Shown: piece after piece, positions 1-64,000 of the stretch
Position numbering within the stretch: position 1 is the stretch's first letter
Layout: each line of letters begins with the position of its first letter
NCBI GenBank assembly: GCA_015067525.1
Contig: SVMH01000006.1
Span: forward strand, 1-64,000
Reading direction: 5' to 3'
DNA length: 64,000 bases
Origin: Oscillospiraceae bacterium
GTDB lineage: Bacteria; Bacillota; Clostridia; Oscillospirales; Oscillospiraceae
Notes under the pieces: generated by a model
What the model saw: only the letters and a program-made list of their open reading frames with translations
Databases searched by the model: none
What the model was told of the DNA's origin: nothing
Position numbers and translations under genes: made by a program

Positions 1-65
1 CGTTCCGGCAAAAAGAGAAAGTGCTGAAAACCCTTGTAAATAAAGGATAATCAGGACTTTGTAAA

Positions 66-95
66 CAAAAAAGTCACCTCGAAATGAGATGACTT
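66..95 (-). terminator. Rho-independent terminator after the tRNA-Leu pair
   Basis: Read on the minus strand, an imperfect hairpin (AAGTCATCTC / GAGGTGACTT) is followed directly by a run of T. It lies about 30 bp after the 3' end of the tRNA-Leu(CAG) gene and would end the tRNA transcript. Confidence 0.7.
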
Positions 96-122
96 CTTTG
101 TATCAACGACAGTTGATTATTA

Positions 123-210
123 TGGTGCGCGAGGCGGGACTTGAACCCGCACGCCCGTAATGAGCACTAGAACCTGAATCTAGCGAGTCTGCCAATTCCA
201 CCACTCGCGC
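123..210 (-). tRNA. tRNA-Leu (anticodon CAG)
   Basis: The minus strand folds as a class II tRNA. The acceptor stem GCGCGAG pairs with CTCGCGC, the discriminator is A and CCA is encoded at 123-125. The anticodon loop TTCAGGT gives CAG, there is a long variable arm, and the T-arm contains GGTTCAAGTCC. It reads Leu CUG codons. It is co-transcribed with the neighbouring tRNA-Leu(GAG) from the promoter at 353-380. Confidence 0.95.
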
Positions 211-236
211 GCGTCTATTCAATTCATTTTGAGGAA

Positions 237-323
237 TGGTGCGAGTGATGGGACTTGAACCCACACGTCCTGTCGAACACAAGCACCTCAAGCTTGCCTG
301 TCTGCCGATTCCAGCACACTCGC
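237..323 (-). tRNA. tRNA-Leu (anticodon GAG)
   Basis: Class II tRNA on the minus strand. The acceptor stem GCGAGTG pairs with CACTCGC and CCA is encoded at 237-239. The anticodon loop TTGAGGT gives GAG, with a long variable arm and a normal T-arm. It lies 26 bp upstream of tRNA-Leu(CAG) in the same transcript. Confidence 0.95.
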
Positions 324-352
324 ATGAGTTCCTCAAAATCGAATGCTTGCTT

Positions 353-380
353 ATTATACCATGTCGCCGCCGTTTGTCAA
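353..380 (-). promoter_or_regulatory. Promoter of the tRNA-Leu pair
   Basis: On the minus strand TTGACA (375-380) is followed after 16 bp by TATAAT (353-358). This is a perfect sigma-A promoter about 30 bp before the first tRNA. Confidence 0.85.
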
Positions 381-466
381 GGGGGCAGATGAAGTTTTTT
401 CTCCCCCCGCAGCCTTCGCCGCAGGGAGAGAGGAATTGTCATTTCACCTGCTTTGTGGTATACTTT

Positions 467-1183
467 TTACAGTTGCGAGAGCACCTGACCGATGGGTGCA
501 TCGATCACCAGCTTCGCCCCGGCGTCGGCGCTGGTCTCCCCCTTGTTGATGACCACAAGATGCTTGCCCCGGAAATAGCGCACCAGGCCCGCCGCCGGAT
601 ACACCACCAGCGATGTACCGCCGATGATGAGCATGTCCGCCTGACGGATATGGTGGATGGCCCGGGCGATGGTCTCCTCGTTGAGGCCCTCTTCATAGAG
701 CACCACGTCGGGTTTGATGGTGCCGCCGCAGCTGCAGCGGGGCACGCCGCGGCTCTCCACAATGCGCTCGATGCCGTAGAAGGCACCGCAGCGCTGGCAG
801 TAGTTGCGCCAGGCGCTGCCATGGAGCTCCAGCACCTCGCGGCTGCCGGCCTTCTGGTGGAGGTTATCGATGTTCTGGGTAATGACCGCTTTCAGCTTTC
901 CCTGCTTCTCCAACTCCGCCAGCTTCAAATGAGCGGCGTTGGGCTGGGCGTCAGGGGCCAGCATTTTGGCGCGGTAGAAGTCGTAGAATTCCTCGGTGTG
1001 GGAAACGTAGAAGCTGTGGCTGAGCATGGTCTCCGGCGGATAGGCAAAGCGCTGGCTGTAAAGCCCGTCCACGCTGCGGTAGTCCTTGATGCCCGACTCG
1101 GTGCTGACACCGGCCCCGCCGAAAAAGATGATATATTGGCTCTCATCCACCATCTCTCTGAGCTTCGCGATTTTCTCTTCCAT
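467..1183 (-). CDS. Sir2-family NAD-dependent protein deacylase (sirtuin)
   Basis: A 238-residue cytoplasmic sirtuin that uses NAD to remove acyl groups from protein lysines. The Rossmann motif GAGVSTESGIKDYRS is near residue 25, the NAD-binding TQNIDNLHQKAG motif is around 105, and the catalytic HG follows. Two Cys pairs (CQRC and CSCG) form the structural zinc site, and GTSLVVYPA lies near the C-terminus. I chose the ATG at 1183 because GGAGG sits 8 bases upstream; longer starts at 1198 and 1231 lack a site. It is divergent from the Spx-like gene, with only 40 bp between starts, so the promoters must overlap. No acetyl-CoA synthetase or cob gene is adjacent, so the substrate is unknown. Confidence 0.93.
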   Translation of the reverse strand: MEEKIAKLREMVDESQYIIFFGGAGVSTESGIKDYRSVDGLYSQRFAYPPETMLSHSFYVSHTEEFYDFYRAKMLAPDAQPNAAHLKLAELEKQGKLKAVITQNIDNLHQKAGSREVLELHGSAWRNYCQRCGAFYGIERIVESRGVPRCSCGGTIKPDVVLYEEGLNEETIARAIHHIRQADMLIIGGTSLVVYPAAGLVRYFRGKHLVVINKGETSADAGAKLVIDAPIGQVLSQL

Positions 1184-1223
1184 CGTCAGTTCCTCCATTC
1201 TTGATTTGATAAGGAGTATTGCT

Positions 1224-1559
1224 ATGAACATTCAGATCTTCGGACTGCGCAAGTCCTTCGACACCAAAAAAGCCGAGCGCTGGTTCAAGGAGCGGCGCAT
1301 CAAGTACCAGTACATCGATCTGGAGAGCAAGGGCCTGTCCGCCGGCGAATATCGCAGCGTCAAGGCCGCCGTGGGCTACGACGCCCTGGTGAACAAGAAC
1401 TGCCGCGCCTACGAAGAGCTGTTCATGGCCTACATCACGCCCCAGGCCGCGGAGGAAAAGCTCCTCATGTACGGCGAGCTTTTCAACGCGCCCATCGTCC
1501 GCAACGGCAGGCAGGCCACCGTGGGCTACTGCCCCGAAGTGTGGGAAACGTGGGAATAA
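1224..1559 (+). CDS. ArsC/Spx-family thioredoxin-fold protein lacking the redox cysteine
   Basis: A 111-residue protein of the YffB/ArsC/Spx fold. It starts MNIQIFGLRKSFDTKKAERW, matching the family N-terminus that usually reads xCxxCxxARxWL. Both cysteine positions are replaced here (GLRKSFD), so classical arsenate or disulfide reduction is unlikely. Later family blocks (YIDLESKGLS, NAPIVRNGR, VGYCPEVWE) remain. The start has AAGGAG 8 bases upstream. It is a single gene, divergent from the sirtuin and closed by the hairpin at 1567-1603. It could be a structural or regulatory member of the family. I am confident of the fold and not of the function. Confidence 0.8.
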   Translation: MNIQIFGLRKSFDTKKAERWFKERRIKYQYIDLESKGLSAGEYRSVKAAVGYDALVNKNCRAYEELFMAYITPQAAEEKLLMYGELFNAPIVRNGRQATVGYCPEVWETWE

Positions 1560-1566
1560 TGTTTCA

Positions 1567-1603
1567 AAATGCTTCAGTTCCGCAAGAGAACTGAAGCATT
1601 TTT
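1567..1603. terminator. Bidirectional terminator between Spx-like gene and CDF gene
   Basis: A 14-bp stem AAATGCTTCAGTTC / GAACTGAAGCATTT with a 6-base loop. T follows on the plus strand and A-rich sequence flanks the other side. It sits between two convergent genes. Confidence 0.85.
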
Positions 1604-1606
1604 CTT

Positions 1607-2773
1607 TTACACGTAAGAGTTTTCCACCCGCACAACGGCGAAGTAAGTACCTTCCATCTGCCGCACCTTCTGCTTGATCTCCTCTTCGAGCTGACTGTTG
1701 GTCTTTGTCCCGCCAAAGGGCACCACCGCGTCAAAGATCAGGTTGGTGTGGGTGGGACCCATCACCATGCGGAAATCGTGAATGGTGGCATGCTCGTCCA
1801 CCTCTTTGACCAGCAGCGCCATCTTCTGCCGCAGCTCGGTGGTCAGGGCATCGTCGGTGACGATGGGGTCCATATGGATCACCGCCTCGCAGTCCAGCTG
1901 CTGACGCAGCTCCATCTCGATGCCATCGATCATATCGTGCAGCTCCAGAATGTCACCGGAGGCGGGCACCTCGGCGTGGAGGGAGATCATCACACGGCCC
2001 GGGCCGTAGTCATGCACCACCAGATCGTGGATGCCGCAGACCTCGTCATGGGCCATGACCAGCTCTTCAATGCGCCGCACGAATTCCTCCTCCGGCGCCT
2101 GACCCAGCAAGGGTCCCACCGTCTCCATGGCGGCGCGGCAGGCGGAATACAGGATAAAGAGCGCCACCAGCATACCCACCCAGCCGTCGATCATCAGGCC
2201 GGAGAACTTGCCCACCACCATGGCCACCAGCACAGCGGCGGTGGAGATGGTGTCGGACAAACTGTCGATACCCGTGGCCACCATGGCAGAGGAATTGATC
2301 TTCTTGCCGATGCGGCGGTTATAGATGCTCATATAGAGCTTCACCGCGATGGAGGCCAGCAAAATCACCACCGCCACCGGGCTGAACTCCACCGCTTCGG
2401 GATGGAGGATCTTCTGGAAAGAGGACTTGGCCAGCTCCACGCCCATCAGCAGAATGAGGGCCGAAACGGCAAGGCCGGAGATGTACTCAATACGGCCGTG
2501 GCCGAAGGGATGCTCCGGATCCGGCTTGCGGCCCGCCAGACGGAAGCCCAGCAGCGTCACCACCGAGGAACCGGCGTCGGACAGGTTGTTGAAGGCGTCC
2601 GCCGTAACGGCGATGGAGCCGCTGAGAGTACCGGCAAAGAACTTGCCGGCGAACAGCAGCACGTTCAGGGCAATGCCCACGATGCCGCACAGCTGGCCGT
2701 AGGCGCGGCGCACCGCACCGTCGGCCGTATTTTCATAGTTCGGGATCAGCCATCTGGCCAGCAATCCGATCAT
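1607..2773 (-). CDS. Cation diffusion facilitator (CDF) family metal exporter
   Basis: A 388-residue inner-membrane metal/proton antiporter. Six hydrophobic segments span roughly residues 25-215. The metal-site motif DAFNNLSDAGSS lies in TM2, HPFGHGRIEY comes after TM3, and a second acidic site (TGIDSLSDTIST) lies in TM5. The C-terminal 170 residues form the cytoplasmic ferredoxin-like CDF dimerisation domain. The family exports Zn, Mn, Fe or Co; the substrate cannot be assigned from sequence alone. The ATG overlaps the stop of the NhaC gene (ATGA) and has AAGGAG at good spacing. Last gene of a three-gene minus-strand operon. Confidence 0.92.
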   Translation of the reverse strand: MIGLLARWLIPNYENTADGAVRRAYGQLCGIVGIALNVLLFAGKFFAGTLSGSIAVTADAFNNLSDAGSSVVTLLGFRLAGRKPDPEHPFGHGRIEYISGLAVSALILLMGVELAKSSFQKILHPEAVEFSPVAVVILLASIAVKLYMSIYNRRIGKKINSSAMVATGIDSLSDTISTAAVLVAMVVGKFSGLMIDGWVGMLVALFILYSACRAAMETVGPLLGQAPEEEFVRRIEELVMAHDEVCGIHDLVVHDYGPGRVMISLHAEVPASGDILELHDMIDGIEMELRQQLDCEAVIHMDPIVTDDALTTELRQKMALLVKEVDEHATIHDFRMVMGPTHTNLIFDAVVPFGGTKTNSQLEEEIKQKVRQMEGTYFAVVRVENSYV

Positions 2774-4107
2774 GTCACTTCTCCTTTTCGGGAAAACATA
2801 TTCTTGGTCAGCCACTTTTTACTCAGTCCGTGGCACAGCGGGATCATATACAGCAGCACCATATAGGGGATGGCGGAGGGCCCTGCGTCCAGCATCTGCA
2901 GCGGCACGCTGCCGGCGATGTTCCAGGGGATCAGCGCCGCCATGACGATGCCGCTGTTCTCCACGTCCAGCGCCAGCTCCTCGTTGCCGTGGCCGCGGCG
3001 CTCATACACATGGCGCAGCAGAGGATACGCCATCATAATAATGATACTCTGGTTGCAGAAAATCATGCCTGCCACCAGACTCACCAGCACCGTGGCGGGA
3101 AACAGCCCCCACTTGACGGCCAGCTTCTCCACCACGCCCTTCAGTCCGTCCAGCACGCCGAGGCCCGACAGGAGGCCGGCGAACAGGCCCGTGGCCATCA
3201 CGGCGAAGGAGGTGCCCATCATGTTCAGCACACCGCCGCCGGAGAGGATGGCCGTCAGCTCGGCGCTTTGGGGCGTATAGCCCATCACCGCGGCGTACAG
3301 CGTGTCCCACGCCGGCATGCCCTGTACCAGTACCGACACCGCAAAAGCTGCCGCGCAGCTGACAATCAGCGTGGTGGAGATGGATACCTTCACCATAGGC
3401 AGCACCAGCATCAAAAGAGCCGGCACCACCGTCCACAGCGACAGGCTGAAGCTCTCGGTCAGCGTGTTCAGCAGGCTGTCCTCCACGCTCTGAATGGGGT
3501 TGGCGGCCGACAGCGCCGCGTAAATGGCGATGCTTACCAGCATAGGCAGCCATCCCGTGCGGTGCATATTGCGGATGTTGTCGTACTGCTTCGTCTCCGT
3601 CACTGCCGCCACCAGCAAGCCGCTGGAGGAGGCCGGCGAACACCGGTCACCGAAATAGGCGCCGGAGAGCACCGCGCCGGCGGTGATGGCCGTGTCCACG
3701 CCGCCGCTGCGGGCAAGGGCCATCAGAATGATACCCACCGTGCCCGTCACGCCGAAGGACGTACCCAGCGCGTAAGACAAAAGACATGTCAGCAGAAAGG
3801 CCACCAGAATGAAAATGCCGGGCCGGATGATCTGGATGCCGTAATAGATGAAGAAAGTGATGGTGCCGCTGCTGCGCCACAGCGCCGTGATGGCGCCGAT
3901 AAACACAAAGATCAGCAGCAGAGGGACCAGCTTGCGCCCCTCGCTCCACATCATGCGCCACAGCGCCGCCATTTTGTGGCCCCGCTTCAGACCAATGACG
4001 GAAAAGAGGGCGATGCCCAGCAGCAGGGCAAAGAATGTATCCACGCCCGCGATCATGCAGGCGATCATGGCCGCGATAAACACGGCCGCCGAGATCACAA
4101 CGCTCAT
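2770..4107 (-). CDS. NhaC-family Na+/H+ antiporter
   Basis: A 445-residue membrane protein with about 11-12 hydrophobic segments. The NhaC signature is clear: the LGTSFGVTGTVG region near residue 115, then GAYFGDRCSPASSS around 155, and a symmetric MMGTSFAVMATG segment in the second half. Related transporters exchange Na+ for H+, malate for lactate, or basic amino acids, so ion specificity is inferred only. The start at 4107 overlaps the stop of the upstream zinc-ribbon gene (ATGA), and its own stop overlaps the start of the CDF gene. The trio is therefore translationally coupled. Confidence 0.9.
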   Translation of the reverse strand: MSVVISAAVFIAAMIACMIAGVDTFFALLLGIALFSVIGLKRGHKMAALWRMMWSEGRKLVPLLLIFVFIGAITALWRSSGTITFFIYYGIQIIRPGIFILVAFLLTCLLSYALGTSFGVTGTVGIILMALARSGGVDTAITAGAVLSGAYFGDRCSPASSSGLLVAAVTETKQYDNIRNMHRTGWLPMLVSIAIYAALSAANPIQSVEDSLLNTLTESFSLSLWTVVPALLMLVLPMVKVSISTTLIVSCAAAFAVSVLVQGMPAWDTLYAAVMGYTPQSAELTAILSGGGVLNMMGTSFAVMATGLFAGLLSGLGVLDGLKGVVEKLAVKWGLFPATVLVSLVAGMIFCNQSIIIMMAYPLLRHVYERRGHGNEELALDVENSGIVMAALIPWNIAGSVPLQMLDAGPSAIPYMVLLYMIPLCHGLSKKWLTKNMFSRKGEVT

Positions 4108-4697
4108 TTGCCGCGGATCTCCAGCGTCATCTGGCAGCAAAGGCGGTCCAGATCCTCGTCAGTGGCGGCGTTGAGACGCAGCCGGCCGCCGCATTCGCCG
4201 CAGATGAGATCCACCGTGCCGCGGCCCACCTGCATGGAGTATATCTTACTGCCGCAGCTGCAGCCGATGCCGCCGCGCGCGGCGATGTCCTTCAGCTCCG
4301 AAAGCACCTCGTACATAATGACGTTGTCGGTGAAGGCCCCGTCGCTCTCCGCCTTGTCCTTTTCCAGACGCAGCGCCAGATTTTCCATGGCGCTCAGCAC
4401 ATCCTGCTCCTCGCCGATGTAGCAGCAAAGCTGCCGTGTTTTCGGGCAGGCCAAACCGATGCCGCGGCCCTCCATCAGACTCTCGGCGCTGCACTCGGCC
4501 TGATGGCTCTCGCCGCACACGCCGCAGGGCACCACCAGGCGGAACTTCACGCCGTCGGTCTCCACCTGCAGGGCGGATTTTTCACATTCACACTCCATCC
4601 GCGCCGCAGCGGCGGACAGGGCAAAGCGGCTGCGCTGGTGCACCTGCGCCTTGCCGCACTTGGGGCAAATATAGCCAAAGCTGCGCAATGTTTCCAT
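4104..4697 (-). CDS. Cysteine-rich zinc-ribbon protein (CpXC-like)
   Basis: A 197-residue cytoplasmic protein I do not recognise by name. It opens with a CPKCG knuckle (about residues 11-15). Further Cys motifs (CECE, CGVCGE, CPKTRQLCC, CSCGS and a C-terminal CGECGG) run through the protein, suggesting two or three treble-clef or ribbon metal sites around a helical middle (about residues 95-145). It resembles CpXC-domain proteins, a family without known function. It is first gene of the operon with an NhaC antiporter and a metal exporter. That context allows a metal- or redox-sensing role, but this is conjecture. The start has GAGGAGG upstream. Confidence 0.7.
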   Translation of the reverse strand: METLRSFGYICPKCGKAQVHQRSRFALSAAAARMECECEKSALQVETDGVKFRLVVPCGVCGESHQAECSAESLMEGRGIGLACPKTRQLCCYIGEEQDVLSAMENLALRLEKDKAESDGAFTDNVIMYEVLSELKDIAARGGIGCSCGSKIYSMQVGRGTVDLICGECGGRLRLNAATDEDLDRLCCQMTLEIRGK

Positions 4698-4742
4698 TGT
4701 TGTCTCCTCCTCGTAGCTCAGACATTCATACTAAGACAGTTT

Positions 4743-4771
4743 ATTATACTACCTTCTTCCCCCTTTTTCCA
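4743..4771 (-). promoter_or_regulatory. Promoter of the zinc-ribbon/nhaC/CDF operon
   Basis: On the minus strand TGGAAA (4766-4771), 17 bp, then TATAAT (4743-4748), about 45 bp before the first gene of the operon. Confidence 0.6.
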
Positions 4772-4798
4772 GTCCTGTCTCCATTTTCCTTTTCCATC

Positions 4799-4827
4799 TT
4801 GCAATCCTCCGCCGTTCTTTTTATAAT
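4799..4827 (+). promoter_or_regulatory. Promoter of azlCD
   Basis: TTGCAA (4799-4804), 17 bp, TATAAT (4822-4827). The start site would lie about 28 bases before the azlC ATG at 4862. Confidence 0.75.
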
Positions 4828-4861
4828 GAGGGCAATTCCCACGCAAAGGACGTGCTCCGCC

Positions 4862-5554
4862 ATGAATACTTCCCCCCGGCTGCGCGCCCTGCGCGCCGCC
4901 TTTCCTCACACTGTCCCCGTGCTAACGGGCTATCTGGTGCTGGGCATCGCTTACGGTCTTTTGATGCAGACAAAAGGCTACGGCCCGCTGTGGTCCGGCC
5001 TCATGAGCGCCATCGCCTTTGGCGGCAGTATGCAGTATGCCGCCATCGCCCTGCTGACCACTGTGTTTGACCCGCTGCAGGCTTTTCTGCTCAGCCTGAT
5101 GGTCAACGCCCGTCACCTCTTTTACGGTGTGTCCATGCTGCAAAAATACGCAGGTCTCGGCGCGCTGCGCCCTTTCCTCATCTACTGGCTCACCGATGAG
5201 ACCTTCTCGGTCCTGTGCACCGTGAAGGTGCCCGAGGGCGTGGAGCGCGGTCCTTTCTACTTCTGGGTCTCCTTCCTGGACTACTGCTACTGGGTGGGCG
5301 GCACGCTCATCGGCGGCCTGTTTGGCAGTCTTCTTACCTTCAACACCACCGGTATGGACTTCGCCCTCACCGCCCTTTTCGTGGTGCTGTTCATCGAGCA
5401 GCTCAAGGGCCGCCAGCAGCGGATCTCCGGCGTTATCGGTCTCGTGTGTACTGTCATCGCTCTGGCTGTGTTCGGCGCGGATAGGATGGTCATCGCCGCC
5501 ATGGTGCTGATCCTCGTCTGCCTGCTGGCGGGAAGGAGGAAGTTATGTACCTGA
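4862..5554 (+). CDS. azlC: AzlC-family branched-chain amino acid exporter, large subunit
   Basis: A 230-residue integral membrane protein of the AzlC/YgaZ family. Family hallmarks are the N-terminal TVPVLTGYLVLGIAYG, then GGSMQYAAIALL near residue 55, NARHLFYGVSM around 83, and YWLTDETF. With AzlD it forms a two-subunit efflux system for branched-chain amino acids or analogues. The ATG at 4862 starts the conserved region; an in-frame ATG at 4826 would overlap the -10 element and is unlikely. azlD begins 10 bases before the azlC stop, the usual coupled arrangement. Confidence 0.93.
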   Translation: MNTSPRLRALRAAFPHTVPVLTGYLVLGIAYGLLMQTKGYGPLWSGLMSAIAFGGSMQYAAIALLTTVFDPLQAFLLSLMVNARHLFYGVSMLQKYAGLGALRPFLIYWLTDETFSVLCTVKVPEGVERGPFYFWVSFLDYCYWVGGTLIGGLFGSLLTFNTTGMDFALTALFVVLFIEQLKGRQQRISGVIGLVCTVIALAVFGADRMVIAAMVLILVCLLAGRRKLCT

Positions 5555-5880
5555 CTCCTCTGCAGACCCTTGTGATGATTTTGGCCATCGCCCTGGGCAC
5601 AGCGCTGACCCGCTTCCTCCCCTTCCTCCTCTTCCCCCAGGATAAGGAGCCGCCCCGCTTCATCCGCGATTTGACCCGTCTGCTGCCCCCTGCCGTCATG
5701 GGCCTTCTGGTGGTCTACTGCCTCAAGGGCGTCACCCTCACCGCCGCGCCCTACGGCATTCCGGAGCTGATCGGCGTAGCTGTCACCGCCGCGCTCCACC
5801 TGTGGCGGCGCAATACGCTTCTCTCCATCGCCGCCGGCACGGTGGTGTATATGGTATTGGTACAGCTCATCTTTGTGTAA
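5545..5880 (+). CDS. azlD: AzlD-family branched-chain amino acid exporter, small subunit
   Basis: A 111-residue protein with four hydrophobic segments, the size and profile of AzlD/YgaH. The ALTRFLPFLLFP block near residue 20 and the PPAVMGLLVVYCL block near residue 50 are characteristic. Its reading frame overlaps azlC by 10 bases, and GGAAGGAGG lies just upstream of the ATG. It acts as partner of AzlC in the membrane. Confidence 0.92.
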   Translation: MYLTPLQTLVMILAIALGTALTRFLPFLLFPQDKEPPRFIRDLTRLLPPAVMGLLVVYCLKGVTLTAAPYGIPELIGVAVTAALHLWRRNTLLSIAAGTVVYMVLVQLIFV

Positions 5881-5894
5881 GAAAGGCGCCACTT

Positions 5895-6875
5895 ATGAAG
5901 ATCCGCACATCTTTACGGCAGTTTTGGTTCTGCCCCGTTCTAATCTACACACTCATTTGTACCCCCGCAATTATGTGGTTTCTGAGGGCATCCAACCAGC
6001 ATCGCGCGGTCTGCGCCATCGTCCTGTTCCTTGCAGGATTTCTCAGTACCGCAACCGTTCTCTTCCTGCTGCTCCGCTCCTACTATCTGGTGGATAAAGA
6101 TGGCATTACCCACTGCTCTTATCAGGGGAATATCCGTCTGTATTGGGACGAATTTCGCTATATCGGCGTAACAGAGCGGGACAATCAGCAGTGGTTTTTC
6201 TGCTCTGTGGACGACCGGGAAACATACCGAACAGCAGCTCCCAGATGGCAGTGCGGCACCGGCTTCTCCTTCCGATACGATCTCCTCTCCGCCCATGAGC
6301 AGGAGGAGCTGCTATATCTATGCGGCGGCTTCCGCGATCTGCCGCAGGAAGAGCAGCCGCCTCACCCGCTGCGCACACTGGTTCTGCGCCCATCAGCTGA
6401 TCTCGTTTCCTTCTTGTCCGCCATTGTCCCGCTTCTTTTTGCAGGTCTCATCATTTTCGTACTTCTCCCGGCCGATCGCCCCATCCGGGACACGCTCCCC
6501 ACATTTGCAGGCATTGCCATTATCTCAGAGCTTCTCCTGATCCCCCTTTGGAACTCTGTGCGCAAACCGTATTTCACGATCCAGCAGGACAGCATCTCCA
6601 TCTATCGTGCCGACGGCTCTTCCTGCATCCGTTGGGACGACTGCCGCTTCATCGGGATCCTCAATTTTCCCGAGGGGAGAGCACCTGCCGCACACTACGT
6701 TTTTTCTCCCACGTCGCGCCCCAACATCCCTGATGCGCTTCCCGGCACCCCTTTCTGGCCTTATCGCGGCACAGTGTCGATCCCGTTGGGGTACCTTGAC
6801 AGTGAATCCACTACGTATCTCATGTCCCTCTGCGGCGGTGAGCGCGATATTCCTCCCGATCCCCCCAATGACTGA
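5895..6875 (+). CDS. Membrane protein with two tandem copies of a PH-like/TM module
   Basis: A 326-residue protein without a family name I know. Each half has two hydrophobic segments followed by a beta-rich soluble part. The first soluble part begins YYLVDKDGITHCSY...IRLYWDEFRYIGV (about residue 60). The second begins YFTIQQDSISIYRA...CIRWDDCRFIGI (about residue 220). Line-up of the two shows an internal duplication. The soluble parts look like the bacterial PH-like fold that often sits next to paired TM helices. Both halves end in a YLxxLCGGxRDxP motif. It follows azlD by 14 bp and ends before a strong terminator, so it is probably the third gene of the azl transcript. Confidence 0.75.
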   Translation: MKIRTSLRQFWFCPVLIYTLICTPAIMWFLRASNQHRAVCAIVLFLAGFLSTATVLFLLLRSYYLVDKDGITHCSYQGNIRLYWDEFRYIGVTERDNQQWFFCSVDDRETYRTAAPRWQCGTGFSFRYDLLSAHEQEELLYLCGGFRDLPQEEQPPHPLRTLVLRPSADLVSFLSAIVPLLFAGLIIFVLLPADRPIRDTLPTFAGIAIISELLLIPLWNSVRKPYFTIQQDSISIYRADGSSCIRWDDCRFIGILNFPEGRAPAAHYVFSPTSRPNIPDALPGTPFWPYRGTVSIPLGYLDSESTTYLMSLCGGERDIPPDPPND

Positions 6876-6885
6876 GATCCCCTCA

Positions 6886-6913
6886 CCGCCCGCATTTTTG
6901 CGGGCGGTTTTTT
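6886..6913 (+). terminator. Terminator after the azlCD operon
   Basis: An 8-bp all-GC stem CCGCCCGC / GCGGGCGG with an ATTTTT loop, followed by TTTTTT. Confidence 0.92.
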
Positions 6914-6921
6914 CATCCCTT

Positions 6922-6951
6922 TTCATATTTTCCCACCCTCTGCACACACTA
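6922..6951 (+). promoter_or_regulatory. Candidate sigma-G promoter of spoVAD-spoVAE
   Basis: TTCATA (6922-6927), 17 bp, CACACTA (6945-6951). The -10 matches the forespore sigma-F/G type (CATnnTA-like) better than TATAAT, and spoVA genes are known sigma-G targets in Bacillus. The -35 is weaker. No sigma-A promoter is visible between the terminator and the gene. Confidence 0.5.
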
Positions 6952-6979
6952 AAGGCAAATCGCGCACGAGGTGAAATGT

Positions 6980-8008
6980 ATGCAATCCAAACGACTGGGC
7001 CGCCAGACGGTGCGGCTGAGCCGCCCGCCCAGTGTGGTGTCCTTTGCCGCTATCGGCAGCCGCCAGGAGGCCAAGGGGCCGCTGGCCGCCTACTTTGATG
7101 AGCTGTCCCCCGACTCCTTCTTCGGTGCCAAGACCTGGGAGCAGGGCGAAAGTGCTATGCAGAGCCGCGCGCTGCAGCGTGCCCTGCAAAAAGGCGGCCT
7201 GAAACCGGCAGATCTGGACTATATCCTGGCCGGCGACCTTTTGAACCAGTGCATCGGCACATCCTTTGGTCTGCGGGATTTCCAGATCCCCTTTTTCGGC
7301 CTGTACGGTGCCTGCTCCACCATGGGCGAGAGCATCGCTCTGGCGAGTCTCCTCATTGACGGCGGCTTTGCCCGCATTGCCGGCGCCATGACCTCCTCCC
7401 ATTACTGCACCGCCGAGCGGCAGTACCGCATGCCGGTTCCCTACGGCAGCCAGCGCACCCCTACTGCCCAGTGGACCGCCACCGCTTCGGGGTGCTGCAT
7501 TTTAGGCGCGCAGGGTGACGGCCCCTATGTCACCCACGTCACCTGCGGACGCATCGTGGACAAGGGCATCACCGACGCCAACAACATGGGCGCTGCCATG
7601 GCGCCCGCCGCCTATGATACCCTTGCCGCCCACTTCCGGGAGACGGGCCGACAGCCCCGCGACTACGACCTGATCCTCACCGGCGACCTGGGCGCGCTGG
7701 GACGGGAGATCGTGGTTGACTTCTTCTCCCGCGACGGCATCGACATGCGCCATAATTACAACGATTGCGGCCTCATGCTCTACGACCTGAAAAAACAAGA
7801 CATGCACGCCGGCGCCTCCGGCTGCGGCTGCTCGGCGGCGGTACTCAACGGCTATCTCCTGCGGCAGATGCGGCAGAAGAAGCTCAGCCGCATCCTCTTT
7901 GCCCCCACGGGGGCACTCCTCTCCCCCACCTCTTCCTTTCAGGGGGAGAGCATCCCGTCCATCTGCCACGCGGTGGTATTTTCCAACGAGAAGGAAGGAT
8001 CAAACTGA
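6980..8008 (+). CDS. spoVAD: Stage V sporulation protein AD
   Basis: A 342-residue soluble thiolase-fold protein of the SpoVA channel. The channel moves Ca-dipicolinate into the forespore and releases it at germination; SpoVAD is the DPA-binding component. It shows the family blocks FFGLYGACSTMGESIALAS (near residue 112), SSHYCTAERQYRMPVPYGSQRTPTAQWT (around 145), and HNYNDCGLMLYD...GASGCGCSA (around 265). I chose the ATG at 6980, which has GAGGTG 6 bases upstream; a GTG at 6971 lies inside that ribosome site. It is followed directly by spoVAE. Normal neighbour spoVAC is not present. Confidence 0.95.
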   Translation: MQSKRLGRQTVRLSRPPSVVSFAAIGSRQEAKGPLAAYFDELSPDSFFGAKTWEQGESAMQSRALQRALQKGGLKPADLDYILAGDLLNQCIGTSFGLRDFQIPFFGLYGACSTMGESIALASLLIDGGFARIAGAMTSSHYCTAERQYRMPVPYGSQRTPTAQWTATASGCCILGAQGDGPYVTHVTCGRIVDKGITDANNMGAAMAPAAYDTLAAHFRETGRQPRDYDLILTGDLGALGREIVVDFFSRDGIDMRHNYNDCGLMLYDLKKQDMHAGASGCGCSAAVLNGYLLRQMRQKKLSRILFAPTGALLSPTSSFQGESIPSICHAVVFSNEKEGSN

Positions 8009-8365
8009 ATGGATTATATCAACGCCTTTCTCTGCGGCGGCTTGTTGTGCGCCGTGGGACAGATCATCATTGACAAGACCAAGCTGACCCCCGCCCGCAT
8101 TCTGGTGGGCTATGTGGTCTCCGGCGTCTTCCTGCAGGCCATCGGGGTCTATCAGTATCTGGTGGACTGGGGCGGCGCCGGCGCCACCGTACCGCTGACC
8201 GGTTTTGGCTACACGCTGGCAAAAGGCGTGCAAAAGGCCGTGGCGGAAAAGGGACTTCTCGGCGCCCTGACCGGCGGACTCACCGCCACCGCCGGCGGCA
8301 TCACCGCCGCTATGCTCTTTGCACTCATCGCGGCGCTGATCTTCAAGCCCGGGGACAAGCGATAA
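8009..8365 (+). CDS. spoVAE: Stage V sporulation protein AE (SpoVAEb type)
   Basis: A 118-residue membrane protein with the characteristic N-terminus (MDYINAFLCGGLLCAVGQ), the KLTPARILVGYVVSGV segment, and a glycine-rich central loop. It has three to four hydrophobic segments. It belongs to the spore inner-membrane SpoVA dipicolinate channel. The ATG follows the spoVAD stop with no gap and uses AAGGAAGG inside the spoVAD end as ribosome site. A strong terminator follows within 6 bp, so the transcript carries only spoVAD and spoVAE. Confidence 0.93.
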   Translation: MDYINAFLCGGLLCAVGQIIIDKTKLTPARILVGYVVSGVFLQAIGVYQYLVDWGGAGATVPLTGFGYTLAKGVQKAVAEKGLLGALTGGLTATAGGITAAMLFALIAALIFKPGDKR

Positions 8366-8370
8366 AAAAA

Positions 8371-8395
8371 CAGAGCGGGAACCCGCTCTGTTTTT
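8371..8395 (+). terminator. Terminator after spoVAE
   Basis: A 9-bp perfect stem CAGAGCGGG / CCCGCTCTG with an AA loop centre, followed by TTTTT. It lies just 5 bp before the csoR -35 element. Confidence 0.92.
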
Positions 8396-8399
8396 ATCA

Positions 8400-8428
8400 T
8401 TGACAAATACCCCCAAGGGGTATATAAT
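8400..8428 (+). promoter_or_regulatory. csoR-copA promoter with CsoR operator in the spacer
   Basis: TTGACA (8400-8405), 17 bp, TATAAT (8423-8428), a consensus sigma-A promoter. The spacer holds the 17-bp inverted repeat ATACCCCCAAGGGGTAT (8407-8423), which matches the known CsoR operator type. Bound CsoR would block RNA polymerase; Cu(I) would release it. Confidence 0.92.
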
Positions 8429-8441
8429 GTCCCCAGGAAAT

Positions 8442-8458
8442 ATACCCCCAGGAGGTAT
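8442..8458 (+). promoter_or_regulatory. Second CsoR-like operator overlapping the csoR ribosome site
   Basis: ATACCCCCAGGAGGTAT repeats the operator at 8407-8423 with two changes that create GGAGG (8451-8455). That GGAGG is the Shine-Dalgarno of csoR, 7 bases before its ATG. The same bases would thus serve as a repressor half-site and a ribosome site. Confidence 0.7.
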
Positions 8459-8462
8459 TACT

Positions 8463-8762
8463 ATGGAACAGTGCTGCCACTGCCAGAAAACGAAAGAACG
8501 CACGGAAGAAGAGCGCCGCGCCCTCATCAACCGCCTCAGCCGCATCGAAGGACAGGTGCGCGGACTCAAGGACATGCTGCAGCGCGACGCCTACTGCCCC
8601 GATATTCTGGTGCAGGTGTCCGCCGTCACCTCAGCCCTCAACAGCTTCAGCAAGGAGCTTCTCAGCAGCCACATCCGCACCTGCGTGGCCGACGGCGTCC
8701 GCCATGGCGACGAGGACGTGATCGACGAGCTGGTGTGCGTGCTGCAGAAAATGATGAAATAA
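8463..8762 (+). CDS. csoR: CsoR-family copper-sensing transcriptional repressor
   Basis: A 99-residue all-helical repressor. The family motif [17 protein letters not shown] lies near residue 25. The Cu(I) ligand set is visible: Cys in DAYCPDIL (about residue 45), His in LLSSHIRTC and the Cys that follows it (about residues 70-74). This fits the C-H-C pattern of copper sensors rather than the formaldehyde or nickel branch. The N-terminus has an extra CCHC, which may also bind metal. It precedes copA by 11 bp and is controlled by the two CsoR-type palindromes at 8407-8458, implying autoregulation. Confidence 0.93.
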
Positions 8763-8773
8763 GGAGGCCGCCT

Positions 8774-11290
8774 ATGAAACAAACCTTTCAGGTAACCGGC
8801 ATGACCTGCTCGGCCTGCTCGGCCCATGTGGAAAAAGCTGTGGGCAAGGTAGCGGGCGTGGAGAGCTGCCCCGTCAATCTGATGCTGGGCAGCATGGTGG
8901 TGACCTATGATGAGAACACCGCCAACGCAGACCAGATCATCGCCGCCGTGGTGGGCGCCGGTTACGGCGCCCAGCGGGCAGAAGAAACGGGCCGCGGCAA
9001 GGTAAATGCCGCCCACGACGAAGCGCTCGCCAAAATGCACCGCCGTCTGGTGTGGTCCATCGTATGCCTTGTCCCCCTCTTCTACCTCGCCATGGGCCAC
9101 ATGATGGGCCTGCCGGTGCCCCATTGGTTCTTCGCCTCGGAAACCGGCCTGTGGGCCTATGCGCTCATCCAAATCGCGCTGCTGATCCCCATCGTCATCC
9201 TCAACCGCGCCTACTTCACCGTGGGCTTCTCCCGCCTTTTCAAGGGTGCGCCCAACATGGACACGCTGGTGGCGCTGGGCGCGGCGGCCGGCATCGTATA
9301 CAGTCTCATTACCCTCATCGCCGGCGTGGCCGACTACCACATGCCGGAGTTCTATTTTGAATCCGCCGGCATGATCCTCACGCTGGTGACGGTGGGCAAA
9401 TTCATGGAGGAGCGCTCCAAGGGTAAGACCACCGGCGCCATCTCCGCCCTGCTGGCGCTGGCGCCCGACAGCGCCGTGGTGCGCCGCGACGACAAGGAAG
9501 TCACCGTGGGCGTGGAAGAGATCGCCGTGGGCGACACGGTCATCGTCCGCCAGGGCGGTAAGATCCCGGTGGACGGCACCGTCACCGCCGGACACGGCGC
9601 GGTGGATGAATCCGCCCTCACCGGCGAAAGTCTGCCGGTGGAGAAAACGGTGGGCGACACCGTAGCCTCCGCCACCATCTGCCGCTCGGGTTATCTGGAG
9701 CTGGAAGCTAAGCGCGTGGGCAGTGACACCACCCTGGCCCAAATCGTCCGTTTGATGGAAGAGGCCGCCTCCTCCAAGGCACCCATCTCCCGCCTTGCCG
9801 ACAAGATCAGCGGTATTTTCGTGCCCACCGTCATCACCATCGCCGTGGTGTCGGCGCTGCTGTGGTACTTTGTGGGCCATATGTCCCTCCACTTCTGCCT
9901 GTCCATCGGCATCGCCGTGCTGGTGATCTCCTGTCCCTGCGCGCTGGGTCTGGCTACTCCTGTGGCCATCATGGTAGGCACCGGTAAGGCCGCCGAATAC
10001 GGCATTCTCATCAAGTCCGCCGAAGCGCTGGAAACGCTGCACAAGGTAGACACGGTGGTGCTGGACAAGACCGGTACCGTCACCGAGGGCCGTCCCCGCC
10101 TGACCGATCTGCTGTGTCTAGGCGACACCACGGAGGAAGAACTCCTGTGCCTGGCCGCCTCGGTGGAAAAGCTGTCCGAGCATCCCCTGGCCCACGCCAT
10201 CACGCAGGCCGCCGAAGCGCGCAATATCCCCCTGTGCCCCGTCACCGATTTTACCGCCATCCCCGGCGGCGGTGTGGAAGCCACGTTGGACGGCAAGACC
10301 ATCCACGCCGGCAACGCACGCTTGATGGAGCGCTGCGGCATCGACGTAGCTTCCCTTGCCGGTCACGCCGCCGCGCTGGCGGAGAACGGCAAAACGCCCC
10401 TCTTCTTCGCAGACGGTGAGGAGCTGCTGGGCGTCATCGCCGTGGCCGACACCGTCAAGCCCGACAGCGCCAATGCCATCGCGCAGTTGAAGGCCATGGG
10501 TAAGCGGATGGTGCTCCTGACCGGTGACAATCAGCGCACCGCCGATGCCATCGCCGCCGAGCTGGGCATCGATCAGGTCATCGCCCAGGTGCTGCCCGCC
10601 GACAAGGCCGAAAAGGTAGCGGCGCTGCGCCACGAAGGCCGCACCGTGGCCATGGTGGGCGACGGCATCAACGATGCGCCCGCCCTCGCCACCGCCGATG
10701 TGGGCATCGCCATCGGCGCCGGCACGGACGTGGCTATTGAGTCGGCCGACGTGGTACTGATGAAGAGCACGCTGCAGGATCTCTCCGCCGCCATCGCTCT
10801 CTCCGCCGCCGTAATCCGCAATATCCGCCAGAATCTCTTCTGGGCCTTTTTCTATAATTCCATCGGTATCCCCGTGGCCGCCGGTATTCTCTACCCCGCC
10901 TTTCAGATCACGCTCAACCCCATGATCGCCGCCGCGGCCATGAGCCTGAGCAGCGTGTGCGTTGTGTCCAACGCATTGCGCCTGCGCCGCTGGAAGCATG
11001 TGGGCCGCACCGAGGTACCCGCCGCCCCCGTTGCCGAAATCACCGAGATCCAAGAAGTAATCGAAACCAAGGAGGAAACCGCTATGACAAAAACCATGAA
11101 AATCGAAGGCATGATGTGCACCCACTGCTCCGGCCGCGTGGAGAAGGTCCTCAACGCCCTGGAAGGCGTCACCGCCACGGTGGACCTGCAGGCCGGCACC
11201 GCCGCCGTCACCTGTGAGGCAACCGTCACCGACGAGCTGCTGCGCAAGACGGTGGAAGACGCCGGTTACGATGTGGTAAGCATCGACTGA
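8774..11290 (+). CDS. copA: Cu(I)-exporting P1B-type ATPase with a C-terminal CopZ-like domain
   Basis: An 838-residue membrane ATPase that pumps Cu(I) out of the cytoplasm. Order: N-terminal heavy-metal-associated (HMA) domain with GMTCSAC (Cys 12 and 15), eight predicted TM helices, actuator TGES, transport-site CPC (residues 387-389), phosphorylation motif DKTGT (Asp431), SEHPLAHAI, and [10 protein letters not shown]. After the last TM helices comes a linker with an [14 protein letters not shown] stretch. A second complete HMA domain follows (residues 771-838, GMMCTHC). Normal CopA carries HMA domains only at the N-terminus. The C-terminal copy has the size of free CopZ and its own ATG and ribosome site. 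The start at 8774 has AAGGAGG upstream. Confidence 0.95.
11084..11290 (+). CDS. copZ: Possible free copper chaperone CopZ made by internal initiation
   Basis: In the copA frame, ATG at 11084 is preceded by AAGGAGG (11069-11075) with an 8-base spacer, the strongest type of ribosome site. Starting there gives 68 residues ([17 protein letters not shown]...), exactly the length and fold of stand-alone CopZ with its MxCxxC copper site (Cys 12 and 15). There is no stop between the ATPase and this domain, so it is also the end of CopA. Either the two genes fused and kept the old start, or the domain is deliberately made in two forms. Existence of the free product is inferred. Confidence 0.5.
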
Positions 11291-11295
11291 GACCT

Positions 11296-11336
11296 AAAAA
11301 GCAAGCCCATTCCCGTCGGAATGGGCTTGCTTTTTT
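11296..11336 (+). terminator. Terminator after copA
   Basis: A perfect stem of at least 15 bp, AAAGCAAGCCCATTCC / GGAATGGGCTTGCTTT, with a CGTC loop and T-run. Its 3' arm also contains the TTGCTT that fits as -35 for pnuC. Confidence 0.93.
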
Positions 11337-11355
11337 GTTCGATTTGTCGTATCAT
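11327..11355 (+). promoter_or_regulatory. Candidate pnuC promoter
   Basis: TTGCTT (11327-11332, inside the copA terminator arm), 17 bp, TATCAT (11350-11355). It would start a transcript near 11362 with a leader of about 105 bases before pnuC. Confidence 0.5.
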
Positions 11356-11361
11356 CATTCC

Positions 11362-11456
11362 ACAACCCCATATCTGCCACCGGGCAGGAATGCATGCGGC
11401 ATTCGTTTACGCGTCGTTAGGTCTTTGAAGATGCGTATACGGATGCTTCTTTTTTT
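11362..11456 (+). promoter_or_regulatory. pnuC leader with terminator/antiterminator design (candidate riboswitch)
   Basis: The leader holds hairpin CTGCC/GGCAG (11374-11387) and hairpin GAATGC/GCATTC (11388-11404). It ends in a terminator-like hairpin GAAGATGCGTA / TACGGATGCTTC (11427-11449, one bulge and one mismatch) followed by seven T (11450-11456). The pnuC ribosome site CGGAGG comes right after. The segment TACGCGTC (11408-11415) can pair over 8 bp (one G-U) with GATGCGTA (11430-11437), the 5' arm of that terminator. The two structures exclude each other, as in transcription-attenuating riboswitches. I do not recognise the aptamer as a known class. Confidence 0.55.
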
Positions 11457-11466
11457 CGGAGGCCCT

Positions 11467-12156
11467 ATGAAAAAGCTTCTCTCCTACTTTTCCAAAACCG
11501 AACAGGTGCTGTGGTGCACCTCGGCGGCGCTGATTGTGCTGTCCTTCCTCCTCTTCGGCCGGAACGATCTTCTCACGCTGTGCGCCTCGCTGATCGGCGT
11601 CACGTCCCTCCTCTTCAACGCCAAGGGCAACCCCGTGGGACAACTGCTGATGGTGATCTTCAGCCTGCTCTACGGCGTCATCTCCTGGCAGCGCGCCTAT
11701 TACGGCGAGATGTTCACCTATCTGGGCATGACCATGCCCATGGCCCTCTTCGCCCTGATCTCGTGGCTGCGCAATCCCTTCCGCGGCAACCGCTCCGAGG
11801 TGACGGTCAACCGTCTGGCGCGGTGGGAATGGCTGGTGCTTCCGGTGCTCACCGCCGCCGTCACCGCCGTGTTCTATTTCATTCTGGCCTATTTTCACAC
11901 GGCCTACCTGCCTTTGAGCACCTTTTCCGTCACCACCAGCTTTCTGGCGGTGTATCTCACCTTCCGCCGCAGCCCGTGGTTCGCGCTGGCCTACGCCGCC
12001 AACGACGTGGTGCTCATCGCGCTGTGGGCGCTGGCCGCCGCGCAGCAGCGCTCGTTTTTGTGCGTGGTGGTGTGCTTTGCCGCCTTTCTGGCCGGCGACC
12101 TGTACGGCTTCATCAGCTGGCGGCGCATGGCCCGCCGGCAGGCCGAGCTCCGATAA
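11467..12156 (+). CDS. pnuC: PnuC-family vitamin/nucleoside transporter
   Basis: A 229-residue protein with seven to eight hydrophobic segments, the SWEET-like fold of PnuC. Conserved features are SLIGVTSLLFNAKGNPVGQ (about residues 42-60), YGVISWQRAYYGE (near 76) and a C-terminal AGDLYGFISWRRM. PnuC takes up nicotinamide riboside; close relatives PnuT and PnuX take up thiamine and riboflavin by facilitated diffusion, so the substrate is not certain. It has no salvage kinase next to it. The ATG at 11467 is preceded by CGGAGGCCCT, directly after a terminator-like hairpin in the leader, which suggests control by attenuation. Confidence 0.9.
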   Translation: MKKLLSYFSKTEQVLWCTSAALIVLSFLLFGRNDLLTLCASLIGVTSLLFNAKGNPVGQLLMVIFSLLYGVISWQRAYYGEMFTYLGMTMPMALFALISWLRNPFRGNRSEVTVNRLARWEWLVLPVLTAAVTAVFYFILAYFHTAYLPLSTFSVTTSFLAVYLTFRRSPWFALAYAANDVVLIALWALAAAQQRSFLCVVVCFAAFLAGDLYGFISWRRMARRQAELR

Positions 12157-12161
12157 AAACC

Positions 12162-12200
12162 AAAGAAAACCGCTGCGGGCATCCGCTGCGGTTTTCCTTT
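12162..12200 (+). terminator. Terminator after pnuC
   Basis: An A-rich 5' flank, stem AAAACCGCTGCGG / CCGCTGCGGTTTT (one mismatch), GCAT loop, then T-rich sequence. Confidence 0.85.
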
Positions 12201-12266
12201 GTCATACTGTACGGAAACGTTCCTTTTTCCCGGGGGATTTTTTGACAGTATTTCCCTCAACTCTTC

Positions 12267-12295
12267 TTGACATTAGCACGCTAAAGTGTTATCAT
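12267..12295 (+). promoter_or_regulatory. Promoter of the antiporter/flavoferredoxin operon with inverted repeat
   Basis: TTGACA (12267-12272), 17 bp, TATCAT (12290-12295). The spacer contains TTAGCACGCTAA (12273-12284), a 5-bp inverted repeat about a 2-base centre, placed where a repressor would block the polymerase. Confidence 0.75.
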
Positions 12296-12350
12296 GGCAA
12301 ACACAGGGCATTCTGCCCTGTATAGAGAGATCATCAGGGAGGAAAATCAT

Positions 12351-13667
12351 ATGTTAACGATCCTTACCAACCCCACCATCGTGTCTGTTATCGTCATGGT
12401 GGTCCTGTGCCTTTTGAAAGTCAATGTGTTCCTGTCCGTGCTGCTCAGCGCCCTGCTGTGCGCCGTTCTGGGCGGCGCCACGCCGGTAGAAGGTCTGGAA
12501 GTGTTCTACTCCAACATGGGCAACGACAACAAGATGGTACTGTTCCTGCTGCTGCTGGGCGTTCTGGCTGTTACCATGGAGAAAAACGGTGTGGGTGACG
12601 CACTGGCGCCCCGCATCGCCAAGCTGATCGGCAAGAAGATCTGGCTGTTCCCCATTGCCCTGACGGTGCTTGCCATCATTGCCGAGACCTTCGTGCTGGT
12701 GGGCGTGTCCTTCCTGCTGGTGGTCATTCCTCCCCTGCTGAAGCTCCTGACCGACTATAAGGTAGACCGTCGTCTGCTGGTGGTCACCACCTGCTGCGGT
12801 CTGCAGATCGGTTACTGCTGCTGCCCCGTGGGTTACGGTCTTGCCTTCATGGGCATCGTGCAGAATGCTCTGGCCGAGAACGGTCTGAACGTCACCATCG
12901 ACCAGATCTGGAAAGCCAACATCGTCATCGCCATCGCGCTGCTGATCTCCATCGTTTCGGCTATGTTCGTCTACAAGTCCCGCGATTATCAGAGCACCGA
13001 GCAGCTGGCTGAGGCCGAAAAGGCCGCCGCCACTACCGAGCTGCCCCCCATCACTTTCGCCCACATCGCCTGTCTGCTGGCCGGCATCGCCGTGGTGATC
13101 GTGCAGGTCACCACCGGCTCCATGCCTCTGGCTGCTCTGGTCATGGTCGCTATTCTGGTACTCACCGGCGCCATCAAGTTCAAGGAGTTTGACGACACCC
13201 TGATGAAAGGTATGATGTCCAGCGTGTATGTCTGCCTGGTGCTGATGGCCTCCGTGGCCTATGCCGCCACCAGCAAGGCTTTCGGCCAGTTGGATTCTCT
13301 GGTTGCTGCCAGCGCCGACGTGGTGGGCGGCAGCAAGCTCTTCGGTGCCTTCTTTATGCTGATGCTGGGTCTGTTCATCACCATGGGCATCGGTTCCGCT
13401 TTCAGCACTGTGCCCATCGTCAGCGCCGTTCTGGTACCCCTGGGCCTGCAGCTGGGTATGTCCCCTGCCGCCATCATCATGCTGGTGGCCGCCTCCGGCG
13501 CACTGGGCGACTCCGGCTCCCCCTCCTCCAACCAGACGCTGGTGCCCACCAGTGCCTTCAACATCGACGGCCAGCACGATCACATCAAGGACTCCTGCAT
13601 TCCCTCCTTTATCTTCGTCAATATCCCCATCATCCTTGTGTGCACCGTCGCCGCCATGTTCCTGTAA
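12351..13667 (+). CDS. Na+/H+-antiporter-like (ion transporter superfamily) membrane protein
   Basis: A 438-residue protein with about 12 hydrophobic segments, belonging to the NhaC/CitM-like ion transporter superfamily. The re-entrant signature GDSGSPSSNQTLVPTSAFNIDGQ lies near residue 385 and resembles YuiF/histidine-type members. A cysteine-rich stretch TTCCGLQIGYCCCPVGYG occurs near residue 145. Substrate unknown; relatives carry Na+, citrate, or amino acids. The ATG at 12351 has GGGAGG at proper spacing; an upstream in-frame ATG at 12294 overlaps the -10 element. It leads an operon with two flavin-ferredoxin fusion proteins, which hints at uptake of a compound reduced by them. Confidence 0.83.
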   Translation: MLTILTNPTIVSVIVMVVLCLLKVNVFLSVLLSALLCAVLGGATPVEGLEVFYSNMGNDNKMVLFLLLLGVLAVTMEKNGVGDALAPRIAKLIGKKIWLFPIALTVLAIIAETFVLVGVSFLLVVIPPLLKLLTDYKVDRRLLVVTTCCGLQIGYCCCPVGYGLAFMGIVQNALAENGLNVTIDQIWKANIVIAIALLISIVSAMFVYKSRDYQSTEQLAEAEKAAATTELPPITFAHIACLLAGIAVVIVQVTTGSMPLAALVMVAILVLTGAIKFKEFDDTLMKGMMSSVYVCLVLMASVAYAATSKAFGQLDSLVAASADVVGGSKLFGAFFMLMLGLFITMGIGSAFSTVPIVSAVLVPLGLQLGMSPAAIIMLVAASGALGDSGSPSSNQTLVPTSAFNIDGQHDHIKDSCIPSFIFVNIPIILVCTVAAMFL

Positions 13668-13682
13668 GAGAGGCAGCACACT

Positions 13683-14378
13683 ATGGCTAAGCAATATGAC
13701 GGCCCGGCTCTGGGCCTGACACGTGCCAACACGGAAGATGAGATCCGTCAGCGTGTCTTTGAAGCTATCCACGATACCGGCTACATGATCTTCTGCACCA
13801 TCGGCCTCGACGGCGTGACCCCTACCAACCGCGGTCTGGAGGTCCACTATCTGGACGACACCGGCGATCTCTTCATCGGCCTGTGTCCCGGCAAGCCTGT
13901 GTACCGCGAACTGAAGAAAAACCCCCGCATCAGCGGCGGTCTGGTCGTGAAGGTCAAATCCGACAGCCGCCTGACCTACGGCATCCGGCTCAACGCCATT
14001 GCCGAGGAGGTCTTCGACGAGAAGATCATGGCTCGCTACTGGGAGCTCAACCGCGGCACTGCCGCCCTCTATCGCCGCGCGCTGGATAACTTCACCATCT
14101 TCCGCCTGACCCAGGGCGAGGGCGAGATCATGGACGTGTACGAAAACGACGCCCTGCTGCGCTTCCGCTTCGGCTTCGGCGGCACCAAGCCCCGCCCCTG
14201 GCACTATGAAGTGGGCGAAAACTGCATCGGCTGCGGCGTCTGCGCCGAAAAGTGCATGACGCAGGTCATCACCGTGCAGGACGGTAAAGCCGTCATCGAC
14301 CACCCCGCCTGTCTCGAGTGCGGCGTGTGCCTGAAGGTATGCCCCGCAGGCGCAATTATCAAAAACGACTGGGAATGA
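13683..14378 (+). CDS. Flavin-binding split-barrel protein with C-terminal 2x[4Fe-4S] ferredoxin domain (copy 1)
   Basis: A 231-residue fusion. Residues 1-165 form a pyridoxamine 5'-phosphate-oxidase-like FMN split barrel (MIFCTIGLDGVTPTNRGLEV..., FIGLCPGKPVYRELKKNPRI). A linker RFRFGFGGTKPRPWHY leads to a bacterial ferredoxin domain with CIGCGVCAEKC (about residue 182) and CLECGVCLKVC (about residue 208), enough for two [4Fe-4S] clusters. Such proteins can pass electrons from ferredoxin to FMN and reduce a small substrate; no substrate is known. It lies 15 bp after the transporter and 4 bp before its paralogue. Confidence 0.85.
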   Translation: MAKQYDGPALGLTRANTEDEIRQRVFEAIHDTGYMIFCTIGLDGVTPTNRGLEVHYLDDTGDLFIGLCPGKPVYRELKKNPRISGGLVVKVKSDSRLTYGIRLNAIAEEVFDEKIMARYWELNRGTAALYRRALDNFTIFRLTQGEGEIMDVYENDALLRFRFGFGGTKPRPWHYEVGENCIGCGVCAEKCMTQVITVQDGKAVIDHPACLECGVCLKVCPAGAIIKNDWE

Positions 14379-14382
14379 GACT

Positions 14383-15066
14383 ATGATTTACGACGAAGTG
14401 GCCCTGTGGGGTCTGACCGATCAAAGCAGCGAACAGGAGATCTGGGATCAGATCTTCTCCATCTTCCGCAAGATGGGCGGACGGGCCAGCATTGCCACCG
14501 CGAAGGACGGCAAGCCCCAAACCCGCATCATCTCCCTGCAGCGCATGAGTGACGGCAACATTTACCTCATGACCTCCCGGGGTAAGCCGTTCTATCAGCA
14601 GCTGAAGGAGAATCCGTGGATCGCCGCCGGCTCGCTGCTGGAGGATACGCACCACTCCCTGCGCATCAACGCCCGGGTGGAGGAATGCACCGATCCCGCT
14701 ATTTACGCCGAGTATGCTGCCACCAATCCCGGCACCATGCGCATGTACCGCCACAACACGGACCTGATCGTCCTGTTCCGTCTGGCCGCCGGCCACGGCG
14801 AGATTTTGCACCTCTACCGCGACGACATGGTGCGCCGCCTGCGCTTCGGCTTCGGCGGTGAGACACCCCCGCCCCTGACCTACTACATCACCGATGCGTG
14901 CATCGGCTGCGGCGCGTGCTACGACCACTGCGCCGAGCAGTCCATTGAGCGCACGGAGGACGGCAAATACCGTATCCGTCCCATGGACTGTGACGACTGC
15001 GGCATCTGCTACACCAAATGTCCTCTGGCAGGCGAGGCCATGATCTGCCGCCTGACGGACGAATAA
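14383..15066 (+). CDS. Flavin-binding split-barrel protein with C-terminal 2x[4Fe-4S] ferredoxin domain (copy 2)
   Basis: A 227-residue paralogue of the preceding gene with the same order. The FMN-binding split barrel (IATAKDGKPQTRIISL, YLMTSRGKPFYQQLKENPWI) spans residues 1-165 and the RLRFGFGG linker follows. Ferredoxin motifs are CIGCGACYDHC (about residue 178) and CDDCGICYTKC (about residue 203). Sequence identity to copy 1 is moderate, with the glycine-rich linker best kept, so the duplication is old and the two may form a heteromer or act on different substrates. It closes the operon before a terminator. Confidence 0.85.
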   Translation: MIYDEVALWGLTDQSSEQEIWDQIFSIFRKMGGRASIATAKDGKPQTRIISLQRMSDGNIYLMTSRGKPFYQQLKENPWIAAGSLLEDTHHSLRINARVEECTDPAIYAEYAATNPGTMRMYRHNTDLIVLFRLAAGHGEILHLYRDDMVRRLRFGFGGETPPPLTYYITDACIGCGACYDHCAEQSIERTEDGKYRIRPMDCDDCGICYTKCPLAGEAMICRLTDE

Positions 15067-15072
15067 TCACAT

Positions 15073-15112
15073 AAAAAACCGCCTGACAGCATTGCCGTCC
15101 GGCGGTTTTCTA
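15073..15112 (+). terminator. Terminator after the flavoferredoxin operon
   Basis: Stem AAAAACCGCCTGAC / GTCCGGCGGTTTT (one mismatch) followed by T-rich sequence; also A-rich on the other side, so it may serve the convergent minus-strand unit. Confidence 0.8.
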
Positions 15113-15143
15113 TTTGCACGAAAAGTAAGGTTTTTACGCGCCA

Positions 15144-15467
15144 TCAACGGTGATCGACCCGTTGATAGAATCCGCGGGTTCGCCAGCCTGTGACATAAAG
15201 CCACTCTCGCTCCGTATCGCCCAGCATATAATAGGCCCGGCAGGAAGACTGTCCGGCATCCACAACACCGGCAAACAAAATCGTATTGCCGCCCGAAGCC
15301 CACGGGCAATCACCGCGGACGTAAATGGTTTCACCGTCCTTTTTGATCTCCCTTTCTTCGACCCCCAAAGAGCCGATGGGCACCGTAAGGAGAACCACAA
15401 GCCGCACGAACAAAACCAGTACCACGAGGCACAAAGCCACGATCTTCGCCTCGTTCTTCTTACGCAA
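15144..15467 (-). CDS. Small exported or membrane-anchored protein, unknown
   Basis: A 107-residue protein with one N-terminal hydrophobic segment (about residues 8-30) after a basic stretch. The outer domain carries two Cys (RGDCPWASGG and GQSSCRAYYM) that could form a disulfide. Start codon is TTG at 15467 with GGAGGTG 8 bases upstream; no ATG gives a sensible frame. Last gene of the SLOG operon, 31 bp after the previous one. No recognised family. Confidence 0.6.
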   Translation of the reverse strand: MRKKNEAKIVALCLVVLVLFVRLVVLLTVPIGSLGVEEREIKKDGETIYVRGDCPWASGGNTILFAGVVDAGQSSCRAYYMLGDTEREWLYVTGWRTRGFYQRVDHR

Positions 15468-15498
15468 CAGGTGCTCACCTCCGCCGTCAGTTTTCCAT

Positions 15499-15894
15499 TC
15501 AGTTCCACGGGAAAAGCGGCTTTACAAGGGTATAGCCGTCACCGCTCACACCACAGACCGCAGAGCCCGCAAAGGCATACCATACCTGCACCGTTCCCGC
15601 TTTCACCACAGCGCACACGGGAGTAAAGGGTAATCGATCGGAATACCGGTCTGCCGCCAGCTGCTGTGCCTGTGCTTTCTCTTCGGCATCGGCTTCCCCC
15701 AGTACGATGGGCCGCATGCATAAAACTGCCAGCAGCACACATACCGCCGCCGCGCAGGCCGCAAACGCCAGCACCTTGTGCCGCCGCAGCGGTTTGATAC
15801 ACCATACCAGCGCCGCGCATATGAGGCCGCCCAGCAGCAAAACCCAGCCGATCTGCCACAGCCAGATCAGCATCGTCAGCAACAGTTCCACGGC
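15499..15894 (-). CDS. Small membrane protein with two TM helices, unknown
   Basis: A 131-residue protein with two hydrophobic helices (about residues 4-28 and 38-58) and a C-terminal soluble beta-rich domain of about 70 residues (LPFTPVCAVVKAGTVQVWYAF...GDGYTLVKPLF). I prefer the GTG at 15894, which has AAGGAG 7 bases upstream. The alternative ATG at 15912 overlaps the SLOG stop (ATGA) but its GGAGG lies too close. It is the middle gene of a three-gene unit with the SLOG protein. Not a family I recognise. Confidence 0.6.
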   Translation of the reverse strand, partial: AVELLLTMLIWLWQIGWVLLLGGLICAALVWCIKPLRRHKVLAFAACAAAVCVLLAVLCMRPIVLGEADAEEKAQAQQLAADRYSDRLPFTPVCAVVKAGTVQVWYAFAGSAVCGVSGDGYTLVKPLFPWN

Positions 15895-15908
15895 GTGTCT
15901 CCTTTTCC

Positions 15909-16415
15909 TCATCCCTCCGGCGGGATATCCACAATGTCCAGTCCCCGCCGCATGGCGTACTCGATGGTGCGGCGCGTGCCGCCGCTCTGCCCGTCGTGCA
16001 CAGCGATCAGCATGGCGGCGTGATCCACCATATAGCGGTTGCGCCGCAGCATACAGTCGGGGGTATACTGCTCCTGCACCAGCGTCTCATAATCGCACGC
16101 GTCCACCAGACGCCGCCAGCGCTGCTGCTCCGCCGCGCTCCACGAAGCGCTCTGGGTGGCACAGGGGATAGCCGCCTCCACCGACACGTCTCCGTATTTT
16201 TCCCGCAGCTGCAGCGCCAGCTCGCAGAAATAGAAGTCGCAGCCCTGTGCCATACCGCAGATGAAATGGCGGTAACCCTCCTCATAGGCCGCCTCCATGG
16301 CGTCCCACAACCGGCGCTTCAGCGCCACGCAGCGCGTGTCGCTCTCGTCACTGCCCCACGGCAGCTTCGCCGGACGGTGGCCGGAAAAACAACAGCTGAC
16401 AGGTCTTGCCCGCAT
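15909..16415 (-). CDS. SLOG-family (DUF1273/YpsA-like) putative nucleotide-binding protein
   Basis: A 168-residue Rossmann-like protein of the DUF1273 branch of the SLOG superfamily. Clear marks are CCFSGHRPAKLPW at the N-terminus, CGMAQGCDFYFCELALQLRE near residue 55, and GGTRRTIEYAMRRGLDIVDI near the C-terminus. SLOG proteins bind nucleotides or their derivatives; some are sensors in conflict systems and others, like YpsA, affect cell division. It has a good ribosome site (GGAGGTG) and its own promoter at 16445-16473. It is followed by two small membrane protein genes. Confidence 0.85.
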   Translation of the reverse strand: MRARPVSCCFSGHRPAKLPWGSDESDTRCVALKRRLWDAMEAAYEEGYRHFICGMAQGCDFYFCELALQLREKYGDVSVEAAIPCATQSASWSAAEQQRWRRLVDACDYETLVQEQYTPDCMLRRNRYMVDHAAMLIAVHDGQSGGTRRTIEYAMRRGLDIVDIPPEG

Positions 16416-16444
16416 GGGATCACCTCCTCGAAAATCTCGCCCTC

Positions 16445-16473
16445 ATTATAGAACAAATTTTCGATTTTGTAAA
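16445..16473 (-). promoter_or_regulatory. Promoter of the SLOG operon
   Basis: On the minus strand TTTACA (16468-16473), 17 bp, TATAAT (16445-16450), about 30 bp before the SLOG start. Confidence 0.8.
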
Positions 16474-16488
16474 GATGCCGCCGCAGGA

Positions 16489-16698
16489 TTATTCCTCGTC
16501 CTCCCGAAATTCCAGCAGATCGCCGGGCTGGCACTGCAGCGCCGCACACAGCTTATTGAGGGTGTCCACCCGCACGGCGCGGGCCTTGCCGGTTTTCAGA
16601 ATGGAGAGGTTGGCCATGGTGATGCCCACCTTCTCAGAAAGCTCCGTCAGCGTCATTTTCCGCCGCGCCAGCATGATATCAATGTTGAATACGATCAT
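16489..16698 (-). CDS. Small XRE-type HTH regulator paired with DUF2975 protein
   Basis: A 69-residue Cro/C1-type DNA-binding protein (MIVFNIDIMLARRKMTLTEL, then the HTH KVGITMANLSILKTGKARAVRVDTL, then CQPGDLLEF). The whole protein is one HTH domain, like YozG. I chose the ATG at 16698 with GAGGTG 6 bases upstream; GTG at 16707 lies in that site. It starts 10 bp after the DUF2975 gene, a conserved pair in Firmicutes in which the HTH protein probably represses its own operon, here through the palindrome at 17248-17266. Confidence 0.88.
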   Translation of the reverse strand: MIVFNIDIMLARRKMTLTELSEKVGITMANLSILKTGKARAVRVDTLNKLCAALQCQPGDLLEFREDEE

Positions 16699-16708
16699 AT
16701 CCGGCACC

Positions 16709-17188
16709 TCAGATGGTCAGGTCGTTTTCTTCCCGCATAGCCGTGGCCTCCAGCACCAGCACACCCAGCACATAGGCCACCACGCCGATGAGCGCGCCGC
16801 ACAGCGCAACAGCGCAGGCCGCCAGCAGCAAACCCGGATGGTGCCAGCCCACTGCCGCCATCACCACATTACCCATGAGGAACAGCGCCGTATCGAAAAA
16901 GGCCAGTCGCGCGATGCGCTTCATGTCCTCGCCGTTTTCATGGCAGAAAGCATTCTTCTTCGCCAGACGACCGAAAACACGCCAGCCCGGCGCAAGGGAC
17001 AAAAAGCAAGGTGCGGCGCACAGCCACAAAAAGAGCAGCCAAGGCCAGTAGGCCGCCGCATACTCCGGATTCGCCTCCGCCGTGCGCTGACCCACCTCCG
17101 GCACAAAGATGCCAAACACCGCAACGCCCAGCACCGCCGCGCCGATGAGCGCCAGCTGCAGCACTCTCGCCAGTTTCTTCATCTCCAT
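16709..17188 (-). CDS. DUF2975-family membrane protein
   Basis: A 159-residue protein with four predicted TM helices (about residues 5-30, 47-68, 92-115 and 122-147) and the usual short DUF2975 loop (GWRVFGRLAKKNAFCHENGEDMKRIARLAFF). Function of the family is unknown; it is nearly always followed by a YozG-type HTH gene, as here. I place the start at the ATG at 17188 (AAGGAA 9 bases upstream); GTG 17197 and ATG 17182 are alternatives. Confidence 0.82.
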   Translation of the reverse strand: MEMKKLARVLQLALIGAAVLGVAVFGIFVPEVGQRTAEANPEYAAAYWPWLLFLWLCAAPCFLSLAPGWRVFGRLAKKNAFCHENGEDMKRIARLAFFDTALFLMGNVVMAAVGWHHPGLLLAACAVALCGALIGVVAYVLGVLVLEATAMREENDLTI

Positions 17189-17212
17189 GTGTTCCACTTC
17201 CTTTCTGCCCTC

Positions 17213-17266
17213 ACCATACCACGTGCCACATTGATTGTCAATTATTTTTTATCGAATTTCGATAAA
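17213..17266 (-). promoter_or_regulatory. Promoter and palindromic operator of the DUF2975/HTH pair
   Basis: On the minus strand TTGACA (17236-17241), 17 bp, TATGGT (17213-17218). Six bases upstream of the -35 lies a perfect 19-bp inverted repeat, TTTATCGAA-T-TTCGATAAA (17248-17266), the probable HTH binding site. Confidence 0.72.
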
Positions 17267-17337
17267 TTTACATTTCCTCTTTTCAGCTGTTTCACCCTGT
17301 GGTATAATAGAACAAATGAACGAGAGGAGGTGCCGCC

Positions 17338-18552
17338 GTGGACAACCGCGTGATTCTGCACTGCGATCTGAACAGCTTTTTCGCTTCAGTGGAGCTTTTG
17401 AGCTACCCGGAGCTGCAGAACCTGCCGGTGGCCGTCTGCGGCGATCCCGCCTCCCGCCACGGCATCATTCTGGCCAAAAATGAGCCAGCCAAAAAGCTGG
17501 GCGTCAAGACGGCGGAGACCATCTGGCAGGCCAAACAAAAGGCTCCGGGCCTTGTGCTGCTGCCCTCTCACCACGGACTGTATCGGGAGTATTCCCGCAA
17601 GATCAACGCCGTTTACGGCACCTATACTGATCTGGTGGAGCCCTTCGGCGTGGACGAGAGCTGGCTGGACATCACCGGCAGCATGCACCTCTTCGGCGGC
17701 GATCCCAAGGCCATTGCCGACGATATCCGCCGCCGCATTCGCGAGGAGTTCGGCCTCACCGTGTCGGTGGGCGTTTCTTTCAACAAGATCTTCGCCAAAC
17801 TGGGCAGCGACTACAAAAAGCCGGACGCCACCACCGTCATTTCCCGGGAAAACTGGCGCGACATCGTCTGGCCGCTGCCGGTGGGCGATCTCCTCTTCGT
17901 AGGCCGCGCCGCGCGGGAGGCACTGAACGGCATCGGCGTGAAGACCATCGGTGATCTGGCCGGCTGCAAGGTGGAGATGTTGGAAACCATGCTGGGCAAG
18001 CTGGGCTATCAGCTCCACCAGTACGCCAACGGTCTGGAGCACTCCCCTGTCCGCCCCCAACATGAGAGCGAGCAGGTGAAATCCGTGGGCAACGGTACCA
18101 CCTTCCCCCAGAATCTGACGAAGTGGGACGAGGTCAAAACCGGCCTGAGTGTCCTCTCCGACAGCGTGGCCATGCGCATGCGCCGCCACGGGCTCTACTG
18201 CGGCGGCGTGGCTGTCACCATCCGCGATGCCCAGTTCAAAACCATCACCCGCCAGAAGCGGCTAACCGAGAGCACCCACCTGATGAAAGATATCTACGAG
18301 GCCGCCATGGAGCTGACCGCCGCGGCGTGGAAGGCGCCCAACCCCATCCGCATGCTGACGGTAACGGCGCTTTACATCACCGACGCCGCCGAGAGCTATC
18401 AGCAGCTGGATCTCCTGGGCGTGCAGCAGACGCAGCGCAGCGAAAAGCAGGAAAAGCTGGAGCAGGCCATGGATGCCATCCGCGGCAAGTACGGCAAGGA
18501 CGCCATCGCCTTCGGCTCCAACGGCGGCAAGCAAGTAGGCTGGGATGATTGA
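17338..18552 (+). CDS. dinB: DNA polymerase IV (Y family, translesion)
   Basis: A 404-residue Y-family polymerase. The catalytic carboxylates lie in HCDLNSFFASVELL (residues 6-20) and VDESWLDITG (about residue 104), followed by SVGVSFNKIFAKLGSDYKKP. The thumb and little-finger domains are complete. It copies past DNA lesions and lacks proofreading. The start is GTG at 17338 with GAGGAGGTG 6 bases upstream. A TATAAT at 17303-17308 is a likely -10. I see no LexA box. It leads a unit with a small unknown protein and an MBL hydrolase. Confidence 0.95.
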   Translation: MDNRVILHCDLNSFFASVELLSYPELQNLPVAVCGDPASRHGIILAKNEPAKKLGVKTAETIWQAKQKAPGLVLLPSHHGLYREYSRKINAVYGTYTDLVEPFGVDESWLDITGSMHLFGGDPKAIADDIRRRIREEFGLTVSVGVSFNKIFAKLGSDYKKPDATTVISRENWRDIVWPLPVGDLLFVGRAAREALNGIGVKTIGDLAGCKVEMLETMLGKLGYQLHQYANGLEHSPVRPQHESEQVKSVGNGTTFPQNLTKWDEVKTGLSVLSDSVAMRMRRHGLYCGGVAVTIRDAQFKTITRQKRLTESTHLMKDIYEAAMELTAAAWKAPNPIRMLTVTALYITDAAESYQQLDLLGVQQTQRSEKQEKLEQAMDAIRGKYGKDAIAFGSNGGKQVGWDD

Positions 18553-18565
18553 GGAGGGGTGAAAG

Positions 18566-19210
18566 ATGAAAGTTAAAATTTCAAAGCTGCACTACGGGAA
18601 CGTTCGGGACAGCCTAATTATGGGGCCAATTTTTTGCCTCATCATATTTCTCTTTTCACTTCATGATCGTGAGTTTCTGATCTTTATTCCTATATATGTT
18701 ATTCTTTCTTATCAACTTTTTTCCGTTACTTCCGGCTCTAAATTGGCCGGTGTGGTTACCATCGACAAAAGCACAATCTTCTCTTCCCGATTAAGACGTA
18801 AACGCTGTGAGATCAACTGTTCCCGAACGGTCCATTACTGCTTTTTCCGCGGCGTGGTCAAGCATCAAACTTCACGAGGCTCCGCCTACTGTCCCGAGGG
18901 CAAAGATGGCACCCGCTTTCACAATTTGGGTGCCCGCTTTTACAATGTCGTTGACGAAGACTATATTCTTATTTCCCATGAGGAAATTCCCGACTGCACT
19001 TCGGAGTCGCTCCTATTGGACTACGATGAATCCACTCAAATTGTCCTCCCCTATACAGAGGAGGTCAAGCAGGCACTGAGCCCTTATCTCTCCCGCTTCA
19101 ACTGGGTCTGGGACGGTGGCGAGCCAACTCCGCCCACAGAGCCTGTCCCTCCTTCCCCACCCCCGGAAGGCATACCGCCGTTCACCGGACGGTGGAACAG
19201 CCGATTCTAA
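18566..19210 (+). CDS. Membrane protein with proline-rich tail, unknown
   Basis: A 214-residue protein of unknown family. Two hydrophobic helices (about residues 18-32 and 37-55) precede a soluble domain with four to five Cys (residues 80-115) and an acidic stretch. It ends with a Pro-rich tail (GGEPTPPTEPVPPSPPPEG). The reading frame is visibly richer in A and T than dinB and the MBL gene on either side, which may point to later acquisition. The start has GGAGGGG upstream. It is 13 bp after dinB and 18 bp before the next gene. Confidence 0.65.
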   Translation: MKVKISKLHYGNVRDSLIMGPIFCLIIFLFSLHDREFLIFIPIYVILSYQLFSVTSGSKLAGVVTIDKSTIFSSRLRRKRCEINCSRTVHYCFFRGVVKHQTSRGSAYCPEGKDGTRFHNLGARFYNVVDEDYILISHEEIPDCTSESLLLDYDESTQIVLPYTEEVKQALSPYLSRFNWVWDGGEPTPPTEPVPPSPPPEGIPPFTGRWNSRF

Positions 19211-19228
19211 AATAATGAGGAAAAAACG

Positions 19229-20029
19229 ATGAAACTGACCATTCTCGGCACCGGCAACGCCATGGTGACCCGGTGTTACAATACCTGCTTCGCCCTTTCG
19301 GAGGGTGAGGACTTCCTGCTGGTGGACGCCGGCGGCGGCAACGGCATCCTGCGCCAGATGGCGGACGCCGGCCTCACCTTCCCCCACCTGCACCACCTCT
19401 TCCTCACCCACGCCCATACCGACCATCTGCTGGGCGTTGTGTGGGTGGTACGCGCCGTGGCCGAGGCCATCAGCAAGGGAAAGTACGAGGGCGAGTTCAC
19501 CGTCTGGGGCCACGATGTGGCGCTGGGCGTGCTGGAGCCTTTGTGCCGCGCCCTGCTGCCCGGCAAGCTTTCTAAACACTTCGGCGCGCGCATCCACTTC
19601 ACGGAAATCCGCCCCGGTGATGTCCTCTCCTGCCTGGGCATGGAGCTGACGGTCTTCGACATCCTCTCCACCAAGGCCAAGCAGTACGGCTTCCGCGCGG
19701 TGCTGCCGGACGGACAGGTGCTGACCTGTCTGGGCGACGAGCCTTGCAATCCCGCCTGTTTTGACTTTGCCCGAAATGCCGACTGGCTGCTGACGGAGGC
19801 CTTCTGCCTCTACGAGGACCGCGACGTATTCCGCCCCTACGAAAAGCACCACTCCACCGCCCTGGACGCGGCGAAGATGGCCACGGAGCTGGGCGTGAAG
19901 AACCTTGTCCTCTACCACACGGAGGACAAGACCATCGCCACGCGCAAGGCTCGCTACACCGCCGAGGCCCGAAGCGCCTTCACCGGTGCGGTCTACGTAC
20001 CGGAAGATCTGGAGACCATTGCACTGTAA
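19229..20029 (+). CDS. Metallo-beta-lactamase-fold hydrolase (RNase Z-like)
   Basis: A 266-residue MBL-fold enzyme. The metal motif THAHTDHLLG is near residue 66, an upstream LLVDAGGGNG strand-turn gives the fold start, and the later Asp (CLGDEP), LLTEAF and KHHST(A) positions supply further ligands. The short, ungapped form with LTILGTGNA at the N-terminus is like RNase Z and its phosphodiesterase relatives. True tRNase Z carries an exosite arm that I do not see, so a general nucleotide or phosphodiester hydrolase is as likely. Last gene before the terminator at 20043. Confidence 0.82.
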   Translation: MKLTILGTGNAMVTRCYNTCFALSEGEDFLLVDAGGGNGILRQMADAGLTFPHLHHLFLTHAHTDHLLGVVWVVRAVAEAISKGKYEGEFTVWGHDVALGVLEPLCRALLPGKLSKHFGARIHFTEIRPGDVLSCLGMELTVFDILSTKAKQYGFRAVLPDGQVLTCLGDEPCNPACFDFARNADWLLTEAFCLYEDRDVFRPYEKHHSTALDAAKMATELGVKNLVLYHTEDKTIATRKARYTAEARSAFTGAVYVPEDLETIAL

Positions 20030-20042
20030 ACAACAAAAAACT

Positions 20043-20078
20043 GCGGGCCGTTCCCCATGGGAACAGCCCGCTCTTTTT
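20043..20078. terminator. Bidirectional terminator between MBL and PHP genes
   Basis: Stem GCGGGCCGTTCCC / GGGAACAGCCCGC (one mismatch) with A-run before and TTTTT after. Convergent genes end on both sides. Confidence 0.88.
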
Positions 20079-20082
20079 ATTC

Positions 20083-21090
20083 TTAAAGGATGCCCTCGTC
20101 CTGCAGTTCCTCAATGAACACAGGCTGGCACCAGGCGCGGTTGCCGTGGTCGTCGATGATGACCACGCGGAAATAGCGCATGGTGGTGTCCACCTTCCAC
20201 TCGATCTGGTCGATGAGGGTGCCGTCCACGTTGCAGAAATCAAAGCCGTCACGGTCATAGCCCACGATCTGGATATGGCGGGCAGGGGTGAAGCGCATCT
20301 TCAGCACGCCGTCCTCAATGGCCATTTCGCGGACGATGGGGCCGCAGGAGGCGTAGAACTCACCGCTCTTGAACCCCTTGCAGATGGCGGCCTTGGTGAA
20401 CTCCTCCGCCTGCACCACCGTGAAGCCGACGGCGAAATCGGTGGTGGCGATATGGGTGTCGTCAGCCGCCACGGCCAGCAGCTTCTTGCCGCGGGTCAGG
20501 CAGTAATCCCAGATATCCTCGTCCCAGCGGCCGCCGCAGTGCATGGCGTCGCCGCTGTTCCACACCTCAAAGGCGGTGATATTCTGGGAGGCCAGCAGCA
20601 GTTCGGGATCCAGACGGGACCAGTGGGGATGGTTCACCACCACCAGATTGCCCTTCTGACGCATCAGCTCCACACGCTTGTTCCACGAATCGATGCCGCG
20701 GTCCAGCTGGCGGGGCACCGGCTCGTCATGGGCAAAATACTGGCCCACATCCTCGATGGACTCGTCCTTGATGCAGCAGTAGTGCATGTGTTTGTGCTGC
20801 GTACGGTCGTTGCCCAGCGCGGCGCGGCGATAGTCAATGATCCAGCGGTGGCTGTCGTTCATCAAAATAGCGGATTCCGTACCGCCCAGCACCAGAAAAT
20901 CTTCCCGATCCAGCTCGGTGGAGTTCCAGTAGACTTCATGATCGCTCATCATAATGAACTGGTAGCCGGCCTCATAATAACGGCGGGCGGCCTCTGCAGG
21001 CTCCAGCTTGCCGTCACTGCGGGTGGTGTGCATGTGGATGTTGCCCTTAAGCTGCAGTTTGTTCGGATCGACCAAAACAAGTTTTTTCAT
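20083..21090 (-). CDS. PHP-domain metal-dependent phosphoesterase
   Basis: A 335-residue enzyme with a PHP domain at residues 15-225. Metal ligands appear in order as HMHTTRSDG (about 19), MSDHEVY (about 50), GTES (about 70), NHPHW (about 155) and VAADDTH (about 210). About 110 C-terminal residues follow as a beta domain with the ligand-binding look of secreted PHP proteins, but there is no signal peptide. PHP enzymes hydrolyse phosphate esters such as histidinol phosphate or nucleotide 3' phosphates; the substrate here is open. It follows the TRIC gene by 18 bp. Confidence 0.85.
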   Translation of the reverse strand: MKKLVLVDPNKLQLKGNIHMHTTRSDGKLEPAEAARRYYEAGYQFIMMSDHEVYWNSTELDREDFLVLGGTESAILMNDSHRWIIDYRRAALGNDRTQHKHMHYCCIKDESIEDVGQYFAHDEPVPRQLDRGIDSWNKRVELMRQKGNLVVVNHPHWSRLDPELLLASQNITAFEVWNSGDAMHCGGRWDEDIWDYCLTRGKKLLAVAADDTHIATTDFAVGFTVVQAEEFTKAAICKGFKSGEFYASCGPIVREMAIEDGVLKMRFTPARHIQIVGYDRDGFDFCNVDGTLIDQIEWKVDTTMRYFRVVIIDDHGNRAWCQPVFIEELQDEGIL

Positions 21091-21108
21091 GATGCGCTTC
21101 CTCCGTTT

Positions 21109-21750
21109 TTATTCGAATTCTTCCGCGTTGGCCTTGGGCAGGCTCCAGCGGAAATGGGCCGCCAACAGGCGGATCACTACGATCAGGCTGCCGCCGATGA
21201 GCATGGCCATCGCATCATTCCAAAAGCGATGCACCACTACCCATGTCAGCGCACCGGCAAGAGACGCCAGCGCGTAGATATGCTTGCGGAAAATATAGGG
21301 CGTGTCCCCCGCCAGCACGTCACGCAGTACACCGCCGCCCACGCCGGTGACAGTGCCGAAAAAGGCGATGGTGAACCAGTTGGCATGTCCCAGCGCCGCA
21401 CAGGCGGTCTGTGCGCCGATGACGGTGAAAAGGCCGAGACCCACCGAGTCGGTCAGGCGCATGGTCACCTCGTAAACGCGGGGCGTCCGCAGCAGCAGAC
21501 GGCGCACCGCCGGAATGAACACCACCACCGACGTAGCCACAGCCAGCGCCGCCGTCAGCGGATCGGAAAAGATGGCCGGCGGTGTGCGGCCCAGCAGGAG
21601 ATCGCGCAGAATGCCGCCGCCCACCGCGGTGGTGAGACCCAGCACCGCTACGCCCAGTACGTCCATCCCCTTACGCATGGCGGTCATGGCGCCGGACACG
21701 GCGAAGGACACCGTGCCCATCAGTTGTAAGATCAAAATACCGATGTCCAT
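21109..21750 (-). CDS. TRIC-type (UPF0126/YadS) cation channel protein
   Basis: A 213-residue membrane protein made of two homologous halves. Each has the glycine hinge and RD motif: VGGGILRDLLLGRTP (about residue 43) and VGGGVLRDVLAGDTPYIF (about residue 130). Seven TM helices fit the prokaryotic trimeric intracellular cation channel family, which conducts K+ or Na+. First gene of a two-gene unit with the PHP enzyme, from the promoter at 21781-21809. Confidence 0.92.
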   Translation of the reverse strand: MDIGILILQLMGTVSFAVSGAMTAMRKGMDVLGVAVLGLTTAVGGGILRDLLLGRTPPAIFSDPLTAALAVATSVVVFIPAVRRLLLRTPRVYEVTMRLTDSVGLGLFTVIGAQTACAALGHANWFTIAFFGTVTGVGGGVLRDVLAGDTPYIFRKHIYALASLAGALTWVVVHRFWNDAMAMLIGGSLIVVIRLLAAHFRWSLPKANAEEFE

Positions 21751-21780
21751 TTCGTTCCTCCGCGGCGTTTCATTGCCGCC

Positions 21781-21809
21781 ATTTTATCACGGACATGGCG
21801 CAGACGCAA
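21781..21809 (-). promoter_or_regulatory. Promoter of the TRIC/PHP unit
   Basis: On the minus strand TTGCGT (21804-21809), 17 bp, TAAAAT (21781-21786). Confidence 0.6.
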
Positions 21810-21845
21810 CCAAAAAAGAGCAGGCCGCAGCCTGCTCTTTTTTGG
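21810..21845. terminator. Terminator after the [FeFe] hydrogenase gene
   Basis: A perfect 15-bp inverted repeat CCAAAAAAGAGCAGG / CCTGCTCTTTTTTGG with a CCGCAG loop. On the minus strand it ends the hydrogenase transcript. It abuts the promoter of the TRIC gene. Confidence 0.92.
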
Positions 21846-21849
21846 TTAC

Positions 21850-23394
21850 TTAGTGCTGGGAAACGGACTTCCAGTCCTCGGGATCTTCGTAGATAAGGTG
21901 CAGATCGTCCAGATAATCGGTGTCCAGGGGGTTACTCTTGGGCGAGGCTGCCTTATACTGGGCCAGCAGACGCTGTGCTTTCTCGGCAGGCTGGATGGTA
22001 CCGGCGCCGGTGATGCAGCCGCCGGGGCAGGCCATACCCTCCAGAAGATATCCGTTATACTTGCCGGCGCGGGCGATGCGCAGCATCTTGCGGCACTCCC
22101 GCAGGCCCATGGCGCTGACGGTCTTGACCTCCAGCTCCGGATGGGTGCGGCGGATGACCTCCTCCACCGCGGCAGCCACGCCGCCGCCGGCGGCAAAGCC
22201 AACGCCGGGTGCGGAAGCCTCGTAGTTGGCCGGCACGTCCTCGATCTGGGAGAAGTCGATGTTCTTGGCCTCGAACATACCGCGCAGCTCCTCGAACGTC
22301 AGCACAAAGTCCACCTCGCTGCGGACGGTGCGGCGGCTGGCCTCCAGCTTCTTGGCGGCGCAGGGGCCGATGAAGGCCACCTTGCACTTGGGATCCTTGC
22401 GCTTCTGCAATCTCGCAGTCAGCACCATGGGGGTCATGGTCATGGAGATATAGGGTGCCATACCGGGGAACTCCTTCTTGGCCATCACCGACCAGGCAGG
22501 ACAGCAGGAAGTAGCCATAAAGGGCTGCTTTTCCGGCACGTGGCGCACAAACTCGTCCGCCTCCTCCACGGCGCACAGATCGGCACCGATGGCCACCTCT
22601 TCCACGGAATGGAAGCCCAGCACCTTCATGGCCTGCACCAGCTTGCCGGGGGTGGCCTCATCGCCGAACTGACCCCAGAACGCGGGGGCGATGATGGCGA
22701 TCACCTTGTCTCCGCGCTTGATGGAATGGACCAGCTGGAACAGCTGACCCTTGTCCACGATGGCGCCGAAGGGACAGTTCACCAGACACATACCGCAGGA
22801 AACGCACTTGTCCTGATTGATGACAGCACGGCCCTGCTCGTCCTTGCCGATGGCGTCCATACCGCAGGCCTCGGCGCAGGGGCGCTCGAACTTGATGATG
22901 GCCTGATAGGAGCAGGCTGCCTTGCACTTACCGCACTTGATGCACTTGCTCTGGTCGATGACGGCGCGGCCGTTTTCCAGATAGATGGCGTCCTTGGGGC
23001 AAGCGCGCTGGCAGTGGCGGGCGATGCAGCCCTGACAGGCGTTGGTGATTTTATAATGGGTATCGGGGCAGGCGTGGCAGGCGAACTTGATGATGTTCAC
23101 CAGCGGAGGATCGTAATACTTCTGGGCCACGGCGCTCTCTTCCACGCCGTCGGACAGCTCCGTATACTCATCCATCTGCCGCAGCGGCAGACCCATGGCC
23201 AGACGGATCCGCTCGCCCACGATGGCGCGCTCAAGGAAGATGGACTCACGCTCCTTACCCACCTCGCCGGGCAGGATCTCGTAAGGCAGACGCTCCATCC
23301 GCTTATAGTAATCGCCGCCCTCATAGGCCAGCTTTGCCACCTCGGCAAACACGCGCTTGCGCATATCCGCAATACTGCAGTCGAAGTTTCTCAT
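21850..23394 (-). CDS. Monomeric [FeFe] hydrogenase, group B-like
   Basis: A 514-residue cytoplasmic iron-sulfur enzyme. The N-terminal part has a CHACP/CQGC cysteine set and two ferredoxin-type [4Fe-4S] motifs (CIKCGKCKAAC around residue 148 and CVSCGMCLVNCP around 196). All three H-cluster signatures are present: TSCCPAW (about 296), FIGPCAAKK (about 344) and EGMACPGGC (about 456). It should reduce protons or oxidise H2 with ferredoxin. Domain order and length suit group B enzymes, whose physiological role is poorly known. It stands alone: no NADH-linked HydB/HydC subunits and no HydEFG maturases are in the window. The promoter is at 23467-23495. Confidence 0.9.
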   Translation of the reverse strand: MRNFDCSIADMRKRVFAEVAKLAYEGGDYYKRMERLPYEILPGEVGKERESIFLERAIVGERIRLAMGLPLRQMDEYTELSDGVEESAVAQKYYDPPLVNIIKFACHACPDTHYKITNACQGCIARHCQRACPKDAIYLENGRAVIDQSKCIKCGKCKAACSYQAIIKFERPCAEACGMDAIGKDEQGRAVINQDKCVSCGMCLVNCPFGAIVDKGQLFQLVHSIKRGDKVIAIIAPAFWGQFGDEATPGKLVQAMKVLGFHSVEEVAIGADLCAVEEADEFVRHVPEKQPFMATSCCPAWSVMAKKEFPGMAPYISMTMTPMVLTARLQKRKDPKCKVAFIGPCAAKKLEASRRTVRSEVDFVLTFEELRGMFEAKNIDFSQIEDVPANYEASAPGVGFAAGGGVAAAVEEVIRRTHPELEVKTVSAMGLRECRKMLRIARAGKYNGYLLEGMACPGGCITGAGTIQPAEKAQRLLAQYKAASPKSNPLDTDYLDDLHLIYEDPEDWKSVSQH

Positions 23395-23421
23395 ACTCGT
23401 TCAACCCTCTCAAAAACACAG

Positions 23422-23439
23422 GTGCTCCCAGCGGAGCAC
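23422..23439 (-). other. Hairpin in the hydrogenase leader
   Basis: Perfect 7-bp stem GTGCTCC / GGAGCAC with a 4-base loop in the 5' leader, followed within 6 bases by TTTTT and then the ribosome site. It could be a weak attenuator or an mRNA-stabilising element. Confidence 0.45.
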
Positions 23440-23466
23440 AGCTTTTTTCGGACATTTTCCGCCATC

Positions 23467-23495
23467 ATTATATAAGGTAGTCCGGGGAAAAGCAA
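23467..23495 (-). promoter_or_regulatory. Promoter of the [FeFe] hydrogenase gene
   Basis: On the minus strand TTGCTT (23490-23495), 17 bp, TATAAT (23467-23472). The leader is about 65 bases long. Between this promoter and the serA promoter at 23623 (about 130 bp) I see nothing else. Confidence 0.75.
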
Positions 23496-23622
23496 CAGGT
23501 ATTTGCTTCATTTTTTCTCGCCTTAACAAATTTTTATCACCGCGCCAAAAAGTTCTCTTCTCCCACGGTTTTTTGCACCAAATACAGCGGAAAAGCCTGT
23601 CATAATTTGGCCGTTGTTGCCG

Positions 23623-23651
23623 TTGACCCCATGGAAAAACTCCCCTATAAT
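23623..23651 (+). promoter_or_regulatory. serA promoter
   Basis: TTGACC (23623-23628), 17 bp, TATAAT (23646-23651). It gives a leader of about 88 bases before serA. Confidence 0.82.
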
Positions 23652-23670
23652 AATAGTGCTGCCTGAGGAA

Positions 23671-23732
23671 GCGGCGCCGGCGCCGCACGTTCCCGGGCAA
23701 GTATTCCGGCCTACTGTGGCCGGCCAATTTTT
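23671..23732 (+). promoter_or_regulatory. Structured serA leader
   Basis: Contains a 16-bp perfect palindrome GCGGCGCCGGCGCCGC (23671-23686). It also has a hairpin CCGGCC/GGCCGG with TACTGT loop (23706-23723), followed after CCAA by TTTTT (23728-23732) and at once the ribosome site. The placement resembles an attenuator, but the T-run is offset by four bases. I recognise no known riboswitch or T-box. Confidence 0.4.
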
Positions 23733-23745
23733 CGGAGGAATTCCC

Positions 23746-24912
23746 ATGTACCGCATCAAAACCATGAATAAGATCTCCCCCGTGGGCCTGAACACCTTTG
23801 ACGCTGCCAAGTATGACGTCAGCGACGCCCACACCGACGAACACGCCATTCTGGTGCGCTCGGCAAAGCTGCATGACTATGATTTCCCCGCCGATTTGCT
23901 GGCCATCGCCCGTGCCGGCTCCGGCGTGAACAATATCCCGCTGGACCGCTGCTCGGAAAAGGGTATCGTGGTCTTCTCCACCCCCGGCGCCAACGCCAAT
24001 GCCGTGAAGGAGCTTGTGCTGTGCGGCATGCTGATCTCCTCGCGCGATGTGGACGGCTCCATCCGGTGGGTACGCGAGCAGGTGGACGCCGATGTGGAGG
24101 TGGCAGGCCTGGTGGAAAAGGCCAAGTCCGCTTTCGTGGGCCCCGAGCTCTACCATAAGACGCTGGGCATCATCGGTCTGGGCGCCATCGGCACGCTGGT
24201 GGCCAATATGGCCGTGGCTCTGGGCATGGATGTCTACGGCTACGACCCCTACCTCTCCGTGGATACCGCCCTGCGTCTTGACCGCCACGTCCATGTGGTC
24301 AAGGATATCCGCGAGCTCTACAAGAAGGCTGACTATATCACCGTCCATGTCCACTTCACCGACGCGACCCGCCACATGATCAACGCCGAAGCCATCAGCC
24401 AGATGAAGCGGGGTGTCCGCTTTATCAATCTGGCCCGCGGCGAGATCGTGGATGATGACGCCATGATCGCCGCCCTGGATACCGGCTGGGTGGCCGCCTA
24501 TGTCACCGACTTCCCCAACAACAAGATCGTCAAGGCCCCCCACGTCATCGCCATGCCCCATCTGGGCGCCTCCACCCCCGAGAGCGAGCAGAACTGCGCC
24601 GTCATGGCCGCCCGGGAGCTGCAGGATTATCTGGAGCACGGCAATATCACCCGCTCGGTGAACATGCCCGACGTGGCACTGGAGCGCAGCGGCGTGCAGC
24701 GCATGTGCATCCTGCATAAGAACGTGCCCGCCATGCTGGCCAATATCACTACCCTCCTGGCCCGGGACGGCGTCAACGTGGAAAACCTGACCAACAAGTC
24801 CAAGGGTGACTACGCCTACACCATCGTGGACCTGGGTACTCCCGTGGATGGGAGCATCATCTGCGATGTGACGAATCTCGCCAACGTGATCCGCGTCCGC
24901 GTCATCGACTGA
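23746..24912 (+). CDS. serA: D-3-phosphoglycerate dehydrogenase with ACT domain
   Basis: A 388-residue NAD-dependent dehydrogenase for the first step of serine synthesis. The NAD fold has LGIIGLGAIGTLVANMA (about residue 141) and a downstream Asp (YGYDPY). Catalytic residues fall in INLARGEIVDD (Arg, about 228), a following acidic position, and MPHLGASTPESE (His, about 270). Residues 315-388 form a short ACT domain likely used for serine feedback. No serC or serB is adjacent. GGAGG precedes the ATG; the leader is structured. Other 2-hydroxyacid dehydrogenases are possible, but the ACT tail favours SerA. Confidence 0.88.
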   Translation: MYRIKTMNKISPVGLNTFDAAKYDVSDAHTDEHAILVRSAKLHDYDFPADLLAIARAGSGVNNIPLDRCSEKGIVVFSTPGANANAVKELVLCGMLISSRDVDGSIRWVREQVDADVEVAGLVEKAKSAFVGPELYHKTLGIIGLGAIGTLVANMAVALGMDVYGYDPYLSVDTALRLDRHVHVVKDIRELYKKADYITVHVHFTDATRHMINAEAISQMKRGVRFINLARGEIVDDDAMIAALDTGWVAAYVTDFPNNKIVKAPHVIAMPHLGASTPESEQNCAVMAARELQDYLEHGNITRSVNMPDVALERSGVQRMCILHKNVPAMLANITTLLARDGVNVENLTNKSKGDYAYTIVDLGTPVDGSIICDVTNLANVIRVRVID

Positions 24913-24927
24913 TCCATGGCACTTTCT

Positions 24928-24962
24928 ACCGCCGCAGCATTTCGCTGCGGCGGTTCTTTTTT
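24928..24962 (+). terminator. Terminator after serA
   Basis: 11-bp perfect stem ACCGCCGCAGC / GCTGCGGCGGT with ATTTC loop, then TCTTTTTT. Confidence 0.92.
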
Positions 24963-25077
24963 GCCGCCGCAGTTTCCCTTTGGGAAGACCGTTTTTCGGA
25001 ATATGACAGATTTGCCTGCCATATAGCGGAATTTCCCCAGTGATATCCGCATTAAAATGCGTATTTTGGAAATCAGA

Positions 25078-25107
25078 TTGACAAAAAACCTGCGGCGAAC
25101 CTATAAT
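25078..25107 (+). promoter_or_regulatory. Promoter of the phosphatase-acetyltransferase gene
   Basis: TTGACA (25078-25083), 18 bp, TATAAT (25102-25107). The 110 bp upstream, after the serA terminator, show nothing further. Confidence 0.82.
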
Positions 25108-25177
25108 AAGTACGAACAACCATCGCTCAGCCGCATTTGTGCGCACGGAATAAATTGTGGAAAGAGAGAGCTTACCT

Positions 25178-26308
25178 ATGAAAACCACGCTGTATTTAGT
25201 TCGCCACTGCGAATCGGAGGGAAACTCCTGCCGGCGGAGCCAGGCCCAGTTTGACGGCATCGTTACCCGCAAGGGTCTGCGTCAGGCCGACGCACTGGCT
25301 CAGCGCTTTGCCGACATCCCTGTCACCGCTGTTTACAGCAGCGACGCCTACCGTTCCCGTATGACCGCCCAGCCTCTGGCCGACGCCAAGGGCCTGCCCG
25401 TGCAGCTGCGCACGCTGCTGCGCGAGTACACCATCGGTATCTGGGAAGGCATGTCCATCGCCCGCAGCGCCCGTCAGAATCCCGAACTCTATGCCCGCTG
25501 GACCGCCACTCCCTACGACCACAATATCCCCGGTGCCGACCAATTCAGCACCGTGGCTGACCGCGGCTGCGAGGCCATCCAGCGTCTGGCCAAGGAGAAT
25601 CCCGGCGGCACTGTGGTAGCCATCTCTCACTCCTGCACCATTAACTGCACTCTGACCCGCCTGCTGGGCCAGCCCATCAGCTACTACGGCAAGGTCAAGA
25701 GCGGCGACAACACCGCCGTGACCAAGCTGGAAGTGGACGAAGAAGGCAACGTGGAGGTCATCTACATCAATGACGATTCCCACCTGTCCCCCGAGTTGCT
25801 GCGCCAGAACTATACCGGCCGCACCCCCGACACCAACTTTGACTTTGAGTACATCTCCTTCCCGCAGGATGACGAGCGTTTCGCCGCCGCTGTGGCACAG
25901 GCCTGCGAGCAGCTGAGCGACTGGAACGACGCCGCCGAGATCCGCGCCAGAGTGGACGAATCCGTCGCGCAGCACAGCACCTACGCCTTCTTCCCCGTGC
26001 TGCTGGAGCGCGTGTGCGGCATTGTGACGGTAAAAAGAGATCCCTCCCTGCCCGCCGACCACGGCATGCTGACCGGTATGTTCGTCCCCGACGACCTGCG
26101 CACCAGAGGCTATACCGAGCAGGCCTTCGGCGAGGCCATCGACGTGCTGCGCCGCCGCGGATGCCGCTATCTGGTGGTGGAAAACAAGAACGATCCCCAC
26201 TTCCAGCTGCTGATTGGCCGCTTCATCTTCGAGCCCATGCCCGGCAGCGACACGCTGATGCGCATGAAGCTTACCGTTCCCGGCGTGGAAGGCCCCCTCT
26301 ACGGCTGA
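25178..26308 (+). CDS. Histidine phosphatase fused to a GNAT-like acetyltransferase domain
   Basis: A 376-residue two-domain protein. Residues 1-200 are a histidine-phosphatase (phosphoglycerate-mutase-like) domain. LVRHCESEGN carries the catalytic His, with Cys where most members have Gly. AVYSSDAYRSRMTAQPLA, the acidic LREYTIGIWEGM, and the second His in AISHSCTI follow. Residues 240-376 look like a GNAT fold (CGIVTVKRDPSLPADHGMLTGMFVPDDLRTRGYTEQAF, then RRRGCRYLVVENKNDP and IGRFIFEPM). The two activities on one chain suggest one small-molecule route, but the substrate is unknown. It is monocistronic, just before the surface-glycan cluster. Confidence 0.8.
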   Translation: MKTTLYLVRHCESEGNSCRRSQAQFDGIVTRKGLRQADALAQRFADIPVTAVYSSDAYRSRMTAQPLADAKGLPVQLRTLLREYTIGIWEGMSIARSARQNPELYARWTATPYDHNIPGADQFSTVADRGCEAIQRLAKENPGGTVVAISHSCTINCTLTRLLGQPISYYGKVKSGDNTAVTKLEVDEEGNVEVIYINDDSHLSPELLRQNYTGRTPDTNFDFEYISFPQDDERFAAAVAQACEQLSDWNDAAEIRARVDESVAQHSTYAFFPVLLERVCGIVTVKRDPSLPADHGMLTGMFVPDDLRTRGYTEQAFGEAIDVLRRRGCRYLVVENKNDPHFQLLIGRFIFEPMPGSDTLMRMKLTVPGVEGPLYG

Positions 26309-26322
26309 TATCCTGTCTTTTC

Positions 26323-26356
26323 AAAGGCTTCGCCCACGCGGCGGAGCCTTTTTTCT
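26323..26356 (+). terminator. Terminator after the phosphatase-GNAT gene
   Basis: Stem AAAGGCTTCGCC / GGCGGAGCCTT with CACGC loop and TTTTTT. Confidence 0.9.
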
Positions 26357-26392
26357 TTTCCTGCGGCAAACCATCCGCACCATTATTTAGAC

Positions 26393-26421
26393 TTGAAATT
26401 ATATAGCACATGCCATATAAT
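26393..26421 (+). promoter_or_regulatory. Promoter of the surface-glycan operon
   Basis: TTGAAA (26393-26398), 17 bp, TATAAT (26416-26421). The leader of about 75 bases before 26502 shows no clear fold. Confidence 0.8.
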
Positions 26422-26501
26422 AAATTGATACGATTATCATGGGATCCTTATGGGCACACCCCATTTTTACGAGTAAAACACAGAAAGCTGGAGATGTTCT
26501 G

Positions 26502-27128
26502 ATGTATCAAAAAGTCATCAAGCGTTTGTTGGATATTCTTTTGTCCGGTGTGGGCATCCTTGTGCTCTCGCCGGTGCTGCTGGTGCTGGTGGTCGCCATT
26601 AAGCTGGACTCCCCCGGCCCCGTGCTGTTCAAGCAGAAGCGGGTGGGCATCCACAAGACCCATTTTCATATTCTGAAGTTCCGCACCATGCGCATTGACA
26701 CCCCCAAGGACACCCCCACCCACCTGCTGGAAAACCCCGAGCAGTGGATCACCCGTGTGGGCGGCTTCCTGCGCAAGACCAGTCTGGACGAGCTGCCCCA
26801 GATCTTCAACATCTTTGCCGGCCATATGTCCGTCATCGGCCCCCGTCCCGCCCTGTGGAACCAGTTTGACCTGATCGCCGAGCGTGACAAGTACGGTGCC
26901 AACGATGTGGTGCCGGGTCTGACCGGCTGGGCCCAGATCAACGGCCGCGACGAGCTGCCCATTGACGTGAAGGCACAGCTGGACGGCGAGTATGTGCAGC
27001 GCCTCAGCTTCGCCTTTGATGTCAAGTGCTTCTTCGGCACCGTCACCTCTGTGCTGCGGCACGACGGCGTGGTGGAAGGCGGCACCGGCGAACTGGAAAA
27101 GCAGAAGAAAGAGGCAGACAAGGAATGA
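26502..27128 (+). CDS. Initiating sugar transferase (polyprenyl-phosphate glycosyl-1-phosphate transferase)
   Basis: A 208-residue PglC/WcaJ-C-type enzyme that moves a sugar-1-phosphate onto undecaprenyl phosphate, the first step of glycan repeat-unit synthesis. It has one N-terminal membrane helix (about residues 12-35). The core shows PVLFKQKRVG, FHILKFRTM, LRKTSLDELPQ (catalytic Asp-Glu pair), MSVIGPRPAL and GLTGWAQINGRDE. The ATG at 26502 has GGAG upstream; an in-frame upstream ATG at 26439 lies close to the -10 and is unlikely. Its stop overlaps the epimerase start (ATGA). The sugar is not predictable. Confidence 0.93.
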   Translation: MYQKVIKRLLDILLSGVGILVLSPVLLVLVVAIKLDSPGPVLFKQKRVGIHKTHFHILKFRTMRIDTPKDTPTHLLENPEQWITRVGGFLRKTSLDELPQIFNIFAGHMSVIGPRPALWNQFDLIAERDKYGANDVVPGLTGWAQINGRDELPIDVKAQLDGEYVQRLSFAFDVKCFFGTVTSVLRHDGVVEGGTGELEKQKKEADKE

Positions 27129-27967
27129 AAAAGATCCTCATTACCGGCGCCGGCAGCTATATCGGCGCCTCGCTGGAGCGTTTTTTGCAGCAGTGGCCTG
27201 AGGCGTATCAGGTGGACACGCTGGATGTGATCGGCGATGCGTGGAAAAGCGCTGACATCGCCGGCTACGACGCCGTGTTCCATGTGGCGGGCATCGCCCA
27301 CCAGAAGGAAACGGCGGAGAACAGCCACCTCTACTTTGAGGTCAACCGCGATCTGGCCGTGGCCATGGCCGAAAAAGCCAAGGCCGCCGGCATTCCCCAT
27401 TTCATCTTCATGAGCACCATGAGCATTTACGGCATGGAGTCCGGCGTCATCACCCCCGCCACGATGCCCCGGCCGAAGAACAGCTATGGCCAGTCCAAGT
27501 GGGAGGCAGAGGAAGCCATGCGCGCCATGGCCGACGAGCACTTCCGCGTGGCCGTGCTGCGCCCGCCCATGGTCTACGGCAAAAACTGCCGCGGCAATTT
27601 CCAGACCATGAAAAAACTGGTGGAAAAGAGCCCCGTCTTCCCCGCCGTGCAGAATCGGCGCAGCATGATCAGCGTGGACAACCTGTGCTCCTTTGTGCGC
27701 TTTGCGGTGGACGAGCAGCTTTCCGGCACCTTCTTCCCCCAGAACCGCCAGCCCGTCAGCACCACGGCCATGGCCCGCATCATGGCAGAAGTCCTGGGCC
27801 GCCGCGTATGGTTCAGCCGTCTGGCCGGTCTGGCCGTGCAGGTTTTGGCCCACATCCACCCCACGGCCCGCAAGGCCTTTTCCTCGCTGACCTATGAGGG
27901 CTGCGAGCAGCACGATTTCGCCTACTGCGTGGAGGACTTTGACCAGTCCGTGCGCAAGAGCATCTGA
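27125..27967 (+). CDS. NAD-dependent sugar epimerase/dehydratase (extended SDR)
   Basis: A 280-residue extended short-chain dehydrogenase. TGAGSYIGASLE (residues 7-18) is the cofactor loop. MSTMSIYG and a YGQSKWEAEE (YxxxK) motif near residue 122 form the active site, and LRPPMVYG follows. The family includes UDP-glucose 4-epimerases and UDP-GlcNAc epimerases or 4-reductases; this one, paired with the initiating transferase, resembles WbpV/CapD-side reductases that supply its sugar substrate. Overlap of 4 bases with the transferase gene implies coupled translation. Confidence 0.88.
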   Translation: MKKILITGAGSYIGASLERFLQQWPEAYQVDTLDVIGDAWKSADIAGYDAVFHVAGIAHQKETAENSHLYFEVNRDLAVAMAEKAKAAGIPHFIFMSTMSIYGMESGVITPATMPRPKNSYGQSKWEAEEAMRAMADEHFRVAVLRPPMVYGKNCRGNFQTMKKLVEKSPVFPAVQNRRSMISVDNLCSFVRFAVDEQLSGTFFPQNRQPVSTTAMARIMAEVLGRRVWFSRLAGLAVQVLAHIHPTARKAFSSLTYEGCEQHDFAYCVEDFDQSVRKSI

Positions 27968-27998
27968 TACACCGACGCCGCAAAGGAGGCACCACACC

Positions 27999-28865
27999 AT
28001 GTCCGCATCTCAGGAGATCACCACCCGCCGCATTCAGGAAAAAATGCTGGATATTCTGGTCTATTTTGACCGGTTCTGCCGCGAAAACGGCCTGACCTTC
28101 ACCCTCTGCGGCGGCACCGCGCTGGGCGCCGTGCGCCACGGCGGCTTCATCCCGTGGGACGACGACGTGGATGTGTTCATGCTGCGCGAAGACTATGAAC
28201 GGCTGCAGGAACTGTGGGAGCGGCATGCCGACACCTCCCGTTACGCCTGCGTCCGCTCCAACGAGAGCATCAACATCCACCACAGCGCCACGGAGATCAA
28301 GGACAACAACACCACCTTCATCAACCGCCACAGCGTGCAGAGCGATATCCACCACGGCCTGATGATCGATGTCATCCCCATCGACGGTGTGCCCGCTTCC
28401 TCCTGGGGCCGCTTCCGGCAGATGGTGGACTCCATGATCTACTGCTGCTTCAACTTCCAGCGCCTGCCGGAGCACAAGGGCAAGCTGACCTATTACGCCA
28501 CCAAGCTGGCGCTGGGCGTTTTCCGCTCCGCCAAGGTGCGCTACAAGATCTGGAAGGGCGCCGAGCGCCGCATCGCCCGCTACGGCACGGAAAACTGTGA
28601 GTTCGTGGCCTCTTTCGGCGAGGGCACCTCCATTATGAAGATGCGCTTCCCCACGGCGTGGTTCCGCCAGCCTGCCACCATGGACTTTGAAGGCTATCCC
28701 ATGCCGGTGCCCGCCGACGTGGACGCATACCTGCGTATCTCCTTCGGCGACTATATGCAGCTGCCCCCCGAGGAAGATCGGGTGGCCCGCCACAGCGCCG
28801 TGTTCATCGATCTGGACAACAGCTACACCAAGTACAAGGGCATCCACTACTGCGTGGAAAAATGA
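27999..28865 (+). CDS. LicD-family phosphotransferase (first copy)
   Basis: A 288-residue enzyme of the LicD/fukutin nucleotidyltransferase fold that transfers phosphocholine-type groups from CDP- to glycans. The core CGGTALGAVRHGGFIPWDDDVDVFM lies at residues 34-58, with the metal-binding DDD(V)D set. GLMIDVIPIDGVP (about 118) and a C-terminal YGDYM-like SFGDYMQLPPEE follow. The ATG at 27999 has AAAGGAGG upstream, 31 bp after the epimerase. The group it transfers is not defined by sequence. Confidence 0.9.
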   Translation: MSASQEITTRRIQEKMLDILVYFDRFCRENGLTFTLCGGTALGAVRHGGFIPWDDDVDVFMLREDYERLQELWERHADTSRYACVRSNESINIHHSATEIKDNNTTFINRHSVQSDIHHGLMIDVIPIDGVPASSWGRFRQMVDSMIYCCFNFQRLPEHKGKLTYYATKLALGVFRSAKVRYKIWKGAERRIARYGTENCEFVASFGEGTSIMKMRFPTAWFRQPATMDFEGYPMPVPADVDAYLRISFGDYMQLPPEEDRVARHSAVFIDLDNSYTKYKGIHYCVEK

Positions 28866-28896
28866 TTTCCATCGATCAAAAGGGAGGTTTCTGACC

Positions 28897-29895
28897 ATGT
28901 CTGCATATCCTATTGATATTGTCGTCCTCTGGGTGGACGGCGATGACCCTGCGTGGCGCGCCGAGCGGGCTAAGTACCGTCCCGAGCTGGGCACCGACAA
29001 TAATGACGCCCGCTACCGTGAGTGGGGCGTGTTTCAGTACTGGTTCCGCCGCATCGAGGCATATGCTCCCTGGGTACGCACGGTCCATCTGGTGACCTGG
29101 GGTCATCTGCCCCCGTGGCTGAATACGGACCACCCCAAGCTGCACATCGTCAACCACAAGGACTTTATCCCGGCGGAGTATCTCCCCACCTTCAGCTCCA
29201 ACGCCATCGAGCTGAATATCCACCGCATCCCCGGCCTTGCCGAGCATTTTCTCTATTTTAATGACGATATGTACCTCAACAGCCCCACTGTACCGGAGGA
29301 TTTCTTTGTGGACGGTCTGCCGGTAGACACGGCGGTGCTGCATAATGTGACCATCTCCGATACCGTCAGCTTTATGCCCTATCTGGCGCTGAACAATCTG
29401 GGCATCATTAACGAAAACTTTACCAAGCGCGATGTGCTGATGGGCGATAAGAAAAAGTGGTTCAGCCCCAAGTACGGCAAGCTGGCGCTGCACAACCTGT
29501 ATCTGCTGCCCGGCCGGAACTTTCCGGGCTTCCGCAACTTCCACGCCTGCGCACCCTTCCTCAAGAGCACCCTGGAGGAGGTCTGGGCCAAGTATCCTGC
29601 GATCCTGGATGCCACCTGCCGCAACCGTTTCCGCAGCCGTGCCGATGTGAACCAGTACCTGTTCCGCTACTGGCAGCTGGCCAAGGGCACCTTTGCCCCC
29701 GGCAAGCCCCGCTTCGCCTATGTGACGCTGGGCGAGGATGACATGTCCACCATCGAAAACGCCCTCAACGACAAGGGATGTATTGAGGTCTGCGTCAATG
29801 ACGACCCCTCCGGTCTGGATTTTGAGCAGGCTCAGCAGCAGCTGTGCGATATCTTCCGCTGTCAGCATCCGCAGCCCTGCACGTTTGAAAAATAA
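28897..29895 (+). CDS. Stealth-family sugar-phosphate transferase
   Basis: A 332-residue protein with the Stealth conserved regions: CR1 IDIVVLWVDGDDP (residues 6-18), and CR2 with NNDARYREWGVFQYWFRRIEAYAPWV through LPTFSSNAIELNIHRIPGLAEHFLYFNDDMYLN. CR3 and CR4 fall in the C-terminal half (NFHACAPFLKSTLEEVW). Members such as CpsY make phosphodiester-linked capsule polymers by moving hexose-1-phosphate. It is cytoplasmic or membrane-associated, and probably joins sugars by phosphate in this glycan. It lies 31 bp after LicD, with AGGGAGG upstream of the start. Confidence 0.92.
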   Translation: MSAYPIDIVVLWVDGDDPAWRAERAKYRPELGTDNNDARYREWGVFQYWFRRIEAYAPWVRTVHLVTWGHLPPWLNTDHPKLHIVNHKDFIPAEYLPTFSSNAIELNIHRIPGLAEHFLYFNDDMYLNSPTVPEDFFVDGLPVDTAVLHNVTISDTVSFMPYLALNNLGIINENFTKRDVLMGDKKKWFSPKYGKLALHNLYLLPGRNFPGFRNFHACAPFLKSTLEEVWAKYPAILDATCRNRFRSRADVNQYLFRYWQLAKGTFAPGKPRFAYVTLGEDDMSTIENALNDKGCIEVCVNDDPSGLDFEQAQQQLCDIFRCQHPQPCTFEK

Positions 29896-29933
29896 GCAAA
29901 CGAACCTTAACATGCAAAGGAGCATGTGAATCC

Positions 29934-31484
29934 ATGAAACTGGCAAGAACCAAAAATGCATTCCGCAACACTATCTGGGGCGTCCTGTACCGGGTGGTGG
30001 CACTGATCGGCCCGTTTGTCATCAAAACCATCATCATCAAGAAGATCGGTATGGAGTACAGCGGTCTGAACACCCTCTTTAATTCCATCCTTACGGTACT
30101 GAACCTGGCGAACTTAGGCTTCAGCAGCTCTCTGGTCTACACCATGTACGACGCGGTAGCCCGGGAGGATCACGCCGCCATCTGCGCTATGCTCAACTTC
30201 TTCCGCAAGGTGTACCGCATCATCGGTCTGGTGATCCTGGGCATGGGTCTGTGCGTGATCCCCTTCCTGCCCCAGCTGGTGGGCGAGGGTGTGCCCCCTG
30301 GCGCCAACCTGTATGTGATGTGGCTCTTGTACCTGTCTGCCACGGTGATGGACTACGTGCTCTTCGGCTATGTCAACGCCATCTTCTCGGCCTACCAGCG
30401 GGAAGATACGCGGCTGAAGATCATGGTGGTGCGCTATATCGTGCAGTATGTGCTGCAGATCGTGATCCTGACAGTGTTTGCCAACTACTATCTCTACCTC
30501 CTCACCCTGCCGCTGATGGTGATCCCCAACAGCCTGGCCAATTATTATGCCGCCAAGCGGCAGTTCCCTCACATTTCCTGCGTCGGCACACCCACACAGG
30601 AGACCAAAAAAGCCATCTACCACCGGGTCAAAACCCTGTTTGCCCACAAAGTGGGCTACACCGTGGTGATCAATGTGGACAGCATCCTCATCTCCGCCTT
30701 TCTGGGTCTGTCGGTGCAGTCTCTCTACAGCAACTATTACTATATCCTCAATGCCGTCAGCGCTTTGGTGGAGATCATTACCACCGGGTGTCTGGCCGGA
30801 ATCGGCAACAAGCTGATCGTGGATACGGAGGACAACAACCATCGCACCTTCCTGAACCTGACTTACGGTTGGGTAGCGCTGATCGGTTTTTGCTCTGCCT
30901 GCATGCTGTGCCTGTACCAACCCTTCATCGGCGGTGTGTGGATCGGTGAAGAAGGCCTGCTGGACAACTGCGTGGTGGTGCTGCTGGCTATGCTGTTTTA
31001 TTTCTGGATGTTCCGCGTCATGCAGTCCACCTACCGCGATGCTGCCGGTCTCTGGGTCAAGGACTGGCCCAAGTCTCTGGTCGGCATGGTAGTGAAACTG
31101 GCGCTGGGCATCCCTCTCATCCGCATGACCCAGCATGTGGGCGGTGCGCTGCTGCCCACCATCCTCATCCAGCTTCTGCTGAACTTCCCATGGGAGGTCT
31201 ACCTGCTCTACCACGATATCTTCCATCGCAGCTGCCGGGGCTATCTGGTCAAAATGGCCAAGTATACCCTGCTCACCGCTGTCGGTGCCGCCCTCAGCTA
31301 CGGCTGCTGTTTGTGGCTGCTGCCCGCCAATTCCCTGCTGACGTTCCTCGGACGGCTTTGTCTGGTATGCGTCATTTTCCCCACTGTATGGATCGGCGCC
31401 ACCTTCCGCACTGCCGAGTTCCGCGGCATGTGGCAGCTGGGCATGCGCGTAGTCAAAAAACTTCTTCCCGGAAAGGGCGCCTGA
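29934..31484 (+). CDS. Oligosaccharide flippase (Wzx/MATE-like)
   Basis: A 516-residue membrane protein with about 13-14 hydrophobic segments and the typical N-terminus of polysaccharide exporters (ARTKNAFRNTIWGVLYRVVALIGPFVIKTIIIKKIGMEYSGLN with GLNTLFNSIL). It should flip the lipid-linked repeat unit to the outer leaflet. It lies between the Stealth transferase and the polymerase/ligase gene in the same operon. The ribosome site is weak (AAAGGAG about 12 bases upstream). Confidence 0.92.
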   Translation: MKLARTKNAFRNTIWGVLYRVVALIGPFVIKTIIIKKIGMEYSGLNTLFNSILTVLNLANLGFSSSLVYTMYDAVAREDHAAICAMLNFFRKVYRIIGLVILGMGLCVIPFLPQLVGEGVPPGANLYVMWLLYLSATVMDYVLFGYVNAIFSAYQREDTRLKIMVVRYIVQYVLQIVILTVFANYYLYLLTLPLMVIPNSLANYYAAKRQFPHISCVGTPTQETKKAIYHRVKTLFAHKVGYTVVINVDSILISAFLGLSVQSLYSNYYYILNAVSALVEIITTGCLAGIGNKLIVDTEDNNHRTFLNLTYGWVALIGFCSACMLCLYQPFIGGVWIGEEGLLDNCVVVLLAMLFYFWMFRVMQSTYRDAAGLWVKDWPKSLVGMVVKLALGIPLIRMTQHVGGALLPTILIQLLLNFPWEVYLLYHDIFHRSCRGYLVKMAKYTLLTAVGAALSYGCCLWLLPANSLLTFLGRLCLVCVIFPTVWIGATFRTAEFRGMWQLGMRVVKKLLPGKGA

Positions 31485-31503
31485 GCGCCAAGATCGTATC
31501 ATC

Positions 31504-32979
31504 ATGAAACATTCTATCCCCCATCTATCCCGCCTCATTGCCCGCATAACGGCTCCCCGCCGGAGCTACCCCCTGTTCGATGCCGCTGTACTGGCTTATG
31601 TATCCGTTGTGCTTCTGGTGCAGGTACTGCTGCAGATCTCACCGGCAGTCACCTTTATGGCCTCTGTCGGACTGATCGACATCCAGACCTGGCTGGGTCT
31701 TTTGGGCGCAGCGCTGATCGTGGTCGATCTTTTCACCACAAAACGTATCTGGCAGGGTCCCTACTGCCTGCTGCTGTACGGCATTTTGCTGCTGGCTGCC
31801 ATCGCATCGGTGCGCACCGTTGACTACGGTGTAAAGCATAACCTCTTCAAACTGTGCTGGGCGGCGATCCAGTTCGCGCTCGTCTACTCCTGCGTATACC
31901 GCGCAGAACCGGACAAGCTGAAAAAGTACGGCAGCATCCTTTACGGTGTGCTGCTGGTGATCTGGCTGATCGCCTGCTGCGTGTCTTTGTACCAGTTCGC
32001 CCGCCTCATCGGCTATGACTATGTGGTCAATCCTATGGCGCAGGATGCCAGCGCCAACCGACAGGGTTTTTACGACAATCGCCTGTTTGGCATTTTCTAC
32101 ACCCTGAACCATGCTGCTTACGGCAGTCTGCTGCTGTTTCTGCTGGGTATCATGCTTGCCAAAAGCAGCAAACGGCTCTTTGTGAAGGCAGGCGTGGCCG
32201 TATCCAATTTCATTTTGCTGCTGCACATCGTAGCCAGCCAGTCCCGCAGCGCCATGGTGGCTCTGTGCTTCTGCTTGTTTTCTGCGGTCTTTTTGGCAGT
32301 ACGCAGCAAGTTGTATCTGAGAAGCTCGCTGCGCCTTCCGTTGTCCGCCCTGTCTGCCGTAACAACGCTGGTAGCAACCGTTCTGCTGCTGACGGTTATC
32401 GAATACGGGCTGACCTACGTCCCGACCCTGACTGCCGACCTCTTTGGTCTGCCGGAGGTGGCATACGACGCCGACCTCTTCAACCGTCAAATGGATGGCG
32501 GCGTCTCCAACGGCCGCCTGTTTATCTGGGCAGATTACATCTCCTTGATCGATGAATTCGGCCCTGTCGGCATCTCACCGGGCAACTATATGCCCTATAT
32601 CCTTGAAAACCATCCGGAGCTCTATATCGTGGATTTTATCCGTCAGACCTGGCCTGAGCGCCACGCCTCCGGCATCATTTACCATATGCACAGCGGCTAT
32701 CTGATGGTTCTTGTCAGCACCGGCTGGCTCGGAGCCTCCTTACTGCTGATGTTTGCTCTGCTCTGCGTCAGCCGCCTTTTCGGAAAGCTGAAAGACGGCC
32801 ACAAAACCAGCCTTGAGTTGATGACACTGTTCCTTCCGGTGGCCGCTGTCGCTGTTTCCGCCGTATTTGATGAAGGCATCTTTTTCCAGAACAATCCCCA
32901 AACTACCGTTTTCTGGTTGGCGCTGGGTGCGTTGATGACAGTCTGTGCGCCGCAGCCGTCGGAAAGTTCCCAAGGCTGA
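31504..32979 (+). CDS. O-antigen ligase/polymerase-like membrane protein (Wzy/WaaL family)
   Basis: A 491-residue protein with about 11-12 hydrophobic segments and one large outer loop (about residues 315-395, ending HASGIIYHMHSGYLMVLVSTGWLG). The loop contains His and Arg typical of Wzy/WaaL enzymes (NHAAYG, ASQSRSAM earlier, then the HSGYL motif). It should polymerise or ligate the flipped units outside the cell. Ribosome site not evident upstream of the ATG at 31504, so translation may depend on the gene before it. Confidence 0.88.
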   Translation: MKHSIPHLSRLIARITAPRRSYPLFDAAVLAYVSVVLLVQVLLQISPAVTFMASVGLIDIQTWLGLLGAALIVVDLFTTKRIWQGPYCLLLYGILLLAAIASVRTVDYGVKHNLFKLCWAAIQFALVYSCVYRAEPDKLKKYGSILYGVLLVIWLIACCVSLYQFARLIGYDYVVNPMAQDASANRQGFYDNRLFGIFYTLNHAAYGSLLLFLLGIMLAKSSKRLFVKAGVAVSNFILLLHIVASQSRSAMVALCFCLFSAVFLAVRSKLYLRSSLRLPLSALSAVTTLVATVLLLTVIEYGLTYVPTLTADLFGLPEVAYDADLFNRQMDGGVSNGRLFIWADYISLIDEFGPVGISPGNYMPYILENHPELYIVDFIRQTWPERHASGIIYHMHSGYLMVLVSTGWLGASLLLMFALLCVSRLFGKLKDGHKTSLELMTLFLPVAAVAVSAVFDEGIFFQNNPQTTVFWLALGALMTVCAPQPSESSQG

Positions 32980-33014
32980 GTCCCCCAAACCAAGAAACAA
33001 AAGGAGTCCTTTTT

Positions 33015-33974
33015 ATGCTTCGTAAACTGAAAAAACTGATCTCCACCCGCAGCGTTATGCTCAACACGCCCCCCATGGGTGAGATCCGTCACGCCACGGA
33101 TGAAGAGGTCAAGGAGCTGCAGGGCGTGATGCTGCAGGTCATCAAGGATGTGGCCGCCGCGTGCGAAAAGCACGGCATCTGCTACATGGCCGACGGCGGC
33201 ACGGCCCTTGGCAGTGTGCGCCACAAGGGCTTCATCCCCTGGGACGACGATGTGGATCTCATCATGCCCCGCGACGACCTGAACCGCTTTGTGGAGATCT
33301 TTGACGAGGAGCTGGGCGACAAGTATGAGCTTGTGACCCCCAACTCCAAGGGCCACAAGGTGGCCTCCCTCATCACCGAGATCTACGTCAAGAACACCTA
33401 TAAGTCCAGCCTGCACAATATGGAGACCGACCTGCCTCAGGGCGTGATGGTGGACATTTTCCCGCTGGAGTACGCCCCCCTCAACCCCTTGGTACGTAAG
33501 ATCAAGGGCACGGTGGCCATGTTCCTGCAGTACATCGCCATTTCCGCCACCTTCCATGCGCTCTACAACACCCCTACCAAGAAGGCCTTCTTCTACCAGA
33601 CCAAGGAGGGTAAGTTCAACTATAACTTCCGCCGGCTCATCGGCTTCTTCTTCTCGTGGCGCAGCTATGAGGCGTGGTGCAACACCTTTGATAAGTTCGT
33701 CCGCGGCAAGAAGGACACCGGTCTGTGGTGCATCCCCACCGACGTGGGCCACTACTTCGGCCACCTGATGCCCAAGGAAGTGTTCTATCCCCCCATCCGC
33801 GGCCAGTTTGAAGACGCAGAGATCAACCTTCCCCACGACATCCACGCCTACCTGGTCAACGCGTACGGCGATTACATGTGGATCCCTCCCGTGGAGCAGC
33901 GGGAAAAGCACTGGACCGTGGGCTTCTGCATGGATGTTGCCGCCGAGGAAGCCAAAAAACAGCAGCAGGCATAA
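33015..33974 (+). CDS. LicD-family phosphotransferase (second copy)
   Basis: A 319-residue LicD enzyme. The core MADGGTALGSVRHKGFIPWDDDVDLIMPRDDL lies at residues 57-90. GVMVDIFPLEYAP lies near 145, and the C-terminal block YLVNAYGDYMWIPPVEQREKHW is standard for LicD. It is clearly more basic and longer in the middle than the first copy, with a possible membrane-contact stretch (VAMFLQYIAISATFHALY). It directly precedes a LicC-like gene, the classical partner that makes its CDP-activated donor. Confidence 0.92.
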   Translation: MLRKLKKLISTRSVMLNTPPMGEIRHATDEEVKELQGVMLQVIKDVAAACEKHGICYMADGGTALGSVRHKGFIPWDDDVDLIMPRDDLNRFVEIFDEELGDKYELVTPNSKGHKVASLITEIYVKNTYKSSLHNMETDLPQGVMVDIFPLEYAPLNPLVRKIKGTVAMFLQYIAISATFHALYNTPTKKAFFYQTKEGKFNYNFRRLIGFFFSWRSYEAWCNTFDKFVRGKKDTGLWCIPTDVGHYFGHLMPKEVFYPPIRGQFEDAEINLPHDIHAYLVNAYGDYMWIPPVEQREKHWTVGFCMDVAAEEAKKQQQA

Positions 33975-33993
33975 AAGAGAGAGAAAAACATAC

Positions 33994-34011
33994 CGCTTTT
34001 TCCAAAGCGGT
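33994..34011 (+). other. Hairpin between licD and licC-like genes
   Basis: A perfect 7-bp stem CCGCTTT / AAAGCGG with TTCC loop, ending 2 bases before the GGAGGAAAT ribosome site. No T-run, so not a terminator. It may act in mRNA processing or in translation control of the next gene. Confidence 0.5.
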
Positions 34012-34021
34012 TGGAGGAAAT

Positions 34022-34906
34022 ATGAGAAAAGAACAGTTTGATATTCTGGTGGCTCTGGAAAAGGACCGCCTGCCCCATACTGCACAGGAACTCGCCGCAC
34101 AGACCGGTCACGACGCCGCCGCGCTGCTGGAGGAGCTGACGCAGCAGGGTCTGGTGTCCGGCGGCGCCATCACCGAGCGCGGTGTGGAAGCGCTGGATCA
34201 CTACAAGACCAAGCGCGCCGTCTTCATCGCCGCCGGCTTCGGCTCCCGCCTGCGTCCCGTCACCTATGAGATTCCCAAGCCTCTGGTGAAGGTCAACGGC
34301 GTACGCATCATCGACACGCTGATCGACGGCGTCATGTCCGCCGGCGTGGAGGAGATTTACGTGGTGTGCGGCTATCTTGGTGAGCAGTTCGAGGTGCTGA
34401 AGGAGAAGTACCCCAACATCCATCTGGTCACCAACCCCATGTACACCACCTGCAACAACATCTCTTCCGTGCTGCTGACCCGCGATCACCTGCGCAACGC
34501 CTATGTGCTGGAGGCCGATCTTTTCATCCACAACAAGGCCATTTTTGACAAGTACCTCTACCACTCCTCTTATCTGGGCATCCCCACCGACGGGACCGAC
34601 GACTGGTACTTCAAGACCGGCGACGACGGCGTCATCTACGAGCTGGGCATCGGCAGCAAGGACTGCTACCGCATGCTGGGCATCTCCTACTGGAACGCCG
34701 AGGACGGTGCCACGCTGGAAGACCACGTCAAGGCCACCTTCGATATGCCCGGCGGCAAGGACGAGGACTGGTGCTACGTGCCTCTGGTGGCCTTCAAGGA
34801 CGCCTATCAGGTTCACGTCCGCGAGTGCGCTGCGGAGGACATCGAAGAGATCGACACTTTCGAAGAGCTGTGTGCCATCGACCCCAGCTACGAATCCTTC
34901 CGCTGA
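34022..34906 (+). CDS. LicC/PntC-like nucleotidyltransferase with N-terminal winged helix (first copy)
   Basis: A 294-residue fusion. Residues 1-60 look like a winged-helix DNA-binding domain (MRKEQFDILVALEKDR, AQELAAQTGHDAAALLEELTQQGLVSGG, ITERGVEALD). Residues 64-294 are a nucleotidyltransferase with AAGFGSRLRPVTYEIPKPLVKVNG, NNISSVLLTRDHL, LEADLFI (metal Asp) and a C-terminal EIDTFEEL. The order and the NNIxS motif fit LicC (CTP:phosphocholine cytidylyltransferase) and PntC (aminoethylphosphonate cytidylyltransferase) better than hexose enzymes. Canonical R and K of the signature are kept. It sits next to licD and just before a terminator. Confidence 0.85.
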   Translation: MRKEQFDILVALEKDRLPHTAQELAAQTGHDAAALLEELTQQGLVSGGAITERGVEALDHYKTKRAVFIAAGFGSRLRPVTYEIPKPLVKVNGVRIIDTLIDGVMSAGVEEIYVVCGYLGEQFEVLKEKYPNIHLVTNPMYTTCNNISSVLLTRDHLRNAYVLEADLFIHNKAIFDKYLYHSSYLGIPTDGTDDWYFKTGDDGVIYELGIGSKDCYRMLGISYWNAEDGATLEDHVKATFDMPGGKDEDWCYVPLVAFKDAYQVHVRECAAEDIEEIDTFEELCAIDPSYESFR

Positions 34907-34933
34907 ATCGCGTCTTGTTCCAAACCGAACATA

Positions 34934-34971
34934 CAGGCATCTGCCGCAGCTGCGGCGGGTGCCTGTTTTTT
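34934..34971 (+). terminator. Terminator ending the first glycan transcript
   Basis: Stem CAGGCATCTGCCGCA / TGCGGCGGGTGCCTG (near-perfect) followed by TTTTTT. It separates the two LicC-like genes into different transcripts. Confidence 0.92.
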
Positions 34972-35246
34972 CTTTCGAATAGCCGAAATTGAACGTAAAG
35001 ACATTTTTCACCAAATCATCACTTCTTATTTAAGTTTCCGTCAACTTTTTATGAAAATTAGCATAGATTATCACTTTAGCAAAGAAAAACTCGCCTTTCC
35101 ACCTCCATATAAATTTGGTTGACATGTTTCATTTGAGATGGTAAACTATCCGAAGTGAACAAACAGGGCCGGACTACATCCCTTTTCCCGCGTTCAAAAT
35201 CCATCCTGTCGGTTCGCAAAACGGAACAACACAAAAGGATACGACC
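34972..35246 (+). promoter_or_regulatory. AT-rich intergenic region and promoter of the licC2-ABC transporter operon
   Basis: TTGACA (35119-35124), 17 bp, TAAACT (35142-35147). The region 34975-35115 is markedly AT-rich compared with the genes around it and holds no gene I can support. The leader from about 35155 to 35246 has GGTTCGCAAAACGGAACAA, a possible small stem, and ends in a weak ribosome site (AAAAGGAT). Confidence 0.75.
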
Positions 35247-36152
35247 ATGGCTGAAAAAAAGCTGACACGCAAACAATTTGATATCCTCGCCTGCATGGAG
35301 CGCGGTATGCGTACCCAGAGACACATGACACAGCGCGAGCTGGCAGACGCCGCCGGCATGTCCCTGGGCTCCGTGAACCGCACGCTCAGCGGTCTGGGCG
35401 AGCTGGGACTCATTGATGAAAAGGGTCTCACCGGCGCCGGTTACGCCGCTCTGGAGCCCTATCGGGTCAAGCGGGCCGTGTTTCTGGCCGCCGGCTTCGG
35501 CCACCGGCTGGTGCCCATCACCCTCAACACCCCCCAGCCGCTGGTGCGCGTGAAGGGCACGCGGATGATCGACACGCTGCTGGACGCGGTGGTGAAGGCC
35601 GGCATTGAGGAGATCTACATCGTCCGCGGCTATCTGGGCGAGCAGTTCGACCAGCTCCTTTACAAGTACCCCAACATCCATTTCCTTGAAAACCCCATCT
35701 ACAACGAGTCGAAGAACATCTCCTCGGCCATGTGCGCCCGGCACCTGCTGGCCGGCGCCTACGTGCTGGAGGCGGATCTGGTGCTCTTCAATCCGGATCT
35801 GATCCAGAAGTATCAGTACACCTCCAACTTCCTCGGCGTGCCGGTCAAGAGCACGGACGACTGGTGCTTTGAGACCAAAAATCACGTGGTCACCAAGCTG
35901 AAGGTGGGCGGCACCGACTGCCACCACGTGTTCGGCATCTCCTACTGGACGGAGGAGGACGGCGCCAAGCTGTACGAGGACATCAAGACCGTTTATGAAA
36001 TGCCCGGCGGCAAGGAGCGCTACTGGGATCAAGTGGCGCTGGAATACTGCCACCACAACTACCGCGTGGAAGTGCGCGAATGCAGCTTTGACGACATCGT
36101 GGAGGTGGACACCTTCTCCGACCTGAAGAAGCTGGACCACACCTACTGCTAA
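35247..36152 (+). CDS. LicC/PntC-like nucleotidyltransferase with N-terminal winged helix (second copy)
   Basis: A 301-residue paralogue of the gene at 34022. The N-terminal 65 residues form a clear winged helix (KLTRKQFDILACMERG, MTQRELADAAGMSLGSVNRTLSGLGELGLIDEKGLT). The transferase part has AAGFGHRLVPITLNTPQPLVRVKG, NISSAMCARHLL, LEADLVLF and VEVDTFSDL. In the signature, the usual Ser before Arg is His and the usual PKPL Lys is Gln, which could lower or redirect catalysis. It heads an operon with a complete ABC importer (24 bp to the binding protein). It may be an enzyme, or a substrate-sensing regulator of that importer. Confidence 0.83.
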   Translation: MAEKKLTRKQFDILACMERGMRTQRHMTQRELADAAGMSLGSVNRTLSGLGELGLIDEKGLTGAGYAALEPYRVKRAVFLAAGFGHRLVPITLNTPQPLVRVKGTRMIDTLLDAVVKAGIEEIYIVRGYLGEQFDQLLYKYPNIHFLENPIYNESKNISSAMCARHLLAGAYVLEADLVLFNPDLIQKYQYTSNFLGVPVKSTDDWCFETKNHVVTKLKVGGTDCHHVFGISYWTEEDGAKLYEDIKTVYEMPGGKERYWDQVALEYCHHNYRVEVRECSFDDIVEVDTFSDLKKLDHTYC

Positions 36153-36176
36153 CGTATACCGTATGGAGGAATCATC

Positions 36177-37169
36177 ATGAAAAACACCATCATCAAAAGA
36201 CTGTCCCTTCTGCTGGCTCTGACCATGCTGCTGAGCCTTGTGCTCACCGGCTGCGGCGGCGGCAAGGAGCGCATCCTCATCTACACCAGCGTGGAAGACT
36301 ACGTCATCGAGGATATGAACGCCCGCCTGAGCGAGGCCTTCCCCGACTATGACATCACCGTGGAGTACGTGGCCACCGGCAGCCACGCCGCCAAGCTCCT
36401 GACCGAGGGCACCAACTCCGAGTGCGACATCACCTACGATCTGGAATACGCCTATATGGAGCAGCTGGCACAGGCCGGCGTGCTGGCTGACCTCTCTTCC
36501 TACGATAGAAGCATCTATCTGGAGGACACCGTTGCCAGCGACTACTATCTGGTGCAGTGCCGCGTGGGCGGTGCCATCATCCTCAACACCGAAGTGCTGC
36601 AGGAGAAGGGCCTTGCCGAGCCCACCAGCTATGCCGACCTCCTCAAGCCCGAGTACAAGGGTCTCATCTCCATGGCCAACCCCAAGTCCTCCGGCACCGG
36701 CTATATGTTCTACAAGTCTCTGGTCAACGCCTGGGGCGAGGACAAGGCCGTGCAGTATTTTGACGACCTGACCCCCAACATCCTGCAGTACACCTCCTCC
36801 GGCTCCGGCCCCGTCAACGCCCTGCTGCAGAAGGAAGTGGCCATCGGCTTTGGTATGACCTCCCACGCCGTCACCCAGATCAACGAGGGCGCCAAGCTGA
36901 AGATCGTCTACTTTGAAGAGGGCTCCCCCTACACCATGTACGGCCAGTCCATCATCGCCGGCAAGGAGCAGCGCGAGAGCGTGAAGGCGGTGTTTGACTT
37001 CCTGGTCAAGACCTACAGCTATGAGCTGAACGAGAAGTTCTTCCCCGAGCAGATGTTCAAGGACAAGGTGTTCAGCGTGGAGAACTATCCCGAGAACATC
37101 GTTTACAGCGACATGAGCGGCAACACCATTGAGGCCAAGGAGCATCTCCTGAGCCTGTGGAAGTATTGA
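36177..37169 (+). CDS. ABC transporter substrate-binding lipoprotein (Fe3+/aminoethylphosphonate/thiamine class)
   Basis: A 330-residue lipoprotein. The signal peptide ends in LVLTGC (lipid-bearing Cys26). The mature protein is a type II periplasmic-binding fold (ILIYTSVEDYVIEDMNARL, TSYADLLKPEYKGLISMANPKSSGTGYMF, YTMYGQSIIAGKE). It is closest in look to FutA/AfuA and PhnS proteins, which bind ferric ion, 2-aminoethylphosphonate, sugar phosphates or thiamine. Typical ferric Tyr pairs are not evident, so a small organic phosphate or phosphonate is plausible in this context. First gene of the importer trio. Confidence 0.87.
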   Translation: MKNTIIKRLSLLLALTMLLSLVLTGCGGGKERILIYTSVEDYVIEDMNARLSEAFPDYDITVEYVATGSHAAKLLTEGTNSECDITYDLEYAYMEQLAQAGVLADLSSYDRSIYLEDTVASDYYLVQCRVGGAIILNTEVLQEKGLAEPTSYADLLKPEYKGLISMANPKSSGTGYMFYKSLVNAWGEDKAVQYFDDLTPNILQYTSSGSGPVNALLQKEVAIGFGMTSHAVTQINEGAKLKIVYFEEGSPYTMYGQSIIAGKEQRESVKAVFDFLVKTYSYELNEKFFPEQMFKDKVFSVENYPENIVYSDMSGNTIEAKEHLLSLWKY

Positions 37170-37183
37170 TTTGAGGTATTTGA

Positions 37184-37960
<777 letters not shown>

Positions 37961-37962
37961 GC

Positions 37963-39558
37963 ATGACAGGTACGATCAAAATAGGAAGATATGAGCTGGG
38001 CAAAGCAGAGTTCACCAAGCTGCTGCTGGCGCTGGTGTTCGTGGGTATGGTGTTCATCCCCCTGATCCGCATGTTCAGCTACATGGACGCTGAGAGCATC
38101 CGCCGCGTGGTGGAGTCCCCCGTCTTCGCAGAGGCCGTGGTACACTCTCTGGTGTCGGCCCTGCTGGGCACAGTCATCACCGTGACCATCGCCTTTTTGC
38201 TGGCGTTGTGCATCGAGCGCACCGCCATCCGGCTCAAGGGCCTTTTTGCCATCATCTTTGTGCTGCCCATGCTGCTGCCCTCCATCTCCCACGGTATGGG
38301 CCTTGTGATCCTGCTGGGCAACAACGGCCTGCTGACCCGTCTGCTGGGCCTGCAGGGCAACATCTACGGCCTGCAGGGCATCGTGGCCGGCTCCGTGCTG
38401 TACGCCTTTCCCGTGGCCTATCTGATGCTGGTGGACGTGCTGCGCTATGAGGACGGCTCGGCCTACGAGGCCGCCCGCGTGCTGGGCATCGGCAAGTTCC
38501 GCCAGTTCACCGCCATCATGCTGCCCTTCCTCCGCAAGCCCCTCATCAGCGTGGTGTTCGCCATCTTCACCCTCATCATCACCGACTACGGTGTGCCGCT
38601 GATGGTGGGCGGCAAGTACACCACCATCGCCTCCGTTATGTATCAGGAGGTCATCGGCCAGCTGGACTTCGGCAAGGGCGCTGTGTACGGCACGGTGCTG
38701 CTGGTGCCCGCCGTCATCGCCTTCGTCATCGACGTGCTGAACAAGGATCGGGGCAACTCCGGCTTTGTCACCAAGCGCTGTGAGGTCTCCCGCTCCAAGC
38801 CCGTCAACGCCGCAGCCTACGGCTGCTGCACGCTGGTGTCTGTGCTGACGCTGCTGCCTCTGGTGGCCTTTGTGGTGCTGGCGTTCACCACCGACTATCC
38901 CAACGACCTGACCTTTACCCTTGCCAACGTGGCCAAGGCCTTCAAGCTGCGGGCCGGCGAGTATTACATCAACTCCGTGCTCATCGCCCTGTGCACCGCC
39001 GTTCTGGGCGTCAGCGTCTCTTTCATGACGGCCTACCTTTCCGCCCGCATGAAGTCCAAGCTCTCCCGCTTTTTGCACCTGTCGTCCATGACCTCCGCCG
39101 CTATCCCCGGCATGGTGCTGGGTCTTTCCTACGTGCTGGTGTTCAACAAGACCCCCATCTACGGCACCATTATCGTCCTGATTTTGGTGAATATGGTGCA
39201 CTTCATCGCCTCTCCCTACCTGATGATCTACAACTCCCTGTCCAAGATCAACGAAAATCTGGAGGGTGTGGCTCACACCATGGGCATCAAGCGCGCACTG
39301 CTGATGCGGGACGTGCTGATCCCCCAGTGCAAGTATACGCTGTTGGAAATGGCGTCCTACTTCTTCGTCAACTGCATGATGACCATTTCCGCCGTGTCCT
39401 TCCTCTCCACCACCCGCAACAAGCCGGTGTCGCTGATGATCAACCAGTTCGAAGCACAGATGCAGCTGGAATGTGCCGCTGTGATCTCGCTGATGATCCT
39501 GCTGACCAACCTTCTCATCAAGGGCATCGTCCACGTGGTGAAGAAAAAGCACCGCTAA
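37963..39558 (+). CDS. ABC transporter permease with two fused TM domains
   Basis: A 531-residue permease carrying two binding-protein-dependent transport domains, about 12 TM helices. EAA loops, which dock the ATPase, appear twice: EAARVLGIGKFRQFTAIMLPFL (about residue 170) and LEGVAHTMGIKRALLMRDVLIPQ (about 435). This fused FbpB/PhnU-V-like layout matches transporters for ferric ion, aminoethylphosphonate or thiamine. ATG at 37963 has GAGGAA 7 bases upstream. Last gene of the operon before the terminator. Confidence 0.92.
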   Translation: MTGTIKIGRYELGKAEFTKLLLALVFVGMVFIPLIRMFSYMDAESIRRVVESPVFAEAVVHSLVSALLGTVITVTIAFLLALCIERTAIRLKGLFAIIFVLPMLLPSISHGMGLVILLGNNGLLTRLLGLQGNIYGLQGIVAGSVLYAFPVAYLMLVDVLRYEDGSAYEAARVLGIGKFRQFTAIMLPFLRKPLISVVFAIFTLIITDYGVPLMVGGKYTTIASVMYQEVIGQLDFGKGAVYGTVLLVPAVIAFVIDVLNKDRGNSGFVTKRCEVSRSKPVNAAAYGCCTLVSVLTLLPLVAFVVLAFTTDYPNDLTFTLANVAKAFKLRAGEYYINSVLIALCTAVLGVSVSFMTAYLSARMKSKLSRFLHLSSMTSAAIPGMVLGLSYVLVFNKTPIYGTIIVLILVNMVHFIASPYLMIYNSLSKINENLEGVAHTMGIKRALLMRDVLIPQCKYTLLEMASYFFVNCMMTISAVSFLSTTRNKPVSLMINQFEAQMQLECAAVISLMILLTNLLIKGIVHVVKKKHR

Positions 39559-39572
39559 ATCTTTCATAAGTA

Positions 39573-39604
39573 CGAAAAGCGCTTCGCCTTCCGGCGGAGC
39601 GCTT
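39573..39604 (+). terminator. Terminator after the ABC importer operon
   Basis: 14-bp stem AAAAGCGCTTCGCC / GGCGGAGCGCTTTT (one mismatch) with TTCC loop. Confidence 0.88.
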
Positions 39605-39661
39605 TTGCCGTGATAGGGACTTCCCCTGCCGTCATAGGATAGCGGCAAAGGAGGCGTTTGT

Positions 39662-40351
39662 ATGATCTCAGCGGCGCTGCTGCTACTGTCCCAAAGCTTA
39701 TTTTTCTCGCTGCATTTGGCCGGAAATCCCGGTTCTTTCCCCCAGCCCCTGTCCGCGCAGGAGGAGCGGGCCTGTCTGGAGCAGTGGGCACAGGGCGATC
39801 TGGAAGCCCGCAACCGTCTGGTGGAGCACAATCTCCGTCTGGTGGCCCACATCATCAAAAAGTACTATACCCAATCCGACAATCAGGATGACCTCATCTC
39901 CATCGGCACCATTGGCCTCATCAAAGCGGTCAACACCTTCCGGCCGGATAAAAATATCCGTCTGGCCACCTACGCCAGCCGCTGTATCGAAAATGAGATC
40001 CTGATGTACTTCCGCTCCCAGCGCAAGCTGCAGGGCGAAGTCTCCCTCTCCGACACCATCGAGACCGACGGCAGCGGCGACTCGCTGTACCTGCTGGATG
40101 TGGTGGGTACCGACGACACCATGCTCTCCGACCTGCAGGACAAGGAAAACTGCCTGCGCGTGCGGCGTGCCGTGCAGGAGTGCCTGACAGAGCGGGAAGC
40201 GGACATCATCCGCCGCCGCTACGGGCTGGACGGCTTCCTCCCCCAGACCCAGCGGCAGGTGGCCGCCCACTACGGCATCAGCCGCAGCTATGTATCCCGT
40301 CTGGAAAAGCGGGCGCTGGAAAAGCTGGAACAGGCCCTCGGCGAGATATGA
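39662..40351 (+). CDS. sigK: RNA polymerase sporulation sigma factor sigma-K (uninterrupted)
   Basis: A 229-residue late mother-cell sigma factor. A hydrophobic N-terminal pro-sequence of about 20 residues precedes SFPQPLSAQEERACLEQ. Region 2 (RNRLVEHNLRLVAHIIKKYY, DLISIGTIGLIKAVNTFRPDKNIRLATYASRCIENEI) and region 4 (ADIIRRRYGLDGF, QRQVAAHYGISRSYVSRLEKRALEKL) are complete. No skin element interrupts the gene, unlike in Bacillus subtilis and some Clostridioides. A weak sigma-E-like element (ATA, then CATAGGAT about 17 bp on, 39615-39645) precedes it. GGAGG lies before the ATG. Monocistronic. Confidence 0.94.
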   Translation: MISAALLLLSQSLFFSLHLAGNPGSFPQPLSAQEERACLEQWAQGDLEARNRLVEHNLRLVAHIIKKYYTQSDNQDDLISIGTIGLIKAVNTFRPDKNIRLATYASRCIENEILMYFRSQRKLQGEVSLSDTIETDGSGDSLYLLDVVGTDDTMLSDLQDKENCLRVRRAVQECLTEREADIIRRRYGLDGFLPQTQRQVAAHYGISRSYVSRLEKRALEKLEQALGEI

Positions 40352-40352
40352 A

Positions 40353-40387
40353 AAGCACCCGCGGGACTGTCCGCGGGTGCTCTTTTC
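40353..40387. terminator. Bidirectional terminator between sigK and the GH36 gene
   Basis: Perfect 12-bp stem AGCACCCGCGGA-type (AAAAGCACCCGCGG / CCGCGGGTGCTCTTTT) with a short loop; two convergent genes share it. Confidence 0.92.
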
Positions 40388-42697
40388 TCATTCCGTTCTC
40401 TTCCAATGGTACAGGCGGCTGTCCCAGTCCTTCATGGCAAGGGCGCCATCGGTGAAGCCGGCGCCGGAGAAGCAGGGCACCGGATAGAATCCCGCGTGGC
40501 AGAACATACTGCCGCTGCCGGTGATCTCCAGAGGCTGCTCGTGGAACTGTACCGCCTTGTCGGCGATGGCGTACACCGCCGTACCGGGCCGCAGACGCAC
40601 GGGCGAGATCATGTTCACCAGCGTGCCGAAGTCCGGCAGGCGCACCTCTCTGGAAAAGCTGCGCAGGGTGTAGACCGTGTTGGCGTCCAGACCCGCCGCG
40701 CGCAGGGGATACTGGCCCTGATTGGGGTTGTTTTTACGCACATAGTGGATGCCCATGGCCTCCGTGCGGTCGGCGGACACCACCATCCAGAAAAGGTCGT
40801 TCTCCGTCTCGCGCACGCGATAGAAGGTGCCGAACTGGAACAGCTTCCGGTGCTCCTTATAGAAGGCCACCTGCTGTGCCACCTCCGCCTTCTCCTGCAC
40901 ACTCAGGTCGCCCAGATCCAGCTCATAGCCCAGAAGGCCGAAGCAGGCCATGTGGAATCGGCTGCGAAGGGGCGTATGGCGCAGCGTCTGGTGGTTGGGG
41001 CTGGCCGACACGTGGCAGCCCAGCACAGACTGGGGGTAGCCGTAGCTGTAGCCGCTCTGGATATGGCTGCGGCACTCCGCATCCGTGTTGTCGCTGGCCC
41101 ACACCTGGGGCATGTAGCACAGCATGCCAAGGTCGGCCCGGTTACCGCCGGAAGAGCAGCTTTCAAAGAGGACATCGGGGAATTCCTCTGTCAGCCGCTG
41201 CAGCACGCGGTACAAGCCCAGCACATAGCGGTGGGCCACCTCGCCCTGCCGCGCCGCCGGCAGCGCCGGAGAGAAGGTGTCGGTCATGATGCGGTTCATG
41301 TCCCATTTGATATACTGCACATCGCCGCCGCGCAGGATCCGCGCCACGCTCTCGTAGATATAGTCGCACACCTCGGCACGGCTGAGGTCGAGGATGTACT
41401 GATTGCGGCCCATGGCCTGTACGCGGTGACCCAGGATCCAGTCGCTGTGGTCGCGGAAAAGCTGACTCTTCTCGCTGACCATCTCCGGCTCCACCCACAC
41501 GCCAAGGCCGATGCCGATCTTCTTCATGTCCTCGGCCAGACCTGCAAAGCCGCCGGGCAGCTTCTTCTTGTCCTCCGTCCAGTCGCCCAGGGCCTGCGTG
41601 TCGTCGCTGCGGCCCACAAACCAGCCGTCATCCACCACCAGCAGCTCCGCGCCCACCGCCTTGGCTTCCTTGGCCAGCTTCACCAGCTTGGCGCGGCTGA
41701 GTTTGAAATAGAGTCCCTCCCAGCTGTTGACCAGCACGGGCCGCTCCTTATCCTGCCACTGGGGACGCACCACGTGATGGCGGACGAACTCATGCATGCA
41801 GCGGCTCACACCGCCGAAGCCCGCGGCGCTGTAGGCCATCACCGTCTGGGGGGAATCCAGACTCTGTCCGTGGCCCAGATGCCACGAAAAACCATCCACG
41901 CCCATACCCTGCACCACGCGGACGCTGCCGTAGGCGTTCTGCGCCGCGCAGCCGTAGTGATTGCCGCTGTAGAGGAGGTTCACAGCCCACACGCTGCCCG
42001 CTTCCTCCGTGGCGCCGCTGCGGCTGACCATGGCAAAGGGGTTGCAGCGGTTGGAGCTGACGCCCACCGTGCTCTCCCACACCAGCTTGCCGCGCAGAGG
42101 CTGGTCCAGCCGGTCCATCTCCCGTGCCCATGCGCCGCGGAAGGTGGTAAGGGTATAGTCATCCTGCGGCAGATCCAGCTGCAGGCTCAAAAGGCGCTGC
42201 ACCGTCATCGCCTCGCCGGTGTCGTTGACCAGCCGGCTCCAGCGCACAATGGCGTCGGCATAGGTGAAAACCGTGTAGTAAAGCTCCAGATACAGCTCAC
42301 AGCTCTGCTCCTTGAGCACCACCTTCAGCGTCTCGCCACCGTCGATGGCCGCAGGCAAACCCTGCGGCGCGTACTTGCCGCCCCGCTCATAGTAGGCAAA
42401 GTGGAACAGTGCCGCGCGGCCGCCGTCCGGCAAACGCACATCCACCAGACTTTCGCCCGCGTTTCCCCACAACGCGCCGCTACATTCCTGCGCCATATCC
42501 TCCAGACTCACGCCGCCCTCCAGCACGGCGGCGTTGCCCGGGGCGAACAGGGGCCGGGGTGCCGTGAGGGCGTAGTCCTCCAGTCGGCGCAGCTTGCTGC
42601 CGTAATAAAGATGGCGCAGCACGCCGCCGGATACGTCAAAGGCGTAGGCGGTGTGGGCCGTTTCCAGCACAAAGCAGTTATTCTCAATGGTGATCAT
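40388..42697 (-). CDS. Alpha-galactosidase, glycoside hydrolase family 36
   Basis: A 769-residue cytoplasmic GH36 enzyme that removes alpha-galactose from raffinose-type sugars or melibiose. It has an N-terminal beta-supersandwich (residues 1-330), a TIM barrel and a C-terminal beta domain. The nucleophile is Asp466 in YIKWDMNR and the likely acid/base is Asp536 in WASDNTDAE. The substrate-shaping ELLVVDDGWF motif lies near residue 350, and ESCSSGGNRAD before the acid/base. No signal peptide. No transporter or regulator is adjacent. Start chosen at the ATG at 42697 with GGAGG upstream; longer frames run through the promoter. Confidence 0.93.
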   Translation of the reverse strand: MITIENNCFVLETAHTAYAFDVSGGVLRHLYYGSKLRRLEDYALTAPRPLFAPGNAAVLEGGVSLEDMAQECSGALWGNAGESLVDVRLPDGGRAALFHFAYYERGGKYAPQGLPAAIDGGETLKVVLKEQSCELYLELYYTVFTYADAIVRWSRLVNDTGEAMTVQRLLSLQLDLPQDDYTLTTFRGAWAREMDRLDQPLRGKLVWESTVGVSSNRCNPFAMVSRSGATEEAGSVWAVNLLYSGNHYGCAAQNAYGSVRVVQGMGVDGFSWHLGHGQSLDSPQTVMAYSAAGFGGVSRCMHEFVRHHVVRPQWQDKERPVLVNSWEGLYFKLSRAKLVKLAKEAKAVGAELLVVDDGWFVGRSDDTQALGDWTEDKKKLPGGFAGLAEDMKKIGIGLGVWVEPEMVSEKSQLFRDHSDWILGHRVQAMGRNQYILDLSRAEVCDYIYESVARILRGGDVQYIKWDMNRIMTDTFSPALPAARQGEVAHRYVLGLYRVLQRLTEEFPDVLFESCSSGGNRADLGMLCYMPQVWASDNTDAECRSHIQSGYSYGYPQSVLGCHVSASPNHQTLRHTPLRSRFHMACFGLLGYELDLGDLSVQEKAEVAQQVAFYKEHRKLFQFGTFYRVRETENDLFWMVVSADRTEAMGIHYVRKNNPNQGQYPLRAAGLDANTVYTLRSFSREVRLPDFGTLVNMISPVRLRPGTAVYAIADKAVQFHEQPLEITGSGSMFCHAGFYPVPCFSGAGFTDGALAMKDWDSRLYHWKRTE

Positions 42698-42724
42698 GGC
42701 ATGACCTCCCGGGTGTTTTTTCTT

Positions 42725-42780
42725 ATTGTACCATCCCGTTTTCTGGTTGTCTTGCTTTTTTGCAAAAAAAATGGTATTCT
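42725..42780. promoter_or_regulatory. Divergent promoters of the GH36 and HAD genes
   Basis: Plus strand: TTGCTT (42752-42757), 17 bp, TATTCT (42775-42780) for the HAD gene. Minus strand: AAGACA (42748-42753), 17 bp, TACAAT (42725-42730) for the GH36 gene. The two -35 elements overlap by two bases, so polymerases would compete. Confidence 0.6.
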
Positions 42781-42816
42781 GCAGAAGAAAAAGCACGACA
42801 AAAAAGGAGCCTGTTT

Positions 42817-43458
42817 ATGACATACACCACCATTCTTTTCGATCTGGACGGCACGCTGGTGGATTCCGGCGAGGGCGTCCTCAAGTGCGCCGAGCTGGCG
42901 CTGCGCCATTTCGATCTGCCCATCCCCACCCCTGAGGAGATGCGCACCTTTGTCGGCCCTCCGCTGCGCGACTCCTTCCTCCGCTTCGGCTGTACCGAGG
43001 AGATGGCGCAGGAGGCCATCGCCGTCTACCGCCGCCGCTACACTACCGTGGGCAAATTCGAGCTGTTCGTCTACCCCGGCATCGAAAAGCTGCTGCAGAA
43101 CCTGACTGCCGCCGGCTGCAAGCTGTACGTAGCCACCTCCAAGCCCGAGACCGTGTCGGTGGAGATTTTGCAGCATCTGGGCCTCGCCCGATATTTCACC
43201 TACATCGCCGGCGCCGATCAGGACAAGGGCCGCAGCACCAAATCCGAGGTCATCGCCCATCTTCTGGCACAGGTGGGCAGTCTGGACGGCGCCCTCATGG
43301 TGGGCGACACCGCCTATGACGTGATCGGCTCCGCTCAGCACGGCATCCCCTGCGCCGGTGTCAGCTGGGGCTACGGTACGCTGGAGAGCATCGAAGCGGC
43401 CCACCCCGCCGCCATCGTCCACAGCACGGAGGAACTGCTGGCATTTGTGACCGGCTGA
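42817..43458 (+). CDS. HAD-superfamily phosphatase (phosphoglycolate-phosphatase/PpaX-like)
   Basis: A 213-residue HAD hydrolase. Motif I is FDLDGTLVDSG (residues 8-18), motif II VATSKP (about 109), motif III Lys in RSTKSEV (about 145), and motif IV MVGDTAYDVIGSAQHGI (about 166). The helical cap between residues 18 and 85 puts it in subclass I, with phosphoglycolate phosphatase and pyrophosphatase PpaX. Substrate unproven. It has its own promoter and AAAGGAG before the ATG. Confidence 0.9.
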   Translation: MTYTTILFDLDGTLVDSGEGVLKCAELALRHFDLPIPTPEEMRTFVGPPLRDSFLRFGCTEEMAQEAIAVYRRRYTTVGKFELFVYPGIEKLLQNLTAAGCKLYVATSKPETVSVEILQHLGLARYFTYIAGADQDKGRSTKSEVIAHLLAQVGSLDGALMVGDTAYDVIGSAQHGIPCAGVSWGYGTLESIEAAHPAAIVHSTEELLAFVTG

Positions 43459-43554
43459 GCATCATCGCAACCGGCCGTTGCGGAAATGGAATCCGCCGTT
43501 GGTGGCCTTTTTCGCTGCAGCGCGATACCATACCCACAACAGGAGGTGCTCATC

Positions 43555-43983
43555 ATGCTGTCCAACAACATCTATACCCTTCGCCGGCAGCGGGGTCTTT
43601 CACAAGAGCAGCTGGCTGAAGCGCTGGACGTATCCCGTCAGGCCATCAGCAAATGGGAAAACGGCGCCGCCGTGCCGGAACTGGATAAGCTGCAGGCCAT
43701 CGCCGCTTTTTTCGGCGTCACGCTGGATGAACTGACGGGCGACGCCACTGCGCCGAAGACTGCGCCTGCTCCGCCGCAGCGCACACTCAAAATCGGTATT
43801 GTCCTGTGCTTGCTGGGTGCGGTGGGTCTGTTGGTGTTGGGTGCGTTGATCGTGCTCAGCCCCGAAGTCGCCGGACAGTTGAACGCCTCCTCCGCCATCA
43901 CCCTCAATGGCTCCGGTCTCGCCATGCTGCTGTGCGCAGCCGTGGCAGTGCTGGGTCTTGTGCTGGTGCTGCGGAACAAATGA
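43555..43983 (+). CDS. XRE-family HTH regulator with C-terminal membrane helices
   Basis: A 142-residue protein. Residues 1-65 form a Cro/C1 HTH (NIYTLRRQRGLSQEQLAEALDVSRQAISKWENGAAVPELDKL). Two hydrophobic segments follow (about residues 83-102 and 118-138). It is therefore a membrane-tethered regulator. The start at 43555 has AGGAGGTG 8 bases upstream. The 96 bp upstream contain an inverted repeat CGCAAC-CGGCC-GTTGCG (43468-43484), a possible operator. It is followed after 17 bp by a small membrane protein. Confidence 0.85.
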   Translation: MLSNNIYTLRRQRGLSQEQLAEALDVSRQAISKWENGAAVPELDKLQAIAAFFGVTLDELTGDATAPKTAPAPPQRTLKIGIVLCLLGAVGLLVLGALIVLSPEVAGQLNASSAITLNGSGLAMLLCAAVAVLGLVLVLRNK

Positions 43984-44000
43984 AACGGGAGGTATTCACT

Positions 44001-44219
44001 ATGAAAAAACTGTCTGTCCTTTTCGCCGCTCTGGCCGTTCTCCTCTGGGGCGCCATGTGCGCCGTGGTGGCGTGGAACTACAGCACTATGCTCCACGGCA
44101 TCGAGCACCACGGCTACTCTGCGCCGGCCAGCGTGGCCTTTGTCTACGCCATCCCCTTCGCCGTAGCCATCGCGGTGTGTGTGGTGCTGTCCATGGTCTT
44201 TCACAAGAAATGCAAATAA
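44001..44219 (+). CDS. Small membrane protein, unknown
   Basis: A 72-residue protein made of two hydrophobic segments (about residues 5-27 and 46-67) and a short His-containing outer loop (HGIEHHGYS). No known family. GGGAGG precedes the ATG. Its position 17 bp after a membrane-bound HTH regulator, in a unit ended by a strong terminator, suggests they work together. Confidence 0.7.
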   Translation: MKKLSVLFAALAVLLWGAMCAVVAWNYSTMLHGIEHHGYSAPASVAFVYAIPFAVAIAVCVVLSMVFHKKCK

Positions 44220-44249
44220 AAAACGGCTGCCCGCGGGCAGCCGTTTTTT
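44220..44249. terminator. Bidirectional terminator between small membrane protein and pduL
   Basis: A long perfect palindrome AAAACGGCTGCCCGCGGGCAGCCGTTTT followed by TT. Convergent genes end on both sides. Confidence 0.93.
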
Positions 44250-44259
44250 CTGTCTCTTT

Positions 44260-44835
44260 TTACTTCTTGATCACAGTACCGTAGATGGTGCCGAAGGCGC
44301 AGGTAGCATTGGCCTCATCGGTATCGATGTGCATGGCCAGGCCGTACTTGGGGCTGACGCGGACGATGACGTCGTCCAGATCGGCGCTGCGCTCGGACTC
44401 GATGCGCACCTTGACCACTTCCTTATCCACCACATTGAAAGCAGCAGCATCCTCGGGAGTCATGTGGATGTGACGCTTGGCCACCAGCACACCCTCAGTC
44501 AGCTCGATCTCACCGGCGGGGCCCACCAGCTTGCAGCCGGGAGTGCCGGCCACGTCGCCGGACTCACGGATCATGCCGGGCACGCCCAGCACGCGGGCAT
44601 CGGTCAGGGACACCTCGATCTGGCACTCGGGACGGGCAGGTCCGAGGATGATGACGTTGTTGATGGCCTTCTTGGGGCCGATGACGTTGACGCGCTCCTC
44701 GCAGGCAAACTGGCCGGGCTGGCTCAGGGGCTTCTTAGGGGTCAGCTTGGCGCCCTCACCGAACAGGATGGCGATGGCCTCCTCGGTCAGATGCACGTGG
44801 CGTGCAGAAGTTTCCACCAGAACTTTGTTTTCCAT
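44260..44835 (-). CDS. pduL: PduL-type phosphate acyltransferase (phosphotransacylase)
   Basis: A 191-residue enzyme that converts acyl-CoA and phosphate to acyl phosphate and CoA. Zinc-binding His are in SARHVHLT (about residue 12) and VAKRHIHMTPEDAAAF (about 118). The LGPARPECQIEVSLTDARVLG block is family-typical. No other microcompartment or pdu/eut genes are near, and there is no N-terminal encapsulation helix. It probably serves as the cell's acetate-forming phosphotransacetylase, as in other Clostridia lacking Pta. ATG at 44835 has AAGGAG upstream; longer frames are excluded by spacing. Confidence 0.93.
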   Translation of the reverse strand: MENKVLVETSARHVHLTEEAIAILFGEGAKLTPKKPLSQPGQFACEERVNVIGPKKAINNVIILGPARPECQIEVSLTDARVLGVPGMIRESGDVAGTPGCKLVGPAGEIELTEGVLVAKRHIHMTPEDAAAFNVVDKEVVKVRIESERSADLDDVIVRVSPKYGLAMHIDTDEANATCAFGTIYGTVIKK

Positions 44836-44908
44836 GTTGCTTTTCTCCTTTTCCGTTTTTATATGCAGTTTCAAATAATTGATTTGTCTACCCAATTTCT
44901 CTTAGTTT

Positions 44909-44937
44909 ACCATAGCACAAAAAGGCAGAAATGTAAA
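44909..44937 (-). promoter_or_regulatory. pduL promoter
   Basis: On the minus strand TTTACA (44932-44937), 17 bp, TATGGT (44909-44914), leaving a leader of about 65 bases. Confidence 0.6.
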
Positions 44938-44969
44938 GGGAGCGGTGCGGAAAGTTCCGCGCCGCTCCC
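44938..44969 (-). terminator. Terminator after the tyrosine-phosphatase gene
   Basis: Stem GGGAGCGGCGCGGAA / TTCCGCACCGCTCCC (one mismatch) followed on the minus strand by TTTACATTT. The T-run is short, so termination may be partial and read into pduL. Confidence 0.7.
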
Positions 44970-44988
44970 CTGTTTCTTCCCTTTTCCC

Positions 44989-46092
44989 TCAGCCCAGCAT
45001 CACACGGCGCACCGTGTCGATATCCGACTGGGCCACGCCAAGGCTCAAAAGATACCCCTCGATCTTCTCGCTGAGGGTATCGCCGGGCAGCGACTCCATG
45101 TAGTTGAGATAGTCGCCCCGGATACGGCTCACGCTGCGGGAGCTGCTGATGGTGCCGAAGTTACTGAGTAGGTAATCGCGATCCAGATCCTCCGCCGACA
45201 CGCCCAGCAGGCCGTTGATGAGATAGGCCACATAGCCGGTGCGGTCCGTACCGATGCTGCAGTGGATGATGAAAGGATAGTTGTCCTCATCGCCCAGCAG
45301 ACGGAACACCTCCACCACAGCCTTTTCATTTTTGGCCCGCAGCTGGCTGATCGTGCCTTTCATAGGCACCTGCACATACTGTGCGCCGGGGATCAGGCTG
45401 GTATCAGTCAGGCCGCCCACCTCGTTGTTGCTCACCTCTCGCAGATCCAGCTCCGTGCGGATGCCCAGCTCCTGCATGGTCCGGATGCCCGCATCCGTGA
45501 TACGCTTGACTACCGTTTTGTTGCTGTTCTCGTTCAGACGGCCGCAGCGGTAGATAAGACCCTGCTTCACCACAGCGCCGCTCTCGGTCTTCCAGCCGCC
45601 CAGATCGCGCATATTGGTGATGCCGTCGCAGTAAATGGTGCGGGGCGCTCCGTCCGCGGTGGAGAAGGTGCCCACCGCGCTGACAGCCACTTCCCGCTTA
45701 CCCTTGACAGCGGCCACAGACCAGTAGTAGGTGGTTCCGGTCTTGCAGTTATAGAGTTCCAGCGTCGGCTCTGTCACTTCCCGCACCCACGCATCGCTCA
45801 GGTCTTCCTTCTCGCTCACCTGCACGCGGTACAAGTCCGCCTTGGCGCCCTCCAGCGTCCAAGACAGCACCACGGCATTGGGATAGCTCTTCTCCGCGGT
45901 GCCTGCGGCGTAGCGGAGCACATTGTTCAGTTCATCGGCCATATACTTGCCCATCGGCTCGTTGACAAGGGAGATGTTCTCCCCCGCCGCATCCAGCGTC
46001 ACCGTTCCGGCCGGGCCGCAGCCGCTCAGCGGCAATACCAGCAGCACTGCCAGCAGCAGCGCGCAAAAGCTTCTCTTTCTTGCAGTCGTCAT
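44989..46092 (-). CDS. Lipoprotein with FN3-like domain and tyrosine-phosphatase domain
   Basis: A 367-residue surface lipoprotein. The signal peptide ends in LPLSGC (Cys25). Residues 75-155 form a fibronectin-III-like domain (VVLSWTLEGAKADLYRVQVSE...GTTYYWSVAAVKG). Residues 165-367 form a bacterial tyrosine/dual-specificity phosphatase of the IphP type. They hold GITNMRDLGGWKT, the P-loop IIHCSIGTDRTG (nucleophile Cys278, Arg284) and a C-terminal helical part. Extracellular IphP-type enzymes hydrolyse phosphotyrosine or phosphoinositides; in a gut bacterium a host or surface-glycan phosphate may be the target. GGAGG precedes the ATG. Confidence 0.87.
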   Translation of the reverse strand: MTTARKRSFCALLLAVLLVLPLSGCGPAGTVTLDAAGENISLVNEPMGKYMADELNNVLRYAAGTAEKSYPNAVVLSWTLEGAKADLYRVQVSEKEDLSDAWVREVTEPTLELYNCKTGTTYYWSVAAVKGKREVAVSAVGTFSTADGAPRTIYCDGITNMRDLGGWKTESGAVVKQGLIYRCGRLNENSNKTVVKRITDAGIRTMQELGIRTELDLREVSNNEVGGLTDTSLIPGAQYVQVPMKGTISQLRAKNEKAVVEVFRLLGDEDNYPFIIHCSIGTDRTGYVAYLINGLLGVSAEDLDRDYLLSNFGTISSSRSVSRIRGDYLNYMESLPGDTLSEKIEGYLLSLGVAQSDIDTVRRVMLG

Positions 46093-46124
46093 GGTTTTTT
46101 CCTCCCCTGCAGATATATAGGCAT

Positions 46125-46153
46125 ATTGTAGCAAGCTTTTCCTCCGGATGCAA
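46125..46153 (-). promoter_or_regulatory. Promoter of the phosphatase lipoprotein
   Basis: On the minus strand TTGCAT (46148-46153), 17 bp, TACAAT (46125-46130). Confidence 0.7.
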
Positions 46154-46175
46154 CCGCAATCACCTCACGCGAAAG

Positions 46176-46206
46176 AAAAGGCCCGCCCATAGGGGCGGGC
46201 CTTTTT
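46176..46206 (-). terminator. Terminator after the dehydratase activator
   Basis: Perfect stem AAAAGGCCCGCCCATA-type (AAAAAGGCCCGCCC / GGGCGGGCCTTTT) with a T-run on the minus strand, just after the stop at 46213. Confidence 0.9.
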
Positions 46207-46212
46207 GCCTGT

Positions 46213-49200
46213 TTACGCCTTCTTTTCCATGTTCCGCGCCGCGGCCGACAGCAGCAGCTTGATGCGGTTGAGCTGGTTGACCTCGCTGGCGCCGGGGTCG
46301 TAGTCTACGGCAGCAATATTGGCCTGCGGATAGACATTACGCAGCGCCTTGATGACGCCCTTGCCCACCACATGGTTGGGCAGGCACGCGAAGGGCTGGA
46401 TGCACACGATGTTGGGCACATCGCTCTTCAAAAGCTCCACCATCTCGCCGGTGAGGAACCAGCCCTCGCCGTACTGATTGCCGATGGAGAGGAAGGGCTT
46501 TGCCAGCTCCGCCACCGCTTCAATGGGCAGGGGCGCTTCAAACCGGCGGCTCTTCTCCAGCGCGCGGATGGCCGGCAGGCGCAGCTGCCGGATGGCGGCG
46601 ATGGCAGCGCGGGACACCGCGGCAGACTTCCAGGTCGTGCCCAGATATTCGTGGCGGTACACATTATTATAGAGGGAGTAGTTGAGGAAATCCATCAGAT
46701 CCGGCACCACCGCCTCGGCCCCCTCGCTCTCCAACAGCTCCACCAGATGGTTGTTGGCAAGGGGCATGTACTTGACCAGAATTTCGCCCACCACGCCCAC
46801 ACGGGGCTTCACCACATCCTCGCGGATGGGAAGGGTGTCGAAAGCCTCCACGATCTGGCGGCAGAGGGCAGCGTATGTATCCTTGCTGCGGGGATCGACC
46901 AGCGAGTCGATGCACTTTTCCCGCAGCTGACAGTGCAATGCGTCGGCGCTGCCCTTCTCCTTTTCGTAGGGCCGCACGCGGTAGAGACAGCGCATGAATA
47001 GGTCACCGTACACAATGGCTTTCGCCGCCGAGAGCAGCAGCTTGGGCGGGATCTTGAAGCCCTCGTTGCTCTCAAGACCCGAGGCGTTCAGCGAGATCAC
47101 CGGAATGTGCCCCAGTCCCGCCTTGTCCAGCGCGCGGCGAATGAAGCCCACGTAGTTGCTGGCGCGGCAGCAGCCGCCGGTCTGGGTCATGATGAGAGCC
47201 AGCCGGTCAGTGTCGTACTCGCCGGACAGCACAGCATCCATCAGCTGCCCCACCACGGTGATGGAGGGGAAGCAGGCATCGTTATTGACGTAGCGCAATC
47301 CGGTGTCGATGGCGTTGCGGTCATCATTTTTCAGCACCTTCACATGGAAACCGTAGCGCTCAAATACCGGCTCGAGGATGTCAAAATGGATGGGGCTCAT
47401 CTGAGGTGCCAGAATGGTATAGCCCCCGTCAAACATTTTCTTCGTAAAGTGGGTACGGTGGTAGGCCACAGCCTTGGGTTGGGGGCAGATGCCCTGCTCG
47501 CGGCGCATGTTCATGGCGGCCAGCAGGCTGCGGATGCGGATACGGGCCGCGCCCAGATTGCTGACCTCGTCGATCTTCAGCACGGTGTAGAGCTTGTTGC
47601 TTCCCTCCAAAATCTCCGCAACCTGATCGCAGGTCACCGCGTCCAGACCGCAGCCAAAAGAATTGAGCTGCACCAGCTCCAGATCATCCCGACTGCGGAC
47701 GAATTCCGCCGCCGTGTACAGTCGGGAGTGGTATACCCACTGGTCCAGCACCCGCAGCGGCCGCTGGGGCGTGAAGTCAACGGGCAGGCAGTCCTCCGTC
47801 AGCACCGCCAGACCGTAGCCGGCAATGAGCTCAGGAATGCCGTGGTTGATCTCCGGATCAATGTGATAGGGTCGGCCCGCCAGCACAATGCCGCGCTTGC
47901 CGTTTTTCTCCATCCACCGCAGCACCCGCGCGCCCTCGGCGCGGACGTCAGCCTTGGCGCGCAGCTGCTCGGCCCACGCTTCGTGTACGGCGCGGCGCAC
48001 CGACTTTTCGTCGATGCCCCACTCTTCACGCATCAGCCGCACCAGCCGGTCAGCCGCCGTTTTCTCATCCGTCAGGGCGATGAAGGGCCGGACATAGCGC
48101 ACCTCGCCGGCGCTCACCGCCTCCACGTTGTTCTTCAGATTCTCCGGATAGCTGACCACAATGGGGCAGTTGTAGTGGTTCTGGGCATCGGGCGTCTCCT
48201 GCTTTTCAAAGAACACACAGGGATGGAAGATGGTTTTCACGCCCCGGTCAATGAGCCACTGCACGTGGCCGTGGGCCAGTTTGGCCGGATAGCACTCCGA
48301 CTCCGAGGGGATGGATTCCATGCCCAGCTCATAGATCTTGCGGTCGGAGAAGGGCGAAAGCTGCACAGAAAAGCCCAGCTGCCGGAAGAAAACCGCCCAG
48401 AAGGGGTAGTTTTCGTACAGATTCAGCACCCGCGGAATACCGATAACGCCGCGCGGCGCCTCGTGGGGCGCAAGGGGCACATAGTGGAACATCCGCTCTT
48501 GCTTATAGGCCACCACGTTGGGCGCCTTCTCCCCTGCCGCAGCGCCGCCCAAGCCCTTTTCACAGCGGTTGCCGGTAATGTGGCGGCGGTTGCCGGAGAA
48601 TTTGTTCACCGTCAGCATGCAGTTGTTGCTGCAGCCGCCGCAGCGCACGGTAGAGGTGGTATACTGCAGCGCGCAGATCTCCTGCAGCGGCAGCATGGTG
48701 GTTTCCTGCCCATGATAGTGACGCCGCGCCAGCAGCGCCGCGCCGAAGGCGCCCATGAGACCGGCAATATCGGGGCAGGTCACTTCCCGACCTGACACCT
48801 TTTCAAAGGCCCGCAGCACCGCCTGATTGTGGAAGGTGCCGCCCTGCACCACGATGCGCCGCCCCAGATCGTCGGCGTTGGCCAGCTTGATGACCTTGAA
48901 AAGGGCATTTTTGATGACGGAATAGGCCAGACCTGCGGAGATGTCCGCCACCTTGGCGCCCTCCTTCTGGGCCTGCTTGACGTTGGAATTCATAAACACG
49001 GTGCACCGCGTACCCAGATCCACGGGATCTGCGGCGTACAGCGCCTCGGCGGCAAAGCTTTCCGCCGTATAGCCCAGAGAATTGGCAAAATTCTCAATAA
49101 ACGAGCCGCAGCCGGAGGAGCAGGCCTCGTTGAGCACCACATTGTCCACCACGCCGTCGTGGAGGCGGATGTACTTCATGTCCTGCCCGCCGATGTCCAG

Positions 49201-50448
49201 CACGCAGTCCACTTCCGGATCAAAGAAGCAGGCCGCCGTGGTGTGGGCCACCGTTTCCACCTCGCCCTCATCCAGGCAGAAGGCGGACTTCAACAGGCCC
49301 TCACCGTAGCCGGTGGAACAGGAGCGCACGATTTTTGCCGTGGGCGGCAGCTGCTGGGCCAGCGCCGAAATGGCGGAGATGGCCGTCTGCACGGGGCTTC
49401 CGTTGTTGCCGGAATAGTAGGAAAAGAGAAGCTGTCCCGCCTCGCCGATCAGCGCCAGCTTAGTGGTGGTAGAGCCGGCGTCGATGCCCAGAAAGCAGTT
49501 GCCCTCATACTCGCTCAGCCGGCCCTTGGCCAGCACCGCCTTTTGATGGCGGCGGTAGAAGTCCTGATACGATTCGTGACTGTCAAACAGCGGCTCCAGG
49601 CGCTTGATCTCAAACTGCACCGCCACGCCCTGCTCCAGCCGCTGCAGCAGCGCATCCATCTCCACCGCCGCAGCGTCGCCGGCCTCCAGAGCCGTACCCA
49701 GCGCGGCAAAAAGGTGGGAATTCTGCGGGTCCACGATGTGGTCGTCATCCAGCTTCAGTGTGCGGATAAAGGCGCGTTTCAGCTCCGGCAGAAAGTGGAG
49801 CGGGCCGCCCAGAAAGGCCACGCAGCCGCGAATGGGCTTGCCGCAGGCAAGACCGGAGATGGTCTGGTTCACCACCGCCTGAAAGATGGACGCCGCCAGA
49901 TCGGCGCGGGTGGCGCCCTCGTTGATGAGGGGTTGGATATCGGACTTGGCAAACACGCCGCACCGCGCGGCGATGGGATAGATCTGCTGATACCGGGCCG
50001 CCTCGTCGTTCAGTCCGGCGGCGTCCGTCTGCAGCAGCGCCGCCATCTGATCGATGAAAGAGCCGGTACCGCCGGCGCACACGCCGTTCATCCGCTCCTC
50101 AATGCCGTTGGTGAAGTAGATGATCTTGGCATCCTCACCGCCCAGCTCAATGGCCACGTCGGTCTGCGGCGCCGTGTACTGCACGGCGGCACAGGTAGCC
50201 ACTACCTCCTGTACAAAGGGAATGTCCAGCGCCTTGCCGATGCTGATGGCACCGGAGCCGGTGATCTTCATGCGCACCTGACACGCGCCCAGTTCTTCCC
50301 TCGCCTCACCCAGCAGCTGCGCCAGCGTCTGCTGGGTATGGGCATGATGCCGCCGGTATTTGCCAAACACCATGGTGCCCCTCTCATCCAACAGCACCAG
50401 TTTTACCGTGGTGGAGCCGATGTCCACGCCTGCTGTGTATGTTTTCAC
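46213..50448 (-). CDS. 2-hydroxyacyl-CoA dehydratase activator fusion protein (double BadF/BcrA ATPase)
   Basis: A 1411-residue cytoplasmic protein. Two ASKHA ATPase domains of the BcrA/BadF/HgdC type start with AGVDIGSTTVKLVLLD (residue 6) and LGIDAGSTTTKLALIG (about 318). The first carries GAISIGKAL and GGEDAKII; the second GGQDMKYI and the cluster-binding ACSSGCGSFIENFA. A CGGCSNNC motif (about 618), a DUF2229 region and an HgdB-like C-terminal part follow (MSPIHFDILEPVFERYGF, GGCCRASNYV). Such proteins use ATP to drive one low-potential electron. Their dehydratase or reductase target is unknown for this long form. Start is GTG at 50448 with GGAGGGG; single gene. Confidence 0.9.
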   Translation of the reverse strand: MKTYTAGVDIGSTTVKLVLLDERGTMVFGKYRRHHAHTQQTLAQLLGEAREELGACQVRMKITGSGAISIGKALDIPFVQEVVATCAAVQYTAPQTDVAIELGGEDAKIIYFTNGIEERMNGVCAGGTGSFIDQMAALLQTDAAGLNDEAARYQQIYPIAARCGVFAKSDIQPLINEGATRADLAASIFQAVVNQTISGLACGKPIRGCVAFLGGPLHFLPELKRAFIRTLKLDDDHIVDPQNSHLFAALGTALEAGDAAAVEMDALLQRLEQGVAVQFEIKRLEPLFDSHESYQDFYRRHQKAVLAKGRLSEYEGNCFLGIDAGSTTTKLALIGEAGQLLFSYYSGNNGSPVQTAISAISALAQQLPPTAKIVRSCSTGYGEGLLKSAFCLDEGEVETVAHTTAACFFDPEVDCVLDIGGQDMKYIRLHDGVVDNVVLNEACSSGCGSFIENFANSLGYTAESFAAEALYAADPVDLGTRCTVFMNSNVKQAQKEGAKVADISAGLAYSVIKNALFKVIKLANADDLGRRIVVQGGTFHNQAVLRAFEKVSGREVTCPDIAGLMGAFGAALLARRHYHGQETTMLPLQEICALQYTTSTVRCGGCSNNCMLTVNKFSGNRRHITGNRCEKGLGGAAAGEKAPNVVAYKQERMFHYVPLAPHEAPRGVIGIPRVLNLYENYPFWAVFFRQLGFSVQLSPFSDRKIYELGMESIPSESECYPAKLAHGHVQWLIDRGVKTIFHPCVFFEKQETPDAQNHYNCPIVVSYPENLKNNVEAVSAGEVRYVRPFIALTDEKTAADRLVRLMREEWGIDEKSVRRAVHEAWAEQLRAKADVRAEGARVLRWMEKNGKRGIVLAGRPYHIDPEINHGIPELIAGYGLAVLTEDCLPVDFTPQRPLRVLDQWVYHSRLYTAAEFVRSRDDLELVQLNSFGCGLDAVTCDQVAEILEGSNKLYTVLKIDEVSNLGAARIRIRSLLAAMNMRREQGICPQPKAVAYHRTHFTKKMFDGGYTILAPQMSPIHFDILEPVFERYGFHVKVLKNDDRNAIDTGLRYVNNDACFPSITVVGQLMDAVLSGEYDTDRLALIMTQTGGCCRASNYVGFIRRALDKAGLGHIPVISLNASGLESNEGFKIPPKLLLSAAKAIVYGDLFMRCLYRVRPYEKEKGSADALHCQLREKCIDSLVDPRSKDTYAALCRQIVEAFDTLPIREDVVKPRVGVVGEILVKYMPLANNHLVELLESEGAEAVVPDLMDFLNYSLYNNVYRHEYLGTTWKSAAVSRAAIAAIRQLRLPAIRALEKSRRFEAPLPIEAVAELAKPFLSIGNQYGEGWFLTGEMVELLKSDVPNIVCIQPFACLPNHVVGKGVIKALRNVYPQANIAAVDYDPGASEVNQLNRIKLLLSAAARNMEKKA

Positions 50449-50472
50449 GGTATCCCCTCCGAATTATGATAT

Positions 50473-50509
50473 GGCGCAGAGCGCCTATTCTCTCATTTTC
50501 TTTAGTATA
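50473..50509 (-). promoter_or_regulatory. Promoter and leader hairpin of the dehydratase activator
   Basis: On the minus strand an extended -10 TGGTATACT (TATACT at 50504-50509) without a clear -35, then a short GGCGC-TCT-GCGCC hairpin (50473-50485) in the leader. Confidence 0.45.
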
Positions 50510-50573
50510 CCACGAGTTTTTGAACAGTTTGTAAAAATGTGGTGAAGAACGCGTTAAGATTCCGTTTGCAGCT

Positions 50574-50610
50574 ATCAAAAACCCGCACCGAATCGGTGCG
50601 GGTTTTTGAT
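50574..50610 (-). terminator. Terminator after the NADAR-like gene
   Basis: Perfect 17-bp stem ATCAAAAACCCGCACCG / CGGTGCGGGTTTTTGAT with an AAT loop; starts right at the stop codon of the minus-strand gene. Confidence 0.93.
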
Positions 50611-51258
50611 TTATGCTGCGGCCAACAGCCGATGGAAACCATCAAAGCTCCGACACTGCTCCAAAAGCCCTTTTCGCGCCAGCGACACGTAGACCGCCGC
50701 CGCCTGTGCCTGACAGCTGATCCCCTTGTTGGGGTTGAACTCGATGTCCGTAAAGCCATCGTAGTCCAGCAGGCAGGATGCCAGTTCCTCATGCTCTACC
50801 AGCGCGCGGATATAGAGCCAGTTATAAAAGGCCGTCTCGGGACGGGCGGGGATGGTCTGTCCGTCGAAGAAGAAGCTGCGCAGCGCGCCGCTGCTCTTCA
50901 GCCGCGGATCCCGCTTGGCGTCCTTCGGCGAGGCCGTATAGAGGTCTGTATACGGCCCGCCGGCGGCAAACACCTTGCCGCCCTGATAGGCACATTCCAC
51001 CGGCACCTGCCGCCCTAGCGCAGGGACCGTCAGCGTCAGGTTGAACGCGCTGAGTGCCACACCCTCCGGCTGCAGCGATTTGGACGAGATCTCCAGCACG
51101 CGCCGCTGAGGAAAGCGGCGCGCAAACGCCTTGTGCAGCGCCGCCACATTCTTCTGCTTCTGGGAAACCGACAGTCCGCTGTTCCAGTCGAATTCCACCG
51201 GATACACATCCACAAACGGCGCACGCCGAAACGGGACAAAAACAGGTCTTTGAGCCAT
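50611..51258 (-). CDS. Conserved protein resembling DarT1-associated NADAR antitoxin family
   Basis: A 215-residue protein. The N-terminus (MAQRPVFVPFRRAPFVDVYPVEFDW), SVSQKQKNVAALHKAFA and EISSKSLQPEGVALSAFNL recall a family annotated as NADAR-type antitoxins linked to the DNA ADP-ribosylating toxin DarT1. Later blocks are FDGQTIPARPETAFYNWLYI and FTDIEFNPNKGISCQAQAAAVYVSL. NADAR enzymes remove ADP-ribose from guanine or small molecules. No toxin gene is next to it, so it may be an orphan or a housekeeping member. I recognise the pattern from memory and cannot test it. ATG at 51258 fits the AAGGAGG site; the ATG at 51264 is too close. Confidence 0.6.
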   Translation of the reverse strand: MAQRPVFVPFRRAPFVDVYPVEFDWNSGLSVSQKQKNVAALHKAFARRFPQRRVLEISSKSLQPEGVALSAFNLTLTVPALGRQVPVECAYQGGKVFAAGGPYTDLYTASPKDAKRDPRLKSSGALRSFFFDGQTIPARPETAFYNWLYIRALVEHEELASCLLDYDGFTDIEFNPNKGISCQAQAAAVYVSLARKGLLEQCRSFDGFHRLLAAA

Positions 51259-51349
51259 ATTCATTCCTCCTTATTCATCTGAAAATTGTTTTTTTCTATC
51301 GTTTCTTCCTCTTTCCGCTACCTCCTTCCAAAAGGCGAAAAGGAGCCCC

Positions 51350-51378
51350 ACTATACTACAAACCGCGGATTGTGTCAA
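51350..51378 (-). promoter_or_regulatory. Promoter of the NADAR-like gene
   Basis: On the minus strand TTGACA (51373-51378), 17 bp, TATAGT (51350-51355). Confidence 0.82.
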
Positions 51379-51416
51379 GCGCCGATTTGACAGATTTACG
51401 GTTTGTTCAAAAAATA

Positions 51417-51443
51417 AAACCCCGTCAGGAAACCTGACGGGGT
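51417..51443 (-). terminator. Terminator after tRNA-Thr
   Basis: Stem AACCCCGTCAGG / CCTGACGGGGTT with a TTT loop centre, T-rich on the minus strand; begins at the tRNA 3' end. Confidence 0.85.
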
Positions 51444-51519
51444 TGGAGCTGGAAACGTGACTCGAACACGCGACCTGCTGATTACGAATCAGCTGCTCTA
51501 CCGACTGAGCTATTCCAGC
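51444..51519 (-). tRNA. tRNA-Thr (anticodon CGT)
   Basis: Minus-strand cloverleaf of 76 bases: acceptor GCTGGAA / TTCCAGC, discriminator T, encoded CCA (51444-51446), D-arm AGCTCAGTCGGTAGAGC, anticodon stem GCTGA/TCAGC with loop TTCGTAA giving CGT, T-arm GTGTTCGAGTCAC. It reads Thr ACG codons. A single tRNA gene with its own promoter and terminator. Confidence 0.95.
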
Positions 51520-51576
51520 AAACTTATTTCGTTGTACGATGCACTACACTTCGCGGCTACAATTGCCACGGGCGTC

Positions 51577-51605
51577 ATTGTACCATTTTCTCCCCCCTTT
51601 GTCAA
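51577..51605 (-). promoter_or_regulatory. Promoter of tRNA-Thr
   Basis: On the minus strand TTGACA (51600-51605), 17 bp, TACAAT (51577-51582), about 55 bp before the tRNA 5' end. Confidence 0.82.
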
Positions 51606-51859
51606 TCGTCAAGTTGCGCTTTTTCTTTTTGCGAAAATATTACATCCCGTAATCGGCCGCCGCCCTTTTCCAAAAAACAGGGCTGTCAAGGGGAGGACTT
51701 CTTTTCCACCTTTTTTCTTTCGTCAAAATGCACAGTGAAAAAAAGTGGCCGCCGTCGGTAAAGCGGCCCTCTTTGCGCACTTTTTATCCCCTGTTCTTTT
51801 CCTGCCATTTCTCCCGTTTGTTTTACATAATTCTTTCCCCCATAACGCACTACAAAGAG

Positions 51860-51889
51860 TTATTCACATTATCCACAGCCTTTTCCACA
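51860..51889 (+). other. Cluster of three DnaA-box-like sites
   Basis: TTATTCACA (51860-51868), TTATCCACA (51869-51877, a perfect consensus box) and TTTTCCACA (51881-51889) lie head to tail on one strand within 30 bp, in AT-rich DNA. No dnaA, dnaN or rpmH is nearby, so this need not be the chromosomal origin. Confidence 0.5.
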
Positions 51890-51971
51890 GCGAAAAAACG
51901 CAGTATTTTCAATACTTTCCTCTGTTTTTGTCAAAATTTCCCACCACCGAAAAACCGTCTTTCCCCCCCGC

Positions 51972-51999
51972 TTGACAGGCTTATGTTCGTCGACATAAT
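51972..51999 (+). promoter_or_regulatory. Promoter with internal inverted repeat, no gene downstream
   Basis: TTGACA (51972-51977), 16 bp, CATAAT (51994-51999). The spacer and -10 hold TTATGT-TCGTCG-ACATAA (51981-51998), a 6-bp inverted repeat. A transcript would run about 65-100 bases to the hairpin at 52071, antisense to the tsaD 3' end. Confidence 0.45.
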
Positions 52000-52065
52000 T
52001 TTCTTTTTTGCCAATATTTGGGATGAAAAATTTTTCTCACTTACCATAATCTTTTTCCGTCATAA

Positions 52066-52096
52066 GAAAAACGACACCCCCCGCAGGAGGTGTCGT
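52066..52096 (-). terminator. Terminator after tsaD
   Basis: Stem ACGACACCTCC / GGGGTGTCGT followed on the minus strand by TTTTTC, 20 bp after the tsaD stop. Confidence 0.87.
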
Positions 52097-52116
52097 CCTT
52101 TCACTTATGGTACATT

Positions 52117-53133
52117 TCACGCGTCCGTTTCGCTTAGATCCATGGTGGCGTAAGCGTTGAGATCCAGCGCAGCAGTCTTGCCCGCCAAATACTCATAGTA
52201 GGCCTGCGAGCCGATCATGGCGCCGTTATCGCCGCACAGCTTCAAAGGCGGCAGATACAGCATGATCCCCTCACGGCGGCAGGCTTCTTCCAAATCCGCG
52301 CGGATCATGGAGTTGGCAGCCACGCCGCCGGCCGCGGCCATGACGGTGTGTCCGCTCTGCTTGGCGGCGGCAATCGCACGGGGTACCAGCTCGTCGCTGA
52401 CAGCCCGGGTAAAGTCGTGGGCCAGGGCGGCGGCGTCCAGCTCCTCCCCCTTCTGCTGGGCATTGTGGGCAAGGTTCACCACCGCCGTCTTCAGGCCGGA
52501 GAAGCTCATATCCAGCTCGCAGCCCGACACATGGGCGCGGGGCAGGTCATACTTGCCGCCCTGCGACTGCTGGGCCAGCTGATCCATGGGCTTGCCGCCG
52601 GGATAGGGCAGACCCAGCACGCGGGCGGCCTTGTCGAAGCACTCGCCGGCGGCGTCGTCACGGGTGGAGCCCAGGATCTCCATATCGGTGTAGTCCTTCA
52701 CATCTACAATCAGCGTGTTGCCGCCGGAGATGGCAAGGGCCAGGAAGGGCGGCTGCAGATCGGGAAACGCCAGATAGTTGGCGGCAATGTGGCCGCGGAT
52801 ATGATGCACCGGAATCAGCGGCACATGCAGCGCATAGGCCACGGACTTGGCAAAGCTGACGCCCACCAGCACCGCACCGATGAGGCCCGGAGCGTAGGAT
52901 ACCGCCACGGCGTCCACGTCTTTTTTGGTAATGCCCGCCTCCGCCAGCGCCTGATCGGCGAGGCCGGCAATGGCCTCCACGTGCTTGCGCGAGGCGATCT
53001 CCGGCACTACGCCGCCGTAAAGGGCATGCATATCCGCCTGAGAGAGGATGGCATCGGAAAGCACCGTGCGGCCGTCGCGCACCACGGCAACGGCAGTCTC
53101 GTCACAGGTGGATTCAAAGGCGAGAATGATCAT
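52117..53133 (-). CDS. tsaD: tRNA N6-threonylcarbamoyladenosine synthase subunit TsaD
   Basis: A 338-residue ASKHA-fold enzyme that joins threonylcarbamoyl to A37 of ANN-decoding tRNAs. Hallmarks are LAFESTCDETAVAVV (residues 4-18), the metal motif HHIRGHIAANYL (about 110), AISGGNTLIV (about 132), GECFDKAARVLGLPYPGG (about 162) and GGVAANSMIR (about 265). Its start overlaps the rimI stop (ATGA). It is the last gene of the polA-DMT-rimI-tsaD operon, although in many Firmicutes tsaE and tsaB also belong to this group; they are not here. Confidence 0.96.
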   Translation of the reverse strand: MIILAFESTCDETAVAVVRDGRTVLSDAILSQADMHALYGGVVPEIASRKHVEAIAGLADQALAEAGITKKDVDAVAVSYAPGLIGAVLVGVSFAKSVAYALHVPLIPVHHIRGHIAANYLAFPDLQPPFLALAISGGNTLIVDVKDYTDMEILGSTRDDAAGECFDKAARVLGLPYPGGKPMDQLAQQSQGGKYDLPRAHVSGCELDMSFSGLKTAVVNLAHNAQQKGEELDAAALAHDFTRAVSDELVPRAIAAAKQSGHTVMAAAGGVAANSMIRADLEEACRREGIMLYLPPLKLCGDNGAMIGSQAYYEYLAGKTAALDLNAYATMDLSETDA

Positions 53134-53606
53134 TGCGCATCCTCCTTGTCAAAATAGCGGGTGAGGATCAAGGCGTCCTCCTTGGGCAGGTCGTAGTAGT
53201 TCTTCCGCCGGCCCACCTCTTCAAAGCCGTAGCGCTGGTAGAGGGCGATGGCCGCCGTATTGGTGGGGCGCACCTCCAGCGTCACAAAGGCCAGCTGATT
53301 TGCCTTGGCAAAGTTGAGATAGACCTCCAGGATCTTCGCCGCGATACCGCAGCGGCGGTATTCCGGAAACACCGCCACATTGGTGATGTAGCCCTCGTCG
53401 GCCACCACCAAAAGGCCCGCATAGCCCAGCACCTCACCGCTCTCGCCGTCCTCGGCCACCAGGAAGGCGGCGCACTGGTTCTCCAGTTCCTCGGCCAGCA
53501 TGCGGCGGTTCCACGGACGGGAAAAGCAGATGCGCTCCAGCCGCTCGATGGATTCCAGATGGTCGGCGTTCATGGGCACGATGCAGATATTGGCTTTCTT
53601 TCCCAT
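53130..53606 (-). CDS. rimI: Ribosomal protein S18-alanine N-acetyltransferase (RimI-like GNAT)
   Basis: A 158-residue GNAT acetyltransferase. The acetyl-CoA loop EYRRCGIAAKILE lies near residue 85, LEVRPTNTAAIALYQRYGFEEVGRRKNYY around 118-145 is the RimI hallmark, and FSRPWNRRMLAEEL is near the N-terminus. It acetylates the N-terminus of S18 or related proteins. The ATG at 53606 has GAGGAG 7 bases upstream and lies 4 bp after the DMT gene; the stop overlaps the tsaD start. rimI next to tsaD is a common pair. Confidence 0.92.
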   Translation of the reverse strand: MGKKANICIVPMNADHLESIERLERICFSRPWNRRMLAEELENQCAAFLVAEDGESGEVLGYAGLLVVADEGYITNVAVFPEYRRCGIAAKILEVYLNFAKANQLAFVTLEVRPTNTAAIALYQRYGFEEVGRRKNYYDLPKEDALILTRYFDKEDAQ

Positions 53607-53610
53607 CCTA

Positions 53611-54465
53611 TTACTCCTCCTCAGTGGCCCGTCCGTAGAGGAACACACCGACAATCACGATCACGCCGCCCACAATGACCTGCAGCGACGGCTTTTCGGC
53701 AAACAGCAGCAGGCCCCACAGGGCGGAAAACACGGGGTCCAGCAGCTTGACGGTGGATATGTAGGCGGGAGGCAGATACTTCAGGCCCCATGTAAAGACG
53801 CTGTGACCCAAAAGCGTACACAAAACCGCCATACCCAGCGCCGTCAGCAGGTTGTTGGCGCCGTAACCCGTCAGCGGTGTGCCGCTGACAAGAGAGATGA
53901 CCAGCACCGTCACCGCCGCGCAGCCATAGGCCACGAAGGTATAGGTGGTGTTGGAGATACGGCTGCGCACCGAGGCGCCGATCATGGTGTACAGCGCCAG
54001 CAGGAAGGTGGAACCCAGCGCCAGCGCATTGCCCCACAGACTGCTCTCGCCGCCGCTGTCAGCCAGCGCCACCAGCGCAGCACCGATCAGCGCCAGCGCC
54101 ACCGCCAGCCAGCACTGGCGGTTCAGCTTCTTGCGGAAGATCAGAATACTGCCCAGTGCCGTGAACAGCACCTCCACATCCGACAGCAGCACTGCCGAAG
54201 CAATGGACGTATGGCGCAGCGACTCAAAGAAGGCGGAGAAATGCAGACCCAGGCAGCAGCCCGCCGCCACCGTCAGCAGCCACTCCTTCTTCGTCATGCT
54301 CTTCAGCTCTCCCCTGCCCTTCAGGAGTACAGAGGGCAGCAGCAGAAGTACCGCGATGGTCATGCGGTAGAGCACCAGCACCATGGAAGGCGCCGTGGAC
54401 CAGCGCACCAGTACGGCCGCGGCGGAAATACCCACCACGCCGGTCAATACGATCAATCGTTTCAT
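53611..54465 (-). CDS. DMT-superfamily (EamA) transporter
   Basis: A 284-residue membrane protein with ten hydrophobic helices in two EamA repeats (VLYRMTIAVLLLLPSVLL in the first; LLGHSVFTWGLKYLPPAYISTVKLLDPVFSALWGLLLFAE in the second). Family members export amino acids, drugs or nucleotide sugars; substrate unknown. Its start overlaps the polA stop (ATGA), and it sits between polA and rimI, an unusual insert in an otherwise information-processing operon. Confidence 0.9.
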   Translation of the reverse strand: MKRLIVLTGVVGISAAAVLVRWSTAPSMVLVLYRMTIAVLLLLPSVLLKGRGELKSMTKKEWLLTVAAGCCLGLHFSAFFESLRHTSIASAVLLSDVEVLFTALGSILIFRKKLNRQCWLAVALALIGAALVALADSGGESSLWGNALALGSTFLLALYTMIGASVRSRISNTTYTFVAYGCAAVTVLVISLVSGTPLTGYGANNLLTALGMAVLCTLLGHSVFTWGLKYLPPAYISTVKLLDPVFSALWGLLLFAEKPSLQVIVGGVIVIVGVFLYGRATEEE

Positions 54466-57113
54466 CCTTTTGCCTCCAGCCAATTTCTGCCGCTGTGGGC
54501 CTCGGCCACCAGCGGGACGCTCAGCGTCATCACGCGCTCCATCTCCTCAGCCAGCAGATGCTCCACCTGCTGCTGTTCCTCTTCGGGACACTCCACGATC
54601 AGTTCATCGTGGACCTGCATGATGAGGCGGGCGCGCATCTTTTCTTCCTTCAGCCGCCGGTGCACGTGCACCATGGCCAGCTTGATGATATCGGCCGCCG
54701 TGCCCTGAATGGGCATGTTCAGCGCCACCCGCTCACCGAAGGAACGAAGATTGAAGTTGGAGCTTTTCAGCTCCGGCAGGGCGCGGCGGCGGTGCAGCAG
54801 CGTTTCCACGTACTCCTGCTGCCGCGCCGTTTCGATAATATCATCCATATACCGCTTCACGCCGGTATAGGTGGCAAAATAGCGGTCCATATAGTCCTTG
54901 GCCTCCGCCACCGTCACGCCGATGTCCTGAGACAGGGAGAAGGCGGAGATGCCGTACACGATGCCGAAGTTCACCGCCTTGGCACCCGAGCGCATCCGGG
55001 GCGTCACGTCTTCCGGCGCCACATGGAACACATTGGCCGCCGTCACGGTGTGGAAATCAGCGCCGGAAAGGAACGCATTTTGCATCACCTCGTCGCCCGC
55101 CATATGAGCAAGCAGTCTGAGTTCGATCTGGGAATAGTCGGCATCCACCAGCACCCAGCCCTCCTCGGCCACGAACATGCGGCGCATCTCGCTGCCCAAC
55201 TCCGTGCGGGTGGGGATGTTCTGGAGGTTCGGCTCGGTGGAACTGAGCCGGCCCGTAGCCGTCACCGTCATCTGGAAGCTGGTGCGGATGCGGCTGTCGG
55301 GGTCAATGACCTTCAAAAGGCCGTCGGCGTAGGTAGACTTGAGCTTGCTGTACTGGCGGTACTGCAGAACGTCGGCCACAATGGGATGCTGCCAGCGCAG
55401 TTTATCCAAAACATCGGCATTGGTGGACCAGCCGGTCTTCGTCTTTTTGCCGTGGGGCAGCTGCAGATCCTCAAAGAGCACCTTGCCCAGCTGCTTGGGG
55501 GAATTGATGTTGAAAGGCGCACCGGCGGCTTCGTAGATGCGCTGCTCCAGCGCCGTCATTTCGCCCAAGAGCATCTGGCCAAAACGGGCCAGTTCTCCGC
55601 CGTCCACGCGGAAACCGGCACACTCCATCTCCGCCAGCACGCGGCACAGGGGCATTTCCACTTCATCAAAAAGCTGCTGCATGTTCTGCTCACGCAGCTT
55701 GGGAGCCAGTTCTTCCTCCAGCGCGGCGATGGCGCTGCAGTAGCTGCACAGCGCTGCCTCTGCCGTGGCCGTGTCGCCCAGCAGGGAGAAGGCGTCACGC
55801 TCCAGATGGACGGGTTTGGGCAGTTCTTCGTTGAAATAGGACACAAAGAGCCGAGCAAGGTCGTAGCTGCCCGCCGTGGCGTCCAGGAGATAGGCTGCGA
55901 TGGCGGTGTCGAACACAAAGCCGTCCGCGTTCAGTCCGTTTTCCAGCAGCGTGCGCACGAGATCCTTCACGTTGTGGCTCACCTTGCGGATGTCGGCAGC
56001 AAAGAGAGCGTTCAACAGGGCGTTCCAGTCGCTTTCGTAACGATCGAAGAAAAGGAGCGTCATCTGCCCCGCCTTTTCGTCCACCTCGCACTCCACCGCC
56101 AGCGCCCGCAGATCGGGCAGAGCCAGCACGGTGACCTGATTGGCACCGCGCCACAGAGCCAAAGCTTCCTCGGCCTGTGCCGCCGTGGTCAGCGTCTCCA
56201 CCGTCATGGTATAGTCGGAAGCCTCATCCTGCACCTCATTTTTTGTAGGCTGCAGGCCGTATTTGTCAATGAGCTTGGAAAACTCCAGCTGCAAAAAGAG
56301 GTCGTAGAGTTCGGGTTTGAATTCGCGGCGCAGGTTGTCCTCCACCGCAAAGTCCATGGGCGCATCGGTGATGATGGTAGCCAGAAACTTGGAGTGCAGG
56401 GCGCTCTCCTTCCCTTCTTCCAGCTTGCGAATGGCCGCAGGCTTGGCCTCGATATCCGGCATGGCGTCATACAGGGTCTCCACGCTCTCATAGCGCTGAA
56501 TGAGCGCCATGGCCGTCTTTTCGCCCACGCCGGGCACGCCGGGGATGTTGTCGGAGGTATCGCCCATCAGCGCCTTGAGGTCGATCATGTGGATGGGCGC
56601 AAAGCCGTACTGCTCGCGGAAAGCATCGGGAGTCATATCTTTTGTGGTGGTCTGGCCCATGCGGGTAGACACCAGCTTCACCGTGGTCTGGTCGGTAATG
56701 AGTTGGAGGCTGTCCTTGTCGCCAGTAACCACCACACAGTCCCAGCCGGCCGCTTCGCACTTGCGGGAGATGGTGCCGATGAGGTCGTCTGCCTCGTAGC
56801 CCGCCAGCTCATAGCGGGGGATGCTCATGGCGTCCAGCACCTGCTTGAGGTAGGGCAGCTGCATGGCCAGTTCTTCCGGCATGCCCTTGCGCGTGGCCTT
56901 GTAGTTCTCATCGGCCTTATGGCGGAAGGTGGGCTCGCGGCGGTCAAAGGTGACGCAGAGGGCCTCGGGCTGCTCTTCATCGATGAGGCGCTGCAGCGTG
57001 GTGAGAAAACCGTAAATGGCGTGGGTAAAGAGACCCTGTCTGGTGGACAGGGGGCGGATGCCGTAAAAGGCGCGGTTGAGGATACTGTTGCCGTCAAGCA
57101 CCATCAGTTTCAT
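54462..57113 (-). CDS. polA: DNA polymerase I
   Basis: An 883-residue family A polymerase. Residues 1-290 form the 5' nuclease (MVLDGNSILNRAFYGI, TGDKDSLQLI, MGDTSDNIPGVPGVGEKTA). Residues 310-500 occupy the 3'-5' exonuclease place, but the metal-binding Asp-x-Glu motif is replaced (TVLALPDLRALAVECE), so proofreading is probably absent, as in Bacillus. The polymerase part is intact: VDADYSQIELR, RSGAKAVNFGIVYG and MQVHDELIVE. It works in Okazaki-fragment processing and repair. Start at 57113 with AGGAGG; first gene of the operon leading to tsaD. Confidence 0.96.
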   Translation of the reverse strand: MKLMVLDGNSILNRAFYGIRPLSTRQGLFTHAIYGFLTTLQRLIDEEQPEALCVTFDRREPTFRHKADENYKATRKGMPEELAMQLPYLKQVLDAMSIPRYELAGYEADDLIGTISRKCEAAGWDCVVVTGDKDSLQLITDQTTVKLVSTRMGQTTTKDMTPDAFREQYGFAPIHMIDLKALMGDTSDNIPGVPGVGEKTAMALIQRYESVETLYDAMPDIEAKPAAIRKLEEGKESALHSKFLATIITDAPMDFAVEDNLRREFKPELYDLFLQLEFSKLIDKYGLQPTKNEVQDEASDYTMTVETLTTAAQAEEALALWRGANQVTVLALPDLRALAVECEVDEKAGQMTLLFFDRYESDWNALLNALFAADIRKVSHNVKDLVRTLLENGLNADGFVFDTAIAAYLLDATAGSYDLARLFVSYFNEELPKPVHLERDAFSLLGDTATAEAALCSYCSAIAALEEELAPKLREQNMQQLFDEVEMPLCRVLAEMECAGFRVDGGELARFGQMLLGEMTALEQRIYEAAGAPFNINSPKQLGKVLFEDLQLPHGKKTKTGWSTNADVLDKLRWQHPIVADVLQYRQYSKLKSTYADGLLKVIDPDSRIRTSFQMTVTATGRLSSTEPNLQNIPTRTELGSEMRRMFVAEEGWVLVDADYSQIELRLLAHMAGDEVMQNAFLSGADFHTVTAANVFHVAPEDVTPRMRSGAKAVNFGIVYGISAFSLSQDIGVTVAEAKDYMDRYFATYTGVKRYMDDIIETARQQEYVETLLHRRRALPELKSSNFNLRSFGERVALNMPIQGTAADIIKLAMVHVHRRLKEEKMRARLIMQVHDELIVECPEEEQQQVEHLLAEEMERVMTLSVPLVAEAHSGRNWLEAKG

Positions 57114-57151
57114 GGTTTTGTCCTCCTGAGTCATTTTGCACATACAGGGTT

Positions 57152-57180
57152 ATTATACGCTGTTTACGTCGGAAAAACAA
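57152..57180 (-). promoter_or_regulatory. polA operon promoter
   Basis: On the minus strand TTGTTT (57175-57180), 17 bp, TATAAT (57152-57157), about 35 bp before the polA start. Confidence 0.75.
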
Positions 57181-57191
57181 GGGATTCGCAC

Positions 57192-57219
57192 TTGACACGG
57201 TAGCGATTTATGATAGACT
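57192..57219 (+). promoter_or_regulatory. Promoter of the MFS/AEC transporter pair
   Basis: TTGACA (57192-57197), 16 bp, TAGACT (57214-57219). It lies back to back with the polA promoter, 11 bp apart. Confidence 0.7.
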
Positions 57220-57258
57220 TTTTGAGGATGCATTTTTTGCACGAAAGAGGGGCTTTTT

Positions 57259-58464
57259 ATGCCGAACCGCCGTCTTATCCGTCGGTTGAATCTCCATTTC
57301 TCCGTTCTATGGGCTCTGTACTGGATCGGTTGGGCCGCTTTATGGGGATATTTGTCCGTTTTCCTGCTGCACCGCGGCTTCACCAACTCCCAGATCGGTC
57401 TTGTCTCCTCCTGTGCGCTGCTGCTGCCTATCGCGGTGCAGCCGGCGCTGGCTTCGCTGGTGGACCGCAGCCGCCGCCTCACCGGACGGCATATGGCCAT
57501 GGCGCTCACGTCACTGGCGCTTGTCTGCGCAGCCGCCGTATGGCTGACAGCGGACAACACCCTGTGCGCCGTGCTGCTGGTGATCATCGGCGTATCGCTG
57601 ACCGCCATCGCCCCCTTTTTCAACGCCATGAGCATGGCCTTCGTGCTGCGGGGTCTGGATGTCAACTTCAGCGCCAGCCGCAGCTGCGGCTCCGTCACCT
57701 ACGCGCTGACCTCGCTGGTCATGGGCGCGGTGCTGGAACATTTTGCCCCCACGCTGGTGCTGCCCATTTTCCTTCTGGCCTTCGGCGCACTGCTGCTGGC
57801 GCTGCTGCTGTTCCGCTACGCTCTGCCGGAGTCACCGAGCCGCGAGGCCAAGGACGCCCCCGCCGTGCTGTCCAATGCCGCGCTGCTGCGCCGCTATCCC
57901 CGCTTCACGCTGGTGCTGCTGGCCTGTTTTCTGCTGGTGTGCAGCCAGAACGCCATCACCACGTATATGATCCACATCGCCGCCAAGGTGGGCGGCGGTG
58001 AGAGTACCACCGGCACCGCCTATTTCATCTCCGGCATGGTGGAGCTGCCGGCCATGCTGCTGTTCACCAAGGTGCGCCGCAAGGTACCGCTCAAGACGCT
58101 GCTGCCTGTCTGCTCCGTCTTCTTTGTGTTCCGCGCCGGCGCAATGCTGCTGGCCGCCACGCCCCTTGCCCTGTTCCTTGCCTGCTCGCTGCAGTTCTTT
58201 GCCTACGCCATTCTGGCCGTTTCCACCGTCTACTTCGCAGCGCAGGAGATCGACATGGCCAATCAGGTCAAGGCGCAGGCGCTTATCTATACCGCCTCGT
58301 CCGGTGTGGGCGCCGCCTTCGGCTCGCTTCTGGGCGGATGGCTGCTGGATCTGGGCGGCGTTGACACCATGCTGCGTTTCTGCGTCTGCTGCGCCCTTGC
58401 CGGCGTGGCTGTGATGTTCTTTACCCTCCACACCAAGCGTCCGAAAGGAGTTCAAACAACATGA
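57259..58464 (+). CDS. MFS transporter (LacY-like MFS_1 family)
   Basis: A 401-residue membrane protein with 12 predicted helices. The N-terminus (LHFSVLWALYWIGWAALWGYLSVFLLHRGFTNSQIG) and DRSRRLTGRHM loop fit the LacY/nucleoside-symporter-like MFS branch. The substrate is unknown; sugar or nucleoside is possible. Its stop overlaps the start of the AEC transporter (ATGA). Ribosome site GAGGGG is 8 bases before the ATG. Confidence 0.9.
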   Translation: MPNRRLIRRLNLHFSVLWALYWIGWAALWGYLSVFLLHRGFTNSQIGLVSSCALLLPIAVQPALASLVDRSRRLTGRHMAMALTSLALVCAAAVWLTADNTLCAVLLVIIGVSLTAIAPFFNAMSMAFVLRGLDVNFSASRSCGSVTYALTSLVMGAVLEHFAPTLVLPIFLLAFGALLLALLLFRYALPESPSREAKDAPAVLSNAALLRRYPRFTLVLLACFLLVCSQNAITTYMIHIAAKVGGGESTTGTAYFISGMVELPAMLLFTKVRRKVPLKTLLPVCSVFFVFRAGAMLLAATPLALFLACSLQFFAYAILAVSTVYFAAQEIDMANQVKAQALIYTASSGVGAAFGSLLGGWLLDLGGVDTMLRFCVCCALAGVAVMFFTLHTKRPKGVQTT

Positions 58465-59393
58465 TCGAATCCTTCCTCACCGTCGGCCAGCAGGTGCTGA
58501 TGCTGTTCATGCTCATCGGCGTGGGCTTTTTGCTGGGCAAGCTGAAGCTGCTCAACGCGCAGGGCAGCCTGTGCATGAGTAACCTCATGCTCTACGCCGT
58601 GATCCCCTGTCTGGTGGTCTCCTCCTTCCAGCGCCCGCTGGAGGCCGAGCATCTGCAGAACTTCGGCCTTACGCTGCTCTTGTCCCTGGTGGTGCACATC
58701 GTGATGATCGCCATCAGCGGTGCCGCCCTGCGCCGCGCCGACGCCGACCGCCGCAGCATTTACTGCCTGTGCGCCGTGATGGCCAACTGCGGCTTCATGG
58801 CCTTCCCCCTGCAGTCGGCGCTGTACGGCTCGCTGGGCGTGTTCTACGGTTCGGCCTACATGGTGATCTTCAACATCTGCACGTGGACGTATGCCCTTTA
58901 CATGGCGGCCGGCGGTGACAAGTCGGTGCTGAAGCTGCGCACCGTGCTCCTCAACCCCACCATTATTTCTCTGGTACTGGCGCTGACGCTGTATCTGACC
59001 GAGATCTCCCTGCCCGACCTGCTGCTCACGCCCATCAACTACATTTCCAGTCTCAACGTGCCCCTGCCCATGATCATCATCGGTTTCCACCTCTCTCAGG
59101 CGGATCTGAAAACGGCCCTGCAGGACAAAGGCGCCGTTACCAGCATCGTGCTGCGACTCATCGTCTCGCCGCTGGTGTCGCTGGGTCTTTGCCTGCTGCT
59201 GCAGCTGGACTCCATGCTCTCCACCGTGGTGGTGATCGCCGCCGCCACGCCGGCCGCCGCCGTGGTGACCATGCTGGTATCCAAGTTCGGAAAGAACGCC
59301 CCCCTCTCCTCCAGTCTTGTGTCCATCCACACGCTGTGCTCGGCGGTAACCATCCCGCTGATGGTGGCCCTGACACAGCTGCTGATCCATTGA
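58461..59393 (+). CDS. AEC-family (auxin efflux carrier-like) transporter
   Basis: A 310-residue membrane protein with ten hydrophobic helices. The two half-repeat hallmarks are NLMLYAVIPCLVVSSFQRP (about residue 40) and NVPLPMIIIGFHLSQ (about 200), with the crossover ANCGFMAFPLQSALYG (about 108). Bacterial AEC proteins carry malate, malonate or other carboxylates. Coupled to the MFS gene by a 4-base overlap. Confidence 0.9.
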   Translation: MIESFLTVGQQVLMLFMLIGVGFLLGKLKLLNAQGSLCMSNLMLYAVIPCLVVSSFQRPLEAEHLQNFGLTLLLSLVVHIVMIAISGAALRRADADRRSIYCLCAVMANCGFMAFPLQSALYGSLGVFYGSAYMVIFNICTWTYALYMAAGGDKSVLKLRTVLLNPTIISLVLALTLYLTEISLPDLLLTPINYISSLNVPLPMIIIGFHLSQADLKTALQDKGAVTSIVLRLIVSPLVSLGLCLLLQLDSMLSTVVVIAAATPAAAVVTMLVSKFGKNAPLSSSLVSIHTLCSAVTIPLMVALTQLLIH

Positions 59394-59395
59394 AA

Positions 59396-59436
59396 AAAAG
59401 AAACGTCCCGCTCCAAAAGGAACGGGACGTTTTTTC
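59396..59436. terminator. Bidirectional terminator between AEC and GerMN genes
   Basis: Stem AAACGTCCCG / CGGGACGTTT, extended by inner CC/GG pairs, with A-run before and TTTTTT after; convergent genes on both sides. Confidence 0.92.
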
Positions 59437-59442
59437 TGATAC

Positions 59443-60348
59443 TCAGTTGCCAAAGGGCTGGCTGATGTCCACCGTGCCCCAGGTGGCACGACGCTCGCCC
59501 TCCACCAGCAGCTGCACCTGCCGCACCTCGCGGATGGAACAGAGGGAGCGCACCAGACCCTGCACCGTCAGGCGCTGTGCAGCGCTGTCGGACGGCAGCA
59601 GCTCTTCGCTGCTCTGGGGCAGATTGATGTAGCAAAGGTCACCTTCCACCCGCACACCCAGCACGGAAAAGCCTTCCGGCAGCAGCGCTTTCAGTGCCTC
59701 ATTCTCCGGCCCTGTCAGCAGCGCCTCGATCACCGCCTCGGCCTGACTTTCGCCTTCATAAATGGTGAGGATCCGCTCTTCGGCCACCAGCAGTCCGCCG
59801 TTGGGGAAATAGAGCTGCACCGCGAGATTGCGCACCACGTCCTCGGGACTGGTGACCAGCACATCGTCGGCGCGGAAATAGTTCTTGTCGCGGTAGGCCA
59901 GTTCCCGTCCGTTGACGGTGATGCGCACCGTGTAGATACCCGGAATCTGTACCAGCGACAGCGCGATGCAGTAGTCGGCTATGGTCAGGTCGATGCCCGA
60001 CAGCTGCCCGTAGGCGGCGGAGAAATCCACCGTTGCCGTGCTGCCGGAAACCTGACACGACAGCAGCCGCGCACTGCCCGGCAGCACCCGTCCGAAGGCA
60101 CTGTCCTGGTAGCCCTCCAGCAGCAAGTGCAGCGCCGCCTCGGCCTGCTCCTGCGCCGATTTGCTGCGCATCTCACGCCAGTCGATACGCACGGTGGTGA
60201 CCGCGTCACCGCCGCCGCTGAGCAGTTCCTCCTTCACCGGGAAGTACAGGCTCAGCGTTTCCGCCTCGTCGGGGCCGTCCGGCACCACGCTGATGCCCAG
60301 CAGCACCAGCAGTACCACGCAAAGAAGGAGTCCGATCACACGTTTCAT
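59443..60348 (-). CDS. GerMN-domain protein (sporulation/germination GerM-like)
   Basis: A 301-residue exported protein. One N-terminal hydrophobic segment (residues 4-22) acts as anchor or signal. Two GerMN repeats follow: ALHLLLEGYQDSAFGRVLPGSARLLSCQV...TVDFSAAYG (about residues 60-130) and VIEALLTGPENEALKALLPEGFSVLGVRVEGDLCYINLPQS (about 205-250). GerM of Bacillus stabilises the engulfment complex at the septum; here it ends a two-component operon. Its start overlaps the kinase stop (ATGA), so it is probably made together with the sensor, as an LpqB-like outer partner. Confidence 0.88.
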   Translation of the reverse strand: MKRVIGLLLCVVLLVLLGISVVPDGPDEAETLSLYFPVKEELLSGGGDAVTTVRIDWREMRSKSAQEQAEAALHLLLEGYQDSAFGRVLPGSARLLSCQVSGSTATVDFSAAYGQLSGIDLTIADYCIALSLVQIPGIYTVRITVNGRELAYRDKNYFRADDVLVTSPEDVVRNLAVQLYFPNGGLLVAEERILTIYEGESQAEAVIEALLTGPENEALKALLPEGFSVLGVRVEGDLCYINLPQSSEELLPSDSAAQRLTVQGLVRSLCSIREVRQVQLLVEGERRATWGTVDISQPFGN

Positions 60349-61697
60349 GCCGTCTCCCCTCCTTCCGCCAGCGGCAGACGCACCGTGAACACGGCGCCCG
60401 GGCCTTCGGCACGGTGCTGGGCTTCAATGGTGCCCTCACGGCGCAGCACCGTGTCGCGCACGATGCTCAGGCCCAGACCGGTGCCGCCCACAGCCCGGGA
60501 GCGGGCCTTGTCCACCCGGTAAAAGCGTTCAAACACATGGCTCAGGTCCTCGTCGGGGATGCCCACGCCGTTGTCCTCCACCCGGATGACCACAGCCTGT
60601 CCCTCCACCGACACCTCGGTGCGGACAAAGCCGCCGGCGGGGCTGTACTTGATGGCATTCTCCATCAGGTTATAGAGGATCTGGTGGATGTCGTCCTCCG
60701 TGGCCAGCACCACTGCCCGCTCATCCGCCCGGCAGGTCATGGCAATGTTCTTTTCCTGCGCCACCATGCGCAGCATCCGCTCCACGCGCTCCAGCACCGG
60801 AGCGGCCGCCACGGCGCCGGCTTTTTCGATGGCGCCGCTGTCCAGCCGCGTCAGGCGCAGCAGATCCTCGGTGATGCGGCTGAGCCGCTCGGCCTCCTGG
60901 CCGATGTCGCCCACGAATTCCCGCACCGTTTCGGCGTCCATGTTCTCCGTCTGCAAAATGGAGTCGGTCAACAGGCGGATACCGGCCAGCGGCGTCTTCA
61001 GCTCATGGGATGCGTCGGACACGAAGCGGCGGCGTGCCGCCTCCGTGGTCTGCAGCCTGTCGGTCAGGCTGTTGAACTCCGCCGTGATCTGGGCGATCTC
61101 ATCGCTGCCCTTCTCCTCGGCCCGATGGCTGTAGGCACCCTCGCGCACGTGGCGGATGGCCTGCAGCAGCTCGCTGATGCGGCCCGTCAGCATGCGGGAG
61201 AGCAAAAGGCTCAGCACCACCACGAACACCGCCACCACGCCGGAGATGCGGGCAATGTTGGTCTGCAGGCTTTTGAACAACTCCGCCTGCTCGGTGTCGT
61301 ATTCATAGGCGTAGATGGCTCCCACCGTCTGGTTGTGGTACACCACAGGCGAGGCGCCGCGGCTGAGGAAGGCGTCGCCGTCATAGCTGCAGTAAAAGGC
61401 ATTCTGCCCCCGCAGCGCCTGCACGATCTCCGTGTAAAGGGCGACAAGACCTACGGCACTGTCGGTTTCACGGGAGTCATAGAGCACCCGTCCGGCTGTG
61501 TCGGTGACCAATATACGGCTCACGCCCGTCTCTTCCACCACCGTCAGCGCCTGGCTGACGTTTTCCGGTGTCAGTTCCTCCAGTCCGCTCAGGGCCGACT
61601 CGATCACCTTCACGCTGCCGGCCATGGCCGTCACCTTGGAGCGGAACACCAGATTCTGGGATTCCAGCAGCGGGTAGGTATTCAAAAGCACAAGCAC
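60345..61697 (-). CDS. Membrane sensor histidine kinase
   Basis: At least 450 residues. An N-terminal TM helix, an extracellular sensor domain (about residues 12-160, with RILVTDTAGRVLYDSRE), a second TM helix (about 175-195), and a HAMP domain follow. Then come the H-box SDASHELKTPLAG (phospho-His near 248), N-box MENAIKYS and G-boxes DNGVGIPDED and GGTGLGLSIV. The GTG at 61697 would cut the first TM helix in half. The frame is open upstream (ILKGKVSLQFKFSLSYILVIVF) to an ATT at 61763 with GGGGAG 9 bases before it, overlapping the response regulator by 32 bases. The true start is probably there. Confidence 0.92.
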   Translation of the reverse strand: MLVLLNTYPLLESQNLVFRSKVTAMAGSVKVIESALSGLEELTPENVSQALTVVEETGVSRILVTDTAGRVLYDSRETDSAVGLVALYTEIVQALRGQNAFYCSYDGDAFLSRGASPVVYHNQTVGAIYAYEYDTEQAELFKSLQTNIARISGVVAVFVVVLSLLLSRMLTGRISELLQAIRHVREGAYSHRAEEKGSDEIAQITAEFNSLTDRLQTTEAARRRFVSDASHELKTPLAGIRLLTDSILQTENMDAETVREFVGDIGQEAERLSRITEDLLRLTRLDSGAIEKAGAVAAAPVLERVERMLRMVAQEKNIAMTCRADERAVVLATEDDIHQILYNLMENAIKYSPAGGFVRTEVSVEGQAVVIRVEDNGVGIPDEDLSHVFERFYRVDKARSRAVGGTGLGLSIVRDTVLRREGTIEAQHRAEGPGAVFTVRLPLAEGGETA

Positions 61698-61731
61698 AAA
61701 GACGATGACCAGAATGTAACTGAGGCTGAAC

Positions 61732-62433
61732 TTAAATTGTAGGCTGACTTTCCCCTTTAAAATAGTAACCCACTCCCCACTTGGTCATGATATACTCCGG
61801 CTCCGCCGGCGTCTTTTCCAGCTTCTCGCGCAGGCGGCGGATGTGGACGTCCACCGTGCGGTAATCACCGGCGTAGGCGTAGCCCCACACCAGATTCATC
61901 AGGTTCTCGCGGCTGTATACGCGGCGGGGATTCTTCATCAAAAGCTCGATCAGGTCGTATTCCTTGGCCGTCAGGTCGATGGTCACTCCGTCGCGGATCA
62001 CCACACGCTGCTCCGTATCCAGCGCCAGATCGCCCACCGTCAGCAGGCTGCGGCTCTTCTCCGGTCTGGCAGCGGCCGTGCTGCGGCGCAGCAGGGCGCG
62101 AATGCGGGCCTTGACCTCCAGAATGTTGTACGGCTTGGTGATGTAGTCGTCGGCGCCGCAGGCAAAGCCCATCAGCTTGTCGGCGTCCTCACTGCGGGCC
62201 GTCAGCATGATGACGGGCACGTCGGAAAACTCCCGGATCTTCATGCACGCCTCGCTGCCGGACATCACCGGCATCATCCAGTCCAGTAAAATCAGGTCGA
62301 AGTCCTCCCGCCGCACCAGTTCCACGGCGGCGGCTCCGTCATAGGCCACCTGCACCTCGTATCCTTCGTTCTCCAGATTGAATTTCAGTCCCTTGACCAG
62401 CAATTTCTCGTCGTCTACTACCAGAATCTTCAT
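61732..62433 (-). CDS. OmpR/PhoB-family response regulator
   Basis: A 233-residue two-domain regulator. The receiver has VVDDEK (acidic pair), phospho-acceptor Asp in LILLDWMMP (about residue 52), Thr in MLTARSEDA and Lys in ITKPYN (about 104). The winged-helix output domain has LTAKEYDLIELLMKNPRRVYSRENLMNLVWGY and RTVDVHIRRLREKLE. Partner of the kinase downstream. Its ATG overlaps the stop of the ComEA-like gene (ATGA). Confidence 0.94.
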   Translation of the reverse strand: MKILVVDDEKLLVKGLKFNLENEGYEVQVAYDGAAAVELVRREDFDLILLDWMMPVMSGSEACMKIREFSDVPVIMLTARSEDADKLMGFACGADDYITKPYNILEVKARIRALLRRSTAAARPEKSRSLLTVGDLALDTEQRVVIRDGVTIDLTAKEYDLIELLMKNPRRVYSRENLMNLVWGYAYAGDYRTVDVHIRRLREKLEKTPAEPEYIMTKWGVGYYFKGESQPTI

Positions 62434-62795
62434 GGTTCCTCCTGTATCGTGATGAGATCCCGGATCCCATCCAGCGTCGTCAAGCCGATCCCCTCCACCG
62501 CCAGCAGGTCCTCCGGGATCTGATAGGCCCCGTTTTCCTCCCGCCAGGCGATGATGCGCCCTGCCAGTACCGGCCCGATGCCGGGCAGCTGCTGCAGCTG
62601 CGCTTCATCAGCTTGGTTGATGTCGATCTTCTGCGGCAGTGTGTCGTGGATCTCTTTGTCCTTCCACACGGTGATCTCCCAGCTGCCGCTGCGGCGCGCA
62701 CCGACGGCAAAAAGCACCACCGCCAGCAGCACGAAGGCAGCCGTCAGGCTCAGGCAGAATATTTCTGTTTTTGTAACCTTTCCCTTTTGCCCCAC
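62430..62795 (-). CDS. Membrane-anchored helix-hairpin-helix DNA-binding protein (ComEA-like)
   Basis: A 121-residue protein. A TM helix lies at residues 11-32, a short linker follows, and residues 57-121 form the ComEA-type HhH domain (IDINQADEAQLQQLPGIGPVLAGRIIAWREENGAY, ending in VEGIGLTTLDGI). ComEA binds incoming DNA at the cell surface during transformation. This one lacks the long SLBB part and its ComEB/ComEC partners are not here, so a competence role is unproven. Start is GTG at 62795 with GAGAGGT upstream. First gene of the two-component operon. Confidence 0.85.
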   Translation of the reverse strand: MGQKGKVTKTEIFCLSLTAAFVLLAVVLFAVGARRSGSWEITVWKDKEIHDTLPQKIDINQADEAQLQQLPGIGPVLAGRIIAWREENGAYQIPEDLLAVEGIGLTTLDGIRDLITIQEEP

Positions 62796-62797
62796 AG

Positions 62798-62825
62798 TTG
62801 ACTACCTCTCATTTTTTGCTATAAT
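62798..62825 (+). promoter_or_regulatory. Promoter of the D,D-carboxypeptidase gene
   Basis: TTGACT (62798-62803), 16 bp, TATAAT (62820-62825). It starts 3 bp from the divergent ComEA-like gene; a leader of about 85 bases precedes the ATG at 62914. Confidence 0.7.
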
Positions 62826-62913
62826 TGAGATAGACTACACGTCTGTCCGCGGTGTTTTTTTCGCCGCATCTTTCAAGACAGGCCCATTATACCATGTATG
62901 GAGAAAAAACACT

Positions 62914-64000
62914 ATGAAATTTCGCCGCTTTCTTTCCGTTTTTTTGCTCAGTATGCTGATGGCAGCGCTGCTGATCCCCAGCGCCGCCGCACTGGAGCCC
63001 ATTGAGGTCAATGCCCGTGCCGCCATTGTGGTTGACACAACAGACGATGTGATCCTCTTCGGCAAAAATGAAAACCAGAAAATGTATCCTGCCAGCATCA
63101 CAAAAATTATGACCGCGCTGCTGGTGGCGGAAGCGGTGGAACGCGGCGAGCTGCGCATGGATCAGGTGATCGCCGCATCGGAAAACGCCTTTTTTGATAT
63201 GATCGCCGACGGCAGCAGCGCCGGCATCAAACCCGGTGAGCAGATGCCGCTGAAGGATCTGCTGTACTGCATGCTGCTCATCTCCGCCAACGAAGCCTGC
63301 AATATCGTGGCCGAGGCTGTGGACGGCAACGTGGCCACATTTGTGGCACGTATGAACACCCGCGCGCAGGAGCTGGGCTGCAAGAACACCCACTTTGTCA
63401 ACACCCACGGTCTGCATGATGACGAGCACTATACCACTGCATGGGACATTTATCTCATTGCCCGTGAGGTGCTCAAGAGCGAAACGCTCATGACCATCTG
63501 CAACAGCGTGGCCTACACCGTGCCTGCCACCAACATGAGTGGTTCCCGCGAGCTGCACACCACCAACTCCCTCATCTCCAACTGGCGTATTCTGGGCTAC
63601 CTCTACAAGGGTGCCGAGGGCATCAAGACCGGTACCACTACGCAGGCCGGTAACTGCCTCGTTTCCTCCGCTGTCCGCGCCGGCCGCCGCCTGGTGTGCG
63701 TGGTGCTGGACTGCGATGGTTCGGGAGCCGACATCAAGAGTTTTTCCGACTCGGCCGATCTCTATGATTACGGCTTTGACAACTTCTCCACCAAATCCAT
63801 CCTCAGTGATGATGAGCTGATCGCCGAGGTGCCGGTGGAACTGAGCAAGGAGACCAACTATGTGGTGGTTCATCCCGCTGCGGACGCTGAGTCTATCCTG
63901 CCCAACGATGTGGATCCCGCCACGCTGGAGCGCACCGTCACTCTCACCAACGATGTGGTCTATGCGCCCATCGTCAAGGGCGATGTGCTGGGCGAGATCA
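62914..64000 (+). CDS. D-alanyl-D-alanine carboxypeptidase (DacA/DacF-like), partial at window end
   Basis: An open frame of 362 codons that runs off the window. The signal peptide spans about residues 1-26 (LLSMLMAALLIPSAAA). Penicillin-binding motifs are all there: SITK (catalytic Ser near residue 63), SAN (about 128) and KTGT (about 240). NTHGLHDDEHYTTAWD is the usual DacA/DacF block. It trims the terminal D-Ala of peptidoglycan stem peptides outside the membrane. The C-terminal domain has begun (VPVELSKETNY) but is cut. DacF-type enzymes act in spore cortex synthesis, which would fit this spore former; vegetative DacA cannot be excluded. Confidence 0.92.
   Translation, partial: MKFRRFLSVFLLSMLMAALLIPSAAALEPIEVNARAAIVVDTTDDVILFGKNENQKMYPASITKIMTALLVAEAVERGELRMDQVIAASENAFFDMIADGSSAGIKPGEQMPLKDLLYCMLLISANEACNIVAEAVDGNVATFVARMNTRAQELGCKNTHFVNTHGLHDDEHYTTAWDIYLIAREVLKSETLMTICNSVAYTVPATNMSGSRELHTTNSLISNWRILGYLYKGAEGIKTGTTTQAGNCLVSSAVRAGRRLVCVVLDCDGSGADIKSFSDSADLYDYGFDNFSTKSILSDDELIAEVPVELSKETNYVVVHPAADAESILPNDVDPATLERTVTLTNDVVYAPIVKGDVLGEI

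Follow-up and report, generated by a model that had tools for sequence, protein, structure and literature searches.

We analysed a window of 64,000 nucleotides (positions 1-64,000, forward strand) at the start of contig SVMH01000006.1 of an Oscillospiraceae bacterium, whose assembly (GCA_015067525.1) is a draft genome of 85% completeness. The window carries a copper operon, which adjoins two sporulation genes on its left and comprises a gene for a csoR-type repressor followed by a copA gene that ends in a copZ-like domain (Table 1). A simple consensus scan of positions 8300-11500 returned no promoter-like site besides the one upstream of csoR. The spacer of this promoter contains a CCCCCAAGGGG palindrome, and a second element, CCCCC/GGAGG, overlaps the csoR ribosome site (both in the 8400-8462 region). 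These CCCCC/GGGG palindromes resemble CsoR operators and are probably elements of this kind through which the entire operon is controlled.

Table 1. Coordinates of the copper operon, its internal features and its left neighbours in the window.
Feature	Position	Strand	Evidence or remark
spoVAD, stage V sporulation protein AD	6971..8008	+	TIGR02845 424.9 bits, cut-off 411.8; left syntenic neighbour
spoVAE, stage V sporulation protein AE	8009..8365	+	TIGR02839 144.1 bits, cut-off 131.1; adjoins the copper operon on the left
Promoter-like TTGACA-17-TATAAT before csoR	8400..8428	+	12/12 consensus bases
csoR-type metal-sensing repressor	8463..8762	+	Pfam PF02583 100.8 bits
copA-copZ fused gene, 838 aa: N-terminal HMA, P1B-1 ATPase, linker, C-terminal CopZ-like domain	8774..11290	+	TIGR01511 587 bits, cut-off 397
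N-terminal HMA domain of CopA	8783..8965	+	PF00403 56.9 bits
Linker after conserved NALRL stretch	10991..11083	+	Length and sequence differ among relatives
Internal ribosome-binding site AAGGAGG, codons AAG GAG GAA (KEE) in frame	11069..11075	+	8-nt spacer to ATG 11084
Internal copZ ORF, ATG 11084, 68 aa, HMA fold family, GMMCTHC	11084..11290	+	PF00403 59.9 bits
Intrinsic-terminator-like hairpin, directly 3' of copZ	11296..11335	+	18-pair stem + T tract

A preliminary description of this locus had noted that copA continues without a stop into a 68-residue HMA domain, and direct reading of the frame from 8774 to 11290, together with a Pfam HMA match at residues 774-833, confirms it. The translation passes the curated cut-off of the P1B-1 copper-transporting ATPase model (TIGR01511) and contains the DKTGT, CPC and GDGxNDAP motifs (the last one as GDGINDAP), which are marks of P1B-1 ATPases. 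Its nearest named match, among the best 80 of 590 candidate loci, is the CopA of an Oscillospiraceae genome (L055; 64% identity). The AAGGAGG motif at 11069-11075 and the in-frame ATG at 11084, which had been noted in the same description, are also present in the sequence, and reading from this ATG to 11290 gives a product of 68 aa. Taken alone, this product matches the Pfam HMA model with an E-value of 3.3e-16; it has the length, the fold family and the MxCxxC motif (here GMMCTHC) expected of CopZ, and phmmer matches it to the solved CopZ structures 6ff2, 1k0v and 2qif. Its scores fall below the curated cut-offs of the named CopZ models (58.1 of 91 for NF033795; 52.7 of 85 for NF047957), as does that of the standalone copZ of a congener (68.5 of 85 for NF047957). 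The 68-aa product thus looks like CopZ and probably works like it, though it lies outside the named CopZ models.

A separate copZ beside copA is the usual arrangement according to PMC10187127, in agreement with the preliminary description, and five named relatives are split in this way. The chaperone family and the pump are the same there as in the window, but a stop lies between the two genes, whereas in the window the pump gene encloses the entire chaperone gene in the same frame. This organization suggests the following scheme. Ribosomes starting at 8774 would produce an 838-residue copper-exporting ATPase with a CopZ-like metal-binding domain tethered at its end. A second set of ribosomes would start in frame at ATG 11084, guided by the AAGGAGG motif in a weakly structured, A-rich stretch, and would yield this domain of 68 residues in free form, a soluble copper chaperone loading the pump.

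Within the window gene, an equally good ribosome site is found at none of the 76 other in-frame ATG, GTG or TTG codons of the open frame. Shuffling the synonymous codons of the linker in this single gene gave P = 0.33 for the site, given the peptide KEE; such shuffling has little significance at a single locus, because this peptide already favours a ribosome site. As the site of the window is not improbable given KEE, the case rests on comparison among relatives, and per-gene shuffling was replaced by codon choice at fixed positions and by reading-frame changes across loci.

We surveyed 130 CopA loci, namely 50 CopA matches, near-full or partial, in the window's genome and its relatives, plus the best 80 named loci of 590 candidates, among which fused genes are favoured because the six search peptides included one from the C-terminal domain. 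A C-terminal HMA domain is located in the same frame as copA in 119 of the 130 loci. The remaining 11 consist of five loci with a separate copZ shortly after the copA stop (all five among the 80 named loci), five without a tail HMA domain and one cut by a contig end. To judge from these sequences, the fused arrangement is widespread in Clostridia and not peculiar to the window's genome; cultured commensals that carry it include Ruminococcus bromii ATCC 27255 (L126) and Evtepia gabavorous (L079). Although the window comes from a draft genome, the chance that its fusion merely reflects a stop codon lost through faulty assembly or sequencing is negligible, as the 119 fused loci include isolate genomes and that of L011 (2 contigs, 100% completeness).

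The linker varies among loci, yet its end repeatedly shows a ribosome site together with a start codon. The preliminary description had suggested asking whether the site is conserved in homologues, and it is: a start preceded by a site with a dG of at most -8 is present in 97 of the 119 fused loci, as against 2.4% (2035) of 84405 control windows from the same genes. The corresponding figures are 108 loci and 10.3% of control windows at -5.5, and 62 loci and 0.8% at -10; since the control windows are overlapping and lie in other contexts than the site, these ratios measure enrichment and are not P-values. The dG values are based on a presumed anti-Shine-Dalgarno sequence, not on one read from the window's genome. 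One locus (L122) has a dG of -9.8 with an unrecognised core and was excluded as a site by our automatic rule. Phase calls are uncertain for weak sites, and at L084 the script chose a GTG beside an ATG.

Several observations indicate which level of information is kept at the end of the linker. The ribosome site is not tied to one reading frame and is found in each of the three: in phase 2 in 83 loci (peptides KEE, QEE, EEE, MEE and others), in phase 0 in 21 (QGG, EGG, KGE and others) and in phase 1 in three (ERRE and others). On a tree of the CopA core, from which the linker was excluded, at least 14 phase changes are found among 105 loci (a quick tree with many weak branches, ahead of which L040 and L053 had been set to site-less by hand). 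Codon choice is also constrained: where M or V stands at position -8 from the GMxC motif, a glutamate at -12 is encoded by GAG in 66 of 69 cases, against 37.6 (sd 3.8) predicted from gene usage, and a lysine preceding this glutamate is encoded by AAG in 50 of 51 cases, against 173 of 471 for other lysine codons nearby. In addition, a start codon lies exactly eight codons before GMxC in 90 of the 119 fused loci (88 ATG, one GTG in L011 and one TTG in L119). Codon, phase and start counts are raw, with kin loci at full weight. Finally, all 107 scored loci have less structure around the start than the average of the other windows of that gene (mean z +2.5, uncorrected for base composition), which A-richness alone may explain. 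The conservation expected of in-frame internal initiation, at the DNA level and for both ribosome site and start codon, is thus found, and it indicates a constraint acting on the DNA of these elements, and not on the peptide.

This constraint bears on two rival explanations. According to the first, the internal site would pause elongating ribosomes and so aid the insertion of CopA into the membrane ahead of synthesis of the last domain, without any initiation. Internal Shine-Dalgarno-like sequences have been proposed to cause such pauses, and the site comes soon after the membrane part. Pausing, however, needs no start codon, yet one is found exactly eight codons before GMxC in those 90 loci, and the free copZ genes of congeners start at the same ATG (see below), so that we consider pausing very unlikely. 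According to the second, free CopZ would be released by proteolysis of the linker, which is long and variable, or translated from a transcript of its own with an internal promoter; differential transcript formation is named for E. coli CopA(Z) in the title of Drees 2017. Proteolysis leaves the conservation at the DNA level unexplained, the only promoter-like site detected by the consensus scan precedes csoR, and a transcript beginning within copA would have to be translated from that same start in any case. This second explanation is unlikely too, if slightly less so than pausing.

Fused loci that lack the site provide a test of internal initiation. By the automatic rule, 12 of the 119 fused loci have no usable site, and 14 when hand calls are included for L040 and L053, which keep GAGGAG before a GTG (positive by the automatic rule, site-less by hand). 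Thirteen of the 14 site-less genomes, that is, all except the genome of L122, were examined for free HMA proteins, with one weak match (G011:C1) left aside. A free CopZ was found in ten of them, two being looser calls (L148 and L151, with at most 54% and 49% identity to any fused domain), and not in the other three (G014, which is 65% complete, G043 and G060). Among 34 genomes with a site, namely the window's own and its relatives, no free CopZ was found when every non-CopA match was examined; a few of these genomes have only weak sites (L016, L023 and L047). The window's genome, at its 85% completeness, yielded no other CopZ, and its sole further HMA match over the cut-off is of the DCANC type. 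Of 35 named genomes with a site, four contain a free CopZ-like gene among the matches listed, short frames having been examined: Acetobacterium tundrae, a Treponema, Christensenella intestinihominis and, doubtfully, Ruminococcaceae Marseille-P2935.

Over all genomes, free copZ is therefore found in 10 of 13 site-less genomes versus 4 of 69 genomes with a site (Fisher P = 1.1e-7, kinship ignored); with automatic calls for L040 and L053, the figures are 8 of 11 site-less genomes versus 2 of 36 with a site. Eight of the 13 site-less genomes form one group in the CopA-core tree, and independent losses amount to two or three pairs on well-supported branches and about six altogether, a number with which a sign test cannot reach significance. 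A further 37 named genomes, searched with one CopZ query each, are outside all these counts: the best match is located in a frame of more than 800 aa in 36 of them and in a 144-aa frame in G130, and shorter-frame matches there were left out (for example G123:C301, 106 aa, and G121:C60, 183 aa). The preliminary description had held that relatives keeping the fused domain while losing the ribosome site would speak against internal initiation. Such relatives exist (the 12 of 119 above), yet they support it, because 10 of the 13 examined carry a free copZ.

The same comparisons bear on the possibility that the site is a relic of an ancestral separate copZ, in which the stop was lost, only the fusion is made, and the site and the methionine were kept by chance or for the sake of the linker peptide. 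Split copA-copZ pairs, with copZ shortly after the copA stop, do occur in 5 of the 80 named loci, and KEE alone makes a near-site likely. A relic would nevertheless be expected to decay, and here the site persists through at least 14 frame changes and with a strong synonymous bias amid a highly variable linker, while its losses tend to accompany a free copZ. We thus find this scenario improbable, to about the same degree as release from the linker or from a separate transcript.

Other small HMA proteins of site-bearing genomes were not counted as CopZ, all on the basis of motifs read by eye. Rejected families include DCANC or similar CadA/ZntA-type small HMA domains, the GM(M/A)C(G/S)MC family, the LTCPSC family (L156 in G033, also present in split genomes) and membrane-anchored HMA proteins; L155 was rejected as an N-terminal fragment of CopA, and L157, L158 and L221 as devoid of CxxC. 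The DCANC-type protein of the window's genome (about 72 aa, L003:1489-1707) is located directly before a second heavy-metal P-type ATPase, and similar proteins are common to many relatives. Many relatives also carry a small HMA protein with the motif GM(M/A/S/T)C(G/S)MCE.H, a metal motif unlike that of CopZ, and a basic, EKK-like C-terminus (L142, L150, L163, L169-L174, L182-L184 and L188). The apparently membrane-anchored proteins are about 125-135 aa long, and many contain a stretch rich in Cys, for example CCGGG (L138, L141, L144, L197-L203, L205, L207, L208, L210, L211 and L233); three of them (L138, L141 and L144) lie near copA, and for L207 and L208 the script displayed one of two domains.

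Seven congeners provide us with a natural separation of the two genes. In all of them a free copZ starts 66-116 nt past the end of the spoVAE match, and spoVAD is also found in front of it in six, the contig of the seventh ending first. At this place none of the seven congeners gave a match to the window's CopA core or CsoR, and a search with whole CopA returned only its last 68-99 residues there, plus cross-matches of the N-terminal HMA domain. The free copZ begins at the homologous ATG and has its own ribosome site in 7/7 cases. Among window-type loci (L005-L020), where the fused copA-copZ gene occupies this place, spoVAE lies upstream in all 16, and csoR was recognised in 12. Six of the seven free copZ are 69-85% identical to the nearest fused CopZ domain at a site-bearing locus, versus 35-52% to the domain on the CopA of their own genome; for the seventh (L146), these values are 64% and 56%. 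The top match for L140, L143 and L145, alone or tied, is L060, from a named non-congener. Two histories would account for this: deletion of csoR-copA with survival of the inner copZ, or insertion of csoR-copA before copZ. Deletion seems the more likely event at the spoVAE place, because the fused state is commoner both in the survey and at this place. On both views, close kin have a separate gene that starts at the internal ATG.

Conservation at the DNA level in changing frames, low mRNA structure at the site, complementarity with free copZ and the homologous ATG of the congeners together strongly support internal initiation giving a fused ATPase and a free chaperone, as the preliminary description had proposed. 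We regard it as highly probable that this one gene gives rise to two proteins, fused CopA and free CopZ. Cells probably make the short protein, and it would carry Cu(I) to CopA, given its family (an HMA domain with GMMCTHC and solved CopZ relatives). The recurrence of the fused state in 119 of 130 loci, in a sample that favours fused genes, suggests that the tethered copy may also be useful and selected.

Other systems offer partial parallels. One of the metal-binding domains of Archaeoglobus fulgidus CopA is C-terminal. This P1B-1 pump has two metal-binding domains, like the window CopA, and was used with the organism's own CopZ (PMC11970713). The excerpted text of PMC11970713 mentions no internal start. 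Two products of one gene, as proposed here, are known for the Shigella type III secretion C-ring protein Spa33, which is unrelated in protein and function. The short form of Spa33 is said to be its C-terminal domain, made from an internal start. Alternative translation of the gene into the full-length protein and a second product is described in PMC4832279. In E. coli, copA yields a 70-aa putative chaperone by programmed -1 frameshifting (PMC5009743). There a single copper-ATPase gene gives a pump and a short putative chaperone, as proposed for the window, but frameshifting makes the latter from the 5' part of copA, whereas the one proposed here is the C-terminal domain, obtained by in-frame internal initiation. 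The window gene does not fit the E. coli type, in which the free product is N-terminal, as its internal ORF is the C-terminal domain. No description of an in-frame internal copZ was found in the openly licensed literature, as represented by excerpts.

Frameshifting in E. coli is thus already known as a one-gene source of copper pump and chaperone, and internal initiation, if true, would solve the same problem independently and in frame, and would seem to be widespread among Clostridia, many of which come from animal guts. Internal initiation within copA is likely to be the normal source of free chaperone in a large part of this class, as well as in some Selenomonadaceae, Treponema, Faecalitalea and one Bifidobacterium record, so that no separate gene for it would be seen there. 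The ratio of pump to chaperone would then be set by translation of a single mRNA, with exit from this state through gene splitting or through loss of copA with the inner copZ kept. Many proteins of about 68 residues that gene finding would miss would then be predicted. The loci form a natural series (split, fused with an internal start, fused without it, and inner gene alone), which allows the advantage of a tethered versus a free chaperone to be asked directly.

A few surveyed loci show variants of the fused gene. The CopA of a relative (L022) has two C-terminal HMA motifs and no internal start, and that of Faecalitalea (L091) has three such motifs. The Bifidobacterium phasiani record, assigned to an actinobacterium (L100), carries a fused copA-copZ with an internal start that groups with clostridial genes, reflecting either horizontal transfer or contamination.
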